From Salinisphaera japonica YTM-1 (GTDB taxonomy: Bacteria; Pseudomonadota; Gammaproteobacteria; Nevskiales; Salinisphaeraceae): DNA of 64,000 nucleotides. Each line of letters opens with the position of its first letter. Positions within the stretch are counted from its first letter, which is position 1. The stretch is taken from the NCBI RefSeq assembly GCF_003788585.1, contig NZ_AYKG01000002.1:1-64000 (forward strand), written 5' to 3'. Below are positions 1 through 64,000 of the stretch, piece after piece. The notes beneath the pieces were generated by a model. The model was not told the DNA's origin, did no database searches, and saw only the letters and a list, made by a program, of their open reading frames with translations. Both the position numbers and the translations under genes were made by a program.

Positions 1-59
1 CTCGTCTTGCCGCAAAACAGCGCTTGGCGCGGGCCCGCATGAAACGGCAACAGGCCCTA
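1..59. repeat. Repeat family A, copy A1 (right end only)
   Basis: This is the right end of a short inverted-repeat element whose left part lies outside the window. The last bases, ATGAAACGGCAACAGGCCC followed by TA, match the right ends of the copies near 27.3 and 43.1 kb. The inner part also matches the inverted left end of the copy at 17.7 kb. The element body ends at 57 and the target TA is 58-59. No transposase is visible. The end abuts dcd, whose stop codon is formed partly by the element. Confidence 0.85.
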
Positions 60-623
60 GGTCCGCGGCAGTGTGACCCCGCGCTGGCCCTGATACTTGC
101 CGCCGCGATCGGCATAAGAGGTCTCACAGACCTCGTCGGATTCCAGAAACAGCATCTGGGCCACGCCTTCATTGGCATAGATCTTGGCCGGCAGCGGCGT
201 GGTGTTGGAGAACTCCAGCGTGACGTGGCCTTCCCACTCCGGCTCCAACGGCGTGACGTTGACGATGATGCCGCAGCGGGCATAAGTCGATTTGCCCAGG
301 CAGATCGTGAGTACGTTGCGCGGAATCCGGAAATACTCGATGGTCGAGGCCAGCGCGAACGAGTTCGGCGGGATGATGCAGACATCGCCCTCGAAATCGA
401 CGAAACCCTTCGAGTCGAAGGCCTTGGGATCAACCATCGAGGTATTGATGTTGGTGAACAGCTTGAAATGCGGCGAGCAGCGCACGTCATAGCCATAGCT
501 GGACACGCCGTAGGACACGATCTTCTCGCCGTCGCGCTCCTTGACCTGGCCAGGCTCAAAGGGCTCGATCATGCCCTCGGATTCGGCCATGCGACGAATC
601 CATTTGTCGGCTTTGATACTCAT
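57..623 (-). CDS. dcd: dCTP deaminase
   Basis: Deaminates dCTP to dUTP, feeding dUMP and thymidylate synthesis in the cytosol. The 188-residue length is normal for proteobacterial Dcd. The protein starts [12 protein letters not shown] and carries the family blocks SSYGYDVR (residues 41-48), GKSTYARCG (110-118, with the conserved Ser and Arg) and the catalytic-Glu segment VTLEFSN (Glu137). It ends with the normal GVTLP motif. The TAG stop at 57-59 uses T and A of the target site of repeat A1 and a G from the element itself, so the insertion left the reading frame intact. It is divergent from the quinone oxidoreductase gene across 171 bp. Confidence 0.97.
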
Positions 624-794
624 GTTGTGCTGCTCGGCGCCGGTAAAGTCGCGTCAGTCTAACGATGCGCGGGACTCGCGCCCAGTCGTCGTCTTTCATT
701 AGCCCGCAGCAGTCTGGATTGAAGCGATCGATTGGGCACGCCGGCCTGGCCTGTCGTATCGTGCCGAGCATTGCCCAACCAATAGGCTCGCTCC

Positions 795-1790
795 ATGAAA
801 GTCCAGCAAATCAAAGAATTCGGTGCGCCCGATGTGTTTCACGCCGCCGACATCGAGCCGCGCACGCCGGGCCCGCGCCAGATCCGGGTCCGCCAGATGG
901 CCAGCAGCGTCAACCCGGTCGATACCAAGCTGCGCGCCGCCGGTCCGCCGATCGCCCCGGCCTTGCCGGCGGTGCTGGGCTGTGATGTGGCCGGCGTCGT
1001 GGATAGCGTTGGCGAGGGCGTACGCGCGTTTCAGGTCGGTGACGAGGTTTATGGCTGTGCGACCGGTGTCGTCGGCCATGACGGCGCTTACGGCGAGTAC
1101 GCCGTGGTCGACGCGGCCTTCATGGCCGCCAAGCCCAAGAACATGGATTGGCGCCAGACCGCGGCCCTGCCGCTGGTGACCATCACCGCCTGGGAAGCCC
1201 TGGTCGATCGGGCCGGCGTGCGCCCGGGCGATCATGTGCTGGTGCACGGCGGTACGGGCGGCGTGGGCCATATCGCCGTTCAGCTGGCCAAAACCCTAGG
1301 GGCACGGGTAGCCACGACGGTATCGACGACAGAAAAAGCCGATATCGCCGAACGTCTGGGCGCTGACGACATCATCTATTACACCGATGAGGCCGTGGCC
1401 GACTACGTGACCCGGGTGACCGGCGGGCGCGGTTTCGACGTGGTCTTCGATGCCACCGGCGGCTCGGACATCGCCAAATCCTTCGAGGCGGCACGCGTCA
1501 ATGGCCAAGTCGTGACGATCGTGTCGCAGTACGAAGCCGATCTGTCGCCCATGCACACCAAGAGCTTGTCCCTGCACGTGGTGCTGATGCTCACCGCCAT
1601 GCTCAACGGCATCGACCCGGGGCATCACGGCGAAATCCTGACCAAGGCCGCGCACCTGGTCGATACCGGCGAGCTGGAGCCGCTGCTGGACACGACACGC
1701 TTTTCACTGGCCGACGTGGCCGAGGCCCATCGCCGCCTGGAATCCGGCAAAGCCGTGGGCAAGATCGTGATTGATATCGCCACAGCCTGA
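795..1790 (+). CDS. Zinc-independent MDR-family NADPH:quinone oxidoreductase
   Basis: Medium-chain dehydrogenase/reductase of 331 residues, expected to reduce quinones or activated double bonds with NADPH in the cytosol. The GroES-like N-terminal half contains NPVDTKLR (40-47) and GCDVAGVV (62-69). The Rossmann half contains GGTGGVG (152-158), the glycine loop that binds the nucleotide. The cysteines expected for the structural or catalytic zinc sites of alcohol dehydrogenases are not seen, which favours a quinone-oxidoreductase or enone-reductase role. It ends KAVGKIVI, typical of the family. The substrate cannot be told from sequence. It appears monocistronic and is followed by a hairpin at 1801-1834. 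Confidence 0.9.
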   Translation: MKVQQIKEFGAPDVFHAADIEPRTPGPRQIRVRQMASSVNPVDTKLRAAGPPIAPALPAVLGCDVAGVVDSVGEGVRAFQVGDEVYGCATGVVGHDGAYGEYAVVDAAFMAAKPKNMDWRQTAALPLVTITAWEALVDRAGVRPGDHVLVHGGTGGVGHIAVQLAKTLGARVATTVSTTEKADIAERLGADDIIYYTDEAVADYVTRVTGGRGFDVVFDATGGSDIAKSFEAARVNGQVVTIVSQYEADLSPMHTKSLSLHVVLMLTAMLNGIDPGHHGEILTKAAHLVDTGELEPLLDTTRFSLADVAEAHRRLESGKAVGKIVIDIATA

Positions 1791-1800
1791 CGTACAGCCC

Positions 1801-1834
1801 GCGGTGTTCGTTGCCGCCCGGCGACGAACACCGC
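1801..1834. terminator. Hairpin after the quinone oxidoreductase gene
   Basis: Perfect 11-bp stem, GCGGTGTTCGT (1801-1811) pairing with ACGAACACCGC (1824-1834), with a 12-base loop. No T-tract follows, so intrinsic termination is uncertain. It could instead be a 3'-end stabiliser. Confidence 0.45.
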
Positions 1835-2045
1835 GCTGCATTACGACACGTGCCTTAAGAGCTGCGTGCAGCTTTACGGCCGCAGATCGCTGCTTTGTCG
1901 TCTTTTTTTCTTCATATCGACGACCGTTCGTTACTGTTCTGTGACGGCGCGATCATTCAAATTGTCAGTAATGGTTGATCAAACGATGTGATGTGCACGT
2001 GACGGTGCGTGATCTTATCTCCACACCGGTATCGAGCGGGCTGCC

Positions 2046-4697
2046 ATGATCGACAGCCGCGAAGAATTCTGGAACGCGTTCCTGGCCACGTTTTCAAAGA
2101 AGACGCTCGAGCCGGCGTTCAAGGCGGGCTGGGCCACGTTTATGGCACTGGAGTCACCAGAAGCACAAGAAGAATTCACGCGAATCGCCACCGGGCTGAA
2201 GATCACGCCGCGTCAGCTGCGAAAAATGGCCCCGCGCCGACGCGCCCAGTTGCTGTTGCCGCAGCTCACGCCGTTCCCGTTGCTCATGCCCTGTGTGACC
2301 GATAGCCACTATCGACACCGACGCGGTCCTTCGGTCAGTCGATTTCTCGATCTGGCCGGCGTACCACACGACGAATACAACGTGGTGCCAAAGACAGAGG
2401 ACTTACCGCACCCCGATGTCGTGCAAGAGGCCGTGTCCCAGTGCATGGCCGAACAACGCTCGGTGCTGGCGATCTATCGTTACCTGACCGTCCAGTCGGG
2501 GCTCGTAAGCGCATGGGGGCATGCATCGCGCCCGGCGATTCGTTATCTTGCCGACACATATCCCAATATCTCTCGTCTGATCGACGACGATCGTGTAGAG
2601 CCGCCTACACCGGCATCCGAGCGAAAAAAACGTGTTGCCGCCCTGGCCAAGCGTCTTTCGGCCAGTCGCAAACAGGCGCGCTACACACCGGGCGACTATG
2701 CCCTGGCACAAGACATGCTCGCCGAGTGCCCGGATCACGGCATGGCGGCGCGTCTGATCGGGCGTTATTGCGCCCACCACAGACTGGCACTGCCGGACGC
2801 TGCCAGCAGCACCCCGCTTGCGGCTGACTGGATGTGCGTGGCCTATCTGGTGGAGTCCCTTCGGTGCCAGCCGGCGTTCTGTTTTCATGATCGGGCACGC
2901 ACGTTGGCGCCGTCGCTTGCCACGCTGGCCGGGCGCGGCGCAGCCCCTGCAGCCTGGGCGGCACGAGAGCTACTGGCCGCACTCTGGGCCGCCGATGTGC
3001 GCCAGCCCGTGGCCCAACTGCTGGCCAGCGCGTTTCATGCCGTACCGGACGCCCTGGCCTGGCGGGCACTGGACTGGGCGGCCCGTGCCCGTCTTGAGCA
3101 GGACGACGCCCTTGAGCAGCGCCTGCTCAACGCGCTGGAGCAGAACACCCAAAGCGTTGGCGGCGAGCCGATTGACGTGCTGGGCGAGGCGGTTTGCCTA
3201 GCGCAGGCTCGTGCACACAATCACCGCGGTGCCTTCCAGACCGCGGCGACACGCTATGCGCGTCTTCCAGGGCGCATGCACACTCCGGCACTCGAACTCG
3301 AGACAGCGCTCAACGCGCTCGGGGTGGACCGTCTTTCGACCTGGAGCGCAGCCGCCATCGCGCTCGACGATCTCGAGACAGCCAACGCTCGAGCCGCTGA
3401 TATCGCGCCTATCGCGCCATTGCTTAAACGCCTAACCGGCGTTGCCGATACAAGAATCGCCGGTCCGGCCGCCTGTCTGCTGGCGTGGGCAGCCTGGCCC
3501 TGGCCACATGTCACGGCCCCTGCCGCACCGGATGTCGTTACAAAGCTCGCCGAGGCGTGCCGGGGCACCGGGGACAGTGCTGACACGGTGTACTCGGCCC
3601 ACGCACGGTTGATGCTGCACATGGCAGCGTATACCGCCGGCCGTAACGATCTGCTGGCAGCCACGCCGTTGGCGTGGCCCCGGCTTCAACCACTTGTCGG
3701 ACAATTGGATGTTGACAGCTGGCACACGCTGTTTGACTTGGCCGATCAAAAAGATCGCCCGACTGCCAAGACGCTCGTACACGGTTTCTTGAAAAACGAT
3801 ATCGACCTAGCCTATCCCGCCACGCTCCAGCCCCATTATCTGCAAAGTGCCCGGGTGCGGGCTTACTGGCAACGCCGCGCCGACGCCACCGACTGGCCCG
3901 TGCCTGCGGCCATCCGTATCCAGTGTGCGCTGGTGACGGCCTTTCTGGCATGTGATGCCGTCCAGCCCGCTCGCGACATGCTGGATCGGCTGGAAGAACA
4001 CGCCCGAATAAAAAGCGCTGCCCCACTTGTCGCCCAATGGCTGGCCGAGCATAGCGATCTCGAACCGGCATGGTCACGACGCTCAGTGCTATGGATGCGC
4101 CTGCGACTGGCGCGGCGCACCGCCGACCACGCCAGCCTGCCGACCCTGCTGATCGCGCTGTTTTATGAAATACGCAACAGCGAGCCGTTCGCCGCGAACG
4201 AACTCGTCGCACTCGCGCGCGACTGGGGCCACGGCGAGCTGAGCGACCGACTGGCGCACGCGCTAACCCAAGGTCATGCAGCAGGCGACTATGACGTCCT
4301 GGACGCTGGCTCGGCCACCGATACGCCCGGATTCATCGTATTTATTGGCGGCAATGAGATACAGGCCCGCCGCGATGCCGCCGTGCGTGCCGAACTGGAA
4401 CAGCTGGCCTCGAACGTCACGGTAGCGTTTCATCATATCGGCTGGGACGGCAACTGGGCTCGCCGCCTGGACACCCTGCTCAAAGAATGCGACGAGGCCG
4501 ATGCCGTGGTGTTGATGCCTCATATCCGTACCCAGTTCGGGCGCGCGGTGCGGTCGAACATTTCTTGTCCCTGGGTGTCCTGTCCGGGCACTGGAAAGGC
4601 CGCGATGCTTCGCAGTATTCGCTATGCCGCCGGCCTGAAAAATGGTCGCTCGCGGCAGCGCAGTCTGCAGGCCGTAGCTAGTTCTCCTCGACCTTGA
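2046..4697 (+). CDS. Uncharacterised 883-residue protein with possible DUF2325-like C-terminal domain
   Basis: I do not recognise the whole protein. The N-terminal ~190 residues are well structured but match no family I can name. The middle (about 200-750) is rich in Ala, Leu and Arg and looks like helical repeat (TPR/HEAT-like) material. The C-terminal segment, about 762-870, starts FIVFIGGN, runs through HHIGWDGNW and EADAVVLMPHI, and ends CPGTGKAAML. This layout (GG after a hydrophobic strand, a central acidic strand, a C-terminal basic/Gly loop) resembles the small Rossmann-like DUF2325 domain, but that is a by-eye comparison. The start follows an AT-rich 250-bp spacer and stands alone. 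The 3' end overlaps convergent mrp by 20 bp. No signal peptide or membrane segment is visible. Confidence 0.75.
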   Translation: MIDSREEFWNAFLATFSKKTLEPAFKAGWATFMALESPEAQEEFTRIATGLKITPRQLRKMAPRRRAQLLLPQLTPFPLLMPCVTDSHYRHRRGPSVSRFLDLAGVPHDEYNVVPKTEDLPHPDVVQEAVSQCMAEQRSVLAIYRYLTVQSGLVSAWGHASRPAIRYLADTYPNISRLIDDDRVEPPTPASERKKRVAALAKRLSASRKQARYTPGDYALAQDMLAECPDHGMAARLIGRYCAHHRLALPDAASSTPLAADWMCVAYLVESLRCQPAFCFHDRARTLAPSLATLAGRGAAPAAWAARELLAALWAADVRQPVAQLLASAFHAVPDALAWRALDWAARARLEQDDALEQRLLNALEQNTQSVGGEPIDVLGEAVCLAQARAHNHRGAFQTAATRYARLPGRMHTPALELETALNALGVDRLSTWSAAAIALDDLETANARAADIAPIAPLLKRLTGVADTRIAGPAACLLAWAAWPWPHVTAPAAPDVVTKLAEACRGTGDSADTVYSAHARLMLHMAAYTAGRNDLLAATPLAWPRLQPLVGQLDVDSWHTLFDLADQKDRPTAKTLVHGFLKNDIDLAYPATLQPHYLQSARVRAYWQRRADATDWPVPAAIRIQCALVTAFLACDAVQPARDMLDRLEEHARIKSAAPLVAQWLAEHSDLEPAWSRRSVLWMRLRLARRTADHASLPTLLIALFYEIRNSEPFAANELVALARDWGHGELSDRLAHALTQGHAAGDYDVLDAGSATDTPGFIVFIGGNEIQARRDAAVRAELEQLASNVTVAFHHIGWDGNWARRLDTLLKECDEADAVVLMPHIRTQFGRAVRSNISCPWVSCPGTGKAAMLRSIRYAAGLKNGRSRQRSLQAVASSPRP

Positions 4698-5769
4698 TAT
4701 TCGGGAACTTGCTGGCGTAGTCCTTCTTCTGGCGGGCCAAACGGGCGCTGGTACGGCGTGCGATATCGAAATACGCCGCCGCCACCTGTGAATCGGGCGC
4801 AGCGACCACGCTCGGCGTGCCGGCATCGGCGTTCTCGCGGATGCTGATATCCAGGGGCAGCTGGCCGAGCAGCGTGGTGTCGTACTCGTCGGCCAAAGTC
4901 TGGCCGCCGTACTCGCCGAAGATATGCTCTTCGTGGCCGCATTGTGAGCAGATATGCGTGCTCATGTTCTCCACGATACCCAGCACCGGCACGTTGACCT
5001 TCTTGAACATCTCCACGCCCTTGCGGGCATCGATGAGCGAGAGATCCTGCGGTGTGGTGACCACCACGGCCCCTGAGACCGGGATCTTCTGGGCCAGGGT
5101 CAACTGGATATCGCCGGTGCCCGGTGGCAGGTCGATGACCAGATAATCCAGATCGGCCCAGGCGCTCTGAAACAGCATCTGCTGGAGGGCCGAGGTGACC
5201 ATCGGCCCGCGCAGAATCGCCGGGCTGTCCTTGTCGATGAGATAACCGATCGACATGGTCTGGATGCCATGCGCCTCGACCGGCAGCAGCGTGTTCTCGC
5301 CGGCGGCCTTGGCCTTGGCGTCCATGCCCATCAGCCGCGGCTGGCTGGGGCCATAGATGTCTGCATCAAGCAGGCCCACGTTGGCCCCGTCGGCCTTGAG
5401 CGCCAGCGCCAGGTTGGCCGCGACGGTGGATTTACCTACGCCGCCCTTGGCCGAGGCCACGGCGATGATATTGGCCACGCCGTCGATGCGCTTGATGCTG
5501 GGCTGCACGGCTCGGGCCGCCACCGAAAAACCGACCGTGACATCGGCCTGCGTCACGCCGTCGATACTCTGAAGCGCGGTCTGGACCTGTTCGGCCAGGC
5601 GCTGGCCGTGATCGCCACAGGGAAAGCCCATATCGAGCTCGAGCGTGACGTGGCCGTTGTCGATATCCAGCGAACGCACGGTTCGGGCGCTGGCCAGATC
5701 GGTATCCAGATGCGGTTCGTGAATCGTGGCCAGTTTGGCTTCGATGTCTTGTCTCAGCGTATCGCTCAT
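4678..5769 (-). CDS. mrp: Iron-sulfur cluster carrier protein Mrp/ApbC
   Basis: P-loop ATPase of 363 residues that carries and delivers Fe-S clusters in the cytosol. Residues about 5-85 form the MIP18/DUF59 domain. The deviant Walker A KGGVGKST lies at 108-115, and a CxxC pair (CSQCG) in the C-terminal half is the expected cluster-bridging site. The start MSDTLRQDIE at 5769 was chosen because upstream in-frame sequence is Pro/His/Gly-rich and not family-like. The gene is divergent from metG, an arrangement common in gammaproteobacteria, and its 3' end overlaps the convergent 883-residue gene. Confidence 0.95.
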   Translation of the reverse strand: MSDTLRQDIEAKLATIHEPHLDTDLASARTVRSLDIDNGHVTLELDMGFPCGDHGQRLAEQVQTALQSIDGVTQADVTVGFSVAARAVQPSIKRIDGVANIIAVASAKGGVGKSTVAANLALALKADGANVGLLDADIYGPSQPRLMGMDAKAKAAGENTLLPVEAHGIQTMSIGYLIDKDSPAILRGPMVTSALQQMLFQSAWADLDYLVIDLPPGTGDIQLTLAQKIPVSGAVVVTTPQDLSLIDARKGVEMFKKVNVPVLGIVENMSTHICSQCGHEEHIFGEYGGQTLADEYDTTLLGQLPLDISIRENADAGTPSVVAAPDSQVAAAYFDIARRTSARLARQKKDYASKFPNIKVEEN

Positions 5770-5908
5770 GGGGCTTTGCCGGTTGTCGGGCAAATGATGA
5801 TGGCCGCGATGATAGCAATTCGAACCGCCAGCGCGGTGGCTCCCGGCCGAGGCCTGGCCGGGCTGTGGCATACTGCGCGGCTGACTCGACGGCGTCCGCG
5901 ACACGACC

Positions 5909-7975
5909 ATGGCACGCGATATTCTCGTTACATCCGCCCTGCCCTACGCCAACGGCGCAACGCATCTGGGCCACATGCTCGAGCATATCCAGACCGATAT
6001 CTGGGTGCGTTTTCAAAAACAGCGCGGTAACAACTGTATCGCGGTCTGCGGCGACGATGCGCACGGCACGCCGATCATGCTCAAGGCCCGCGACGCGGGC
6101 ATCACGCCAGAAGAACTGATCGCCGGGGTCTCGGCCGAGCGCCAGCGTGATTTCGCCGATTTCCATGTGGTCTATGACAAGTACCACTCGACCCACTCGG
6201 ACGAGAATCGCGAGCTGTCGAGCGCGATCTACAACAAACTCAAGGACGGCGGCCACATCACCAGCCGGACCATCAAACAGGCCTTCGATCCCGAGCAGCA
6301 GATGTTTCTGCCGGATCGTTTCATCCGCGGCGAGTGCCCGAAGTGCGGCGCGCCCGATCAGTACGGGGATGCCTGCGAGGCCTGCGGGGCGACTTATCAG
6401 CCCACCGAGCTGGGCAACGCCGTCTCGGTACTGTCCGGGGCCACGCCGGTTGAGCGCGAGTCCGAGCATTATTTCTTCAAACTGGCGGATTTCGAAACCT
6501 TCCTGCGCGACTGGACACGTAGTGATCATCTCCAGGAAGCCATCACCCGCAAGCTGGATGAGTGGTTCACGGCCGGCCTGCGCGACTGGGATATCTCACG
6601 CGATGCGCCTTATTTCGGCTTTCAGATCCCGGGCACCGAAGACAAGTATTTCTATGTCTGGCTGGATGCGCCGATCGGCTATATGGCGGCTTTCCAGGCG
6701 TTGATCGACGAGCGGGCCGATCTGTCCTTCGACGGCTTCTGGGGCAAGGACTCGCCCGCCGAGCTGTATCACTTCATCGGCAAGGACATCGTCTATTTCC
6801 ATGCCCTGTTCTGGCCGGCCATGCTGGAAGGCGCGGGCTATCGCACGCCCACGGCGATTCATGCGCACGGGTTTGTCACCGTCAACGGCGAGAAGATGAG
6901 CAAGTCCCGCGGGACGTTCATCAAGGCCCGAACGTGGCTGGATCACGTCGAGCCGGAGTTCCTGCGTTATTACTTCGCGGCCAAGCTCACGCATCGGGTC
7001 GAGGATCTGGATCTCAACTTCGACGACTTCATGGCGCGGATCAACTCCGATCTGGTGGGCAAGTACGTCAATATCGCCTCGCGCTCGGCCAATTTCATCA
7101 CCAAGCGGTTTAACGGCCGCCTGGCCGGCGAGTTGGATCGCCCCGAATTGGCCCAGCGCTTTGCCGACGAAGGCGAGACCATCGCCGCGCACTTCGAGGC
7201 CCGGCGCTACTCCCAGGCCATCCGCGCGATCATGGCGCTGGCCGACGAGGCCAATGCCTATGTCGCCGAGCGCGCCCCCTGGCAGCTGGCCAAGGAAGAC
7301 GGCCGCGAGACCGAGCTACAAGCGATCTGCACGACCGCGCTCGAGCTGTTCCGTCAGCTCACGATCTATCTCAAGCCCGTGCTGCCGGCCACGGCCGAGC
7401 GTGCCGAGGCGTTTCTGCAGGTGGCCCCGCTGACCTGGGCCGATCTCAAACAGCCGCTTCTGGATCACGAGATCGCCAAGTTCAAGCCGCTGCTGCGCCG
7501 GGTGGAACAGCCGGCCATCGACAAGATGATCGAGGCCAGCAAGGACGATCTGGCGCCAGCCCCCGCACCGGCCAAACAGGCCGAGGCCCACGCCGAGCCG
7601 AAAAAGACAGCCCAGGCAGAAAAAGAACAGGCCGATGCGCACACGCCGGATGACGGCATCATCGGCATCGAGGATTTCGCGAAGGTCGATCTGCGTGTCG
7701 CAAAAGTCTTGGCCGCCGATCACGTCGAAGGCGCAGACAAGCTGTTGAAGCTGACGCTGGATGTCGGCGAGCTGGGCCAGCGCCAGGTCTTTGCCGGCAT
7801 CAAATCAGCCTATGCCCCGGAAACCCTGGAAGGCCGGCATGTCGCACTGGTGGCCAATCTGGCGCCGCGCAAGATGCGCTTTGGCATCTCCGAAGGCATG
7901 GTGCTGGCCGCCGGCGACAGTCCCCACGTACTGGCCCCCGACGACGGCGCGAAACCGGGGGATCGGATCAAGTAA
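5909..7975 (+). CDS. metG: Methionyl-tRNA synthetase
   Basis: Class I aminoacyl-tRNA synthetase of 688 residues that charges tRNA-Met. The HIGH-type motif is HLGH (19-22) and KMSKS is at 329-333. The connective-peptide zinc knuckle is visible as CPKC...CEAC. After an Ala/Lys-rich linker, the C-terminal ~100 residues (from [14 protein letters not shown]) form the EMAPII-like tRNA-binding dimerisation domain, making this the long two-part form seen in E. coli. It is divergent from mrp across 139 bp. Confidence 0.98.
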
Positions 7976-7977
7976 CT

Positions 7978-8100
7978 AAAAACAATCCGCAGATTACGCC
8001 GATTACACAGATTAAAGACATAAACGACATGCCTCGTGCGCTGTGTTGTCTTTACAGTAAATCTGCGCAATCTGTGTAATCTGCGGATGATGTTGTTTGA
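7978..8100. repeat. Large imperfect inverted repeat after metG
   Basis: The left arm (about 7981-8018, with ATCCGCAGATTACGCCGATT) and right arm (about 8050-8100, with AATCTGTGTAATCTGCGGAT) are near-complementary and would form a long hairpin around a ~30-base centre. The arms contain internally repeated AGATTAC units. Similar CGCAGATT words recur at about 8874-8884, 9111-9121 and 26700-26722, so this belongs to a dispersed short-repeat class. It could also act as a 3' end for metG mRNA. Confidence 0.7.
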
Positions 8101-8136
8101 AACGTACCGTTGGATTGGATTGCGAGCGACTTTTCG

Positions 8137-8796
8137 ATGACTGATGCGCCCGTGGACGCCATCGACGCGCTACTGCCACAGACTCAGTGCCGGCGCTGTG
8201 GGTATGACGGCTGTCGGCCTTATGCCGAGGCGATTGCCGCCGACGAAACCGATATCAATCGTTGCCCGCCGGGCGGGCCGGAAACGGTCGAGGCATTGGC
8301 CACGCTGACCGGCCGGGCCATCAAGCCGATCGATCCCGAATGTGGTGATGCCAGCGTGGCCAAGGTCGCATTCATCCGCGAGGCCGAATGTATCGGCTGT
8401 ACGCGCTGTATCCAGGTCTGCCCGACCGATGCCATCGCCGGTGCGGCCAAACAGATGCATACCGTGATCGGCGCTGACTGCACGGGCTGTGAGCTGTGCG
8501 TGCCGGCCTGCCCGGTCGACTGTATCGATATGCCCGAATCCACGGCTGAAACCGGCCAGCCGCTGTGGCCGCCGCCGCGGGCTATCGACGCCGAACGCGC
8601 CACTCGCGCCCGCGAACTGTTCGAGGCCCGCCAGGCACGCCTGAACATGACCACCACGCGCCGGCGACGCGCCAGTCGACATGACCAGACCTACGACGCC
8701 CGCGAAGACGCCATCGCCACGTCCCCGGAAAAACAATCGACGATCGCCGATGCCATCGCTCGTGCCAAGGCGCGGCGCGCTGCACGCGAGGATTGA
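8137..8796 (+). CDS. RnfB-like ferredoxin, RnfABCDGE-type subunit B without membrane anchor
   Basis: Soluble iron-sulfur protein of 219 residues. It has an N-terminal 4Fe-4S domain of the RnfB type (Cys18, Cys21, Cys26, Cys43) and two ferredoxin clusters (Cys85/88/91/95 and Cys115/118/121/125). The C-terminal ~60 residues are basic and low in complexity. Full RnfB proteins start with a membrane helix, which is absent here, and no other rnf genes are nearby. The pairing with nth mirrors the rnf-nth neighbourhood known in enterobacteria and pseudomonads. The start is uncertain: ATG 8137 is preferred over TTG 8110, and neither has a strong ribosome binding site. The electron partner is unknown. 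Confidence 0.85.
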
Positions 8797-8838
8797 TTAT
8801 CGGTGGCAAATGAACGCGAACGAACGCAAATGGAAACA

Positions 8839-9262
8839 AGACAATCCGCCGATTGACGCCGATTGACGCCGATGGCCGCAGATTGAAGACAGATGATTGT
8901 CGGCGTTTTGAGGCCATCTTTTAAACCCGAATTCACTTTAATCTTCTGTCTTTCATCTATTTTTCATCGGCGCTAATCGGCGTGCATCGGCGGATAAATG
9001 CCTGTATTCATTCGCGCTCATTGGCGTTCATTCGCGGACCGATACAAAAACACATGGCGATCTTCGAGCGTCCGGCGAGAGAAGACAATCCGCCGATTGA
9101 CGCCGACGGCCGCAGATTGAAGACAGATGATTGTCGGCGTTCTGAGGCCACCTCTTAAACCCGGATTCACTCTATTCTTCTGTCTTTCATCGGTGCCAAT
9201 CGGCGTGCATCGGCGGATAAACGCCTGTATTCATTTGCGCTCATTCGCGGACCGATACAAAG
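8839..9262. repeat. Tandem pair of ~180-210-bp imperfect direct repeats upstream of nth
   Basis: Copy 1 spans about 8839-9049 and copy 2 about 9083-9262. Both start AGACAATCCGCCGATTGACG, pass through GAAGACAGATGATTGTCGG and end ATTCGCGGACCGATACAAA. Each copy also contains its own inverted structure (CCGCCGATT... and ...ATCGGCGG). Between the copies, 9053-9070 resembles the first codons of nth. The whole nth-proximal spacer (8797-9286) is made of these repeats and holds no convincing gene. Confidence 0.85.
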
Positions 9263-9286
9263 AACGCGCCTCCAAACCCATAGCCT

Positions 9287-9937
9287 ATGAACAAAGACAA
9301 ACGCACGGCGATCTTCGAACGGCTGAAAGCGGCCAATCCGGCGCCGAAGACCGAGCTTGAATATGAGTCGGTCTTCGAGCTGCTGATCGCGGTGATTCTG
9401 TCGGCCCAGGCCACGGATGTCGGGGTCAATAAAGCCACGCGCCGGCTCTATCCCGTAGCCAACACTCCGGCCGCGATCTGGGATCTGGGCGAGGCCGGGC
9501 TGATCGAGTACATCAAGACCATCGGCCTGTATCGATCCAAGGCGGCCAACGTGATCAAGACCTGTCGGGCGCTGCTCGATGATCACGACGGCGTTGTGCC
9601 GGCCACGCGCGCCGAACTGGTCGCCCTGCCCGGCGTGGGCCGCAAGACCGCCAACGTGGTGCTCAACACCGCGTTCGGCCAGGCTGCCATGGCCGTGGAT
9701 ACGCATATCTTTCGCGTGTCCAACCGCACCGGTATCGCGACGGGCAAGACGGTGCGCGCGGTCGAGGATCGACTGATGCGTCTGGTGCCCAAGGCCTATC
9801 TACAGGATGCGCATCACTGGCTGATTCTGCACGGGCGCTATACCTGTCGCGCCCGGTCGCCGGCGTGTAACGACTGTGTGATCCTCGATCTATGTGAATA
9901 TCGACACAAGAATCTGCCCGAGGACAACACGCCATGA
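9287..9937 (+). CDS. nth: Endonuclease III
   Basis: Bifunctional DNA glycosylase/AP lyase that removes oxidised pyrimidines in base excision repair. The 216-residue protein has the helix-hairpin-helix segment LPGVGRKTANVV with catalytic Lys120, and catalytic Asp138 in VDTHIFRVSNR. The C-terminal 4Fe-4S loop has Cys187, Cys194, Cys197 and Cys203 (C-x6-C-x2-C-x5-C). The stop overlaps the start of the next gene by four bases (ATGA), so translation is probably coupled. Confidence 0.97.
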   Translation: MNKDKRTAIFERLKAANPAPKTELEYESVFELLIAVILSAQATDVGVNKATRRLYPVANTPAAIWDLGEAGLIEYIKTIGLYRSKAANVIKTCRALLDDHDGVVPATRAELVALPGVGRKTANVVLNTAFGQAAMAVDTHIFRVSNRTGIATGKTVRAVEDRLMRLVPKAYLQDAHHWLILHGRYTCRARSPACNDCVILDLCEYRHKNLPEDNTP

Positions 9938-10596
9938 CCCACACCCGGGCCGCTGCCTTTGCCGATCGCGATACGCCTCGTATCTTCTGCATCGGGCGCA
10001 ACTACGCCAAACATATCGCTGAATTGAACAGCGCCCTGCCCGGTGCTGAATGCGTGATCTTCATGAAGCCGCTGTCTAGCCTCGTGGCCCCCGATGAGGC
10101 GTTGATGCTGCCCACTGATCGCGGCGAGATCCATCACGAGGCCGAGGTTGTCATCGAGATCGGCCGCAGCGGGCGCGATATCCACAGCGATTCGGCGCGC
10201 GACCATATCGCGGCCCTTGGTCTGGGGCTGGATCTGACCGCCCGCGATGTCCAGACCGAACTCAAGTCCGCCGGCGAGCCCTGGGAACGGGCCAAGGCGT
10301 TCGAGCAGAGTGCGCCGCTGGGGCCGATGACCCTGCTGACCGACGATATCGATCTGGATGACCTGCGCTTCGAGCTGGCCGTTGACGGCCAGACCCGACA
10401 GGCCGGACATACGGCGAACATGATGGTCGGCATCGCCGGTCTGGTCGCTGTCGTCAGCCGAACCTGGACACTCAGACCCGGTGATTTGATCTTTACCGGT
10501 ACGCCCGAAGGCGTTGGGCCCATCGCGCCGGGCCAGCAACTACGCCTGTCGGGCCCGCAGTTCGAAACCGCGAGCTGGGCGGTCGAAACAGCGTAA
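9934..10596 (+). CDS. Fumarylacetoacetate hydrolase family protein
   Basis: 220-residue single-domain member of the FAH family, similar in size to acylpyruvate hydrolases such as YcgM/FAHD1. Family segments include CIGRNYAKH near the N-terminus, the metal-binding acidic motif IHHEAEVVIEIG, LGLDLTARD, and the C-terminal GDLIFTGTPEGVGP. A divalent metal and hydrolysis or decarboxylation of a short 2-oxo diacid are expected, but the exact substrate cannot be read from sequence. It overlaps nth by four bases. Confidence 0.92.
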   Translation: MTHTRAAAFADRDTPRIFCIGRNYAKHIAELNSALPGAECVIFMKPLSSLVAPDEALMLPTDRGEIHHEAEVVIEIGRSGRDIHSDSARDHIAALGLGLDLTARDVQTELKSAGEPWERAKAFEQSAPLGPMTLLTDDIDLDDLRFELAVDGQTRQAGHTANMMVGIAGLVAVVSRTWTLRPGDLIFTGTPEGVGPIAPGQQLRLSGPQFETASWAVETA

Positions 10597-10672
10597 TCCG
10601 AAAAGCTATCTTGTTATTTCGCCGGGCCTGGGCGAGGATCAAGATCACGGTATCGCCATCCTGAGGCGTTGC

Positions 10673-11779
10673 TTGAAGCACAAGAAGAAGACAATCATCG
10701 GCGCCGGTGTCGCACTGGCCGCGATCGCCGCCATCGCGATTGGTGTCTCGCACCATCTGGCCGAGCGCGATGGCCACGCCGGCAATGCGCCGCTGGTCGC
10801 AGCCAAGCAGCAACAGCTGGCCACACTGAAACAGCTCGACAAGCAGATGCTGGCCCCGGGCGAAGCGGCCTGGAACCCGGCCACGCGGGCGGTCACCCTG
10901 CGTGACTCAGGCCGCGAAGGCGTGGGGCTTTTCATTCGCCATACGTTTTTCCATATCGCCGGCGATATCGGCTTTGATGTGGCCACGCTGTCGGCCCTGC
11001 TCGAGCCGACGACCCGCGGCGAACCCGTCATTCTGGACGATCCTCAATCGTTCATTTTCAAACCGTTGCACGGCGATGTGGTGATGCCGGACTCGGCGCT
11101 GACCGCGCTGTTCAATGATTATCTGATTGATTACCCCGACACCCAGCTGCGGGATTTGACGATAACGAGCAGCGACGACGGCACGCTGCGCGTGACCGGT
11201 CAGACCCAGAAGATTCCCGGGCTGTGGCTGGATTTTGAAATGGCCGGGCCTGTGCGCCTGGTCGATCATCATCTGTTCGTCTACGAGCCCACGACAATCG
11301 ATATCGCCAAGATTCCGGCCAAGGGCCTGCTCAAGGTCATTCGTCTTCAGCTTTCCAATCTGGTGCAGATCGATACCGAAGGCGCCGAGTTGTCGGGCGA
11401 TGCGATCGTGCTCGATCTCAATCATTCGTTGCCACCGCCCACGCAGGATGTCCACGTGGCCGACATGACGCTCGACGCGGCCGGCCTGCATCTAAGCTTT
11501 ACCAGCGATCATCGCCCGGCATGGCCCGAGCCGGTTATCGACCGAGACAGCTATGTACTGCTCGAAGGCGGCGATCTGAAGACGTTTCGGGCCTTGATCA
11601 CGCACGTCCGGATGCAGTTGGTGGCCGCCGGCGGGGGCAAACTCGACACCTCGCTCTACGACTATCGCCAACAGATCGTGGGCGGGCATTTCCAGGCCAC
11701 GCGTGCCGGCGAGCTGATCGCGTTCATGGCTCCGCTGGCACCGACGGCGAGCGCGCCGGCGCAAGGGCAGCACCCATGA
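10673..11779 (+). CDS. Membrane-anchored envelope protein of unknown function, paralogue 1
   Basis: I do not recognise the family. The TTG start at 10673 is chosen because GAGG lies seven bases upstream and the protein then begins with a basic stretch (KHKKK) and one hydrophobic helix (about 8-24), a signal anchor facing the periplasm. The rest of the 368 residues is predicted soluble, with alternating hydrophobic/polar strands. It is clearly related to the next gene: ILDDPQSF/NFDDPDQY, LTALFNDYLIDY/LDAVFNRYVLTY, DSYVLLEGGD/DSYIWLQSGD and SLYDYRQQ/HLYDYRAQ align in order. The stop overlaps the next start (ATGA), indicating one transcript. Confidence 0.8.
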   Translation: MKHKKKTIIGAGVALAAIAAIAIGVSHHLAERDGHAGNAPLVAAKQQQLATLKQLDKQMLAPGEAAWNPATRAVTLRDSGREGVGLFIRHTFFHIAGDIGFDVATLSALLEPTTRGEPVILDDPQSFIFKPLHGDVVMPDSALTALFNDYLIDYPDTQLRDLTITSSDDGTLRVTGQTQKIPGLWLDFEMAGPVRLVDHHLFVYEPTTIDIAKIPAKGLLKVIRLQLSNLVQIDTEGAELSGDAIVLDLNHSLPPPTQDVHVADMTLDAAGLHLSFTSDHRPAWPEPVIDRDSYVLLEGGDLKTFRALITHVRMQLVAAGGGKLDTSLYDYRQQIVGGHFQATRAGELIAFMAPLAPTASAPAQGQHP

Positions 11780-12918
11780 ATGATCGTTTATTGTCTCGTC
11801 GTTTTCCGACCGGGCTTTTGGCCGGCCTGTGGTTGGCCGCCGCCCCTGCCGGTGCGGCCGACGAACAGGCCAACACGCTTGATCCACAGGACGCCGCACA
11901 CGTGCCCGCGCTCGTGGAAAAACAGCAACAGCGCTATCAGGCGCTGCAGAATGAATGGCAGGCCCGTCACGTACCGCGCAGTCTGGCGCGGCCGACAGAC
12001 GCGCCCGCGGCGCGCGATTCCAACGTACCGACGGTCGGCATCAAGCTACAGGACGTGGACTACGAGATCGCCGACGGTATCGGCTTCCATGTGAAATCGC
12101 TGGTCGGGGCACTCGTGCCCAATACGGCCGGTGAGCCGGTCAACTTTGACGATCCCGACCAGTATCGGATCCATGTCCACGCCGGCGAGGTCACGCTGAG
12201 CCCGGCGCAGCTGGATGCGGTGTTCAATCGCTACGTGTTGACCTATGCCCCGCGCTCGCTGTCCAGCGTGACCAACCAGACAGAGGACGGGCGTCTGATC
12301 GTGGATGTGGGCGCGCGCCTGCGCGGCTTCCTGCCGCCGATCGGCGGCCTGCCAACGCGTCTGTCCGGCCCGGTTCATGTCACCGAGGACAATCGTCTGG
12401 CCTATACGCCGGACAAAGTCAGCAACTTCGGGCTATCGCTGTTGCCGGTGCTGAATGCCACCGGGCTCACGCTCGCCGACCTCACGCCGCTCGATCGGCC
12501 CGGCGCGCATCTCAAGAACAATACGCTGCTGATGGATCCGCAAAACCTGTTCCCGGCGCCACGCCTCGAAATCGACAAGATCGAGAAGGTCACGCTCTCC
12601 GAGCGCGGAATGACGCTCGTTTTCGCCAGCGACGCCCCCGAGCCGACGTTCGACGACCCGCCGGTCGAGACCGACAGCTATATCTGGCTGCAGTCCGGCG
12701 ATGCACGCTTCTACGGCACGGTGCTGGTCAATGCCCGCCTGGCGCTCGTCAACGAAAACAACAAACGCCTGCATTTTCATCTCTACGACTACCGCGCCCA
12801 GACCGCGGCCGGCCGGATCGACGGGCTGGCCGACGGCACGTTGATTGCCCGGGTGCCGAATACCGCCCCCGGCGCCGACGACACGATCGTCATCACCGAA
12901 AATCGAACGCCGGATTAG
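11776..12918 (+). CDS. Secreted envelope protein of unknown function, paralogue 2
   Basis: 380-residue paralogue of the preceding gene, overlapping it by four bases. The N-terminus (RRFPTGLLAGLWLAAAPAGA) reads as a cleavable Sec signal peptide ending near ADE, so this copy should be released into the periplasm whereas its neighbour stays anchored. Conserved blocks with the neighbour include GIGFHVKSLVGALVPNTAGE, LDAVFNRYVL and the C-terminal DSYIWLQSGD...LYDYR. No enzyme motif is seen. A beta-rich fold that binds a lipid or envelope component is possible but is only an inference. Confidence 0.82.
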   Translation: MNDRLLSRRFPTGLLAGLWLAAAPAGAADEQANTLDPQDAAHVPALVEKQQQRYQALQNEWQARHVPRSLARPTDAPAARDSNVPTVGIKLQDVDYEIADGIGFHVKSLVGALVPNTAGEPVNFDDPDQYRIHVHAGEVTLSPAQLDAVFNRYVLTYAPRSLSSVTNQTEDGRLIVDVGARLRGFLPPIGGLPTRLSGPVHVTEDNRLAYTPDKVSNFGLSLLPVLNATGLTLADLTPLDRPGAHLKNNTLLMDPQNLFPAPRLEIDKIEKVTLSERGMTLVFASDAPEPTFDDPPVETDSYIWLQSGDARFYGTVLVNARLALVNENNKRLHFHLYDYRAQTAAGRIDGLADGTLIARVPNTAPGADDTIVITENRTPD

Positions 12919-13076
12919 CCACTTCGCACGCGTCGCACGACGATTGAAAACAAGAAATTGCGTCCCGGAACCGATCCCATGACCGATTCGGGGCATAAGG
13001 CGTTGCGCTAAAAACCCTTCTTTTCTAGTCTTCTGATTTTTTGCGACACGACGCCGGCCGTCGACGGAGATTGTGC

Positions 13077-14726
13077 ATGACATTGACTCGGGAACTGGAG
13101 CATTCGCTGGGACTGGCCGGTATCGAGTTCCGGCACAACCTGGCCCGCCCTGCCTTGTTCGCCGAGGCGATCGCCAACGATCGTGGGCGCGTACGCCCTG
13201 ATGGCCCGGCCGACGAACAAAAAGCCTTTGCCACCCGGCTCGGCGCCGACGGCCCGCTGGTCTATTACTCCGACCCGAGCTGTACCGGGCGCCCCGTGGC
13301 CGATACGTTTGCCGTGGCCCGTGATTCGGTCGTGGACACGGTCTGGTGGAAACGTGATTTTCAGCAGTTCTCTCCCGATGCATTCGATGCGCTGCTACCC
13401 CGCGTGGTGGCGCATCTGAATGCTCGTGGCGGCCATCTCTACGTGCAGGACACGTTCTGTGGCTGGGACCCGGATTACGCCGTGCCCTATCGGCTGGTCA
13501 GCGAGTTCGCCACCCATGCCCTGTTCGCCGAGAACATGTTTGCCAGCGATGTGCCCGTGGCCGATCCGGCGTCGCGTCGCTGGACGCTGATCAACGCCCC
13601 CAGCTTCATCTGTGAGCCCGCCCGTGACGGCACGCTGACCGAGCGCGCGGTGATCGTGGATCTGGAAAACCGTATCGCCCTGGTGCTGGGCCCGGCTGAC
13701 TATTGCGGTATCGTCAAGAAGACGATGTTCACCGTGATGAACTATCGTCTGCCGGCGCGTGGGGATCTGCCCATGCACTGCTCGGCCAATCTCGGCGACG
13801 CCGATGACACGGCCGTGCTGTTCGGCCTGTCGGGCACGGGCAAGACCACGCTGTCGGCCGATCCGGCCCGGCAATTGATCGGCGACGACGAACACGCCTG
13901 GACGGATAACGGCGTGTCCAACTTCGAAGGCGGCTGCTACGCCAAGCTGATCGATCTGAACAAACAGGCCGAGCCGGTGATTGCCCAGGCCCTGTCCATG
14001 CCGTGCTCGGTCATCGAAAACGTCCCGCCCCTGCCGGACAAGCCACTGGCCGAGACCGACCCCCAGGACCTGGATCTCACCGACGACTCGATCACCGAGA
14101 ACACACGCCTGTCCTACCCGCTGGCGGCCAACGATAACGTCGCCGCCGGCGCACAGGGCCCGCATCCGACAACGATCGTGCTTCTAACCGCCGATGCCTT
14201 CGGTGTGTTGCCACCGATCTCGATTCTGTCGAGCGACGAGGTGATGTATCACTTCGTTTCAGGCTTCACCGCCAAGCTGGCCGGTACGGAAGTCGGTGTG
14301 ACCGAACCCCAGGCCGCCTTTTCGGCCTGCTACGGCGCCCCGTTCATGCCGCGCCCGGCCGCGGTGTATGCCGAACTGCTGGCGGCCAAGATGAAGACCC
14401 ATGGCGCGCGCTGTGTACTGCTCAACACCGGCTGGACGGGCGGGCCGCACGGCGTGGGCCGGCGGATATCCATCGCGCACACGCGCAGTCTGTTGTCGGC
14501 CGCCCTGTCGGGCGCACTGGATGATGTGGCCTGTGATACCCACCCCATCTTCGGTTTGGCCATGCCGCGCGAATGCCCGGACGTGCCCAGCGAGATTCTG
14601 GATCCGCGCAACACCTGGGCCGACCAGGCCGCCTATGATGCCCAGGCGCAGACGTTGCGCGATATGTTCCAGGCCAACTTCAAGGCCAACGATTTCGCCT
14701 CGATGGGTATTCGTGCCGTGATGTAG
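13077..14726 (+). CDS. pckA: Phosphoenolpyruvate carboxykinase (ATP)
   Basis: Converts oxaloacetate to PEP with ATP, the entry step of gluconeogenesis. The 549-residue protein has the ATP-type signatures: DTFCGWDPDYAVPYRLVSE, HCSANLGD, the P-loop GLSGTGKTT at about 250-258, and the kinase-2 region LIGDDEHAW. The ATG at 13077 has GGAG seven bases upstream and fits the family N-terminus. It matches the growth on fatty acids and other non-sugar carbon suggested by fadD, fadE and the PHA genes. It ends in a strong bidirectional terminator. Confidence 0.96.
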   Translation: MTLTRELEHSLGLAGIEFRHNLARPALFAEAIANDRGRVRPDGPADEQKAFATRLGADGPLVYYSDPSCTGRPVADTFAVARDSVVDTVWWKRDFQQFSPDAFDALLPRVVAHLNARGGHLYVQDTFCGWDPDYAVPYRLVSEFATHALFAENMFASDVPVADPASRRWTLINAPSFICEPARDGTLTERAVIVDLENRIALVLGPADYCGIVKKTMFTVMNYRLPARGDLPMHCSANLGDADDTAVLFGLSGTGKTTLSADPARQLIGDDEHAWTDNGVSNFEGGCYAKLIDLNKQAEPVIAQALSMPCSVIENVPPLPDKPLAETDPQDLDLTDDSITENTRLSYPLAANDNVAAGAQGPHPTTIVLLTADAFGVLPPISILSSDEVMYHFVSGFTAKLAGTEVGVTEPQAAFSACYGAPFMPRPAAVYAELLAAKMKTHGARCVLLNTGWTGGPHGVGRRISIAHTRSLLSAALSGALDDVACDTHPIFGLAMPRECPDVPSEILDPRNTWADQAAYDAQAQTLRDMFQANFKANDFASMGIRAVM

Positions 14727-14754
14727 GCGCTGCTGCACGGCGTTGGCGCATAAA

Positions 14755-14785
14755 AAAAGCCGCCGGATCCTCCGGCGGCTTTTTG
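14755..14785. terminator. Bidirectional intrinsic terminator between pckA and the FKBP gene
   Basis: Stem GCCGCCGGA with TCCGGCGGC, flanked by an A-run on the left and a T-run on the right. It can therefore terminate both the pckA transcript and the convergent FKBP transcript. Confidence 0.92.
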
Positions 14786-14807
14786 CTATCCAACGCGCGC
14801 GATCGGT

Positions 14808-15620
14808 TTACTGATCGCTGTCGCTGTCCGCGCTATCGGCACTGGCGTCTTCTTCGCCCGTGCCCTCGTTCTTGTCGACGCTGACCAGCGTGACGTCGAA
14901 GATCAGGGTTTCGTTCGGGCCGATCTTGGCGCCGGCGCCGCGCTCGCCGTAGGCGAGATCCGGCGGGATGAACAGCTTGTACTCACCGCCGGCGTGCATC
15001 ATCTGCAGGGCTTCGGTCCAGCCCGGGATCACGGCGTTGACCGGGAAGGTCACCGGCTTGCCACGCTCTTCGGAGCTGTCGAAAACGGTGCCATCGATGA
15101 GCTTGCCGGTATAGCTGACCGTCACGCTGTCGTTGGCATCCGGCTGGGGTCCGTCGCCTTTCTCGATGATCTTGTACTGCAGGCCGTCTTCAAGCGTCTT
15201 GACGCCGTCTTTCTTCTTGTTCTCGGCCAGGAATTCCTGTCCGGCCTTCATGTTGGCCTGGGCTTCTTTGTCCTGCTCCTGCTGCTGAGCGGCCTGCATG
15301 TCAGAGACCACACCCTGCATGACGGTCTGGAGCTCATCCTCGCTGATCTTGGTCGGGCCCTGGCCGACCACGTCACGCACGCCCTGGGTCAGCTGATCCA
15401 GGTCGATGTCCATCGGCAGGTCTTTCAGGGAGTTGCCGATGTCCATGCCCAGCGCGTAGCTGCGCTTGGCGCTTTCGCTGGTGAACTGCTGGTCGGCCGA
15501 GCTGGTGTTGCTCGCCGTGTTCGAGGCCGTGTTGTCAGTGCTCGTGTTGTTCGATGCACCTTCATTGCCACAGGCGGTCAGTGCCAGCACGCAGGCACCC
15601 AGTACAAACGTTTTCTTCAT
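14808..15620 (-). CDS. FKBP-type peptidyl-prolyl cis-trans isomerase, lipoprotein
   Basis: Periplasmic or membrane-tethered proline isomerase of the FkpA/Mip class, 270 residues. The signal peptide ends in the lipobox LTAC with Cys17 as lipidation site, followed by a Ser/Thr/Asn-rich linker. The Mip-type helical dimerisation domain (from about residue 45: SYALGMDIGNSL) precedes the FKBP domain (VTVSYTGKLIDGTVFDSS... to ...LIFDVTLVSV). The C-terminal tail is strongly acidic. The ATG at 15620 is chosen because the upstream TTG adds only two residues. Acidic tail and linker fit a halophile's envelope. Confidence 0.93.
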   Translation of the reverse strand: MKKTFVLGACVLALTACGNEGASNNTSTDNTASNTASNTSSADQQFTSESAKRSYALGMDIGNSLKDLPMDIDLDQLTQGVRDVVGQGPTKISEDELQTVMQGVVSDMQAAQQQEQDKEAQANMKAGQEFLAENKKKDGVKTLEDGLQYKIIEKGDGPQPDANDSVTVSYTGKLIDGTVFDSSEERGKPVTFPVNAVIPGWTEALQMMHAGGEYKLFIPPDLAYGERGAGAKIGPNETLIFDVTLVSVDKNEGTGEEDASADSADSDSDQ

Positions 15621-15683
15621 GGCCAATTCCTGTCCTTGTTGAACGTCCCGAGCCTACGTGAAACAGGCCCCGGGCAAAAGCTG

Positions 15684-15704
15684 CATGCCGGCTGCGCCGG
15701 CATG
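15684..15704 (-). terminator. argG terminator hairpin
   Basis: Perfect 9-bp stem CATGCCGGC/GCCGGCATG with a three-base loop. Read on the minus strand it is followed by GCAGCTTTTGCCC, a short T-run, just downstream of the argG stop. Confidence 0.65.
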
Positions 15705-15747
15705 TCGTTTCAGAAGTCGATGATGACCCGTTGAATCGACCCGTCAA

Positions 15748-16959
15748 TCAGCCCTGACGGTGGCCCAGACGCAACCGCAGCGCATTCAAGCGAATGAAGC
15801 CCTCGGCATCTTTCTGATCATAGGCGCCGCGATCGTCCTCGAAGGTGGCGATGGCCGAATCGAACAGACTGTCGCGCTCGGAGGCCCGACCCACGATCGA
15901 GACACTGCCCTTGTAAAGTTTGACCCGCACCGTGCCGTTGACGTGGTGCTGGGACTCATCGATGGCCGCCTGCATCATGCGTCGTTCGGGCGAGAACCAG
16001 TAGCCGTTGTAAATGAGCTTGGCATAGCGCGGCATCAGCTCGTCTTTCAGATGCGCGGCCTCGCGGTCCAGCGTGATCGATTCGATCGCGCGATGGGCGC
16101 GCAACATGATGGTGCCGCCCGGTGTTTCGTAGCAGCCGCGCGATTTCATGCCGACATAGCGATTTTCCACGATATCGATCCGCCCGATGCCGTGAGCCCC
16201 GCCCAGTTCGTTGAGCTTGGCCAGAACCTGATACGGGCTCATATCCTGGCCGTCCACGGCCACGATATCGCCGGCGGCGAAGCTCAGATCGACCTCCTGC
16301 GGCGTGTCGGGCGCGTCTTCGGGCTTGACCGACCACTCCCACATGACGTCTTCGGCCGGTGTCCACGGGTCTTCCAGCACGCCGCCCTCGTACGAGATAT
16401 GCAGCGCGTTGGCATCGGTGGAATACGGCGAGCCGCCGTCGGCCTTCTTGCGGATATCGATGCCGTTGTCCTCGGCGTAGGCCAGCAGCCGCTCGCGCGA
16501 GTTCAGATCCCACTCGCGCCAGGGGGCGATGACCTTGATATCCGGCGCCAGCGCATAGGCTGAAAGCTCGAAGCGCACCTGATCGTTGCCCTTGCCGGTG
16601 GCCCCGTGGGCGATGGCATCGGCCCCGGTCTCGCGCGCGATCTCGACCAGGCGCTTGGAGATCAGCGGGCGGGCGATGGAGGTGCCCAGCAGATATTCGC
16701 CTTCATAGATGGCGTTGGCCCGGAACATCGGGTAGACGAAATCAGCCACGAACTCTTCGCGCAGATCGTCTATGAAGACTTGGCTGACCCCCAGCGCGCG
16801 TGCCTTGGGCTCGACTTCGGACAGCTCCTCGCCCTGGCCGATATCTGCGGTAAAAGTCACGACTTCACAGTCGTATTCGTCTTGCAGCCATTTCAGAATG
16901 ACCGAGGTATCAAGTCCGCCCGAATAGGCCAGGACCACTTTGGCAACGTCGCCGCTCAT
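15748..16959 (-). CDS. argG: Argininosuccinate synthase
   Basis: Joins citrulline and aspartate with ATP in arginine synthesis. The 403-residue protein has the ATP-binding loop AYSGGLDTS (about 11-19) and other family blocks such as [12 protein letters not shown] and [20 protein letters not shown]. The length matches the single-domain bacterial type. It is divergent from rnt across 88 bp. A hairpin terminator follows. Confidence 0.97.
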
Positions 16960-17047
16960 GGGTGCGCTCCGCTCAAGGGTTGTCGCAAAGCTTGCGAGTA
17001 TACAAAACCAGCGCTCGACGCGTGCCAGGCAGTGCTACCATCAACGC

Positions 17048-17704
17048 ATGAATGACTTATCCCAGACGAGCGAGACATCGCCGCGCATGGCCACGCGCTT
17101 TCGTGGCTTTCTGCCGGTCGTCATCGATGTCGAGACCGGCGGCTTCAATTCAGCCACCGATGCCCTGCTGGAAATCGCCGCCGTCACGGTGGGTTTCACC
17201 GACGACGGCAGCCTCGATCTGATGGAGTCCATCTCCTATCACGTGAAGCCGTTCGAGGGTGCGAACATCGAGCCCGCCTCGCTCGAGGTCAACGGTATCG
17301 ACCCCCATCATCCGCTGCGCCCGGCCATTCCCGAACGCGACGCCCTGGGCCGGATCTTTCGGCTTGTGCGCGAGGCGATGAAGACCACGGGCTGCAAGCG
17401 TGCGGTGCTGGTCGGGCATAACGCCCACTTCGATCTGGGCTTCTTGAACGCTGCAATCGCCCGCACCGGTATCAAGCGCAGCCCGTTTCATCCATTTTCG
17501 TGCTTCGATACGGCCACGCTGGCCGGCGTAGCCTACGGCCAGACCGTGCTGCGGCGGGCCGCCACGGCCGCCGGGATGGACTGGGACAACCAGGCGGCTC
17601 ACTCTGCACTTTATGACACCGAACAGACCGCGCGCCTGTTCTGTCGTATCGTCAATCGCTTTCAGCCGGTCTACGATGCCGTGCCGCCCGAGCCACAGAG
17701 CTAG
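17048..17704 (+). CDS. rnt: Ribonuclease T
   Basis: DEDD-family 3'-5' exonuclease that trims tRNA CCA ends and stable RNAs. The 218 residues contain Exo [11 protein letters not shown], Exo [13 protein letters not shown] and Exo [15 protein letters not shown] (the DEDDh His). The start at 17048 gives the normal RNase T N-terminus; longer upstream frames read into the argG promoter region. The TAG stop (17702-17704) is made of the target TA and first G of repeat A2. Confidence 0.96.
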
Positions 17705-17985
17705 GGCCTGTTGCCGTTTCATGCGAGTCCGCGCCAAGCGCTGTTTTGCGGCAAGACGAGGCGTAGCTCGCGCCGCGCAGTCATTCTGCGCCAGTGGGCT
17801 AGAACGCTGGATTGCCGCAAAACAGCGCTTGTCCCGAAGGGTTGGGCCGCCCATAAAAATTGAAGATGGGCGCCCTGCGGCGTTGCGAGTCTTGATCGTG
17901 GCACGCCACGATGCGGCGACTCGCGCCTTGCAGGGCACGATTTGCGGACGCCAACGCGGCGCTCGCATGAAACGGCAACAGGCCC
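17704..17985. repeat. Repeat family A, copy A2 (282-bp MITE-like element)
   Basis: Complete element bounded by TA dinucleotides (17702-17703 and 17986-17987). The ends are inverted: GGGCCTGTTGCCGTTTCATG on the left and the complementary GAAACGGCAACAGGCCC on the right. Its orientation is opposite to copies A1, A3 and A5. Subterminal sequence with GCCGCAAAACAGCGCTT appears twice, once near the left end and again at about 17814-17831. There is no transposase and no convincing gene inside, so it looks non-autonomous. Confidence 0.9.
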
Positions 17986-18045
17986 TAGGCACCGGCACGG
18001 TCTTCAAAGTCCACTTTTTCGATCCCTGGCTGACACAACCGATCT

Positions 18046-18855
18046 ATGTCCGCGACCCAATCCTCGTTTTCCAGTGACCGCCCCCTGCTCGGGCGGGCCC
18101 GCCTGATCCTCAAGGGCATCCATTTTGCCGGCGTGCTGCTGCTGGGCGTGGTGCTGTTGCCAAGCGTTGCCCTGCTGGGGCGCCATGCCAAGCATCTGAT
18201 CAACTGGTGGCTGGGCCGCATGCTGGCCGCACTCGCGGTCGACGTCGAACTGGATGGCCAGGCGCCGGCCGCGCCCATGCTCGTGGTGGCCAATCACTGC
18301 TCGTGGCTGGATATCCTGGTGCTGGGCTGGGCGTTCAACACCGCGTTCGTATCCAAGGCCGAGGTCGGCAAATGGCCGATCGTGGGCTCGTTCGCGCGCG
18401 CCGGTGGCACGTTGTTTCTTTCGCGAGGCGCCGGCAAGACCGGTGAGACCAGCGCGCGGATTCGCGAGGTGCTGGATAACGGGCGCTCGGTGTTGTTCTT
18501 TCCCGAAGGCACGACCACCTGTGATCCCAGCCCCCAGCGGTTTCATGCCCGCCTGTTTGCGGCCGCCATCGACGGCGGCTATTCGGTGCTGCCCGTGGGG
18601 CTTCGCTACTGCGACGACACCACCCCGCCGGGCATGCATCATGCGCTGGCGCCCTGGGTGAACGAGGCACCGCTGGGCCCGCATTTCAAGGATCTTTTCC
18701 GGCTGCGCGGCATCACCGCGCAGCTGCGTATCTGTGCCCCGATCAACCCGCGTGGCTATGATCGGCGCAGCCTGGCCGAGGCAGCTCGCACGGCCGTGGC
18801 GCATCGCCAGGCCGTGGCCACCGCCAAGGCGTTGCGCGAGGGCTCGGTCAGCTAG
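18046..18855 (+). CDS. 1-acyl-sn-glycerol-3-phosphate acyltransferase family protein (PlsC-like)
   Basis: Integral inner-membrane acyltransferase of 269 residues, expected to make phosphatidic acid or acylate a related lysophospholipid. Motif I NHxSxxD is present as NHCSWLD (83-89) and motif III as FPEGTTT (about 152-158). Hydrophobic segments at about 20-45 and in the middle fit membrane association. The gene is convergent with the PhaZ-like gene, and both stop codons share the CTAG at 18852-18855. Ornithine-lipid OlsA-type activity is an alternative. Confidence 0.9.
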   Translation: MSATQSSFSSDRPLLGRARLILKGIHFAGVLLLGVVLLPSVALLGRHAKHLINWWLGRMLAALAVDVELDGQAPAAPMLVVANHCSWLDILVLGWAFNTAFVSKAEVGKWPIVGSFARAGGTLFLSRGAGKTGETSARIREVLDNGRSVLFFPEGTTTCDPSPQRFHARLFAAAIDGGYSVLPVGLRYCDDTTPPGMHHALAPWVNEAPLGPHFKDLFRLRGITAQLRICAPINPRGYDRRSLAEAARTAVAHRQAVATAKALREGSVS

Positions 18856-19814
18856 CCTTCTTGGCCCGCCGGCGGGGCGATCTGCCCATCGGCCGGCAGG
18901 CCACGCAGCGCGTAATAATCAGCGTTATCGGTGCCGTCGTAGCGCCGCTCGTTGATGAAGCGCTGAATCACCGCGGCGCATTCGTTGGCACGCAATAACA
19001 AGAACAGATGCCCGCCGCCACGCACGATATGCACGTGCGATTTGGGAATCAGCCAATACAAAAGACGGCTCTGATACAGCGGGGCGATCGAATCGTCATC
19101 GCCGGCCATGACCAGCGTGGGGCACATCAGATTATGCAGCCGATGGATCGTCATCCAGCCCACGCGCGAGACCAGCTGGTTGATATAGCCATGTAGCTCC
19201 GGCGCGGCCAGATGTTCGCGTGCGACAGCGGTCTTGGGCGGTGTCTGTCGCACGAGTCCGTTATAGAGCCCGGACATGCCGTCCGGCGTGGCCTCGTCGG
19301 CATGGAAACGCCGTATTGCGTTAAAGCGCCGCAGGCTGTTTGTGTTCAGCGCGTTGATGCCCACACCGACGGTACTGGCCGCCAGCACCAACCGATTGAC
19401 TGGATGGCTGTCATCCAGGGCAAACGACTGGGCAAGTGCGGCCCCCCACCCCAGGCCAACGACGTTGACCGCGCTGTCATATCCCAGGCGCGCGAGAAAC
19501 GTCTTCAACAGTCGGGCGTGCCAGCCCATGCCGCGTGGCAGCCGTAGCGCGGGCGACGCCCCCGCGCCCGGCATTTCGGGAATGATGACCTCGATATCGT
19601 CCAGGGCATCGACCAGCGGCAGCAGCATGTCCAGATGCGTACCCAGCGTGCCGAGCAGCACCATCGGCCGCCCGGCCCCACGACGCAGGCCATAGCGCAG
19701 CCGGACACCGTCGACATCCAGCCAGTCGATCTGCATGCGGGTACGCCGACGCAGCGCGCTCTGGGCCGGCGGCAGCGCGCGACGAGCGCCGCGCGGGGTG
19801 GCTTGTGCCATCAT
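18852..19814 (-). CDS. PhaZ-like alpha/beta hydrolase lacking the nucleophile Ser (copy 1)
   Basis: 320 residues, closely resembling intracellular mcl-PHA depolymerase PhaZ along its length, including GWMTIHRLHN, CPTLVMAGDDDSI and the C-terminal GGGHLFLLLR with the catalytic His. The nucleophile elbow reads GLGWGA: the Ser of the usual G-V-S-W-G is Gly122 (codon GGG at 19449-19451). The Asp and His are kept. The start overlaps the upstream gene (ATGATG across its stop), so the two are coupled with phaC in one operon. It may be an inactive regulator or binding partner of the synthase, or use other chemistry; hydrolase activity as such is doubtful. Confidence 0.88.
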   Translation of the reverse strand: MMAQATPRGARRALPPAQSALRRRTRMQIDWLDVDGVRLRYGLRRGAGRPMVLLGTLGTHLDMLLPLVDALDDIEVIIPEMPGAGASPALRLPRGMGWHARLLKTFLARLGYDSAVNVVGLGWGAALAQSFALDDSHPVNRLVLAASTVGVGINALNTNSLRRFNAIRRFHADEATPDGMSGLYNGLVRQTPPKTAVAREHLAAPELHGYINQLVSRVGWMTIHRLHNLMCPTLVMAGDDDSIAPLYQSRLLYWLIPKSHVHIVRGGGHLFLLLRANECAAVIQRFINERRYDGTDNADYYALRGLPADGQIAPPAGQEG

Positions 19815-20662
19815 CGTTCCTCGAAAAGCGCTAGAAATGCCTCGATCCGGCGCAGGGCTTCGCTGCGCCGCTCGATCAACAGCCAGTGCCCGGCCCCGTG
19901 CAGCACGGACAGCTCAGCATGTGGCATAAGCAGTTGTAGCAGCCGCGCGTTGGCCAGCGGCACGATTCGATCATCGTCGCCGGCCAGGATCAGCGCCGGG
20001 CTTTTGATGCGGTGAGCAAACAACAGGCTGGAAAAGCCGGCCACGGCATAGAGCTGGCCGGCCAGCGCGGCCGGGCTCGGCGCGCGAGCACCCGCCAGAA
20101 CCGAAGCCACGTCGCGACAATCGCGCTCGGAGCGCCCGCCAAAAATCTCGCGTGCTTCGCGGGCATCCACCGCCAGGCCCGCCAGCCCGTCGATACGGGC
20201 CAGGCGCTTCAACGCGCGCCAGCGCCCGGGCAGCATCGTCTGGCCACAGGATGTTGCCACCAGAACGAGCGCGTGTACGCGCCCCGCATGGCTGCGGGCC
20301 AGCTGCTGGGCCAGCAGGCCGCCCCAGCCCATGCCGAGCACGTTGACTCGGGCCAGCCCCAACGCATCAAGCAGCCCGGCAACCAGGCCCGCACGCGCGG
20401 CCATGCGTTGACGCGCCGCGGCGAACGAGACCCCCTGGCTGCCGTGCATGCCCGGCCAGTCGAATATCACCGTGGGGCAAGACAAGGCCTGACAGAACGA
20501 GGCCAGCAACGCGCGATCGGCGCCGTAATCGCTCAATAACAGGAGCGTGGTGCCGTGGCCGGGGGTCCGCGTTATGCCCAGGCGCTGGCCGGCCACGTCG
20601 ATCTCGACGTCGGTCCCCGGCTCGTCCGCCGCCCCGCGGCTCGTTTCAGCGCTGTCGGACAT
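19811..20662 (-). CDS. PhaZ-like alpha/beta hydrolase lacking the nucleophile Ser (copy 2)
   Basis: 283 residues from ATG 20662, which has GGGGCG close upstream and overlaps the phaC stop by 17 bp. The fold matches its neighbour: VNVLGMGWGGLLAQQ, LILAGDDDRIVPL and GAGHWLLIE. Here too the elbow Ser is replaced by Gly (Gly112, codon GGC at 20327-20329, one base from AGC), while the Asp and His remain. Sequence between the two copies has diverged well beyond a recent duplication, so the shared Ser loss is probably old or selected. Likely role is in PHA granule metabolism, activity unknown. Confidence 0.85.
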   Translation of the reverse strand: MSDSAETSRGAADEPGTDVEIDVAGQRLGITRTPGHGTTLLLLSDYGADRALLASFCQALSCPTVIFDWPGMHGSQGVSFAAARQRMAARAGLVAGLLDALGLARVNVLGMGWGGLLAQQLARSHAGRVHALVLVATSCGQTMLPGRWRALKRLARIDGLAGLAVDAREAREIFGGRSERDCRDVASVLAGARAPSPAALAGQLYAVAGFSSLLFAHRIKSPALILAGDDDRIVPLANARLLQLLMPHAELSVLHGAGHWLLIERRSEALRRIEAFLALFEER

Positions 20663-22376
20663 AACGCCCCGGTGCGGTATCGAGCGGGGCACAGCCTAGG
20701 GCCGTATCACCGTAGTGATCGGGTGCGGTGCGCGGGGCAGCGCCGTGTGCCTGGCACCAGGCCAGCCATTCGTGCCACCACGACTCGTGATAGACCGGCG
20801 CCCCGGCCTGCCAATCGTCGGCCGTCTCACCCTGGCCACAGACATCGCTGGCATAAACCGTATCCTCGCCCGGCGGGCAGACCAGTGATTGCACATGCCC
20901 GGCCCCGACCAGCACGAACCGACACGGCGCACTCAGACGTGCAGCACTGTCATGACAGGCACGCCACGGGGTGATGTGATCCTTTTCGCCGGCCATGACG
21001 AACACATCACAGTCGACCGCTGCCAGGTCGATCGCGATACCGTCGATCATGATCCCACCGGGCCGGGCCAGGGCATCATCGCCGTAGATACGCAGCAGAT
21101 CGGCATGCAGGCGTGCCGGCAGCCGGGTGGTATCGGCGTTCCAGTACAGGATATCGCTGGCCGGCGGGCGCTGGCCGAGTACATAGTTGTTGGTCACGAA
21201 TCGCCAGACGCAATCTTCCGGGCGCAACCAGGCAAAGGCCCGTGCCATGTCGGCCCCGTCGAGTACGCCGGTCGTCGAGGAGCGCGCCAGGGCGTGTCGC
21301 ACGACGCGTTCGTCATGCGCCCGGCCGGCGTCGTCGGTGGCCACGCTCTTGCCCAGCAATGTCACAAACAAGGACAGACAGGCCACATCGGCCGGTGCGG
21401 AGACTGCCTCGGTATCGCCCACTGGCCCGCGGGCGCGGCGATAGGCCAGCGCCACGGCCGCGGTGAGCCCGCCGGCACAGGCGCCCACGAGCTTTACCGC
21501 AGCCCCATCGTTAAGTGCGGCGACATGCTCGATCGCCTGATCCACGGCCTTGACGTAATCCGCCAGACCCCAGTGTTTCTGGGCGGCCGTGGGATTACGC
21601 CAGGACAGCATGAACACCGCCTGCCCGGCGGCCAGCGCGTGGCGCACGAAGCTGTTATCGGGCGATAGATCAAAGACATAGAACTTGTTGATCTGGGGCG
21701 GCACGATAAGAATCGGCGCCCCGTCCTGCTGCGGCGTGGCCGGGGCATACTGAATCAGCTCGACCAGCGCGTCGCGATAGATGACCGCACCCGGCGTGGC
21801 TGCGATGTTCTTGCCGATCGTGAACGCGGACGTATCGACCTGGCGCGGCAGGCCCTGATGGCTCGCCATGTCATCGATGAACTGCACGAGCCCCGTGAGC
21901 ATCGACGCACCCTTGCTGGCTCGAACCCGTGCATAAAAACCAGGATGCAGGAAGAACAGATTGCTCGGTGCCCCGGCAGCCACCGCATGACGCACGACAA
22001 AGCGCAGGCGATCGCGCGTGGTGTCATCGACCGTGAGCGCCTCGACCAGATCGGTCAGCGCCTGCGACCAGGCCAGATAAGTCTGCAGGCTGCGCCGGAA
22101 CACGGGATGCGCTTGCCAGGACGTATCCGTGAACCGCCGGTCGCCGGCCCGCGGGGCAAGCGGCGCGCGCCCGACGCTGATAAGCGCCAGACGCGCGATG
22201 AGTGCCAGCTCGATGCGTGCCACGGTCAAGGGCTGGCGCGCGCTGGCCGCCACGAGTTCGGACATCGAGCGCGACAGCGAGGGCCATTCGGCCCGACGGC
22301 TGGGATCCATGACCTCCGGCTCGGCCGATGGCAGTGCGGGGCTTCTAACGGCTGACCGGGGCCTGGAAATCGGCAT
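20646..22376 (-). CDS. phaC: Class II-type polyhydroxyalkanoate synthase
   Basis: Polymerises (R)-3-hydroxyacyl-CoA into storage polyester at the granule surface. 576 residues from the ATG at 22376. The lipase-like box is GACAGG with catalytic Cys300 (the Ser-to-Cys change typical of PHA synthases), and Asp in VMAGEKDHITPW and His in GAGHVQS complete the triad. LIVPPQINKFYVFDLSP and WRNP are strong synthase blocks. Length and the PhaZ-like partners point to class II (medium-chain) rather than class I, which I infer. Stop overlaps the next gene, so phaC and two hydrolase-like genes form one unit. No phasin or phaD is seen downstream. Confidence 0.92.
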   Translation of the reverse strand: MPISRPRSAVRSPALPSAEPEVMDPSRRAEWPSLSRSMSELVAASARQPLTVARIELALIARLALISVGRAPLAPRAGDRRFTDTSWQAHPVFRRSLQTYLAWSQALTDLVEALTVDDTTRDRLRFVVRHAVAAGAPSNLFFLHPGFYARVRASKGASMLTGLVQFIDDMASHQGLPRQVDTSAFTIGKNIAATPGAVIYRDALVELIQYAPATPQQDGAPILIVPPQINKFYVFDLSPDNSFVRHALAAGQAVFMLSWRNPTAAQKHWGLADYVKAVDQAIEHVAALNDGAAVKLVGACAGGLTAAVALAYRRARGPVGDTEAVSAPADVACLSLFVTLLGKSVATDDAGRAHDERVVRHALARSSTTGVLDGADMARAFAWLRPEDCVWRFVTNNYVLGQRPPASDILYWNADTTRLPARLHADLLRIYGDDALARPGGIMIDGIAIDLAAVDCDVFVMAGEKDHITPWRACHDSAARLSAPCRFVLVGAGHVQSLVCPPGEDTVYASDVCGQGETADDWQAGAPVYHESWWHEWLAWCQAHGAAPRTAPDHYGDTALGCAPLDTAPGRYVRQR

Positions 22377-22477
22377 GAAAAACTCACGGCTCGACGAGAC
22401 AGCACAAACGGCTGGTCGCGGGAAGTACGTCGTCAATCGTTACAATGCCCCGAGCATTAATTCAAGCGAAACCGGCC

Positions 22478-23863
22478 ATGGCATCTTTCGGCGCGATCAA
22501 ACAAGGCTACGAACGTATCGTTTGGGCGCGCGACCCCGAGGATCTGGCGCTTTACAAGCGCGTGCCGCTGCGCGCGGCGCGTGTCGTCATCGCACTCATC
22601 GGCGATTTTCGCGACGGCGATATCACGCTGCGCGCCATGAGTCTGGTCTATACGACCCTCGTCTCGCTGGTCCCGCTTCTGGCCCTGGCGTTCTCCCTGC
22701 TCAAGGCCTTTGGCGCAGACAATGCCCTGCGACCCACGCTGGCGCGTTTCCTGGCGCCGTTGGGTAGCGGCAGCACGGCCATCGTCGACAAGATCGTGGA
22801 TTTCGTATCCAACGTTCAGGTCGGCGTTCTCGGGGCGATCGGCGTGGTGGCCCTGATTTATTCCGTGTTGTCGTTGATACAGAAAGTAGAGGCCGGCTGT
22901 AATTTCATCTGGCGGGTGCGCCAGCCGCGCCCGCTGGGCCGGCGTATCACCGAATATATCAGCGTGCTGGTCGTGGGCCCGTTGGTCATCCTGGCGGCCG
23001 CAAGCCTCACAGCCAGCGTGTCGAAGAATTCGACGGTCGTGTATCTGTCGCAGTTTCAGGGCTTTGGCATGGCGCTGTATGCGGCTGGCCGCGTACTGCC
23101 CTACGTGCTCTACAGCATCGCTTTCACGGCCCTGTTCAAGTTCATTCCCAACACGCGCGTCAATTTTTTACCGGCACTGGGCGGCGGCATATTCGCCGGT
23201 GTGCTGTGGCAGACCGCGAGCACCGGGTTTGCCGTGTTTGCCAGCAACGCCGGCAACGTCAACGCGATCTACTCCAGTTTCGCGATTCTCATACTGCTGC
23301 TGATCTGGCTGTATGTGTCATGGATGATCGTGCTGCTGGGGTGCCGGGTCGCCTTCTGGATTCAGCACCCCGAGCGTTTGATGCCCGGCGACTACCCGCC
23401 ACGGCTGGGCAGCCGCGAAGCCGAGCGTCTGGTGCTTCGTATCGCGGTGGAGATTGCGCGTCGCTTTTGGCTCGGCGAGCCGGCCACCGATGTCGCGCAT
23501 CTGTCACAACAGCTGCATGCTGCGCCTGACCATGTCCATCGCGCGGTCGTGCGGTTGGTCATCGCCGATGTGCTTATCGAAACCGAGCAGGGCTCTGCCA
23601 CCCATGCCCTGATCCCCAAACGCGATATCGGGCGCATCCGGGTGGCCGATATCGTGGCCGTGGTGGCCGACGGCGACGCCACCGCCCGAATAGCCACGCC
23701 CACACACGCGCCGGGCGTGGCGGTCGACGAATTGCTGATACGCGCCGCGTCGGCACGCCAGCGGGTCGTTGCCGACACCACGCTGCGCGATCTTGTTGAA
23801 TCGACGGGACAATTCGAAGAAAAAGTGCCCGACACGAGCCTGTCAACTGCACTAAAGACTTAG
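22478..23863 (+). CDS. YihY/BrkB-family inner membrane protein
   Basis: 461 residues. The N-terminal ~310 form the BrkB/YihY domain with about six membrane helices: GDITLRAMSLVYTTLVSLVPLLALAFSLLKAFG, then ALGGGIFAGVLWQTAS and YSSFAILILLLIWLYVSWMIVLLG. The C-terminal ~140 residues are soluble, start with SREAERLVLRIAVEIARRFW, and look like a winged-helix-type tail seen in the longer members. ATG 22478 gives the family-like start MASFGAIKQGY. The family has no settled biochemical role; older ribonuclease BN naming is not supported. Confidence 0.9.
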   Translation: MASFGAIKQGYERIVWARDPEDLALYKRVPLRAARVVIALIGDFRDGDITLRAMSLVYTTLVSLVPLLALAFSLLKAFGADNALRPTLARFLAPLGSGSTAIVDKIVDFVSNVQVGVLGAIGVVALIYSVLSLIQKVEAGCNFIWRVRQPRPLGRRITEYISVLVVGPLVILAAASLTASVSKNSTVVYLSQFQGFGMALYAAGRVLPYVLYSIAFTALFKFIPNTRVNFLPALGGGIFAGVLWQTASTGFAVFASNAGNVNAIYSSFAILILLLIWLYVSWMIVLLGCRVAFWIQHPERLMPGDYPPRLGSREAERLVLRIAVEIARRFWLGEPATDVAHLSQQLHAAPDHVHRAVVRLVIADVLIETEQGSATHALIPKRDIGRIRVADIVAVVADGDATARIATPTHAPGVAVDELLIRAASARQRVVADTTLRDLVESTGQFEEKVPDTSLSTALKT

Positions 23864-23964
23864 AAACGTCGGCTGGTCGCAGAGCCTGTGGCGGCTGATA
23901 TACTCGAATCGATATGGATTTCTTGGCTCGACGGGCCGGAAGACGTCTTATTCAAGGAGACAGC

Positions 23965-25623
23965 GTGGACAAGGTTTGGCTCAAGCAGTATCCCAAAGGC
24001 GTACCCGAGGAGATCGCTGCGACGAAGGACGAAACGCTGGTCGACCTGATTATGGGCAGCTGTCAGGAGTTCGCCGACAAACCGGCGTTCACCAACATGG
24101 GCGCGACGCTGACCTACCGCGAACTGGATGAACGCTCGGCGCACTTTGCCGCTTATCTGCAGCACGAGCTGGGCTTTGCCAAGGGCGATCGCGTGGCGAT
24201 CATGATGCCCAACCTCCTGCAGTACCCGATCGCCCTGATCGGCATCCTGCGGGCCGGTATGGTGGCCGTGAACGTCAACCCACTCTATACCGCGCGCGAG
24301 CTCGAGCATCAGCTTTCCGACGCGGGGGCGCGCGCGATCGTCATCGTCGAGAACTTCGCCGCCACGCTGGAAAAAGTGGTCGACAAGGTTCCGCTCGAGG
24401 CCGTGATCACCACCCAGATCGGTGATGCGCTGCCCACGGCCAAACGGCTGCTGACCAACTTCGTGGTCAAGCACGTCAAGCGTATGGTGCCGGCATTCAA
24501 ACTGCCAGGGGCGATCGCCTTCAACACGGTGCTGGCCGACGGCGCCAAGCAATCGATGAAGCCGGTCAAGGTCGCCCCTGACGATATCGCGTTCTTGCAG
24601 TACACCGGCGGCACGACCGGTCTGGCCAAGGGCGCGATTCTTCTGCATCGCAACATGGTCGCCAACGTCAGCCAGGCCGAAGCCTGGCTCGATCCGTGGA
24701 CCGAAAAAGGCAATGAGGTGATTCTCACCCCGCTGCCGCTGTATCACGTGTTTGCACTCATGGCGAACTGCCTGATGTTCATGCGCCAGGGCGGCAAGAA
24801 CGTTCTCATCACCAATCCGCGGGATATTCCGGCGCTGGTCAAGGAGTTCGATACCCACAAGCCGACCGCCTTCACCGGCGTGAACACCCTGTTCAACGCG
24901 TTGGTCAACAACGAGGCGTTTGCCAAGCTGGATTTCTCTCGGCTCAAGATCACCCTGGGCGGCGGCGCTGCCGTGCAGAAAGCGGTGGCTGAAAAATGGC
25001 AGAAAGCCACCGGCGTGGCGCTTATTGAAGCCTATGGCCTGACCGAAACCTCGCCGGGCGTGTCGATCAACCCGTTGACGCTTGAGCGTTACAACGGCTC
25101 GATCGGCCTGCCGCTGCCCTCCACCGATATCTCGATTCGCGACGAGGCCGGCAACGAGGTCGAGGCCGGCGAGCCGGGCGAGCTTTGTGTCTCCGGCCCG
25201 CAGGTCATGGCCGGCTACTGGAACAAGCCCGAGGAGAACGAGAGCACCTTTTTCCCCGACGGCTATCTGCGCACGGGTGACGTGGCCCGCTTCGACGAAC
25301 AGGGTTTTCTGTATATCGTCGATCGCAAGAAAGACATGATTCTAGTCTCGGGCTTCAACGTGTATCCCAACGAGGTCGAAGACGTTGTATCGGCCCACCC
25401 GAAAGTCATGGAAGCCGCCTGTATCGGCGTCGACGACGAGCGCTCGGGTGAGGTGGTCAAGATCTTCGTGGTCAAGGCCGATGCATCACTCACGGAAGAC
25501 GAGCTGCTGGCCTACTGCCGCGAAGAGCTGACCGGCTACAAGGTGCCCAAGCACGTGGCCTTCATCGACGAACTGCCCAAGTCCAACGTCGGCAAGATTC
25601 TGCGCAAGGATCTGCGAAGCTAG
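23965..25623 (+). CDS. fadD: Long-chain acyl-CoA synthetase
   Basis: Activates fatty acids to acyl-CoA at the inner membrane, feeding beta-oxidation and, with phaC nearby, PHA monomer supply. The GTG start at 23965 is preferred: AAGGAG lies five bases upstream and the product begins [17 protein letters not shown], as in FadD. AMP-binding signature [33 protein letters not shown] and the C-terminal lysine region [14 protein letters not shown] are all present in 552 residues. An inverted repeat at 25623-25643 follows. Confidence 0.96.
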
Positions 25624-25643
25624 CTCGCGCATGATGCGCGAGC
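25623..25643. terminator. Perfect inverted repeat between convergent fadD and the AEC carrier gene
   Basis: GCTCGCGCAT, one base, ATGCGCGAGC. It includes the last base of the fadD stop and lies two bases from the end of the convergent carrier gene. No T-run is present on either side, so it may stabilise 3' ends rather than terminate. Confidence 0.5.
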
Positions 25644-25644
25644 A

Positions 25645-26607
25645 TCACCCGCCGGCCGCCGCTCGCGCGGCCGGCAGAATCATCAGGCAGGCCGTCAGGG
25701 TGATGATCGAGCCGACGGTGCTCCAGAGAATCATCTTCGAGGTCAGAGCCAGATCCCGACCATAGAAATCGGCCAGCATATACGGGCCGGTTCCGGTGGG
25801 CAGCGCGGCCAGCAATACGGCGGATGCGGCCCAGACCGGCGACAGGTCGAATATCCCGTAAGCCAGAATGGCCGATAACCCCGGATGCACGACGAGCTTC
25901 ATCGTCAGCAGACCGGCCAGGCCTGTCGTCGGCGCTCCTGCCGTATTGACCTGTGGACGTGCCAGAAACGCACCGATCGATACCAGCGCACAGGGCGTTG
26001 TCGCCGCGCCCAGCAGATCAACGAATTGCGTCACCGGCTGCGCCAGACTGACGCCACTGCCCGCCCATAGCCCGCCGATGACCGGTGCCACCACGATCGG
26101 GTTCTTGGCCAGGGCCATGAACACCGTCAGGAACGGCCGGATAATACCGCGCCCGGCCTGGCGGAACACCTCAATGAGCACGATAGCCAGCGCAAAAACG
26201 ACACACACCACAATCAGTGTCGCAATCAGCGCCGGGGCCAGTGCCGAATCCCCAAGCACGAGCACACATAGCGGGATACCGACGTAACCGACATTGGCAT
26301 AGGCCGCGGCCAGCGCATCGACGGCGGCATCGATGCCGGACTGCCCACGCCATTGCCGCCAGAGCAGCGCAGCTGTGAAAACACCAAGACTGGCCAGCCC
26401 GTTGACCGCGATGAAGCCCGGATGCCAGAGCGCCGAGAAACTGGCCGTCGCCGTCGCGCTGAACAACAGCGCCGGCAAACAGAACCAGACCACGAAGCGG
26501 TTGAGCTCGCCAGCAGCGGTGTCACCGAGCACGCCGCTACGGCGCCCGACAAAACCGGCGAGAATCAGGCCGAAAATCGGCAGCAGAACATTGATGACCG
26601 CGCTCAT
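25645..26607 (-). CDS. Auxin efflux carrier (AEC) family transporter
   Basis: Inner-membrane carrier of 320 residues with about ten hydrophobic helices arranged as two halves. Features of the AEC/BART family include NRFVVWFCLPALLFSA near the N-terminus, AYANVGYVGIPL in the middle and LPTGTGPYMLADFY before the last helices. Bacterial members export or take up small organic acids such as malate or malonate, but this substrate is unknown. The start at 26607 begins MSAVINVLLPIFGLILAGF; longer upstream reading is not family-like. Confidence 0.9.
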   Translation of the reverse strand: MSAVINVLLPIFGLILAGFVGRRSGVLGDTAAGELNRFVVWFCLPALLFSATATASFSALWHPGFIAVNGLASLGVFTAALLWRQWRGQSGIDAAVDALAAAYANVGYVGIPLCVLVLGDSALAPALIATLIVVCVVFALAIVLIEVFRQAGRGIIRPFLTVFMALAKNPIVVAPVIGGLWAGSGVSLAQPVTQFVDLLGAATTPCALVSIGAFLARPQVNTAGAPTTGLAGLLTMKLVVHPGLSAILAYGIFDLSPVWAASAVLLAALPTGTGPYMLADFYGRDLALTSKMILWSTVGSIITLTACLMILPAARAAAGG

Positions 26608-27035
26608 GGCGTCTCGACAAACAATTAGAGCGCACGAAAGGCTATCAGACCGGGCGGCCGGAGCACGACGGGCGACCGGGCGCCGGGCTCCTTTTTCATC
26701 CGCAGATGACGCAGATTGCGCCAATGTGGGCCTGATGGGGCCGCAGGCTGTCGGCTGAATGATCGGTTGAAGGCTTTTCGCTTCCTGCGGGAGAGGAAAA
26801 ACGGGCGTTGCCTGGCCGGGCGTCTTGTTGATTTTCCGGGGCTTCGTTCCCGGTTTTATCTGCAGATAACGCCGGCGCTGGACGGATATCGAAACGACCC
26901 GCTGATTGCCCTGCTTGATGACGCGCAGCAGGCGTATACACCAATCGACACGACAAGACGCCCGAGATGACCGGCGTCGGTCTGGCACGTTTAGTGACTC
27001 ACTGGGCAGGCCGTGACGTAGCGCGGCGACTCATC
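26608..27035. other. 428-bp spacer without a supported gene
   Basis: Lies upstream of the divergently oriented AEC gene and the repeat A3 element. It contains short CGCAGAT-type words (26700-26722; a TCTGCAGATAACGCC stretch near 26862) related to the repeats after metG. A possible 84-residue frame at 26716-26970 has no recognisable domain or ribosome binding site and is not called. The AEC promoter should be near 26610-26660. Confidence 0.5.
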
Positions 27036-27037
27036 TA

Positions 27038-27334
27038 GGGCCTGTTGCCGTTTCATACGAGCGCCGCTTTCGTCGAGAGTCCGCAGTGTGTCCTGCAAGG
27101 CGCGAGTCGCCGCGTCGTGGCGTGCCCCGATCAAGACTCGCCAGCGGCAGGGCGCCCATCTTCAATTTTTTATGGGCGGCCCAACCCTTCGGGACAAGCG
27201 CCCTGAAATTAACGACACGTCGGCAATACAGCGTTCTAGCACGCTAGCGCAGAACGACTGCGCGGCACGTGCTACGCCTCGTCTTGCCGCAAAACAGCGC
27301 TTGGCGCGGACTCGTACGAAACGGCAACAGCCCC
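27038..27334. repeat. Repeat family A, copy A3 (297-bp MITE-like element)
   Basis: Bounded by TA at 27036-27037 and 27335-27336. Left end GGGCCTGTTGCCGTTTCATA, right end with GAAACGGCAACAGCCCC. The interior is nearly the same as copy A5, including an AATTAACGACACGTCGGCAA stretch absent from A2. The right end supplies the first G of the TAG stop of the minus-strand GMC oxidoreductase. Confidence 0.9.
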
Positions 27335-28965
27335 TAGGGCGTACGATCCGCGATGATCATGTCTGCAGCTTTCTCTGCGATCGCGGTGGTGGGCGCATTG
27401 GTATTGCCACCCACGATCGTTGGCATGATGGAGGCATCGACCACGCGCAGGGCCTCCAGGGTGTGCACACGCAGCCGGTCGTCAACCACCGCCGCCTTGT
27501 CGTGCCCCATGCGACAGGTACCCACGGGGTGATAGATCGTCTCGGCCCGCCGCCGTACATAATCCGCGATCGCGGCATCGTCGTTCATATCGGCGTCCTG
27601 GGGTTCCAACGGGCGCTCGAGATGTTCGGCCAGCGGCTTGGCGCGCATGATGTTGCGCGCGATCTTCACTGCCTTGGTCATCTGCTCGATGTCTCGCGGC
27701 TCGGCCAGATAGTTCGGATCAATGATCGGATAGTCGCGTGGTTTGGCGCTCGCCAGAGTGATGCGCCCGCGCGAGGCCGGGTGGAGATCGCATACGCGCA
27801 GGCTGTAGCCGTGATGCTTCATCGTGTTGATCACGTTGCCGTGGTCCTGCTCGATCGTGGCGATGAAGTGAAACTGTAGATCCGACTGGCGCGGATCGTC
27901 GGTCGTGCTGATGAAGCCGCCGGATTCGGCGATATTGCTCGTGAACTGGCCGCGGCCGTGGCGAAAATACTGATAGATCGCCTTGGGCGAGTCGATCAGG
28001 ATGAACTTGGGCGACATGCGCAGGCTCAGCCTGGTCTTTTCGATATCGATGACGCTGATATCCAGATGATCCTGCAGATTGCGCCCGACGCCGTCGAGCT
28101 CGGTGACCATGGGAATACCGTGTGGTTCGATCGCGTCCCGGGGGCCTACGCCGGAGAGCATCAGCAGCTGCGGCGAGTTGATCGCACCACTGCACAACAG
28201 CACTTCGCGCTTGGCGTGGAGCGTACGCTTTCGCTTGAGCAGGCCCTGGCGCAATGCAACACCGGTGGCGCGTTTGCCCTCGAAAACGATCCGCTCGGCC
28301 TGGGCACGCGTGAGCACCGTTAGGTTCTTTCGATGCTTGACCGGATGCAGAAACGCATCGGCGTTGGAACAACGGCGCCCGTTGTTCTGAGCCACGTCAT
28401 AAAGACCAAAGCCCTGATCGGTGGCACCACCAAAATCATCGTTGCGCGGATAGCCGCAGGCCTGGGCTGCCTGAATGAACTTTTCGTTCAAAGGGTTGGA
28501 ATGGCGAGGCTTGCTCACGGTATAGCTGCCGCCGGCCCCGTGGTAGTCGTTTTCGCCCTCTTCGAAACGCTCGGAGCGCTTGAAATAAGCCAGCATTTCG
28601 CCATAACCCCAGCCGCGGTTGCCAAGCTCGGCCCAGTGGTCATAGTCGGCGGCTGAGCCACGGGTATAACACTGGGCATTGATGGCCGACGAGCCGCCCA
28701 GCGTCTTGCCACGGGGCCAGTACAGCTTGCGCCCGCCCATATGTTCCTGTGGCGCGGTCCAGTAATACCAGTTGAGAAAGCGCGACCACATCAGCCCGAT
28801 GATGCCACTGGGGATATGGATCAACGGGCTCCAGTCCGGCGGCCCGGCTTCGAGCATGACGACCGAGATATTGGGATCAGCGGTCAGCCGGTTGGCCAGA
28901 ACACACCCGGCCGAGCCGCCTCCGATAATCACGTAATCATAAGACGCCTGTGTCCCGTCGCCCAT
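27334..28965 (-). CDS. GMC-family FAD-dependent oxidoreductase (choline/alcohol dehydrogenase type)
   Basis: 543-residue flavoprotein. The N-terminal FAD motif IIGGGSAGCVLANRL, the GMC signature GKTLGGSSAINAQCYTRG, GAINSPQLLMLSGVGP and the C-terminal YHPVGTCRMG (catalytic His region) with NTNAPTTAIAEKAADMI are all seen. Both choline dehydrogenase (betA) and medium-chain alcohol dehydrogenase (alkJ) types share these motifs. The absence of betB or betI next door, and the nearby fatty-acid genes, lean towards an aliphatic alcohol substrate, which is only inference. The stop codon includes a base of repeat A3. Confidence 0.92.
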   Translation of the reverse strand: MGDGTQASYDYVIIGGGSAGCVLANRLTADPNISVVMLEAGPPDWSPLIHIPSGIIGLMWSRFLNWYYWTAPQEHMGGRKLYWPRGKTLGGSSAINAQCYTRGSAADYDHWAELGNRGWGYGEMLAYFKRSERFEEGENDYHGAGGSYTVSKPRHSNPLNEKFIQAAQACGYPRNDDFGGATDQGFGLYDVAQNNGRRCSNADAFLHPVKHRKNLTVLTRAQAERIVFEGKRATGVALRQGLLKRKRTLHAKREVLLCSGAINSPQLLMLSGVGPRDAIEPHGIPMVTELDGVGRNLQDHLDISVIDIEKTRLSLRMSPKFILIDSPKAIYQYFRHGRGQFTSNIAESGGFISTTDDPRQSDLQFHFIATIEQDHGNVINTMKHHGYSLRVCDLHPASRGRITLASAKPRDYPIIDPNYLAEPRDIEQMTKAVKIARNIMRAKPLAEHLERPLEPQDADMNDDAAIADYVRRRAETIYHPVGTCRMGHDKAAVVDDRLRVHTLEALRVVDASIMPTIVGGNTNAPTTAIAEKAADMIIADRTP

Positions 28966-29048
28966 GTTTTGCCTCCTCGTCGCACCTGCGGGGTCACGAT
29001 CTGTTCTTTGTTATAGGTCAGAACATATCGCGCCTCGCTTGGCGACAT

Positions 29049-29084
29049 GCCTGATCGAGCGACGATGGCGTCGGCCCGATCAGG
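29049..29084 (-). terminator. Hairpin downstream of minE
   Basis: GCCTGATCG/CGATCAGGC with an inner CGACG/CGTCG stem, lying just past the minE stop. It is a strong stem without a clear T-run, so a terminator role is probable but not certain. Confidence 0.5.
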
Positions 29085-29099
29085 CAATCGTATCAGAGG

Positions 29100-29360
29100 C
29101 TAATGTCGAGATTCCGGCAATGTGATATTCAGCTCGAGCACTTCGAGATCCCCTTCGCGCTCGATCTCCATCTGCACGGCATCATCGCCGACCTCGATAT
29201 ATTTGCGCAGCACGTTCAACAGATCCTGTTGCAGCTGCGGGAAATACTCCGGCTGATCGCCGCCGCTGGACCGCCGATGGGCGACGACCAGCTGCAGTCG
29301 TTCCTTGGCCGTCTGCGCCGAACTTTTCTTTTCTGATCGGAATACGTCAAGCCAACCCAT
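29100..29360 (-). CDS. minE: Cell division topological specificity factor MinE
   Basis: 86 residues, the usual MinE length. The N-terminus MGWLDVFR is the membrane/MinD-binding part, AKERLQLVVAHRR is the anti-MinCD beta/helix switch, and the C-terminal half is the dimerisation domain. It makes MinD oscillate so that Z rings form at midcell. Last gene of minCDE, three bases after minD. Confidence 0.97.
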   Translation of the reverse strand: MGWLDVFRSEKKSSAQTAKERLQLVVAHRRSSGGDQPEYFPQLQQDLLNVLRKYIEVGDDAVQMEIEREGDLEVLELNITLPESRH

Positions 29361-29363
29361 GGT

Positions 29364-30170
29364 TTATCTCCCCATCAGCCGATCGAAGAAGCCTTTCTTG
29401 GCCTGGGTGAAGCGCATCGGGCGCTCTTCACCCAGAAACCGCGCCACCATATCGAAATAGGCGCCACCGGCATCGGCCTCTTGCTCCAGGACGACCGGAC
29501 TGCCGGCGTTGGAGGCATTGAGCACGGTTTCGGATTCGGGCACCACACCCAGAAGCGGGATAGCCAGAATATCGCCGATATCCTCGAGCGAAAGCATCTC
29601 GCCCTTGCCCACGCGACCGGGCGCGTAGCGCGTGACCACCAGATGTTCCTTCACACCTTCGCCGCCGTCCTGGGCACGCTTGGTCTTGGATGACAGCATG
29701 CCCAGCACGCGGTCGGAGTCACGCACCGACGAGACCTCGGGGTTGGTCACGACCAGCGCCTCATCGGCGTAGTACATGGCCATGATTGCTCCGGTCTCGA
29801 TACCCGCCGGAGAGTCACAGATGATGTAGTCGAAGTCCTCGGACAGCTTGTTGAGCGTGCGCTCGACGCCTTCCTGAGTCAGCGCATCCTTGTCGCGCGT
29901 CTGAGAGGCCGCAAGGATATAGAGATTGTCGACCCGCTTGTCGCGAATCAGGGCCTGCTTGAGGTTGGCTTCGCCGTTGATGACGTTGACGAAATCAAAG
30001 ACCACCCGGCGCTCGCAGCCCATGATGAGGTCCAGATTACGCAGGCCGACGTCGAAGTCGATGACCACGGTCTTGTGCCCGCGCATGGCAAGCCCGGCAG
30101 CGAATGACGCCGAGGTGGTCGTCTTGCCGACCCCGCCCTTTCCCGACGTGACTACGATGATCTTGGCCAC
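29364..30170 (-). CDS. minD: Septum site-determining ATPase MinD
   Basis: 268-residue ParA-type ATPase. The deviant Walker A SGKGGVGKTT is at 9-18, CDSPAGIE is the Walker B/switch region, and the C-terminus KKGFFDRLMGR is the amphipathic membrane-targeting helix. It recruits MinC and is displaced by MinE. Spacing of three bases to both minC and minE supports one operon. Confidence 0.98.
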   Translation of the reverse strand: MAKIIVVTSGKGGVGKTTTSASFAAGLAMRGHKTVVIDFDVGLRNLDLIMGCERRVVFDFVNVINGEANLKQALIRDKRVDNLYILAASQTRDKDALTQEGVERTLNKLSEDFDYIICDSPAGIETGAIMAMYYADEALVVTNPEVSSVRDSDRVLGMLSSKTKRAQDGGEGVKEHLVVTRYAPGRVGKGEMLSLEDIGDILAIPLLGVVPESETVLNASNAGSPVVLEQEADAGGAYFDMVARFLGEERPMRFTQAKKGFFDRLMGR

Positions 30171-30173
30171 TGC

Positions 30174-30929
30174 TTACTCCTGCAATTCGATCAGCAAATT
30201 ATCATTATCGAGCCGGACGACCACCGGCTTCGACACGAGCCCCTCGTCGATCGCATCGGCGACCTTGTAACAACCGGCGATGGCGACCAGATCCGGCTCG
30301 AACCGCTTGCAGAAGATTCGTGCCGTGATGTCGCCGGACGCGCCGGCCAGTGCACGCCCTCGAAGCGCGCCGTAAACATGAATATGCCCGTCGGCCAGCA
30401 GTTCCGCGCCTTCCGAGACCGAGCTCGTGACCACGAGATCGCCGCCGCGGGCATAGATCTGCTGGCCCGAGCGCACCGGCTTGGTCACAAGCCGCGCGGG
30501 ACCGCGAGGTGTTGAATCATCCTCGGCCGCGTCCAGCGTCTCGGCCTCGGTGGCAGCCGCACTGGGCGCCGGTGTTGCGCGCGGCGCAGCCGGAGGCGGA
30601 TTTTCTGCCCCGCGCCCCGGCGAGCTCATCAGTGCCAGGCCTGCCTCGCCGGCGGCACGGGCTGCCGCCTCGTCTGCGTCGAGCACGCCCACAACCACCA
30701 GATCGGCGGCGTGAAAGATCGCGGCCAGACGCGCCAGATCCGGCAACACGTCGATCAGAGAAACCAGCACCGGCATACGCGCGAAGAAACCCGGCGCGCG
30801 TGCCAGTTGGGTATCGATCTGTGCGGCGATCTGTTCGCAGTCGGTCTCGCGGATCTCGACCACGGTCAAGGTCATCATGCGTCCCTTGAAGACCACGCCG
30901 GCCGCTGTGCTGGACGTCTGTTGCGTCAT
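30174..30929 (-). CDS. minC: Septum site-determining protein MinC
   Basis: Inhibitor of FtsZ assembly, 251 residues. The N-terminal FtsZ-binding domain (about 1-105) is followed by an Ala/Pro/Glu-rich linker (about 107-145) longer than in E. coli. The C-terminal beta-helix domain has VRSGQQIYARGGDLVV, GADLLADGHIHVYG-like and FCKRFEPDLVAIAG blocks. Start ATG 30929 (MTQQTSS) is chosen because the upstream extension is basic and not family-like. Confidence 0.95.
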   Translation of the reverse strand: MTQQTSSTAAGVVFKGRMMTLTVVEIRETDCEQIAAQIDTQLARAPGFFARMPVLVSLIDVLPDLARLAAIFHAADLVVVGVLDADEAAARAAGEAGLALMSSPGRGAENPPPAAPRATPAPSAAATEAETLDAAEDDSTPRGPARLVTKPVRSGQQIYARGGDLVVTSSVSEGAELLADGHIHVYGALRGRALAGASGDITARIFCKRFEPDLVAIAGCYKVADAIDEGLVSKPVVVRLDNDNLLIELQE

Positions 30930-31080
30930 GCCCCGAGTCGCTTGCTGCAAAGCGGTGAGTCTAGCATGCGTAAAACGCGCCGCCGTTCGCCGGGCAGGCA
31001 TGCGGGCAGCGTAATCAACACCTTGCACTGTGGTGCGGAACTGCCAAGCTCAAAGGTCATATTTATTCGCCCCGCCGATC

Positions 31081-31977
31081 ATGCCCCAACGCGAACACGC
31101 CGCGCAGATTACCCATCATCAAATCAACGATCTGACGCTGTGCTGTCGGCGTCGTGGCGGCCACGATGATCCGGCGATCGTCTGCCTCCACGGCCTGCTG
31201 GACAACGGCGCGTCCTTCGACGCACTGATCGACGCGCTGGCCCCGCGCCTGGCAACGTCCGCGTACTGGCTGGCCCCGGACTGGCGGGGTCACGGCGACT
31301 CAGACTGGGCGCCGGGCGGCTATGTCTTTTGTAACTATCTCGCCGATCTCGATGCACTTCTGGATACACTTGTGCCCGGCCAGCCCGTCATTCTCGTCGG
31401 CCACAGCATGGGCGGCCAGGCCGCAAGCCTCTATGCCGGTATCCGCCCCGAGCGGATCACCGGGCTGATACTGCTGGACACTCTGAACGTACCCGCCGGC
31501 GATCCAAACGCCGCCGGCGAGCGCTATCGCGACTGGCTGGATACATGTCACGCCCCGCCGGCCCCGCGCCGTTATGCCGACCCGGAGGCGTTCACGGCAC
31601 GCCTGGCAAGGCGCTATCCCGAGCTTGGCCGCGCGGCCACAACCGAGCTGGCCGCGCTCTGGCTGCGACGTGACGGAGATGGCTATCGGCTGGCCGCCGA
31701 CCCGGCCCACCTGCGCAAGAGCCCTTACGGCTTCCGGGCCGACGAGGCCATGGCAATCTGGGCCGAGATCACGGCACCGGTGTTGATGATCGACGGCGCT
31801 GCCTCGCCGGCCAAATGGTTCATCGACGAGGCCACACGTGCCGAGCGGCGCAGCGTGCTGGCCGATCTGGAACACGTGGAACTTGACGGCCTGGGTCATA
31901 TGCTCCACTGGCAAGCACCGACCCGCGTGGCCGCCCCCATAGCCGACTTCATCGCCGCCCGCGACCTGCTGGCGTAG
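31081..31977 (+). CDS. Alpha/beta hydrolase
   Basis: 298-residue serine hydrolase of unknown substrate. The oxyanion block CLHGLLDNGASF, nucleophile GHSMGG (Ser109), acid region VLMIDGAASP and catalytic His in GLGHMLHWQ form a complete triad. ATG 31081 is preferred; the frame upstream overlaps the minC promoter. Divergent from minC. The sequence is closest in style to esterase/lipase-like or epoxide-hydrolase-fold generalists, so no specific name is given. Confidence 0.88.
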   Translation: MPQREHAAQITHHQINDLTLCCRRRGGHDDPAIVCLHGLLDNGASFDALIDALAPRLATSAYWLAPDWRGHGDSDWAPGGYVFCNYLADLDALLDTLVPGQPVILVGHSMGGQAASLYAGIRPERITGLILLDTLNVPAGDPNAAGERYRDWLDTCHAPPAPRRYADPEAFTARLARRYPELGRAATTELAALWLRRDGDGYRLAADPAHLRKSPYGFRADEAMAIWAEITAPVLMIDGAASPAKWFIDEATRAERRSVLADLEHVELDGLGHMLHWQAPTRVAAPIADFIAARDLLA

Positions 31978-32086
31978 ATGCGCATGCCTTGCAGTATCAG
32001 TTGCGCGGTTACTGACCCCGCGCCTATGCTCGAAAGCTGTTGTGTTCGACCTGCCGGTCTTTTAGAGACGGCGATGGAGATGTCAT

Positions 32087-34564
32087 ATGCTCGCCCTGTT
32101 CTGGATCGCTGTCTTCTTCGTCGCGTTCGTTGCCCTGGCTTATAAACGCGCACGGCTGGTGACTGCCACGAGCGTCATCGGCGTGCTGCTGGCTGTTTGT
32201 ACGATAACCAGCACCGGCGTTGTCACGGCATTGGTGCTTTGGGCGGTGTTTGCAGCCCTGTTCGGCGTGCTGCTCGTACCCAGCCTGCGCCGTCGGCTGA
32301 TTACACGGCCGGTGCTCAACATATTTCGTCGCGTGCTGCCCACGCTTTCGGCCACCGAGCGCACGGCCCTGGATGCCGGCACCGTCTGGTGGGAGGGCGA
32401 GCTGTTCTCGGGGCACCCCAACTGGCGTCGCCTGGAAGAAATCCCGCCGGCGGCACTGACCGCCGAAGAACAGGCTTTCATCGATGGCCCGGTTCAGGAT
32501 CTGCTCGATCTGTGTGACGAATGGCAGATCACGCAGGTCGATGGCGACCTGCCCCAGGCCGCCTGGGATTACATCAAGGACAACAAGTTCTGGGGCATGA
32601 TCATCCCGCGTGCCTACGGCGGGCTGGAGTTCTCGGCCTATGCCCATTCCTGCGTGCTGGCCAAGATCGGCTCCGGCCCCGCCGGCGCCACCGTGGGGCC
32701 GATCGTGGCTGTCCCCAACTCGCTGGGCCCGGCCGAGCTTCTGATGCACTACGGCACCGAGGCCCAGAAGGATTATTACCTGCCTCGGCTGGCCGTGGGC
32801 GACGAAATCCCGTGTTTCGGGCTGACCAGCCCGCACGCCGGCTCGGATGCCGGGGCGATTCCGGATCGCGGCGTCATCTGCTACGACGACTGGCAGGGCG
32901 AGCAGGTGCTGGGCATGCGCCTGACCTGGGACAAGCGCTATATCACCCTGGCCCCCATCGCCACCGTGCTGGGCCTGGCATTCAAACTCTACGATCCCGA
33001 CGGCCTGCTGGGCGGCGAGCGCGAACTGGGCGTGACCTGTGCCCTGATTCCCACGGCCATGCCCGGCTGTCATACCGACCGCCGACATTTCCCGGCGAGC
33101 GCGCCCTTCCAGAATGGCCCCACCTGGGGCAACGATGTGTTTCTCCCGCTGGATGCCATCATCGGCGGCCGGGCGATGATCGGCCAGGGCTGGCGCATGC
33201 TCATGGAATGTCTGTCGGTGGGGCGTTCGATCTCCCTGCCCTCCGGCTCGGCCGGCGACGCCATCGCCAACGCCCGCTATACCGGCGCCTACTCGATCAT
33301 CCGTCGTCAGTTCAATGTCTCGATCAGTGCCTTCGAGGGTATCCAGGAAGCGCTGGCACGCATCGGCGGCAAGACCTATGCGTGTGAGTCCATCCGGCGC
33401 TTTACCGCCAACGCGGTGGATCTGGGTGAAAAACCCTCGGTGGCCTCGGCCATTGCCAAGTATCACGTCACAACCATGGCCCAGGAGGTCGCCAAGGACG
33501 CCATGGACGTTCACGCCGGCAAGGCCGTCATGTTGGGCCCGTCGAACCCCATCGCCCGTAGCTTTCAGGCCGCCCCGGTCAATATCACGGTCGAGGGGGC
33601 GAATATCCTCACGCGCTCGATGATGATCTACGGCCAGGGGGCGATTCGTTGTCATCCGTATGTGCTGGCCGAGATCGAGGCCGCCAATAACCGCGATCAG
33701 GATGACGCGCTGGATGCCTTCGACGAGCTGCTCTATGCCCATATCGGGCATGATTTTGCCGCCGCTGCCCGCTCACTTGTCATGGGCTTTACCGGCGGCC
33801 TGGGCTCCGCGACGGGCAAACAGGCTGATGTGGCGACGTTCTATCAAACCATGAATCGCTACTCGGCCAACCTCGCGCTACTGTCTGACCTGGCCATGGC
33901 CACGATGGGCGGCACGCTCAAGTTCCGTGAGTCGATCTCGGCGCGCCTGGGTGATGTGCTCTCCCAGCTCTATATCGCCAGCGCCACCCTCAAACGTTAT
34001 ATCGAGGACGGCGCCCACGCTGACGACCGGCCTTATGTGGCCTGGGTCTGTGAAACCGCGTTTTCAGAGATCGAGATCGCGCTGTCGGGCGTATTACGTC
34101 ACCTGCCCAATCGCTTCGTCGCCGCCCTCGGCCGGGTATTGATCTTTCCACTGGGCCGCACGGCGCGCCGTCCCAGTGATCCGCTGGGCCAGCGCGTGGC
34201 CAAGCGTGTGACCACGCCGGACGCCGCGCGCGACCGCCTCACGCCGCGCTGCTTCATCTCGTCAACCAAGACCGATCGCGATCTGGCGCTGTTCGAGCGG
34301 GCCATGCAGGCCACACTGGATACCGCCGAAACAGCCAAGAAGCTGGTGAAAGCTCGCAAGAGCGGCGCCATCACGGCCGATCACCCGTTTGAGCAGATCC
34401 TCGAAGGACATGACAACGGCGTGATTTCGGCCGATGAAGCCGCGGCCATGCGCCTGGCCTTCGAGCTGCAGATGAAGGTTATCGACGTGGACGACTTCGA
34501 TCCCAGCGAGATGCGCGGCAGCGCCAAGACAACCGCCTCGGCGGCCGCCAGCCAGGCTGCATGA
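32087..34564 (+). CDS. fadE: Acyl-CoA dehydrogenase, FadE type
   Basis: Catalyses the first oxidation of beta-oxidation. At 825 residues it has the FadE architecture: two N-terminal membrane helices (about 1-66), an acyl-CoA dehydrogenase core (IPRAYGGLEFSAYAHS, CFGLTSPHAGSDAGAI, AMDVHAGKAVMLGP-like stretch) and the extra C-terminal DUF1974-type domain. With fadD in the same window it covers fatty-acid activation and the first oxidation step. It is followed by a strong terminator. Confidence 0.96.
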   Translation: MLALFWIAVFFVAFVALAYKRARLVTATSVIGVLLAVCTITSTGVVTALVLWAVFAALFGVLLVPSLRRRLITRPVLNIFRRVLPTLSATERTALDAGTVWWEGELFSGHPNWRRLEEIPPAALTAEEQAFIDGPVQDLLDLCDEWQITQVDGDLPQAAWDYIKDNKFWGMIIPRAYGGLEFSAYAHSCVLAKIGSGPAGATVGPIVAVPNSLGPAELLMHYGTEAQKDYYLPRLAVGDEIPCFGLTSPHAGSDAGAIPDRGVICYDDWQGEQVLGMRLTWDKRYITLAPIATVLGLAFKLYDPDGLLGGERELGVTCALIPTAMPGCHTDRRHFPASAPFQNGPTWGNDVFLPLDAIIGGRAMIGQGWRMLMECLSVGRSISLPSGSAGDAIANARYTGAYSIIRRQFNVSISAFEGIQEALARIGGKTYACESIRRFTANAVDLGEKPSVASAIAKYHVTTMAQEVAKDAMDVHAGKAVMLGPSNPIARSFQAAPVNITVEGANILTRSMMIYGQGAIRCHPYVLAEIEAANNRDQDDALDAFDELLYAHIGHDFAAAARSLVMGFTGGLGSATGKQADVATFYQTMNRYSANLALLSDLAMATMGGTLKFRESISARLGDVLSQLYIASATLKRYIEDGAHADDRPYVAWVCETAFSEIEIALSGVLRHLPNRFVAALGRVLIFPLGRTARRPSDPLGQRVAKRVTTPDAARDRLTPRCFISSTKTDRDLALFERAMQATLDTAETAKKLVKARKSGAITADHPFEQILEGHDNGVISADEAAAMRLAFELQMKVIDVDDFDPSEMRGSAKTTASAAASQAA

Positions 34565-34594
34565 CCAGGCGATTGATACGATAGCCGTGAAAAG

Positions 34595-34625
34595 AAAAAA
34601 GACGCTCCGGTGAGCGTCTTTTTTT
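34595..34625 (+). terminator. Intrinsic terminator after fadE
   Basis: Stem AAAAGACGCTC/GAGCGTCTTTT with a four-base loop and a run of seven or more T, about 30 bases past the fadE stop. Confidence 0.92.
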
Positions 34626-34936
34626 ATGCCAGCGATGGCACAACCGCCCATGAACGCCGTCATATAACGATAAAAATACGATCGGTAGGTTGCGCACAAC
34701 CCTAATAAAAGATCGCGCAGAACTAACGATTTCGTCTCGAGCGACCCACGCCTCAGACTAAGGTATGAAACGCGCCATGTCGGCGGCGCCCGCCGCGCCA
34801 GCGGGTCTGCAAGGCTTGTCATAGCGGGCTTTGCGCGCCCCGGCATGAAGGGCGCTGGGCTTCCTTGATGCCAATCCCCGTTCCTCCACCGGTTCGATAT
34901 TCAGACATGGCATCTTTTCGGCTAGTCTACGGCACA
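34626..34936. other. Spacer between fadE terminator and repeat A4, no gene seen
   Basis: About 310 bp. The first ~120 bp are AT-rich (ATATAACGATAAAAATACGATC...) with a weak GGTTGCGCACAACC stem at 34687-34700, and could hold a promoter. No reading frame with a domain or a credible ribosome binding site is present. Confidence 0.5.
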
Positions 34937-35038
34937 GGGCCTGTTGCCGTTTCGTACCAGCGCCGCGTTGGCGCCCGCAAATCGTGTCGTGCCGCAAACT
35001 GCGCTTGGCGCGGACTCGCATGAAACGGCAATGGTTCT
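34937..35038. repeat. Repeat family A, copy A4 (decayed, ~102 bp)
   Basis: Left end GGGCCTGTTGCCGTTTCGTA is intact, and the right end GCATGAAACGGCAATGG is still recognisable but the last ten bases have changed. The central ~190 bp present in A2, A3 and A5 are missing. The left flank is CA rather than TA. It reads as an old, internally deleted copy. Confidence 0.8.
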
Positions 35039-35092
35039 TAGAAGACTAAAAACGCGCTACCGGCCATTCGGCCTTCACCAGGGAGATTCATC

Positions 35093-38000
35093 GTGAAGAA
35101 CAAGCGTTCTACGGGGATGCAACCGGATCAATTGGCGTCCGGTTTCAGAGCAGAACTCAAGAAGACGGTCCGTCATACCGGGCTCGCGGTCTGCCTGGCC
35201 GCGACCAGCGGCTTGATGCTCAGTGCCTGCGACAGCGGCTCTGGCGGCGACAACGGTCGCACACCGGCCGAACAGCAAGCGATCGAAGACGGGCCGATGG
35301 GGCTGGTGTTCAGCTATCCGTACAACGGCCAGCAAAACGTCACGCTGACCAGTCAGATCGCGTTTCGTACCCAGAGCGCTTTCGACAACGATATCGCAGA
35401 CGCCATCGCGCTGCGTACGGCCTCCGGCGACATCGCCCCGGAGCTGTCGATCAACGTGGTTCAGGACGATAACCAGCCCAACGTCTATCGTATCGAGACG
35501 TCACGACCGCTGCGCGGCAACGTGACGTATCGCCTGGTGACCACCCGGGCCCTGCAGTCAGGCGACGTACGTTATGACGCCGGGCAGACGCTTTTTCAGT
35601 TCACCACCGCCCCCACGCCCGGCGCGCCGTCGGCCGGTGAGTTCCGGGTCACGGAGGTGGCCCCCGGCGAAAGCAATCCGGTCACCGGCCAGACCTCGAT
35701 CTTTGCGCAGTTCAACACCCTGCATATCTCGTTGTCCGAGACGATCGACCCGTCCAGCGTAATCGATGGCGAGACGTTTACAGTCACCGGCCCCGATGGC
35801 AACGACATCGAAGGCGCGCGCATGGTGTCCGGCCACGAGATCGCGTTCGATCCGGCTGACAACCTGGCGCCCGGCGACTATACGATCTCGCTGTCCGGCG
35901 ACGTGCGCTCGGCGTTCGGCAAATCGCTCGAGCCGATGTCCGTCACCCGGACGGTGCTCGACTCCGGCGATATCGTCCAACAGAACCTGCTGGTGGATAA
36001 CGGCCAGGGCTTTGCCGGCGACGCCGACGACAGCCCCCTCGACGGCCTCATGGACAATCTGGTCACGATCCGCACGCAGCTGATTGGCGTGAACCAGCAA
36101 CCCGCCCGTAACCAGCCCGAGCGCGCGGGCGTGCTGGTCAATCTGAGCCAGCCGGGCATGCCGGGATTCGGGGATGTGTTCCCCAACAGCCTGCCGGCCG
36201 GTCAGCTCGTGCAGCTCAAGCCGTTGAGCGTATCGCTGAATGGCGACGTGCCGACCCCGCTGCAGAGTGGGCCGATCCAGGTTCAGTTCGGCACCGATGC
36301 CAACGTATACCTGATGGCGAACGATTATCAGGACATCGCCACGCCAACCGCGGTACGCCTGCGTTTCGATCTCAACAACACCACGCTGATTGAGGCCGCG
36401 CCCGGCACGCCGGAATATGTGGTTCAGGCGTTGGCCAACGGTGTTTTCAACCAGTCCGCGCTCAACGTGCAGGCCTCGGGCCTGGCGATTCCGCAGGACA
36501 ACGGCGACCTGGTAATCACAACGCTCGGCGCCTTCCCGCTGACGGTCAACCGAAGCGATGATCTGACGATCGATTTCTCCTTGACGTTGCGCCTGCCGGC
36601 AGGCGAACAGACCCCGGTCGTTGCAGACAACGTCGCCCCGTTCGTGATTTCCCAGACACCAAGCGCCTGTCTGTACACGTTTGGCACCCCGGCTTATCGT
36701 CCGGTTTACAGCCAGCGCGGCTCGGCCCCGACGGCCCTGCCGGAACAGGCCTGTCTCCAGGTTCTGCAACAGGGTGGCGCCCTGACGACACCCTCGGGCA
36801 TCAATGATTTTCAGATCGAGGGTAGTCCGGCGCTGACCTTCAGCGAGCCGCTGGATCCGTTGTCGGTCAACGGTCAGAGCATTCAGATGACGGGGCCGAC
36901 CGGTAACGTACCGGTTTCCTTCCAGGTCGACGGTTCGTCGGTGGTTCTGCGTCCGGATGATCTGCTCCAGCCCAACACGCAGTACACGATCGCCCTGGGT
37001 AGCGGCAGCGCGCTGCGCGATCTGGCCGGCAACGCGCTGGTGGCCAATCCGGCCGGCGGCCCGGGCCAGAGCATTCGGTTCACCACCGAGCCCCAGGTGT
37101 TCAATGAAGCCATGCAGGCGCCCGTCATTCTGGGTGAACTGACCCCCGGCGTGCCGTGTGCGCTCGAGGGGGGTGACTTCATGAGCGGCGGTAACGACGC
37201 CGGGCGCTGTGTCGGCAGCGAGCCGGCCGATGCGTCAGGCCTAGATGACGACGATGACAGCGACAGCATGGCCGGCGGCATGGTCACGGCCAGCGCCACG
37301 ACTGATTATCCTGTCTTCCAGAACCCGAAGAACGTGTCGGTCAATGTTTCGTTCTCCAAGTTCGTGCAACGAGACACGGTTGTTCTGGCCGATGGCTGCT
37401 TGACCAGCGGCAGCGGTGATGACAACAGCAATAACGACGCAACCGTTGCGCTCGAGCGTATCGACGGCAACGGTCAGTGCGTGGGCGTGCCCGAGGCATC
37501 GTTGGCCTTTCTCAACACCAACGACGACACCACGCGCGGGTTTACGATTCGTCCCGCGCAGGAGCTGACAGAAGGCGCGCGTTACTGGATCGTGATCTGT
37601 GGCAACGACGGTGACGCAAGCTGTGGTGCAACCATCCTCGACACCGACGGGCTGGCTCTGAACACCGATCCGTTCAACGGTACCGGCACAACGCCCGCCT
37701 CGCAGGACGCGGCCGGCGGCCCGGACATCATCATGCCCTTCGACGCCATTGGCTACACGACGGACTTCTATGCCGATCAGTTCACGCTGCCGTATACCGA
37801 TACCAACGGTAACGGTCAGTTCGATGATGCCGACGGCAACGGCGTGTATAGCGAAGGCGATGAGCGACCGCAGGCCAGCAATCGCGCGCTGGTGAATCTG
37901 TCGCTGCTTGGTGCACCGATCACCAATACCGACAACCTGGGCAGCCGGCCCGACGTCAATGGCGCCTATCCGGCTTATCTGTCACTTACACGACCGGTCG

Positions 38001-38764
38001 CGATTCGCAAGACACTCAACGACTGCGACGCACGTCTGGCTGATATCGTCGATGACCAGGGCAACGGCGTCGTCGGTGAATCTCCGGATAACTGTATCCA
38101 GGTCTCGTTGTTGCCGGGCGGGTTCAGCGCGCTCACCGGTATCGGCATCAGCCTGGCCGAGGCGTTCCCCGCGATCGCCGAAGCCGTCACGGACCCGCTG
38201 GAGGAAGTGACCGATCCGGTCAACACGCTGGTTTCCTCGTTGCCTGTTGTAGGCCCGGTGCTGGGTGGCACGTTCAATACGGTGCAAGACGCTCTGCAGG
38301 GCCTGACGACCGCCGTGTTCGGCGCGGTCGGCGGCTCGATTCCGGTCAACGGCGATCCGATCAATACCGGCCAGATCCTGCTGCGCTTCCCCAACCAGAC
38401 CAACGACGGCGGCGGCCAGACGGCCCAATCCGGCTATATCGTTCCCGAATGCGAAGGCACGTTGAACGGTCAGGCGTATCAATACGAACCCTGCTTCGTC
38501 GCCGGTCTGAATCTGGTTGCCTCGGCCCCGGATGCACAGGGCCTGGAACTCGAGCCGCAGGTCATTCGGCTGAATCTGGTCGGCCCGGTAACGTTCCAGC
38601 AGAACGGCCGCTTGGTGATCGCACTGAACAACGCCAACACGTTCAGTCTGGCCGCCAGCGCACTCGGTCTTCTGCCGGCGACCGCAGAGATTCGACCCGG
38701 CCGGCTGAACTTCCAGCTTACGGGTAACGAAATCCACGGGGGCCGCGCGTTCCCCGAGCGCTAA
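35093..38764 (+). CDS. Large lipoprotein with bacterial Ig-like (Big_5/SbsA-type) domains
   Basis: 1223 residues from a GTG start with AGGGAG eight bases upstream. A basic N-terminus, hydrophobic helix and lipobox LSAC predict lipidation at about Cys46 and attachment to the outer membrane. Ig-like modules can be seen from about 65 (VFSYPYNGQQNVTLTSQIAFRT), 210 (ISLSETIDPSSV) and 580 (LTFSEPLDPLSVNGQSIQMTG ... LRDLAGNAL), all of the Big_5 type. An acidic low-complexity DDDDDSDS stretch lies near 720. Function is unknown; surface adhesion or structural roles are usual guesses. It is monocistronic, with a terminator at 38800. Confidence 0.88.
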   Translation: MKNKRSTGMQPDQLASGFRAELKKTVRHTGLAVCLAATSGLMLSACDSGSGGDNGRTPAEQQAIEDGPMGLVFSYPYNGQQNVTLTSQIAFRTQSAFDNDIADAIALRTASGDIAPELSINVVQDDNQPNVYRIETSRPLRGNVTYRLVTTRALQSGDVRYDAGQTLFQFTTAPTPGAPSAGEFRVTEVAPGESNPVTGQTSIFAQFNTLHISLSETIDPSSVIDGETFTVTGPDGNDIEGARMVSGHEIAFDPADNLAPGDYTISLSGDVRSAFGKSLEPMSVTRTVLDSGDIVQQNLLVDNGQGFAGDADDSPLDGLMDNLVTIRTQLIGVNQQPARNQPERAGVLVNLSQPGMPGFGDVFPNSLPAGQLVQLKPLSVSLNGDVPTPLQSGPIQVQFGTDANVYLMANDYQDIATPTAVRLRFDLNNTTLIEAAPGTPEYVVQALANGVFNQSALNVQASGLAIPQDNGDLVITTLGAFPLTVNRSDDLTIDFSLTLRLPAGEQTPVVADNVAPFVISQTPSACLYTFGTPAYRPVYSQRGSAPTALPEQACLQVLQQGGALTTPSGINDFQIEGSPALTFSEPLDPLSVNGQSIQMTGPTGNVPVSFQVDGSSVVLRPDDLLQPNTQYTIALGSGSALRDLAGNALVANPAGGPGQSIRFTTEPQVFNEAMQAPVILGELTPGVPCALEGGDFMSGGNDAGRCVGSEPADASGLDDDDDSDSMAGGMVTASATTDYPVFQNPKNVSVNVSFSKFVQRDTVVLADGCLTSGSGDDNSNNDATVALERIDGNGQCVGVPEASLAFLNTNDDTTRGFTIRPAQELTEGARYWIVICGNDGDASCGATILDTDGLALNTDPFNGTGTTPASQDAAGGPDIIMPFDAIGYTTDFYADQFTLPYTDTNGNGQFDDADGNGVYSEGDERPQASNRALVNLSLLGAPITNTDNLGSRPDVNGAYPAYLSLTRPVAIRKTLNDCDARLADIVDDQGNGVVGESPDNCIQVSLLPGGFSALTGIGISLAEAFPAIAEAVTDPLEEVTDPVNTLVSSLPVVGPVLGGTFNTVQDALQGLTTAVFGAVGGSIPVNGDPINTGQILLRFPNQTNDGGGQTAQSGYIVPECEGTLNGQAYQYEPCFVAGLNLVASAPDAQGLELEPQVIRLNLVGPVTFQQNGRLVIALNNANTFSLAASALGLLPATAEIRPGRLNFQLTGNEIHGGRAFPER

Positions 38765-38799
38765 CGCGTGATGGCATGACGCATCGGCAACGATGAACC

Positions 38800-38834
38800 G
38801 GCCCCGGTTATCCTCAGGATGATCGGGGCTTTTT
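38800..38834 (+). terminator. Intrinsic terminator after the Ig-like lipoprotein gene
   Basis: GCCCCGG and CGGGGC arms with an inner ATCCT/AGGAT stem, followed by TTTTT, about 36 bases after the stop codon. Confidence 0.88.
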
Positions 38835-39063
38835 AGTGCATCACGCGAACAGGCTGAGTCTTCAAGACAGCGCCTTGGGCAGACCTCACCGCTCGGCCCG
38901 CATCCAGCCCCCGACTGATGAATTCTAGCCGGCTTCTTCGCTACGGCGCGGTCTCACGCCTGGCAGCGCCAAGATATATGTCTGGCGCCGGGGACGGGAC
39001 GGTAACGCCGCGTCGAGACGTATCCCATGTCAGACGGCGAAAACAAGACAGAACACGGTTCTA

Positions 39064-39229
39064 GGGAGGGCGTGTCGTCATGAAATATGACGTCGCATTG
39101 CCCGCGCCGGGCGTGTCAGGCAAGGCGCGGGCCGCCGAGCGTGGCGTACCAGGTCAAGGCCCGTCAGCGGCATGGCGCGTCCGGCGCGAGCAACCCGAAT
39201 GGGCCGACTTATCTTATGACGACACGCCC
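39064..39229. repeat. Repeat family B (166-bp MITE-like element)
   Basis: Flanked by TA at 39062-39063 and 39230-39231. The right end ATGACGACACGCCC is the exact complement of GGGCGTGTCGTCAT at 39068-39081; the left end carries four extra bases (GGGA) before it. No transposase or supported gene lies inside. As with family A, the right-hand TA plus the element's terminal base forms a TAG stop, here of the MCE-operon lipoprotein on the minus strand. Confidence 0.8.
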
Positions 39230-39783
39230 TAGCCGGTCTGGGCCAGTATCTGCATGGCCAGCTCGCGCACGGCGTTCGACATGGCCTGGCCGATGATTTC
39301 GGCGTTGTCGCCTGAGCGCGCCGGCAGCGGCTGCGTGATCAGCGCCGTATCGCGCGACACGGCGGTGTCGGCGTTATCGGTGACTCGCCACTGGGCGGCC
39401 AGCACCACGGTGCCGCCCGGCTGTGGCTCAAACGTAGAGACATCGACATGCACATCGTAGGGTTTGTTGCGCCCCTGCACGAGTTTTTCGTCGATGGTCT
39501 GTTGCAACAGCTGTGTCATGGCCACCGGCAGGCGGATCGCCCATTTCGCGTTGGCCACTTCCGACAGGACATGGGCATCGCTTCGGACCTGGAGATGATA
39601 GTTATCCAGATATTCGGGCACCTGCACCCGCATGACGTGCCAGTCACTGGGCCGGGCCGGCACGCGATCGGTCTGTGGCGGCGACAGTGTTATACGCTTG
39701 AGCGGCGGCACGCTGCCACAGCCGGCCAGCAGACCGCCGGAGACCAGTAATACGCCGGCCCATCGTAGCGTTGCGTGTTTCAT
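39229..39783 (-). CDS. ABC-type transport auxiliary lipoprotein (PqiC-like)
   Basis: 184-residue lipoprotein, last gene of the MCE operon. The signal peptide ends LLAGC with Cys22 as the lipid site. The body (RITLSPPQTDRVP, VQVPEYLDNYHLQVRSDAH, and a C-terminal NAVRELAMQIL helix) matches the PqiC/YmbA-type family, which partners MCE proteins in lipid transfer across the periplasm. Its start overlaps the MCE gene stop at 39783. The stop TAG uses bases of repeat family B. Confidence 0.9.
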   Translation of the reverse strand: MKHATLRWAGVLLVSGGLLAGCGSVPPLKRITLSPPQTDRVPARPSDWHVMRVQVPEYLDNYHLQVRSDAHVLSEVANAKWAIRLPVAMTQLLQQTIDEKLVQGRNKPYDVHVDVSTFEPQPGGTVVLAAQWRVTDNADTAVSRDTALITQPLPARSGDNAEIIGQAMSNAVRELAMQILAQTG

Positions 39784-40766
39784 CAGCGGCCATCGCCTCC
39801 GTAGAGCAGCGCATGCGGATTGCGCTCGAGTGTTTCGGCAAATCGACGAATCGAGGACGCTGCCGCCGACAGATCGCGCAGGGTGCTCTCGACATCCTGG
39901 CGGGTTCCGGAATCGGGATCCGTGACCTGCTGGATCTGTCGCGACAACTGCGCCAGGCTGTCGCTGGTCGCCTGAACGTTGTTCAGCACCTGGGTGATCT
40001 GTTCGTCGCGCGAATCGATCTGATCGGTCGCGGTATCGCTGAGCCGCTCGACGCTGGCCAGCGTCTGTTGCAGCTGCTTGTTGTTCTGATTCACCGCGTT
40101 CGTGACCGCGGTCAGCGTATCGTCAGTGTTTTCAGTGGTCTGCTTGAGTGCCGGCGTGAGCGTGGTGACGGCCGTATCCACGTCTTCGGCGAGTGTGACC
40201 ATGGTCTTCAGGGCATGATCGACGCGTTCAAGCGTCTGTTTCCACGGCAGCTCGGCCACCGTGTCCTTGAGTTGATCGAGCTGGGACGGCACAGCCGGAA
40301 TTTCCGGCACGTCAAGCTTCGAGGGCGCCAACACGAAATTCGCCGGCTCATCGGGCTGGAAATCCAGATTCACCGCAAGCTGTGAGGTGACATAGCTGTA
40401 GATGACCAGTTGCGCGCGCAGCCCGTGCTCGACCATCGAATCGATCGACATGTCGTTATCGGCGGTCTCGCCGTTGAGCATGGTCAGATTATCGCCGCTC
40501 ATGTCCACGGTGACCGCGATGCGTGCGCCTTCACCCTGATCCGCCAGACGCAGCTGCACTTTCTTGACCGTGCCCACTTGCACGCCGCGGAACAGCACAC
40601 GCGAGCCGTTGGTCAACCCGAGCACGGACTGATCGAAAAAGATGATCGCCTGACGATCCTGGCGCAGCAGCCCGGTATTGCCGAACGCCAGAATGCCGAC
40701 CGCAATGAGTGCGAGCGCCCCCAGAAGAAACGCGCCGATGATCGTATAGTTACGATTACTCGCCAT
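39783..40766 (-). CDS. MlaD-family MCE-domain protein
   Basis: 327 residues: an N-terminal membrane helix (about 9-28), then one MCE domain (about 38-120, with SVLGLTNGSRVLFRGVQVGTV), then a long helical tail (from about 170) rich in Gln, Thr and Asp. It is longer than E. coli MlaD (about 183 residues) and closer to the single-MCE proteins found with PqiC-like lipoproteins. It should form a periplasmic ring that passes lipids between the permease and the lipoprotein. 15 bases separate it from the ATPase gene. Confidence 0.93.
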   Translation of the reverse strand: MASNRNYTIIGAFLLGALALIAVGILAFGNTGLLRQDRQAIIFFDQSVLGLTNGSRVLFRGVQVGTVKKVQLRLADQGEGARIAVTVDMSGDNLTMLNGETADNDMSIDSMVEHGLRAQLVIYSYVTSQLAVNLDFQPDEPANFVLAPSKLDVPEIPAVPSQLDQLKDTVAELPWKQTLERVDHALKTMVTLAEDVDTAVTTLTPALKQTTENTDDTLTAVTNAVNQNNKQLQQTLASVERLSDTATDQIDSRDEQITQVLNNVQATSDSLAQLSRQIQQVTDPDSGTRQDVESTLRDLSAAASSIRRFAETLERNPHALLYGGDGR

Positions 40767-40781
40767 GCGTCACACGCTGCG

Positions 40782-41576
40782 TCATATCGATTCTGTCTCC
40801 TCGGCCTCGATCGGCTCGCGTTTTAGAAAAGCCCGCACGCGATCCGGGCCGTGCTCGACGAGCCGGTGCGGGTCGCCGTGGGCGATCGCTGTCTTCGACT
40901 GATTGTCGAGATAGATACTATCGTCGGCGATGGTAAAAATACTTGGCAGCTCGTGCGTGACCGCGATGACCGACAGTTTGAGCGCGTCGCGCAGGCGCAT
41001 GATCAAGGCATCCAGGCGCTGCGAGGTGATCGGGTCCAGCCCGGCGCTGGGCTCGTCCAGGAACAGATAGTCCGGGTCCAGCGCGATCGCACGGGCCAGC
41101 CCCGCCCGTTTCTGCATGCCGCCCGAGAGTTCGCTGGGCATGCGTGACTGTTGCCCGGCCAGCCCCACGAGTGCCAGCTTGAAGGCCACCTGATCGGCGA
41201 TTTCACCGGCGCCCATCTTAGTGTGCAGCTGCATCGGCAGTGCAACATTCTCACCCACCGTCATCGACGACCAGAGTGCTGTTGACTGGAACAACACGCC
41301 GATGCGTCGTTGCAGTGCGGCACGCTCGGCGCGATCGCCGGTGACCAGACGCTTGCCGTCGAAAACGATCTCGCCCTGATCGGCCCGGGCCAGATCGATC
41401 ATGTGTCGCAGCAGCGTACTCTTGCCGCAGCCCGACACGCCCATGATCACGAAGATCGAGGCCGGGTGAATCGCGAACGACAGCGCCTCTTGCACCAGCG
41501 TATCGCCAAAGGCCAGGCGCAGGTCGCGCACGACGATACCGCGCTCGAGGTTCTGATTATCGGATAGCTCGGCCAT
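40782..41576 (-). CDS. MlaF-like ABC transporter ATP-binding protein
   Basis: 264-residue ATPase of the MCE lipid transporter. Walker A GVSGCGKST, ABC signature LSGGMQKRAGLARA, and Walker B YLFLDEPSAGLDP are all present, the last in the form typical of Mla/MCE ATPases. It follows the permease gene after 11 bases. Confidence 0.96.
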   Translation of the reverse strand: MAELSDNQNLERGIVVRDLRLAFGDTLVQEALSFAIHPASIFVIMGVSGCGKSTLLRHMIDLARADQGEIVFDGKRLVTGDRAERAALQRRIGVLFQSTALWSSMTVGENVALPMQLHTKMGAGEIADQVAFKLALVGLAGQQSRMPSELSGGMQKRAGLARAIALDPDYLFLDEPSAGLDPITSQRLDALIMRLRDALKLSVIAVTHELPSIFTIADDSIYLDNQSKTAIAHGDPHRLVEHGPDRVRAFLKREPIEAEETESI

Positions 41577-41587
41577 AGAAGAGCGGC

Positions 41588-42748
41588 TTAAATGCCCAGC
41601 GCGTTCGTGCAGAGCGCGGCCACGGCATCGATGGAGATGATCCCGATGATACAGACAACCACCGTGCGTGTTGCCGCGCGCCCGACTTCTGCGGCGTTAC
41701 GCCCGGCGTTCAGCCCGATATAACAACTGGTCAGGGCAATGAGTACGCCGAAGGCGATGGATTTGACGAAGCCGATCACGAATTCGGACAGGCTCATCGC
41801 ATCCTGTAGCCGCTCGACGAAGGCCACCGGCGGCGTGCCGAGCACGATATGCGCCACGATCATGCCGCCGGCAATAGCCAACGTCGCGCCGTAGAGAAAC
41901 AGCAGCGGCATCATCAGTGACAAGGCCGCCAACCGAGGCAGGGCCAGGAACTCGAACGGCGAAACGCCGATCATGCGCAGGGCATCAATCTCTTCGTTGG
42001 ATTCCATGGTCGCCAGATGCGCGGCGAACGTGGCCCCGATACGCCCGGCCATGATGAACGCGGTCATGATCGCGGCCATTTCTCGTGCCGAAGCGATACC
42101 CACGAGATCGGCCAGATACATGCCGGCACCGAACGTCTGAAGCTGCACCGCGCCGATAAAGCCAAGCACGGCACCGATCAGGATATTGACGACCGTAACC
42201 ACCGGCAGTGACGCGGCTCCGGTCTCGCGAACCAGCTCGACGAAATCGCGCCATCGGGTCTGGGCGCGGCCGGACACCAGGGCCGGGGTAAGCGCCATCG
42301 CCTGGCCCACCAGATTCGCCGTGTTGCGCGCGACACTGGCCTGCGCGCCCGCTCGGCGGCCCACGCGTGCCAGCAAACCCGGCCGCCGCGGGCGTTCGGG
42401 TGCGGCCGGCGTCGGGCTTGCCAGGGCGATGAGTGCCGAAATGTCGTCCGGCAGATCGCGTGTGTCCAGCGACACATTATCCTGGGTCAGTGCGTCGCCC
42501 AGCGCATGGACAAACGCCGCCACCCGCGGATGTGCATTATCCAACGCCGCACCATCGACCACCACACGCGATTGGCCGCCCACATCGAGCGTATCGGCGA
42601 CGTGCGCAGCCGATGGCGGACGTATGGCACGCCCCCAGTCACCCGACAGCTGGACCACCGGCGTGCCCGATTCGGTCTCGAATGCAATCAGCTCCGAGGT
42701 CGTCGCCCGCTCGCTCACGTCAAACGCCCCAGCGCGGAGCATTGACAT
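41588..42748 (-). CDS. MlaE-like permease with N-terminal STAS domain
   Basis: About 386 residues. The first ~110 form a STAS domain (PVVQLSGDWGRAI, RVVVDGAALDN), the role played by separate MlaB in E. coli. The rest is the MlaE permease with about five helices, including the EQ loop region (TMESNEEIDALRMIGVSPFEFLALPR). It is the first gene of the operon, so ATPase, MCE and lipoprotein follow in order. The start is uncertain: ATG 42772 would add eight residues, and neither has a clear ribosome binding site. Confidence 0.92.
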   Translation of the reverse strand: MSMLRAGAFDVSERATTSELIAFETESGTPVVQLSGDWGRAIRPPSAAHVADTLDVGGQSRVVVDGAALDNAHPRVAAFVHALGDALTQDNVSLDTRDLPDDISALIALASPTPAAPERPRRPGLLARVGRRAGAQASVARNTANLVGQAMALTPALVSGRAQTRWRDFVELVRETGAASLPVVTVVNILIGAVLGFIGAVQLQTFGAGMYLADLVGIASAREMAAIMTAFIMAGRIGATFAAHLATMESNEEIDALRMIGVSPFEFLALPRLAALSLMMPLLFLYGATLAIAGGMIVAHIVLGTPPVAFVERLQDAMSLSEFVIGFVKSIAFGVLIALTSCYIGLNAGRNAAEVGRAATRTVVVCIIGIISIDAVAALCTNALGI

Positions 42749-42831
42749 GGCAGCGCACCACGGCCGGCCCATCCTGAGCAGGGCGGCAGCTCACACGAAA
42801 CGCGAGATTTTCGATCATGCCGCGCAGCTTA

Positions 42832-43128
42832 GGGCCTGTTGCCGTTTCATGCGAGCGCCGTTTTCGTCGAGAGTCCGCAGTGTGTCCTGCAAGGCGCGAG
42901 TCGCCGCGTCGCGGCGTGCCACGACCAAGACTCGTAACGCCGCAGGGCGCCCATCGTTAATTTTTATGGGCGGCCCAACCCTTCGGGCCAAGCGCGCCAA
43001 AATTAACGACACGTCGGCAATACAGCGTTCTAGCCCACTTGCGCAGAGTGACTGCGCGGCGCGGACTACGCCTCGTCTTGCCGCAAAACAGCGCTTGGCG
43101 CGGGCTCGCATGAAACGGCAACAGGCCC
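42832..43128. repeat. Repeat family A, copy A5 (297-bp MITE-like element)
   Basis: Bounded by TA at 42830-42831 and 43129-43130, with outer bases T on the left and A on the right. Left end GGGCCTGTTGCCGTTTCATG, right end GAAACGGCAACAGGCCC. The outer bases differ on the two sides, so the duplicated target is TA and not a longer CTAG. It lies between the permease gene start and the efflux outer-membrane gene end. Confidence 0.92.
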
Positions 43129-43185
43129 TAACCCAGCCGGCCAGGACGTGCACGGCCGGGCCGCACGCACAACACCCGCCCCCGA

Positions 43186-44808
43186 TTACGGATCGTTGCC
43201 CGGAATCGGGGTGTTGGTGGTCGCCGCACCGGCACCGTCTTTTGCGCCCGGCACCGGCTCATAGTCGTCGGCAACCTCTTGCAAGGCCGGATCCAGCGAA
43301 TCGGACTGCTGTGTCCAGCCGCCGCCCAGCGCCTTGTACAGATCAGCCGTGGCGGTGAAACGCGAGGCGATCGCATCGGCCAGGTCCAGCTGGCTGGAGA
43401 ACAGATTGCGCTGTGCATCGAGCACGTCGAAGAAATCCGTGCGACCGACCTGATAACGCAGGTTGGCCAGGCGCAGCGTCTCGCGATAGCTTTCGACCTG
43501 CTCCTGAATGGCCAGATAGCGCTGGCGGCTGTACTTGACCGCCTGCAGGGCGTTCTCGACTTCCTGGAAAGCTTGCCGCACGGCCTGGCGATACTGAATC
43601 TCGGCCTGTGCCTTCTGGGCCTTGGAGCTTCGGTATTGCGCGTTTATCCGGCCGAAATCGAGAATCGGCGCGGTGATCGAGCCGCTGATGCGCTGCAACT
43701 CCGAGTACGGCTCGAACAGATCCGACACATCCAGAGCCTGTGTGCCCAGCCCCGCGCTCAGATTGAGCGTCGGGAAGAAACGGGCTTTCGCCACACCGAC
43801 GTTGGCGTTGGCTGCGATGAGCGAAGCTTCCGCGGCACGGATATCCGGGCGACGTTCGATCAGCGACGACGGCAGTACGACCGGCAGATCGGTCGGCAAT
43901 GTCAGGTCTTCGAAATCGCCGTCGGGCACCGTTGTGGTGTTCATGATCTGGCGCGGTGTCTTGCCGGTCAGAATCGCCAACGATGTTTGTAGCCGATCGG
44001 CCTGTTGTTCCAACGGCGGCAGCTGTGCCCGCGCCGATTGCAACAAGGATTTCGTTTGCAGCAGAACCAGCTTGTTGATCGCGCCGTATTCATAGCGCTT
44101 CTTGTCGAGCTGGTAGCCCTGGAGCCGTGTCTTGATCGTCTCCTTGGTGACCGCGATCTGACGCTGATAGGACCGCAGCGACATGTAGTTTGTCACCACG
44201 TCCGAGACCACCATCAGACGCAACGAATCCTGGGTGTAGGCTGAACTGAGCAGCTGCCCGCGTGCCTGCTCGGCCGAGCGACGCAGCGCGCCCCACAGAT
44301 CGAACTCGTAGTTCAACGTCCCGGTGACGGAAAAGAAATTGAAGCGCTGGACCTGGGTGCTGCTGTTCGCACCACCGCCGCCACCGCCTCCGGCGCCACC
44401 ACCACCGGCCGAGCCGCCGGATGATCCACCGCTGGAGCCGCCGCCGACACCGCCGCCGCCACCGGCAAATGCGGCCGTACCGCTACGCTGCCGCTGGGCC
44501 TGGGCCTGGCCTTCGACCGAGGGATAGAGCTGGGCGTTCTGAAAGCCCAGCTCGGCCCGGGCCTGGCGAATACGCTCGAACTGCAGCGCAATCTGCAGGT
44601 TCGAATCCAGGGCCTGGTCGATCAGCTTGTTGAGCGTGGGGTCCTGATAGCGCGTCCACCAGTAGGCCAGCTCTTGTTGCTGCTGTTGTGAGAGCAGCGT
44701 CGAGTCGAACCGGGATTCCGGCAGATCAAGATCCGGACGTTCATAGTCCGGCCCGACTGCACAACCGGCCAGCAGGACGACCGCACCGAGGATCAGCGCA
44801 CTACGCAT
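43186..44808 (-). CDS. RND efflux outer membrane factor (OprM/NodT type)
   Basis: 540-residue outer-membrane channel of the AcrAB-type pump. The signal peptide ends LLAGC (Cys16), followed by AVGPDYERPD, the standard start of the NodT lipoprotein family. TolC-like helical repeats follow (RIRQARAELG, LFEPYSELQRISG). An unusual Gly/Ser-rich insert of about 35 residues (115-149; 44359-44466) sits in the first predicted surface loop between the two beta strands. The start ATG overlaps the stop of the pump gene by eight bases. Confidence 0.94.
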   Translation of the reverse strand: MRSALILGAVVLLAGCAVGPDYERPDLDLPESRFDSTLLSQQQQQELAYWWTRYQDPTLNKLIDQALDSNLQIALQFERIRQARAELGFQNAQLYPSVEGQAQAQRQRSGTAAFAGGGGGVGGGSSGGSSGGSAGGGGAGGGGGGGANSSTQVQRFNFFSVTGTLNYEFDLWGALRRSAEQARGQLLSSAYTQDSLRLMVVSDVVTNYMSLRSYQRQIAVTKETIKTRLQGYQLDKKRYEYGAINKLVLLQTKSLLQSARAQLPPLEQQADRLQTSLAILTGKTPRQIMNTTTVPDGDFEDLTLPTDLPVVLPSSLIERRPDIRAAEASLIAANANVGVAKARFFPTLNLSAGLGTQALDVSDLFEPYSELQRISGSITAPILDFGRINAQYRSSKAQKAQAEIQYRQAVRQAFQEVENALQAVKYSRQRYLAIQEQVESYRETLRLANLRYQVGRTDFFDVLDAQRNLFSSQLDLADAIASRFTATADLYKALGGGWTQQSDSLDPALQEVADDYEPVPGAKDGAGAATTNTPIPGNDP

Positions 44809-47800
44809 CGTTGTTGTTCCTGTCATTCGTTTCGTCACGACGCGAGTCGTCGGAAAGCTCTTGCGAGCGGTTTTCATCTTCCACGTTATCCGCGTCCGGA
44901 TCCTGGCCCCGCAGGCGCGAGATCTTGTTCGAGCCGGTCTCGATCAGATCGTAGAACATCGGCACGAACAGGATGGCGAAGAACGTGGCGAACAGCATGC
45001 CGCCGATCACCGACGTACCGATCGCGATACGGCTGTTGGCCGAGGCGCCGCTGGCGACCGCCAAGGGCACCGTCGCCAGCACGAAGGTTAACGAGGTCAT
45101 GATGATCGGACGGAAACGCAGCTTGGCCGCCGAGTAGGCCGCATCCGCCGGACTCTTGCCGGCCCGGCGCTCGATGACCGCGAACTCGACGATCAGAATC
45201 GCGTTCTTGGCTGCAAGCCCGATCAATACAAGCAAGCCCACCGTGAAGTAGATGTTGTTGTCGACCCCGCGTAGCCAGACCGCGATATACGCGCCCAGAG
45301 CGGCGAACGGCACCGCCGTCAACACAGCCAGCGGCAATGTCCACTTCTCGTACTGGGCCGCCAGAATCAGGAACACCATCACCACGCCGAAGCTCAGCGC
45401 GATGGCCGCCGAACTACCCACGTTCTGTGCCTGATAGGCCGTGCCGGTGAATGACCAGCTGTAGCCACTGCCCAGCACCTTGTCGGCCACCTCCTGAATG
45501 ACGGCATTGGCCTGGCCTGAACTAAAGCCGGCCGCGGGCGAGCCTTGCACCATGGCCGCCGGGAAGACGTTGAAACGCTGTACCACGTCGGCCGAAGTGC
45601 TGCGCTGAATCGATACCAGTGAAGATACCGGAATCATGTCGCCCGTCTTGTCGGATTTGACATAGACCTGGCGCAGATCGTCGGGATGCATACGATACGG
45701 CGCATCCGACTGCAGGTTCACCTGCCAGTTGCGGCCCAGGAACGTGAACTGGTTGACATAGAGCTGGCCAAACGTGGCCTGCAGCGTGTTGAACAGGTCA
45801 TTGATCGGCACGCCGAGACTCTTGGCTTTCTCTCGATCGGCCTTGACCTTGTAACGCGGCACGTCGGTGGTCAGCGTAGTACGCACACGTTGCAGCTCGG
45901 GGCGCTTGTTGGCCGCGGCCACCAGTTCCTGGGTCTTCTTATAAAGCGCGTTGTAGTCCGAGCCTTCCTTGCTCTGAACATAGCCTTCAAAGCCGCCCGT
46001 GGTCGACAGCCCGATGATTGGCGGCGGGTTGAAGGCGATGATTCGTGCGTCAGGCACCTGCGCCCCCAGGCCGAACGCCTGGTTGACCAGATCGAACGAC
46101 GAGGGCGCGCGCTTGCCCCAGTCCTCGAGTGTGAGGAACATCACGCCGGCCCAGGTGCGCGGCGCGCCGGCCAGAAAGTCATAGCCGGGCACGCTGATCA
46201 CGCCGGCCAGGCCTTTCATGTTGTCACTGGCCAGATGATAGAAATCCTGGCTTACCTCTTCGGTTCGCTGAAGCGAGGCACCCGGCGGCAGCTGATAGTA
46301 GGCAAAGATATAGCCCTGGTCTTCCTGCGGGATCAGGCCCGATGGCACCTGAGTGGATATGGCCCACGTCGCCACGACGACGCCGATGAACATCAAAACG
46401 CCCAGAATGAAACGCTTGAGCAGGAAGTTCACGCCCCACAGATAAGCGTCTGTAAGTTTGCTGAAACCCTGGTTGAACTTGCGAAAGACCCAGTTCTTGT
46501 TTTCTTTGCTGGGCCTGAGGAACAGGGCGCACAACGCCGGTGTAAGCGTGAGCGCGACCAGCGCCGAAATCAGCACCGATACCGCAATCGTGATCGCGAA
46601 CTGGCTGTACATCTGGCCGGACAGGCCGCCCAGAAAGCCCACCGGCACGAATACCGCGTTCAAGGCAAGGGTGACCGCGATGATGGGCCCGGTGACCTCC
46701 TCCATGGCCTTGATCGAGGCTTGACGCGGCGAGGCTTTCTCCTCGGTCATGATGCGTTCGATGTTCTCGATCACGATGATCGCATCGTCCACCACCAGCC
46801 CGATCGCCAGAATCAGGCCGAACAGGGTCAACAGGTTGATCGAAAAGCCCAGCATAAAGATGCCGGCGAATGTACCGACCACCGCAACCGGCACGGCCAG
46901 CATGGGGATCAACGTCGCCCAGAAGTTCTGGAGGAAGATGAATATCACCAGCAACACGAGCACGAGAGAGATGAAGAACGTCAGCACCACCTCGTGAATC
47001 GAGGCATCGACGAACTTCGTCGTGTTGTAGGGGATCTTATACTCGAGTCCGGCCGGCATGTTCTGGCTGAGCTCCTCCATAAGCGCGTTCACGCGCTCGG
47101 CCGTGGCCAGTGCGTTGGCCCCGGGCTGGAGATAGATCGCCGCCGGCACCGCCGGCTGCCCGTTGAAACTGTGCAGGGTCGAGTAGGCCTGCGCGCCCAG
47201 TTCGATCCGTGCGACATCGCGCAGCCTTAGCACACGCCCGTTGTCCATGGACTTCAGGATGATCTGCTCGAACTGTTTCTCGTTCGAGAACCGTCCTTCG
47301 GTACTGGCGGTGAACGTAAAGGCGATATCGGCGTCGCCATACGGCCGCTGGCCGAACTTACCGGCTGCAAACTGCGAGTTCTGTTCGTTGATCGCGGCCT
47401 GTACGTCGCTCGTGGTCACCCCGAAACGCGCCATCTTGGACGGATCCAGCCAGATGCGCATCGAGTAGTCCTCGCTCGAGAACAGTCGTGCGTCCCCCAC
47501 GCCCTGTAGGCGTTTAATGGGATCGATGAGATACACCAGCATGTAGTTACTGATGAATGTCGTATCGAACTTCTGTTCAGGCGAGAAGACCGTCAGCACC
47601 TGCAGAATGCTCGTGGACTGCTTGCGCACCGTCACACCGGTCTGCTGCACCACGTTCGGCAACAACGCCAGCGCGGACTGGACTCGGTTGTTGACGTCGA
47701 TGGTCGCCAGATCCGGGTCCGTGCCGATCTTGAACGTGACGTTCAACTGCATCTGACCGGAGTCGGATGCCGTGGACGTCATGTAGATCATGTTCTCGAC

Positions 47801-48016
47801 ACCGTTGATCGATGTCTCGAGCGGCGCGGCGACCGTCTTGGCGATATCCTCGGCGCTGGCGCCCGGATAGTTGGCACGCACCACCACTTCCGGCGGCACG
47901 ACATCCGGATACTGCGCGATCGGCAACGAGCGCATCGCCAACACCCCGGACAGGGTGATGACGATGGCCAGAACCGTTGCGAATACCGGCCGTTCAATAA
48001 AAAACTTCGACAGCAC
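44801..48016 (-). CDS. RND efflux pump inner-membrane transporter (AcrB/MexB type)
   Basis: 1071-residue proton-driven multidrug exporter. The N-terminus MLSKFFIERPVFATVLAI and internal blocks (GVENMIYMTSTASDSGQMQL, EEKASPRQASIKAMEEVTGPI, QVPSGLIPQEDQGY) are those of HAE-1 pumps. The proton-relay Asp pair lies in GLVVDDAI in TM4. The C-terminal ~35 residues are acidic and low-complexity. It sits 11 bases after the adaptor gene. Confidence 0.97.
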   Translation of the reverse strand: MLSKFFIERPVFATVLAIVITLSGVLAMRSLPIAQYPDVVPPEVVVRANYPGASAEDIAKTVAAPLETSINGVENMIYMTSTASDSGQMQLNVTFKIGTDPDLATIDVNNRVQSALALLPNVVQQTGVTVRKQSTSILQVLTVFSPEQKFDTTFISNYMLVYLIDPIKRLQGVGDARLFSSEDYSMRIWLDPSKMARFGVTTSDVQAAINEQNSQFAAGKFGQRPYGDADIAFTFTASTEGRFSNEKQFEQIILKSMDNGRVLRLRDVARIELGAQAYSTLHSFNGQPAVPAAIYLQPGANALATAERVNALMEELSQNMPAGLEYKIPYNTTKFVDASIHEVVLTFFISLVLVLLVIFIFLQNFWATLIPMLAVPVAVVGTFAGIFMLGFSINLLTLFGLILAIGLVVDDAIIVIENIERIMTEEKASPRQASIKAMEEVTGPIIAVTLALNAVFVPVGFLGGLSGQMYSQFAITIAVSVLISALVALTLTPALCALFLRPSKENKNWVFRKFNQGFSKLTDAYLWGVNFLLKRFILGVLMFIGVVVATWAISTQVPSGLIPQEDQGYIFAYYQLPPGASLQRTEEVSQDFYHLASDNMKGLAGVISVPGYDFLAGAPRTWAGVMFLTLEDWGKRAPSSFDLVNQAFGLGAQVPDARIIAFNPPPIIGLSTTGGFEGYVQSKEGSDYNALYKKTQELVAAANKRPELQRVRTTLTTDVPRYKVKADREKAKSLGVPINDLFNTLQATFGQLYVNQFTFLGRNWQVNLQSDAPYRMHPDDLRQVYVKSDKTGDMIPVSSLVSIQRSTSADVVQRFNVFPAAMVQGSPAAGFSSGQANAVIQEVADKVLGSGYSWSFTGTAYQAQNVGSSAAIALSFGVVMVFLILAAQYEKWTLPLAVLTAVPFAALGAYIAVWLRGVDNNIYFTVGLLVLIGLAAKNAILIVEFAVIERRAGKSPADAAYSAAKLRFRPIIMTSLTFVLATVPLAVASGASANSRIAIGTSVIGGMLFATFFAILFVPMFYDLIETGSNKISRLRGQDPDADNVEDENRSQELSDDSRRDETNDRNNNDA

Positions 48017-48027
48017 GCGAGCGCCCT

Positions 48028-49305
48028 CTACTGATTGTCTTCAGCCGACGAGCTGTTGCTCGACGACTTTTGATTGTCGCCCGCGGCACTGCCGCCGGCT
48101 GCCGAATCCTTGTTCGATGACGTATCAGCCGATTTGACCTCGACGGGCATCCCCGGCTGCAACGTACCCAAACCTGAGGTGATGACCTGATCACCGGCCT
48201 CGAGGCCATCGGTGATCACACGGCCGGAGTCGGTATCCGGGCCGAGCGTGACCGCCTGTGTCGTGGCCTTGCCGTCCTGGTTGATCACGAACACGTTGAC
48301 ACGCTGCCCGCTATCCGAGACCGCCTCATTGGGAATGACCAATGCATCCTCGATCGTCTGAATACGAATACGGGCCCGCACGTAGCGCCCGGGCATCAAC
48401 GCGTTTTCCGGGTTCTTGACCACGGCACGCAGCTGCACGGTGCCGGTGTCCGGGTCGATCGTGCTCTGTGTGAAGTCGACCTCGCCTTTGTACGGGAACA
48501 CGTCGCCGGTGCCCGTGATGATCGTGGCCTCGCGGGTGGACGCATCACTGGTTTGCTTGCCCATTTCGGCCAGCGCCTTGCGCCGAGCGAACGCATCGTC
48601 TTCGGGCAGCGCGAACAACACATAGACCGGGTCAAGCTGCGTGATCGTGGTCAGCTGCGTCTGGTTGGCGGTGACCAGCGAGCCGAGATCGATATCGCGC
48701 AGACTGGTCACGCCCGTGATCGGCGCTTCGACATGGGTATAGCCCAGATCAATCTGTGCCGACTCCAGATTGGCTTCGGCCTGTTGCACGGCCGCCTGAT
48801 CGGAGTTGAAATTCGACAACGCCTGGTCCCGCTCGGCCTCACTTACGGCGTTCGCGTCATACAGCCGCTTAGTTCGGTTATAAATACGACGCGAGTTTTC
48901 CAGGCTGGCCTTGGCGCTGGCCAATGTGGCCTTGCGCTGATTGACGGTCGCGCGATACGGCTTCGGGTCAATCGTGAACAGCAGATCGCCCTGGTGAACG
49001 ATCGAGCCTTCCTGATAATTCTTGGCCAACAGCACGCCGTTGACCCGTCCGATGATGCGCGCGGTCTGCTTGCCCTGTACGCGGCCGGGATATTCGCCAT
49101 ACACCTGAACGGCCTCCGGCTGCACGGTGACCGCCGACACCTTCGTGGCCGGCTGTTTCTGTGATTGACCGCCCTTGCTGGCGCCGCCACCGCCAGACGA
49201 TTCTTCACCGCCGCCGCAGGCGGCCAACGTCGCCGTGAGACTGAAAACGACAAGCGCACGAAACGCTGTCATACGTCGCCGGGCGACGTCGTTACGAAAA
49301 CGCAT
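48028..49305 (-). CDS. RND efflux periplasmic adaptor (AcrA/MexA type)
   Basis: 425-residue membrane fusion lipoprotein linking the pump and outer-membrane channel. The signal peptide ends LAAC and a Gly/Ser-rich linker follows. The lipoyl halves are YPGRVQGKQTARIIGRVNGVL and IDLGYTHVEAPITG, around a helical hairpin. The C-terminal tail is Ser/Asn/Lys-rich. ATG 49305 has AGGGA upstream and is preferred, though ATG 49272 is also possible. Divergent from the TetR gene over the operator. Confidence 0.95.
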   Translation of the reverse strand: MRFRNDVARRRMTAFRALVVFSLTATLAACGGGEESSGGGGASKGGQSQKQPATKVSAVTVQPEAVQVYGEYPGRVQGKQTARIIGRVNGVLLAKNYQEGSIVHQGDLLFTIDPKPYRATVNQRKATLASAKASLENSRRIYNRTKRLYDANAVSEAERDQALSNFNSDQAAVQQAEANLESAQIDLGYTHVEAPITGVTSLRDIDLGSLVTANQTQLTTITQLDPVYVLFALPEDDAFARRKALAEMGKQTSDASTREATIITGTGDVFPYKGEVDFTQSTIDPDTGTVQLRAVVKNPENALMPGRYVRARIRIQTIEDALVIPNEAVSDSGQRVNVFVINQDGKATTQAVTLGPDTDSGRVITDGLEAGDQVITSGLGTLQPGMPVEVKSADTSSNKDSAAGGSAAGDNQKSSSNSSSAEDNQ

Positions 49306-49346
49306 ACCGATATCCCTGAGCTCTGTGGCTGTACCGCATCGTATGA

Positions 49347-49370
49347 TACATACATTCGTGTATGTATGTA
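49347..49370. promoter_or_regulatory. AcrR-type operator between acrA-like and acrR-like genes
   Basis: 24-bp near-palindrome with half-sites TACATACA and TGTATGTA around a short centre. The outer halves match the E. coli AcrR box. Position in the 112-bp divergent spacer suggests that the TetR protein represses both its own gene and the pump operon. Confidence 0.88.
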
Positions 49371-49417
49371 ATATAGCGCCATCCCGTTACGCGACGACGA
49401 CCCGATTCTTCCGCAGT

Positions 49418-50065
49418 ATGGCACGCAAGACGAAGAGCGAATCCGTGCAGACCCGCGAGCGCATACTCGATGCCGCCGAGATCGAGATGTTGGCGCGGGG
49501 CGTCGGCAAGGCATCACTCGAGCAGATCGCCCGGCGTGCCGCGGTGACTCGTGGCGCGATTTACTGGCATTTCGAGGATAAGACCAGTTTGTTACAGGCC
49601 ATGATCGCGCGCACGAAAATGCCGATGCGGGATCTGCGACGCTGTATCGGCCAACATATCCCCGGTGCGGCACCACGCGAGTTGCTGCGGGAGATGATGC
49701 TACATGCCGTACAACGCCTGGCCGGTGATGCCCAGCATCGCCGGGTCTGTCATATCGTGCTGCATCGCTGTGAAATCAATGACCAAGAGGTCACCAGCAA
49801 CCGCGTGCTGGAGGCGATGTTTGATGAGACACGAACCGCGCTGTTGGCTCTTTGCGAAGAAATCGCGGATGACTTTCCGCTAGCCCAAGGCCTGTCGCCG
49901 GCCGATGCCAGCGATATGATCGTGGCGTTCCTGGCGGGCCTGTATGAGTGCAGCCTGCGCCACCCGGCCACCTACGCCGTGGAAAACAATGCCACGGCCA
50001 AGATCGATGCATTGCTGAACGGGCTGTTCCCGGCGCCGGCCGGCACGTCCCTTTCAGCTAGCTGA
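49418..50065 (+). CDS. TetR-family repressor of the RND efflux operon (AcrR-like)
   Basis: 215-residue repressor. The N-terminal helix-turn-helix (ESVQTRERILDAA ... ASLEQIARRAAVTRGAIYWHFEDK) is of the AcrR/TtgR type. The C-terminal ligand-binding half has the shape expected for efflux regulators that bind pump substrates. ATG 49418 (MARKTKSES) is chosen because upstream sequence contains the operator. The stop is inside a 22-bp palindrome shared with the convergent sanA-like gene. Confidence 0.94.
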   Translation: MARKTKSESVQTRERILDAAEIEMLARGVGKASLEQIARRAAVTRGAIYWHFEDKTSLLQAMIARTKMPMRDLRRCIGQHIPGAAPRELLREMMLHAVQRLAGDAQHRRVCHIVLHRCEINDQEVTSNRVLEAMFDETRTALLALCEEIADDFPLAQGLSPADASDMIVAFLAGLYECSLRHPATYAVENNATAKIDALLNGLFPAPAGTSLSAS

Positions 50066-50070
50066 AAGGG
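50049..50070. terminator. 22-bp perfect palindrome holding both convergent stop codons
   Basis: CCCTTTCAGCT followed by its exact complement. It includes the stop codons of the TetR gene (50063-50065) and the SanA-like gene (50058-50060). A bidirectional 3' end is likely, although no T-run is seen. Confidence 0.6.
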
Positions 50071-50783
50071 ATGCTGGCGGCCGCAGGTAAGCGCTTAACC
50101 TGGCCACGCCACGCCGACCCGTAATAATCCAGCACCGCCGGGGCACGCGTGTCGATGGGCCGCGCCGGGCCCAGAAAGCGCGGCGGCGTATCCAGCACGA
50201 AAACATCCAGCACGGCTTTTACCCGCGCAAGATATTCGCGCGTCTCGGTACGCAGTGGCTGGCGCCGGTCTTCGTCGGGCCAGGTATAGCCCGCGGCCGA
50301 CAGGCCGGTTCGCTCGGCCAGAAACAGCGCGCGATACTCGTGATAACGCTGGGTAATCAACGTGGTGTGCGATAAGCCGAAGACAGCCCTGGCCCGCACG
50401 ACCGAATCCAGCGTACGGAAACCGGCGAAATCGAGCGTGATGGCGGCATCCGGCACACCCAGCTTACGCAGGGCCTGGTACATCTTCTGTGGCTCGTTGT
50501 ACGCCCGCGACGGATTGGCGCCTGAGACCAGCAGATAACGCACCTTACCGGCGTGAAACAGCTGTGCCGCGGCGTTGATCCGGTTCTCGAACAACAGGTT
50601 CGGCCGGCCCGTGTGCGTATACGGGCTGGTGCCCAACACCAGCGCCACGTCGGCCACCGGCACGCGCTGGGTCGTGTCGTAGACTGCCCCACGCGTGGCA
50701 CCAACCATCCAGGCATTGATGGCGAGCGCTGCCAGTGCAGCCGTGCCGACCAATGAAATCAGCGTTTTGACGAAGCCGATCAT
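50058..50783 (-). CDS. SanA/YdcF-like (DUF218) membrane protein
   Basis: 241 residues. An N-terminal helix (FVKTLISLVGTAALAALAINAW) anchors a DUF218 domain with ALVLGTSPYTHTGRPNLLFENRINAA and YLLVSGANPSRAYNEP, as in SanA, a protein linked to envelope barrier function and vancomycin resistance at high temperature in E. coli. ATG 50783 was picked because the longer frame reads into the end of the VWA gene. It is last in the long minus-strand gene run. Confidence 0.9.
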   Translation of the reverse strand: MIGFVKTLISLVGTAALAALAINAWMVGATRGAVYDTTQRVPVADVALVLGTSPYTHTGRPNLLFENRINAAAQLFHAGKVRYLLVSGANPSRAYNEPQKMYQALRKLGVPDAAITLDFAGFRTLDSVVRARAVFGLSHTTLITQRYHEYRALFLAERTGLSAAGYTWPDEDRRQPLRTETREYLARVKAVLDVFVLDTPPRFLGPARPIDTRAPAVLDYYGSAWRGQVKRLPAAASIPFS

Positions 50784-50829
50784 CACGAGCCACTCGCCGC
50801 GCGAGACCCACACCCGGATTGTGGCCCGC

Positions 50830-52032
50830 TCATTGCCCGACCCCGCTGGGCAAGGCCGGGCGCGACAGCGCACTGATGGCTTCGGTGAGTCCCGCCGGCG
50901 TGAGTGGGTACATCCGGTCATCCATGAGACGACGGGTCATCTCGATCGACGGGGTGAAATCCCAGCGCTCGTCGGGCACCGGATTGAGCCAGACCGAGCG
51001 CGGAAACGCCTCGCGCATGCGCGTGAGCCACGTGGCCCCGGCCTCGTTGTTCCAGTGTTCCACCGAGCCACCGGGATACGCGATTTCATAAGGGCTCATC
51101 GTCGCATCCCCCACGAACAGGACGCGATAATCGCTGCCGAAGGTTCGGCACAGCTCGGTCGTGGGCAGACTTTCCTGGCGTCGACGCTTGTTGTCATCCC
51201 ACACCGCTTCATAGATGAAGTTGTGGAAATAGTAATACCGCAGATGCTGGAATTCCGAACGTGCGGCGGTAAACAACTGCTCGCAAGCCGCCACGTGGTC
51301 ATCCATCGAGCCGCCGACGTCGAACAGGATCAATAGTTTCAGCGCGTTTCGACGGCTGGCGTGGTAGACCAGATCGAGCTGGCCGCCGCGCCGGGCCGTG
51401 GAGGCGATCGTGTCGTCCAGATCCAGCTCCTCGGCCGCGCCTTCGCGTGCAAAACGCCGCAGCCGGCGCAGCGCGATCTGGATATTGCGGGTGCCAAGCT
51501 CTCGATCATCCGCCAGGTCGGCATATTCGCGCTGTTCCCAGACCTTGACCGCCCGTCGATGTCGGCCCGTGTCCTGACCGATGCGAATGCCTTCGGGGTT
51601 GTAGCCATAGGCGCCGAACGGCGAGCGCCCGGCCGTGCCGATCCATTTGTTGCTGCCCTCGTGGCGCTCGTCCTGCTCGGCCAGACGCTTTTCCAGCGTC
51701 TCCATGAGCTTGTCCCAACCGCCTAGCGCCTCGATCTGGGCTTTCTGATCCTCGCTCAAATCCAGCTCGGCGAGTTTTTCCAGCCACTCGTCAGGGATCG
51801 CGACGCCCTCGGCGCCGACCTGTTCGATTCCCTTGAAATAAGCCGCAAACACGCGATCGAAACGATCAAAATGTGTCTCGTCCTTGACCAGACACGTCCG
51901 TGCCAGGACATAGAACGAGTCGATCGATAACCCCGCCACATGGGCTTCCAAGCCTTCCAGCAGCGCCAGATACTCGGTGATGGAGGTTTTCAAACCGCCA
52001 TCGCGCAGGGCATAGAAGAAATCGATCAACAC
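50830..52032 (-). CDS. VWA-domain protein (CoxE-like)
   Basis: 400 residues. The C-terminal VWA domain has the metal-site motif DVGGS (Asp238 to Ser242). The N-terminal ~200 residues are helical and include a GTAGRSPFGAYGYNPEG loop. Such proteins pair with MoxR ATPases, as here: the moxR gene is immediately upstream on the same strand, 15 bases away. They are thought to assemble or insert metals or complexes into enzymes, but the client is unknown. Confidence 0.92.
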   Translation of the reverse strand: MLIDFFYALRDGGLKTSITEYLALLEGLEAHVAGLSIDSFYVLARTCLVKDETHFDRFDRVFAAYFKGIEQVGAEGVAIPDEWLEKLAELDLSEDQKAQIEALGGWDKLMETLEKRLAEQDERHEGSNKWIGTAGRSPFGAYGYNPEGIRIGQDTGRHRRAVKVWEQREYADLADDRELGTRNIQIALRRLRRFAREGAAEELDLDDTIASTARRGGQLDLVYHASRRNALKLLILFDVGGSMDDHVAACEQLFTAARSEFQHLRYYYFHNFIYEAVWDDNKRRRQESLPTTELCRTFGSDYRVLFVGDATMSPYEIAYPGGSVEHWNNEAGATWLTRMREAFPRSVWLNPVPDERWDFTPSIEMTRRLMDDRMYPLTPAGLTEAISALSRPALPSGVGQ

Positions 52033-52047
52033 GAGACGGGGCCCTGG

Positions 52048-52893
52048 CTAACGACGACCGCGCCGGCTCATGAAAGCCAGGCGCTCGAACAAGTGGATAT
52101 CCTGCTCGTTTTTCAGCAGCGCGCCGTGCAGCGGCGGCAAGTCGTTGTCGGTCGAATGCAGCGAATCGGCCGGAATATCTTCGGCCAACAACAACTTCAG
52201 CCAGTCGATCAGCTCCGATGTGGAGGGCTTTTTCTTGATCCCCGGCACCGCCCGGATATCGAAGAACAGATCCAGGGCGTCGGAAAGCAGGCGTTTCTTA
52301 AGGTCCGGAAAATGCACGGCCACGATATCGGCCATCGTGTCCTTGTCCGGGAAGTTGATGTAGTGAAAGAAACACCGCCGTAGAAACGCATCCGGCAGCT
52401 CTTTTTCGTTGTTCGAGGTGATGATGATGATCGGCCGATGCCGAGCCTCGATGGTCTGACGGGTCTCATAGACATCGAAAGCCATGCGATCAAGCTCGCG
52501 TAGCAGATCGTTGGGGAATTCGACGTCGGCCTTGTCGATTTCATCGATCAGCAGCACCGGCTGCGCGTCGGCGGTGAAACACTCCCACAGCGGGCCGGGC
52601 ACGATGTAATTGCCGATATCGTGTACCCGGGCATCGCCGAGCTGAGAGTCACGCAGGCGCGATACGGCGTCGTACTCGTAGAGCCCCTGCGCGGCCTTGG
52701 TGGTGGACTTGATATGCCAGGCATGCAAAGTCTTGCCGAGCCCCGCGGCCACTTCTTCGGCCAGCATGGTCTTGCCGGTGCCCGGCTCACCCTTGATGAG
52801 CAGCGGCCGCGACAACGTGGCCGCGGCGTTGACGGCCAGCTTCAAATCATCGGTGGCGACATATCGATCGGTGCCTGCGAACTCCACGCTCAT
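52048..52893 (-). CDS. MoxR-family AAA+ ATPase
   Basis: 281 residues. Walker A is GEPGTGKT (35-42), Walker B is PVLLIDEIDKAD, and sensor 1 lies in IIITSNNEKELPDAFLRRC. The start at 52893 is one base past the pgk stop, implying coupled translation with pgk. It works with the following VWA protein, as in MoxR/CoxD-CoxE systems. Confidence 0.94.
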   Translation of the reverse strand: MSVEFAGTDRYVATDDLKLAVNAAATLSRPLLIKGEPGTGKTMLAEEVAAGLGKTLHAWHIKSTTKAAQGLYEYDAVSRLRDSQLGDARVHDIGNYIVPGPLWECFTADAQPVLLIDEIDKADVEFPNDLLRELDRMAFDVYETRQTIEARHRPIIIITSNNEKELPDAFLRRCFFHYINFPDKDTMADIVAVHFPDLKKRLLSDALDLFFDIRAVPGIKKKPSTSELIDWLKLLLAEDIPADSLHSTDNDLPPLHGALLKNEQDIHLFERLAFMSRRGRR

Positions 52894-52894
52894 A

Positions 52895-54076
52895 TCAACG
52901 CCCTCGAGCCCGATCGGCCAGCACGGCGATCGCCGGCAGTGTCTTGCCTTCCAGAAATTCCAGGAACGCGCCGCCACCGGTCGAGATATAGCTGACGTCG
53001 TCACCGACGTCGTATTTCTCGATCGCGGCCAGCGTGTCGCCACCGCCGGCGATCGAGAACGCATCACTGGCGGCGATAGCATCCGACAAGGCTTGGGTGC
53101 CGCCCCCGAACGCCTCGATCTCGAACACGCCAACGGGGCCATTCCAGACGATGGTGCCGGCCGATTTCAGGATATCGGCCACGGTTTCGCGGGCCTGGGT
53201 GCCGATATCCAGAATCATTTCGTCGGCGCCGACGCTATCGATGGCGCGTTCGTGTGCCGTGGCGTTTTCTGATAGCTCAGTGGCGACAACGACGTCTTGC
53301 GGCAAGGGAATATCGCCGCCGCGCTCACGGATGTCGGCATGGATCGCCTTGGCCTCATCGACCAGATCCGCCTCGTGGAGCGAGGCCCCGATGTCGTGGC
53401 CCGCCGCGGCCAGAAACGTGTTGGCGATCCCGCCGCCCACGATGAGCTGATCGGCCAGCGTGGAAAGCGACTTCAACAGCGACAGTTTCGAGGACACCTT
53501 CGAGCCGCCGACCACGACCACGAGGGGCCGTTTGGGATCGTCCATCGCGGCCGTCAACGCTTCGACCTCGGCCATCAGCAACGGCCCGGCGCAGGCGACC
53601 GGCGCGTGGCGTGCCACACCTTCCGTCGAGGCCTGGGCGCGATGAGCCGTACCGAAGGCGTCCATGACGAACACATCGCACAGCCCGCCCATGGTCTGAC
53701 TCAGGTCTTCGTCATTGGCTTTTTCGCCGACGTTGAAACGCACGTTCTCACAGATGACGAGCTCGCCTTCGGCGACTTCCACGCCGTCCAGCCAGTCCTT
53801 GATCAGGGGCACGTCAAAGCCGAGCTCACCGGATAACCAGCGCGCCACCGGCGCCAGACTATCGGCCTCGGTCGGCTCACCTTCGGTCGGCCGCCCCAGA
53901 TGGGCCATGACCATCACGCGCGCCCCGGCTTCGATCGCTTTCTTGATCGTGGGCAAGGCCGCTCGCAGCCGTGCGGCCGAGGCCACCTCGCCGTCCTTGA
54001 TCGGCACGTTCAAGTCTTCTCGAATCAGCACGCGCTTGCCGGCGAGCTCGACGTCGTCCATCGAAAGCAGCTTCAT
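52895..54076 (-). CDS. pgk: Phosphoglycerate kinase
   Basis: 393 residues, transferring phosphate between 1,3-bisphosphoglycerate and [22 protein letters not shown], the GGSKVSSKL helix and the C-terminal [12 protein letters not shown] are family blocks. It lies downstream of gap with a 128-bp gap that includes a hairpin. Its stop is one base before moxR. Confidence 0.97.
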
Positions 54077-54151
54077 GGGAATCCCAATATTCTTGTCGAT
54101 TGCAGCGGCCGCCCGCGAGCGCGACGGCCGGGTATTTCAAACCATACAAAC

Positions 54152-54180
54152 ACAAAGACCGGAACATGTCCGGTCTTTGT
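54152..54180. terminator. Hairpin between gap and pgk
   Basis: Perfect 12-bp stem ACAAAGACCGGA/TCCGGTCTTTGT with a five-base loop. On the minus strand it is followed by GTATGGTTTG and no T-run. It could attenuate transcription between gap and pgk or mark an RNA processing site. Confidence 0.6.
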
Positions 54181-54204
54181 GGTCTGACAGATAACGCGAG
54201 GCAA

Positions 54205-55215
54205 TCAGCCAGCGTTGGCCAATGCCAGGGCCGAGTCGAGCATCCGGTTCGAGAAGCCCCACTCGTTGTCGTACCAGGAACAGACCTTGATCAGACGGCC
54301 GCCGGCCACCTTGGTCAGCTTGGAATCAACCGTGGACGACGCCGGGTTGTGGTTGTAGTCAACGGAGACCAGCTCTTCGTCGGTATAGGCCAGAACGCCC
54401 TTGAGCTCGCCACCGGCGGCATTCTTCAGGACTTCGTTGACCTGCTCGACGGTGACGTCCTGCGACACGGTCGCCGATAGATCGACGAACGAGACGTTGA
54501 TCGTCGGCACGCGTACGGCAAAACCGTCGAGTTTGCCTTCCAGTTCCGGCAGCACGAGGCTTACCGCCGCGGCCGCACCCGTCTTGGTCGGAATCATGCT
54601 CTGCGTGGCACTGCGCGCGCGGCGAATATCCTTGTGATAAACGTCCGAGAGCACCTGGTCGTTGGTGTACGAGTGGATGGTGTTCATCAACCCGTACTCG
54701 ATGCCGAATGCTTCGTGCAGCGGCTTGACCAACGGCGCCAGGCAGTTCGTCGTGCACGAGGCGTTGGAGACGATCTTGTCCTCCGGGGTCAGTGTCTCGT
54801 GGTTCACGCCGAAGACAATGGTCTTCATGTCGCTGCCGGCCGGGGCCGAGATCAACACTTTCTTGGCGCCGCCTTTCAGGTGCGCGCTGGCTTTTTCCTC
54901 GCTGGCAAACAGACCCGTGCATTCCAGCACGACGTCCACGCCCAGATCGCCCCAGGGCAGGTTGGCCGGGTCACGCTCGGACAACACCTTGATCTTGTGC
55001 CCGTCCACGACCAGATGATCGCCTTCAGCGGAAACTTCGCCCGGGAACTTGCCGTGCGCGGTGTCGTACTGCGTCAAGTGCGCGTTCATCTGGGCGTCAC
55101 CCAAGTCGTTGATCGCAACGATTTCGAGCTCATCCGTACGCTTGCCTTCGAACAAGGCACGCAGCACGTTGCGGCCGATGCGGCCATAGCCGTTAATGCC
55201 GATTTTCACTGCCAT
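54205..55215 (-). CDS. gap: Glyceraldehyde-3-phosphate dehydrogenase
   Basis: 336 residues. The NAD motif [13 protein letters not shown] starts the protein, and the catalytic Cys lies in [19 protein letters not shown] and the C-terminal [12 protein letters not shown] are also present. Lies between transketolase and pgk, a common proteobacterial order (tkt-gap-pgk). Confidence 0.98.
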
Positions 55216-55261
55216 GTTGGCTCCTAAACTTTTTTTAAAAACAAAACGGGCCGACGCGCGC

Positions 55262-57259
55262 TTACAGCTGTCGTTTGATGGCCTGCACTACGCCGTCCAC
55301 GGTGACGCCGAACTCGGCATAGACTTCTTCGGCCGGCGCCGACAGGCCGAAATCATCCACGCCGACAACCTCGCCCGTCGCACCGACGAATCGGTACCAG
55401 CTATCGGATACACCGGCCTCCACGGCCACGCGTGCGGTCACGTTGGGGGGTAGAACGCTATCACGATAGCCGGCGTCCTGGCTGGCAAACACTTCGATAC
55501 ACGGCATGGACACCACACGAACCGCCACGCCGTCATCGGCAAGCTTTCTGGCAGCGTTCACGGCCAGCTCAAGCTCGGTACCGGTCCCGATCACGATCGC
55601 GTCGGGCGTGTCCTTGGTATCGACAAGCACGTAGCCGCCCTTGTCGATCGCAGCCACGGTATCGGCATCACGCTCGTGATGATCCGTATCCTGGCGCGAC
55701 AGGGCGATGGCACAGGGCCCGTTCACCCGCTCGATAGCCGCACGCCAGGCCACGGCCGTTTCGACATCGTCGCCCGGGCGCCATACGTGCAGGTTGGGAA
55801 TCAAACGCAGGGCCGCGACGTGCTCGACCGCCTGGTGCGTTGGCCCGTCTTCCCCCAACCCGATGGAGTCATGCGTGTAGACGAACACGTTGCGTGCCTG
55901 CATGAGGGCCGCCATGCGCACCGCGTTGCGTGCATAGTCCGAAAACGTCAAGAACGTGGCACCAAAAGGCACGAGACCGCCGTGCAGGCTCAAACCGTTG
56001 GTTATGGCTGACATGCCGAATTCGCGCACGCCGTAGCACACATAGTTGCCGGATTTATCGGCCGCCGAAATCGGTTGATAGCCGTCGAAATCTGTGCCGT
56101 TGGATCCGGTCAGATCGGCCGAGCCGCCAAACAATTCGGGCAGCACGTTGGAAAACGCGCCCAGTGCCGCTTTGGATGACTTACGCGTGGCCGTACGTTT
56201 GCCATCGGCCTGTGTCTTTTCGATAAAGGTTCTGGCCTGATCGGCCCAGTTTCCAGGGAACCGGTTGTCCAGGCGCCGATCGAATTCCGCCGCCAGATCC
56301 GGATGGCTGCTGGCAAAACGATCGTAGCGCTGCTGCCACGCCGCTTCGGCCTGTTTGCCGGCCTGTCGGTGATCCCAGGCCTCGTAAAGCGCCTCGGGCA
56401 CGGCGAATCGTGTTTCGTCTGACCAGCCCAACTCCTTGCGAGCCGCGCTGATTTCGTCGTCGCCCAGTGCCGCACCATGGACCTTGGCCGTGCCCTTCAT
56501 GTTGGGCGCGCCCCAGCCGATCACCGTCTTGCAGCAGATGATTGTCGGACGGTCGGCATCTGCTTTGGCTTCACGAATGGCCGCGTCGATCTCGCCGGCG
56601 TCGTGGCCGTCGACATCAGCGATCACCTGCCAGCCGTAGGCCTTGAAACGCGCCGGCACATCCTCGGTGAACCAGCCCTCGGTCTCGCCGTCAATGGAGA
56701 TACCGTTGTCATCATAGAACACGACGAGCTTGCCGAGGCCCAGCGTACCGGCCAGCGAGCATGCTTCATGACTTATGCCTTCCATGAGGCAGCCATCGCC
56801 GGCAAAACAGTACGTGTGGTGATCAACGACAGACTCATCACTTACGTTGAAATCCGCGGCGAGACTTGCCTCGGCCAGCGCCATGCCAACCGCGTTGCCA
56901 AGGCCCTGACCCAGCGGCCCGGTCGTTGTCTCCACGCCCGGCGTCATGAAGTTTTCCGGATGCCCCGGCGTCTTCGAATGCAGCTGGCGAAACGCCTTGA
57001 TGTCGTCCAGCGACACATCGTAGCCGGTCAAGTGCAGCGCAGCGTACTGCAGCATCGAACCGTGGCCATTCGAGAGCAGGAAACGATCGCGATCCAGCCA
57101 CTCCGGGTTGGCCGGGTTGTACTTGAGGTGATCGTTGAACAACACCTCGGCAATATCCGCCATGCCCATCGGCATACCGGGGTGACCGGAATTGGCCTGT
57201 TGGACGGCATCCATCGACAGAATACGAATCGCATTCGCTAAATCGCGACGTTCGGGCAT
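55262..57259 (-). CDS. tkt: Transketolase
   Basis: 665 residues, thiamine-diphosphate enzyme of the pentose phosphate pathway. [17 protein letters not shown] and the TPP motif [13 protein letters not shown] are in the N-terminal half, and [20 protein letters not shown] in the middle. ATG 57259 follows CTGGAG at good spacing; a GTG six bases upstream is less likely. First gene of the tkt-gap-pgk-moxR-VWA-sanA run. Confidence 0.97.
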
Positions 57260-57695
57260 CTCCACTCCAGTACGAGTTTTTTATCGCTGTCATTGTCTGG
57301 CAAAGCGTAGCAGCGAGCAACACGAGCGCGTCACGATCGATGCATGAGCCATCATTAATTACAACTTAGGTCTCATATTTATAATCTCAATAAAAATATT
57401 CTCTCGATAGCTTTTGCCTACTCGAAAAGTTCGCTATTTGTATTTCAAATCATATGCTTACGTTTTCTCTTTCAAAAAAATGTTGAGCCATCAACGGCTG
57501 GACAACCGGCTTCCGGGTTATTTAATTGCAGAGTCGTTGATTTATTTTCGTTTTCATGTGCTAGCGTCAACCTCAGCGTGTGGAAAAACACGCCCAACCT
57601 CAGTGACACACTGATGTGTCGTACACATTCTTAGTGCGATTAGTATCAGGAAAACGACCGGCGGAAAGCCGGCCAATCTGGTTAGGGAGATCACC
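57260..57695. other. AT-rich 436-bp spacer with tkt promoter and ferritin-like gene leader
   Basis: Sequence from about 57345 to 57560 is much richer in A and T than the rest of the window. It must hold the tkt promoter on the left and the promoter and leader of the ferritin-like gene on the right. Near the start codon, CCGGC/GCCGG (57658-57671) forms a small hairpin just ahead of the AGGGAGA ribosome binding site. A possible structured RNA at 57490-57541 is listed separately. No protein-coding frame is supported. Confidence 0.7.
57490..57541 (+). ncRNA. Possible structured RNA in the AT-rich spacer
   Basis: ATCAACG at 57490-57496 pairs with CGTTGAT at 57535-57541, and inside it AACCGG pairs with CCGGGTT (one bulge). 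A T-rich tract (TTATTTTCGTTTTC) follows, as in small RNA ends. No family is recognised; it could be a small RNA, a leader element or chance. Confidence 0.3.
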
Positions 57696-58883
57696 ATGAC
57701 CGATGAGATCAAAGACAAGAACGAGCAGTCGCCGATTATTGACGCTGCAACCGGCGGCCCGCTCAGCAAGAGCCGTCGTCGCTTTTTGGCGCATAGCGGC
57801 ATGTACACCGCCGGCCTCGTCGGCAGTGCCCTGCTCGGTGCCTGCAGCGACGACAAGAACGTAGCGCTTGCGCAGGACGACAACGACAGCATGAATGGCG
57901 GGATGGACGGGCTGGACCCGAACAACCCGAATGTCATCGTTTTGCCGGACGGTTCGCCTAGCGATGCCGGCGTATTGCAGTTCGCGTTGAACCTCGAGTA
58001 TCTCGAAGCCGAATACTACCTGCGCGCCGTCACCGGTAACGGCTTGATGGAAGACGATATTGGCGGTGGATCCGAGGACCCGGGCATGGTCACCGGCGGC
58101 CGCATGGTCGATTTCTCCGGCGAGCCCCTGATCGGGCGTTATGCCGCCGAGATCGCTTCCGACGAGCTGGATCACGTTCAGTTCCTGCGAAGCGGCCTGG
58201 GTGACGGTGGTGTCATCTCGCGTCCGCAGATCAACTTCACGGATGCCTTCAACGCTGCCGCACAGGCCGCCGGGCTGAACAGCTTCGATCCGTTCGCCAG
58301 CCCGATCAACTTCCTGATCGGCGCGTTCATCTTCGAAGATGTCGGCGTGAGCGCATACAAGGGCGGCGCCCAGTTCATTCGCAACCGCGACTTCCTGACG
58401 GCTGCTGCCGGCATCCTCTCCGTCGAGGGTTATCACGCTGGCCTCGTGCGCACCATCCTGACCGCGCGCATGGACGAACAAGTCGGTGATACCGGTCTCA
58501 ACATCGGCCAGATCGTCAACGCGATCTCCGATGCACGTGACGACCTGGATGGCCCGGACGATATCGATCAGGGTATTGGCGACGACAACACCTCGGTGTC
58601 CATCTACGGTTCTAGTATCCGGTCGACCAATATCGTGCCGGTCGACGACAACGGCATTACCTACAGCCGCACGCCGGGTCAGGTCCATAACATCGTCTAC
58701 CTGACGCCGGAAGCTGCCGAAATGGGCGGTTTCTTCCCGCAAGGCACGCGTATTCCGGCAAACCCCGGGCTCTCGACAAGCAGCGACTCGGGCAGCGGTG
58801 ACATGGACGACGCAAGCGATATGGATGCGGGAGACGATTCCGACTCCATGATGATGGACGAGATGGAAACCGATAACGGTTAA
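57696..58883 (+). CDS. Tat-exported ferritin-like (diiron) lipoprotein
   Basis: 395 residues. The Tat motif SRRRFL (26-31) and lipobox LLGAC (Cys50) predict folded export and membrane anchoring. The ferritin_2/DUF-type domain (about 88-250) keeps a full diiron ligand set: Glu in LEYLEAEYY (101-104), E157xxH160, Glu214, and E244xxH247. This is the pattern of desiccation-related PCC13-62-type proteins. The C-terminal tail is Asp/Ser/Met-rich (MDDASDMDAGDDSDSMMM). A strong ribosome binding site precedes ATG 57696. It is monocistronic, with its own AT-rich promoter region and terminator. Its substrate is unknown; iron or oxidative stress handling in the periplasm is plausible. Confidence 0.9.
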   Translation: MTDEIKDKNEQSPIIDAATGGPLSKSRRRFLAHSGMYTAGLVGSALLGACSDDKNVALAQDDNDSMNGGMDGLDPNNPNVIVLPDGSPSDAGVLQFALNLEYLEAEYYLRAVTGNGLMEDDIGGGSEDPGMVTGGRMVDFSGEPLIGRYAAEIASDELDHVQFLRSGLGDGGVISRPQINFTDAFNAAAQAAGLNSFDPFASPINFLIGAFIFEDVGVSAYKGGAQFIRNRDFLTAAAGILSVEGYHAGLVRTILTARMDEQVGDTGLNIGQIVNAISDARDDLDGPDDIDQGIGDDNTSVSIYGSSIRSTNIVPVDDNGITYSRTPGQVHNIVYLTPEAAEMGGFFPQGTRIPANPGLSTSSDSGSGDMDDASDMDAGDDSDSMMMDEMETDNG

Positions 58884-58915
58884 GTCTCCCTTGACACTCT
58901 ATTGAGTTGTCGTAG

Positions 58916-58944
58916 AGCCCCGAGCATTGCTCGGGGCTTTTTTG
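58916..58944 (+). terminator. Intrinsic terminator after the ferritin-like gene
   Basis: AGCCCCGAGC/GCTCGGGGCT stem with a three-base loop and a TTTTTT run, about 35 bases past the stop. Confidence 0.92.
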
Positions 58945-59032
58945 TTTCCTACAACGAGGCCGCATCGTCGCTCGTTCCATTACAAGACGCACGACTGCCG
59001 CTCCGTTTCGCAGCTCGGCTTACAATCTCGTC

Positions 59033-60607
59033 ATGCTTTCCATAAAGACCGCGAACGCGTCTACGAAGCCGACCACGCTCCGGCGGGTCGCTATAACCGT
59101 GGGAGTCGTTATCGCGAGCGCCGTGGGCTGGCGACTAGCCATCTTCGACCCAACGATGATGTGGGGCGGCGACAACGCCATGTATATGATGCTGGCGCGC
59201 AATCTGCTCGAAGGCCACGCTTACGCGGATACCGGCTATGTGCAAAGCGCACTGGCTTATCTGGCACCGGCGAGTTACCCGCCGGGCTTTCCCATCGCGC
59301 TTGTGCCGGCGCTGGCGATGTTCGGGCTGAATATCACGGTCATCAAGCTTTACATGATCGGCTTGTATGGCGTGGCCGTCGTCATGTGCGCCTGGCTTGC
59401 CGCCACTCGCCTGCCCGCGGACCGAACGACCTCGTGCTGGGTGATCGTCGGCGTAGCGGCGCTCGTCGCGTGGAACCCACGGTTTGCGGGCTGGGCGACG
59501 TTGATCTTGTCTGAAAGCGTCTTCGTGATCGTTACCTACGGGGCATTGATTGCTTGCGACCACGCTTATCTGCGCCTGGATTCGCACCGCTCTTGCAACG
59601 CCTTATTCACCCTGGCCGGCGGCCTGATTCTGGCCAGCTTGGCCACGCGGGTGTTCGGGCTTGCCTTGATTCTCGCTGTCTGGGGCTATGAGCTGGTTCG
59701 CTATCGCCGACCGACCCGGTTCGGCGTGATGCTTTTCGTAATTGCCGGGCTGGCCGGCGCCGTACTGCTGGGACCGCGGTTACTTGGCACCAGCACAGGC
59801 GAGACGAGCTATCTCACCCTGGTATTTCAGGATCTGTTTGCCCACCTGAACGAACTGCCTGTGACCGTGTCGGAAAACCTTGGTCACTACGGGCGATTGC
59901 TGCGGCATTACTGGCTGATCGTTCCCGGCTCGGCGACCAATCAGCTAGTGGCAGCCCAGTGGATTGCCTGGCTTTCATTGCCCGTGGTGGCGATTGGACT
60001 GTGGAATCGTTGGCGTTCGAGCCCGAGCGTGATTGAAATCTTCGCCCTGGTTTACCTGGCCAGTCTATTGCCTTGGCACAGCTATGGATCGCGCTATTTG
60101 ATTCCGTTGATGGCTCTGTATGTCGTGTATCTCACCGCAGGGCTCTTGCGCATCGAGCGAGTACTGTCCGCGCCACGACACGCCGTATTATGGCTGGCCT
60201 GTTGCTTGGCAATTTTCGGCTACGGCCTGACGTATCGCGCAACCGCTGATTTCGATCACCGTATTGCACCCGCGGCCCCCAACGGCCCGAACGCAACGGC
60301 CATGTATCGCTACATCAAACAGACCACGCCAAAAGATACCCGTATTCTCGTGCGCGATCCGCGCACCCTGGCCTTGTTCACGCGCCGAGGCGCATTGACC
60401 TATACCGACAACGCCAACGATCAGAGCTTGCCCGGATTTACCCGTGTGGTGTCTTATGCGCGGGAAATGGGCGTGGACTACGTGCTGGCTACGCCCTCGG
60501 ACCCGGGGTTTGCACTACTTCGATGGGTCAATCTCTATCCGAACGCGTTTTCTTTCATTTACGCCGAAGGCCCGTTTCGGCTCTACCGGCTGCGCAAGGC
60601 GAACTGA
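59033..60607 (+). CDS. GT-C-fold membrane glycosyltransferase-like protein
   Basis: 524 residues with about ten membrane helices. An acidic loop after the first helix (FDPTMMWGGDNAMYMMLARNLLEG) is where GT-C enzymes place their catalytic Asp, and LLPWHSYGSRYLIPLMALYVV is the R-Y-L-x-P block of ArnT/PMT-like proteins. The C-terminal ~110 residues are periplasmic. Lipid-linked sugar transfer to a glycan or protein is the expected role, but acceptor and donor are unknown. It is not in an operon with other glycan genes. Confidence 0.8.
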   Translation: MLSIKTANASTKPTTLRRVAITVGVVIASAVGWRLAIFDPTMMWGGDNAMYMMLARNLLEGHAYADTGYVQSALAYLAPASYPPGFPIALVPALAMFGLNITVIKLYMIGLYGVAVVMCAWLAATRLPADRTTSCWVIVGVAALVAWNPRFAGWATLILSESVFVIVTYGALIACDHAYLRLDSHRSCNALFTLAGGLILASLATRVFGLALILAVWGYELVRYRRPTRFGVMLFVIAGLAGAVLLGPRLLGTSTGETSYLTLVFQDLFAHLNELPVTVSENLGHYGRLLRHYWLIVPGSATNQLVAAQWIAWLSLPVVAIGLWNRWRSSPSVIEIFALVYLASLLPWHSYGSRYLIPLMALYVVYLTAGLLRIERVLSAPRHAVLWLACCLAIFGYGLTYRATADFDHRIAPAAPNGPNATAMYRYIKQTTPKDTRILVRDPRTLALFTRRGALTYTDNANDQSLPGFTRVVSYAREMGVDYVLATPSDPGFALLRWVNLYPNAFSFIYAEGPFRLYRLRKAN

Positions 60608-60647
60608 GGCCGTTTGAGACCGCACGCAATTGGGCTATACTTTTTCG

Positions 60648-60792
60648 CGTCTTCAGGGCGGGGCGTAATTCCCCACCGGTGGTATGGCCGTCAAGGCCGA
60701 GCCCACGAGCGCTTTTGCATCCTTGCAAAAGGTCAGCAGATCTGGTGAAAGGCCAGAGCCGACGGTTACAGTCCGGATGAAAGAAGACGCGA
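60648..60792 (+). promoter_or_regulatory. FMN riboswitch (RFN element)
   Basis: The RFN consensus can be followed in order: CTTCAGGGCGGGG and AATTCCCCACCGGTGGTA at the start, a variable stem (GCGCTTTTGCATCC), AGCAGATCTGGTGAAAG and CCAGAGCCGACGGTTACAGT, and GTCCGGATGAAAGAAGACG closing the basal stem. It lies about 80 bases ahead of ribB and lets FMN shut off riboflavin synthesis. Confidence 0.97.
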
Positions 60793-60872
60793 GAAGGCGA
60801 GACCGCGCGGCTCATGCACGCTCGTTTTCACGCTGTGCCCTGAAACGTTGACTCAACAATCGAGGACGTTTC

Positions 60873-61517
60873 ATGTCGGATCATCCGCATCACGATTTTT
60901 CTGATTTCCCGCGTATCGCTGCGGCGGTGGCGGCTTATCGTACCGGCCAGCCGGTACTGCTGCTCGACGACTCGGACCGCGAAAACGAAGCCGATATCGT
61001 CGCGGCAGCCGAAAACCTCTCGCTGGACACCATGGTCAAGATGATCCGCGATGGCTCGGGTATCGTCTGTGTCTGTTTTCTGCCCGACGATGTCGATGCG
61101 CTGGGCCTGCGCCAGATGGTCGAGAACAATCAGAGCAAGAACCACACCGGCTTTACCGTGAGCATCGAGGCCGCCACGGGCGTGACCACGGGCGTGTCCG
61201 CTGCCGATCGACTGGTCACGATCGAGTCGGCGATGGGCGCGCTGGACGGCACGGCGGAGATCGTCAGCCCCGGGCATATCTTCCCGCTCCGCGCGAGCCG
61301 CAACGGCGTGCTGGATCGACGCGGTCATACCGAAGGTTCGATCGATATCGCGCGTCTGGCCGGGATGCGCCCGGCTGCCGTGTTGTGCGAGTTGATGAAT
61401 CCCGACGGCACGATGGCCGGCAACGCCGCCATTCAGGCGTACGCCCAACGCCATGGCATGCCGGTGCTCACCATCGACGAACTGGCACGCTATCGCATGA
61501 CGCTGACACCGGCATGA
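60873..61517 (+). CDS. ribB: 3,4-dihydroxy-2-butanone 4-phosphate synthase
   Basis: 214-residue RibB that converts ribulose 5-phosphate to the four-carbon riboflavin precursor. [14 protein letters not shown] is the Mg2+-binding acidic loop, with [11 protein letters not shown] and [16 protein letters not shown] completing the active site. There is no GTP cyclohydrolase II domain, so this is the standalone form controlled by the FMN riboswitch. Confidence 0.97.
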
Positions 61518-61575
61518 GTCGTGTCGCCGATGCACCGCGCGTGACGTATCTTGCGGGCCCCGTTATCATCGCGTG

Positions 61576-62376
61576 ATGACGAAAGCAGCCCCCGATGCCG
61601 ACGACAACGAAGCGATCGTCCATCCCGAGTTCTCTATCGACGAGCTCGCGCGCAAGACGGGTTCGACCGTACGCAATATCCGCGCCTATCAGGATCGAGG
61701 CCTGTTGCCACCGCCCGAACGACGCGGGCGCAAGGGGATCTACAACGATGCCCATCTGTCGCGCCTGCGTATCATCAATCGGCTGTTGGAGCGCGGTTAT
61801 ACGCTTTCCAATATCGGCGAGCTGATCGAGTCGTGGGAGCGCGGTAACGATATCGGCTCGCTGCTGGGCCTGGAAACGGCCGTGGCCAGCCCCTGGTCGG
61901 ACGAACTGCCCGACTACGTGACCATGCCGCAGCTGCTCAAGATGTTTCGCGGCAACTTCTCTCGGCGGGCTTTGTCCAAGGCCATCGAGCTGGATGTGCT
62001 GCGCCCGGAAGGCATGCGTTTCCGCGTGCCCAGCCCGCGCATGCTCCGGGCCGGTGCCGAGCTCGTCGGCGCCGGTATTCCGCTGGAAGACATGCTCGAC
62101 GTGGTCTCGCACCTGCGCGCTAACGTTGAGCAGGCCTCGGATGCGATGGTGCGGCTGGTCGCGCGTCATGTCTTTGATCAATACGGCGAAGGCCAGCTGC
62201 CGCCAAGCAATGAGCTGCCCGAACTGGCAGATCTGGTCTGGCGGCTTCGCCCGCTGGTCGAGATGGCTGTGCTGCCCGAGGTGGCCCGCGCGATGTCCAA
62301 GGCTGCCGATCAGCACCTGGGTGATCGCCTGGCCATGATCATGGAACATCTCCACGACGACCCCGAGCGCGTCTAG
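61576..62376 (+). CDS. MerR-family transcriptional regulator
   Basis: 266 residues. The winged helix-turn-helix (FSIDELARKTGSTVRNIRAYQDRGLLPPPERRGRKGIY, about 16-54) is MerR-like with the usual RNIRAYQDRGLLPPP. The effector half (about 90-260) is much longer than in metal sensors and matches the MerR proteins that sense organic compounds or have no metal site: no Cys pair is seen. The adjacent plus-strand hydrolase gene may be its target. GTG 61573 would add one residue. Confidence 0.9.
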   Translation: MTKAAPDADDNEAIVHPEFSIDELARKTGSTVRNIRAYQDRGLLPPPERRGRKGIYNDAHLSRLRIINRLLERGYTLSNIGELIESWERGNDIGSLLGLETAVASPWSDELPDYVTMPQLLKMFRGNFSRRALSKAIELDVLRPEGMRFRVPSPRMLRAGAELVGAGIPLEDMLDVVSHLRANVEQASDAMVRLVARHVFDQYGEGQLPPSNELPELADLVWRLRPLVEMAVLPEVARAMSKAADQHLGDRLAMIMEHLHDDPERV

Positions 62377-62500
62377 GCTACGACGGTACTGTCCTCGGTA
62401 AACCGGGGACGTCCCCCTACCCCACAGAAAGCTCATATCGGCCGGAATACGCAGCCGATGCAGTCGACTTGCGGGCACTCATTATATGTGACACCGTTCA

Positions 62501-62515
62501 GTGTAAATATTACAC
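62501..62515. promoter_or_regulatory. Palindromic operator candidate upstream of the alpha/beta hydrolase gene
   Basis: GTGTAAATATTACAC is a perfect palindrome apart from its central base, with another ACAC/GTGT pair just before it (62491-62504). AT-rich promoter-like sequence (TTATATG) lies upstream. A regulator such as an unlinked TetR-family repressor or the adjacent MerR protein could bind; neither is shown. Confidence 0.5.
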
Positions 62516-62577
62516 CGATTCAAGTGATGTCGAGCCGTGCCACGTCTTTGATGCATGCCGAGCGTTGCCCGGATGCA

Positions 62578-63471
62578 ATGATCAATAGCGATGACGTGCG
62601 TCTGGCGGTTTATCACGAGGGCAACCGCCACGGACCGACGCTCGTGTTCGTTCACGGTTATCCCGACACCGCACAAGTCTGGGATCGCTTGGTCGCCGAG
62701 CTGGGCGTCGATTATCACTGTGTTCGCTACGACGTTCGTGGCGCGGGCCGCTCGGACACGCCCACACGCACGAGCGCCTACCGGCTGTCGTGTCTCGAGG
62801 GTGATCTGGCGGCGGTGATCGGCTGGGCCTGCCCGAATGGCGAGCGCGTGCACCTCATCGGCCACGACTGGGGCTCGATACAAAGTTGGGAGGCCGCCAC
62901 CGACCCGGCCATGCGCGACCGGCTGGCCAGCTACACCAGCATATCCGGCCCGTGTCTGGATCATATCGGCCAGAACCTGCGCGCGCAGTGGCGCGATAAC
63001 CGGCGTGCACTGGCCCGACAGGCCCGGCGCTCCTGGTATATCGCTTTTTTCCAGATACCCGGCTTGGCCGAGTTCGGCTGGTCACGTCTCATGGCGCCGC
63101 GCTGGCCGGCCACGCTGGCCCGTCTGGAAGGCCAGGCCCTGCCGGTTGCCGCCACCTGGGCCGAAGACGGCCGGGCCGGTATCCGTTTGTATCGAGCCAA
63201 TATGTGGCCTCGCCTGGCGCATCCGCGTGAACGGTTCGCGGTCGTACCAGTGCATCTGATCGTGGCCCGGCGTGATCCGTTCGTCGGTCAGGGCCTGGCA
63301 CGGCGCGCCCTCGACTGGGCCGACTCGATCACCGTGACCGAGCTGGATGCCCGGCACTGGGTCATCGAGACCCACGCACCTGCCGTGGCCGAGCGAATAC
63401 GCCAGCACATCACCGCCCTCGAAGCTCCTGACACGCAACGCCGGCGCACGCCGCACGAGACGGCCTCATGA
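62578..63471 (+). CDS. Alpha/beta hydrolase with Asp nucleophile (epoxide hydrolase/dehalogenase type)
   Basis: 297 residues from ATG 62578. FVHGYPDTAQVWD is the oxyanion block, and the nucleophile elbow is GHDWGS (Asp97), as in epoxide hydrolases and haloalkane dehalogenases rather than serine esterases. The His region is DARHWVIETHAP. Start choice is weak: ATG 62527 or 62551 would add up to 17 residues. Probable operon with the PF10118-type gene 73 bases downstream. Substrate unknown. Confidence 0.85.
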   Translation: MINSDDVRLAVYHEGNRHGPTLVFVHGYPDTAQVWDRLVAELGVDYHCVRYDVRGAGRSDTPTRTSAYRLSCLEGDLAAVIGWACPNGERVHLIGHDWGSIQSWEAATDPAMRDRLASYTSISGPCLDHIGQNLRAQWRDNRRALARQARRSWYIAFFQIPGLAEFGWSRLMAPRWPATLARLEGQALPVAATWAEDGRAGIRLYRANMWPRLAHPRERFAVVPVHLIVARRDPFVGQGLARRALDWADSITVTELDARHWVIETHAPAVAERIRQHITALEAPDTQRRRTPHETAS

Positions 63472-63544
63472 GGTCGTCGCTACTCACCTGGCAGAAGACA
63501 CGCGGTCATCGTGCTGTCTATTGCACCCGCACCGGAGATCGATC

Positions 63545-64000
63545 ATGACGACGACCCAAGACCCCGGCAGTTCTCACGCCTCGCCCCCACACAGTGAAAC
63601 GTTGCAGGTCATGCCCGAGCGGCGCGACCTGCATTTTCTGCCACCGGCTGATCGCATCAGCGACTGGCACGTGGCCGGACCCAACGTGACCCAGTTCATG
63701 AACGCGCTATCGCTGCTGTTTCCGGCCGGCGAGCGCATGTTCATCGATGCGGTACGCGCCTATCGCGACGAGATTCCCGATCCGGACCTGAAGAAGGCCG
63801 CCACCGCTTTCATCGGTCAGGAGGCCATGCACTCGCGCGAGCATATCGAATACAACGAACTGATGGCCGAGGCCGGCCTGCCGGCGCACAAGCTGGATGC
63901 CTTTGCCTGGGGCCTGCTGGATATCATCAAGAACAATACGCCCAGATCCACGCCGCTGGCCGCCACGATCGCGCTCGAGCATTACACCGCCCTCATGGGC
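63545..64000 (+). CDS. PF10118-type predicted metal-dependent hydrolase (partial, runs off the window)
   Basis: Starts at ATG 63545 with GGAG about eight bases upstream and stays open to the window end (152 residues seen). The visible part has RRDLHFLPPADRISDW, LSLLFPAGERMFIDAVRAY, FIGQEAMHSREHIEYN (an E-x-x-H-x-x-x-H metal-type motif) and IALEHYTALMG. This is the COG3687/PF10118 family of ferritin-like, helical proteins. Members often sit next to alpha/beta hydrolase or SDR genes, as here. Confidence 0.88.
   Translation, partial: MTTTQDPGSSHASPPHSETLQVMPERRDLHFLPPADRISDWHVAGPNVTQFMNALSLLFPAGERMFIDAVRAYRDEIPDPDLKKAATAFIGQEAMHSREHIEYNELMAEAGLPAHKLDAFAWGLLDIIKNNTPRSTPLAATIALEHYTALMG

Follow-up and report, generated by a model that had tools for sequence, protein, structure and literature searches.

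Two PhaZ-like genes that follow the PHA synthase gene phaC in Salinisphaera japonica YTM-1 encode proteins that have both lost the nucleophilic serine, each with a history of its own: the protein encoded next to phaC (B) is an old pseudoenzyme, and the phaC-distal protein (A) lost its serine secondarily. As predicted from its sequence, B is a pseudoenzyme throughout the family. We favor, with moderate confidence, the reading that A and B are pseudoenzymes descended from PhaZ and act, without hydrolysis, as partners of the PHA synthase or of the granule, in the form of a phaC-B-A heteromer in this lineage. The likeliest target of B is PhaC or the granule; in the clade of the window, A has probably joined B. 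The residues, the grouping and order of the losses, the selection, the overlaps, and the co-occurrence with phaC are shown by the analysis; the loss of activity, the translational coupling, the binding to PhaC or the granule, and the heteromer are what we infer. The features are collected in Table 1, where the window is the whole stretch of 64,000 nucleotides that was analyzed; its own genome is designated G000 and the relatives G001 onward.

Table 1. Coordinates of the phaC-B-A genes and of their diagnostic residues in the window
Feature	Position	Strand	Remark
phaC, PHA synthase, class I/II type	20646..22376	-	catalytic Cys/Asp/His motifs GACAGG, AGEKDH, GAGHVQ
Gene B, phaC-proximal PhaZ-like predicted pseudoenzyme, 283 aa	19811..20662	-	
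Gene A, phaC-distal PhaZ-like protein, 320 aa, nucleophile secondarily lost	18852..19814	-	
Overlap of phaC end and B start, 17 bp	20646..20662	-	ATG at the same distance in 13/13 Salinisphaera with the genes
Overlap of B stop and A start, 4 bp, ATGA	19811..19814	-	only in G000, G011, G010, G001
B Gly112 codon, nucleophile position	20327..20329	-	GGC; Gly in 14/14 B
B Asp45 codon, oxyanion loop	20528..20530	-	D 11, E 2, N 1 among 14 B; outgroups Gly 33/33
A Gly122 codon, nucleophile position	19449..19451	-	GGG
A Gly55-Thr56 codons	19647..19652	-	Asn-Gly of FNGIG lost; importance of FNGIG according to PMC12504323
A Asp241, triad acid, kept	19092..19094	-	
A His269, triad His, kept	19008..19010	-	
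B Asp231, triad acid, kept	19970..19972	-	
B His259, triad His, kept	19886..19888	-	
A lid region, residues 151-205	19200..19364	-	most diverged part of the serine-less A
A-specific conserved C-terminal tail, residues 288-314	18873..18953	-	not found in 30 outgroup PhaZ ends
B-specific conserved lid motif D166...C182	20117..20167	-	

The first-pass annotation had reported that the elbow serine is missing from both proteins and that the Asp and His of the triad are retained, and both observations stood: the elbow is GLGWG in A (Gly122) and GMGWG in B (Gly112), with Asp241/His269 and Asp231/His259, respectively, in place. The neighboring PhaZ sequence is less intact than it had described, the FNGIG loop being changed in both proteins (LGTLG in A and LSDYG in B). 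The two proteins are 30% identical, and the top NCBIfam model for each was TIGR02240 (PHA depolymerase PhaZ), with 154.1 bits for A and 140.3 bits for B, both below the curated cutoff of 250.6 bits. A Pfam scan at 0.001 returned Abhydrolase_1, Abhydrolase_6, and Hydrolase_4 only. When 8 of the 14 copies of A were scored, the TIGR02240 cutoff was passed by three of the four serine-bearing ones (G003, 276.7 bits; G005, 275.3 bits; and G015, 296.7 bits); lower scores were obtained for G006 (213.3 bits, Ser), G002 (223.8 bits), G001 (181.1 bits), and G010 (147.3 bits), as for G000.

Our sample comprised 81 genomes, the window's own and 80 relatives. A and B lie side by side in 14 of them: G000, 12 of the 13 other genomes of the genus, and one (G015) of the three family genomes from two other genera. 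The pair was not found in G007, an 85% complete genome, or in G014 and G016. The PhaC N-domain exceeded its cutoff in exactly the 14 of these 17 genomes that carry the pair, with a weak 37-position match in G007 and none in G014 and G016, and phasin exceeded its cutoff in the same 14. Eleven pairs recur in named records, namely Salinisphaera hydrothermalis, shabanensis, orenii, halophila, Q1T1-3, GH4, NP40, and UBA1666, a Salinisphaeraceae MAG, and two records that bear the names Lysobacterales SP48 and Endozoicomonas G2_2. A class-wide survey with TIGR02240 (1e-25), in which at most six candidates were scored per genome, gave matches in 5 of 369 genomes.

The first-pass annotation had raised the question of whether Gly is universal in the clade, a serine kept by relatives in either copy counting against its reading. 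Gly is universal in B, where none of the 14 copies has Ser and the Gly codons vary synonymously (GGC/GGA/GGG), but the 14 copies of A comprise nine with Ser, two with Ala (G001 and G002), and three with Gly (G000, G010, and G011). The loss in A is therefore secondary, which does not show that A is unselected. Ser occupies the nucleophile position in all 33 outgroup PhaZ-like rows of our tree set, which argues against chance, and in 15/15 PhaZ-like proteins from the same taxonomic order (scoring above 75 bits and with a fetched locus). In a named collection of 71 loci, Ser was present in 45 PhaZ-like loci (L078-L121 and L123), and 15 loci were not counted (L122, with a cut frame, and L124-L137, distant hydrolases); the Gly elbow was confined to 11 Salinisphaeraceae loci in a scan with two patterns, one of them made for the Gly form, which could miss a Gly form of other sequence. 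A 2009 survey states that every PHA depolymerase in its database has a Ser box or, in one family, Cys (PMC2666664).

With the nucleophile column left out, a tree of 61 rows recovered A as one group and B as another, with support of 99/98 or better. The serine-bearing A of G006 and G008 stands between G002 (Ala) and the clade of G001, G010, G000, and G011 (support 100/97), and the tree of the joined A, B, and PhaC alignments agreed on this order, the branches concerned having 100%. A tree of B only placed G002 weakly with G006/G008 (81/53), and two losses are needed there too. The parsimony count for Ser versus not-Ser in A was 2; the serine of A was lost at least twice. The glycine of the FNGIG loop is Gly in 33/33 outgroups of the tree set and Asp (11), Glu (2), or Asn (1) in B. 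In A it is Thr or Ala in all seven genomes of the window's half of the genus, two serine-bearing ones included, so that the simplest order is a change in the oxyanion loop followed by the loss of the serine. An origin of the pair by local tandem duplication is not supported: the tree does not join A with B, and holding them together gave a borderline p-AU of 0.0489. We saw no second PhaZ-like gene beside the first in 62 outgroup loci, although the 15 loci from the order span only 2.8-3.9 kb and could miss one; phaC was present in 58 of the 62.

The two overlaps that the first-pass annotation had described, 17 bp between phaC and B and a 4-bp ATGA between B and A, are both present and suggest that phaC-B-A is translationally coupled. 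An ATG in the frame of B is found within phaC, 17 bp from its end, in each of the 13 Salinisphaera genomes, and the junction sequence of G015 reads ATGA, an overlap of 4 bp. Since the ATG falls within the codons for GRYV, the conserved C terminus of PhaC, the length of the phaC/B overlap may be held in part by that ending. With start codons that are inferred, other in-frame starts existing, B overlaps phaC in all 14 genomes, and an overlap of A with B is seen in four. Those four (G000, G011, G010, and G001) are one clade, so that the A/B overlap is a single evolutionary event, and since G002 has no such overlap, it accompanied one of the two serine losses and not both. An alternative start for A in G006, where A has a live serine, would overlap B by 14 bp. 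In six other genomes (G003, G004, G005, G009, G012, and G013; A start aligned among these), A is preceded by 101-235 bp of leader sequence. This leader includes a conserved block, TGCGGCAAAnGTCkTA, of which each of the six genomes has a single perfect copy, always in the B-A gap. No perfect match to it was found in the other eight genomes searched, and G002, G006, and G008 are without the block. A regulon for the TGCGGCAAA block was rejected: its six perfect matches all lie in the B-A gap of six genomes, and four extra sites with one mismatch are no more than chance would give, since 12 were obtained with the pattern reversed.

These junctions bear on an explanation that we regard as unlikely, in which B is a regulatory pseudo-subunit of A rather than of PhaC and places or restrains a live depolymerase. 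A and B share a fold and co-occur in 14/14 genomes, A keeps Ser in nine of them, and A has its own leader in 6/6 genomes of one live-A clade, which means that A could be controlled apart from B. However, it is phaC that B overlaps throughout, and A is so joined to B in four genomes only, the alternative start of G006 aside. Additionally, in the window's clade the target enzyme would be dead and the pair a remnant or kept for structure, but the serine-less A has a dN/dS of 0.083 and shows no decay, and thus it does not look like a remnant. The proposal of the first-pass annotation that loss in both copies reflects selection for a non-hydrolytic role is well supported for B, with its Gly and its start in or against the phaC end in 14/14 genomes. 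For A it is supported in the window's clade, where dN/dS is low after the loss, but "lost in both" is neither one event nor general.

The loss of hydrolytic activity would follow from the broken nucleophile, the loop, and, in A, the lid. Mutation of Asn35 and targeted deletions in or near the lid abolish the activity of Pseudomonas putida PhaZ, according to PMC12504323. Of 50 family-invariant residues, 14 are missing from B and 13 from A in G000. B has conserved lid residues of its own (Asp166, Arg171, Phe174, Arg177, and Cys182, each in 13/14) and Trp260 adjoining the His in 13/14. The first-pass annotation had suggested looking for another serine that could replace the nucleophile, but no Ser, Thr, or Cys is invariant in B alone. 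Ser212 and Thr137, which are invariant in B, were set aside as candidates, both being near-invariant in the wider set too, as was Cys182, which is not found in G015 and sits in the lid.

The triad Asp and His are invariant in 14/14 B and in 5/5 serine-less A proteins. This would also suit residual chemistry, and we count it against the non-hydrolytic reading. Together with the fixed Gly of B and a loop residue that is acidic (Asp or Glu) in all but one of the 14 copies, which has Asn, it could point to a repurposed, serine-free reaction, for example on hydroxyacyl-CoA or chain ends, an explanation that we hold to be distinctly improbable. Two kept residues are weak evidence when so many family-invariant residues are gone from both proteins. 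Moreover, the position in A became Ala in two genomes or Gly in three, not a single new residue, and the lid is the least conserved part of the serine-less A.

The serine-less A is under selection and shows no decay. For G000 versus G011, dN/dS values by the Nei-Gojobori method (NG86) were 0.083 for A, 0.258 for B, and 0.130 for phaC, and those by YN00 were 0.070, 0.240, and 0.084, respectively. The value of 0.083 falls within the range of four serine-bearing A pairs: 0.045 (G005-G003), 0.055 (G005-G009), 0.080 (G006-G008), and 0.110 (G004-G005). The G012-G013 pair gave 0.39 for A on almost no changes, and pairs saturated at dS > 1 gave 0.126 for A and 0.223 for phaC (G000-G010) and 0.252 for A (G000-G001). 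B outpaces phaC on 14 of 23 branches, and with its dN/dS of 0.258 this indicates weaker constraint than would be expected of a tight obligate subunit. Among 62 A-specific residues, the A of G000 keeps 42, with three losses from residue 260 on; the 30 outgroup PhaZ ends compared showed no counterpart of its tail beyond the fold. The identity of the serine-less A proteins of G000, G010, and G011 to five live ones was 57% in core 1, 24% in the lid, 68% in core 2, and 65% in the tail, and live proteins compared with one another gave 87, 80, 96, and 80%. By the same measure the live but distant A of G015 gave 67, 44, 70, and 59%, so that the lid is the outlier.

That PHA turnover is no longer needed and that A and B are drifting towards loss under relaxed selection appears very improbable. 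The ratios of A to phaC branch length were 0.70, 0.83, and 0.98 on the serine-loss branches versus 0.30 to 0.59 on 10 of 13 branches within live lineages (outside this range were G003, with 0.96, and the near-zero G012 and G013), and the TIGR02240 score drops from 275-297 bits (G003, G005, and G015) to 147-154 bits (G010 and G000). However, none of the matches to A or B (14 each) contains an internal stop, dN/dS of the serine-less A is 0.083, and the branch ratio returned to 0.32 in G000 and 0.38 in G010, although the short G011 branch has 1.06. The two inner branches preceding the losses had ratios of 1.26 and 0.67; a strong burst of change after serine loss was rejected, as the branch ratios show a modest rise only. 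Sequencing or assembly error, which the first-pass annotation had named as a possible source of the residues, is refuted, because Gly in A recurs in the G011 and G010 assemblies beside G000, Ala is found in two more, including Salinisphaera sp. Q1T1-3, which is not marked as a MAG, and Gly in B is found in all 14 pairs.

AlphaFold2 models of B (pLDDT 89.0) and A (pLDDT 77.5, with blocks below 60 in the lid and tail, where the model is weak) have an alpha/beta-hydrolase fold with a lid that matches solved hydrolases, the lid of A being poorly modeled. The Bacillus thuringiensis PhaZ structure (8ynv; S102A, 8ynw) shares this fold and matched B with Z 28.1 and rmsd 2.4 over 244 residues and A with Z 29.2 and rmsd 2.4 over 257 residues; it was tied with many other hydrolases and esterases in both lists and, unlike A and B, is an enzyme with Ser102. 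A and B share the fold, the Asp and His, and the gene place behind phaC with the intracellular mcl-PHA depolymerase PhaZ of TIGR02240 (P. putida, Ser102/Asp221/His248, with a lid), but the nucleophile Ser and the Asn-Gly of FNGIG are gone, the scores are below cutoff, the lid of A is rewritten, and A carries an extra conserved tail. Background on phaC1ZC2D and a phaZ mutant is given in PMC8764540.

Known partners of PHA synthases offer an analogy only. PhaE, PhaR, and PhaM are small proteins that act on PHA synthase, and Pfam contains models of the PhaE/PhaR subunits. Our Pfam scan at 0.001 gave no match of A or B to the PhaE/PhaR sequence family, and no sequence relation of A or B to PhaE (class III), PhaR (class IV), or PhaM was seen; the partner here would derive from a depolymerase. 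The scan found no Phasin domain in A or B, and a separate Phasin_2 match lies elsewhere in the genome. Neuroligins are alpha/beta-hydrolase pseudoenzymes in which a Ser-to-Gly loss goes with a binding role, but they are eukaryotic adhesion proteins of an unrelated branch.

Under the favored reading, neither A nor B would cut PHA by the Ser-His-Asp route any more. Since the B start codon lies inside the phaC end, ribosomes finishing PhaC could start B, and B, made together with PhaC, would dock on PhaC or the nascent PHA granule and there regulate or scaffold PHA synthesis. A would originally have been an ordinary PHA depolymerase that, in the window's lineage, lost first the oxyanion glycine and then the nucleophile, kept its tail, and gained the overlap with B, so that phaC-B-A would now yield a synthase-linked heteromer without hydrolytic activity. 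More tentatively, and we think this doubtful, the PhaC of Salinisphaeraceae may be a new kind of PHA synthase with a depolymerase-derived obligate subunit, a co-translated PhaC-B (PhaC-B-A in the window's clade) in which the dead PhaZ binds the chain or granule and controls polymerization. If so, the polymer-binding skill of a degrading enzyme would have been turned to synthesis.

We know of no earlier depolymerase-derived pseudoenzyme of the PHA cycle, and if the reading is true this would be the first. A literature search for PhaZ or PHA depolymerase with "pseudoenzyme" found no paper, and one for PHA in Salinisphaera found none with the subject in its title or abstract. Within one operon the genus offers a natural series (live A, Ser with a changed loop, Ala, and Gly with overlapping B) that makes an enzyme-to-regulator transition testable, and B may be an unrecognized PHA synthase partner subunit of use for bioplastic production.

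Four models (TIGR02240, PF06850, PF10503, and NF050089) found no live intracellular PHA depolymerase in G000: other TIGR02240 matches were weak (20-58 bits), and there was no match to PF06850 (PHB_depo_C), to PF10503 (Esterase_PHB), or, at 1e-15, to the Bacillus-type NF050089. G000 may have a depolymerase of a type outside these models. Elsewhere, PF06850 gave 233.5 bits in G015 and 24.7 bits, below cutoff, in G001, and NF050089 matched weakly in G010 (58 bits versus a cutoff of 300). The PF10503 cutoff of 23 was exceeded in G006, G008, and G002, and in the last, where A is serine-less, the two bare matches over the cutoff (24.2 and 23.1 bits) mark a possible substitute depolymerase. Both phaC and phasin remain in G000, with the Cys, Asp, and His motifs of PhaC intact, which raises the question of how PHA is recovered in a species that has PhaC and phasin and no recognized live intracellular depolymerase. 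A TTG at position 22436 is an alternative start for the phaC frame.

Among the 14 genomes searched, the conserved block TGCGGCAAAnGTCkTA occurred without mismatch solely in the gap between the two PhaZ-like genes, B and A, of six Salinisphaera relatives (G003, G004, G005, G009, G012, and G013), and its sequence is promoter- or operator-like. An inverted repeat lies 3' of the block, and its two arms, as judged by eye, vary in step: they read TGCCGC...GCGGCA in G003, G005, and G009 and TGACG...CGTCA in G012 and G013, while the repeat of G004 is imperfect.

The window's genome has one phaC and no PHB_depo_C. G015, from another genus of the same family, differs in both respects: its genome matches the phaC N-domain three times and also carries a separate depolymerase that scores 233.5 bits against PHB_depo_C.

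Two further loci are titled Endozoicomonas sp. G2_2 (L073) and Lysobacterales bacterium SP48 (L067). Their A and B genes are identical to those of G009 and G011, both assigned to Salinisphaera, and the two titles, judged from these sequences, appear to be mistaken.

The acyltransferase gene is convergent with gene A, and their ends overlap by 4 bp. A dispersed repeat of ~290 bp, bounded by perfect 27-nt terminal inverted repeats, resembles a miniature transposable element; it had 108 matches in the window's own genome, 41 to 76 in each of G001, G006, G010, and G011, and 3 in G005.

Features of the window and an example of the B-A gap
Feature	Position	Strand	Remark
Acyltransferase gene	18046-18855	+	lyso-ornithine-lipid/AGP type; scores below those curated cut-offs
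Dispersed repeat	17703-17993	+	~290 bp
Its terminal inverted repeats	17701-17727 / 17962-17988		
Dispersed repeat	27035-27335	-	~290 bp
Dispersed repeat	42827-43129	-	~290 bp
FMN riboswitch	60645-60792	+	117.2 bits; ordinary
B-A gap	L072 (named-record locus) 6817-6922
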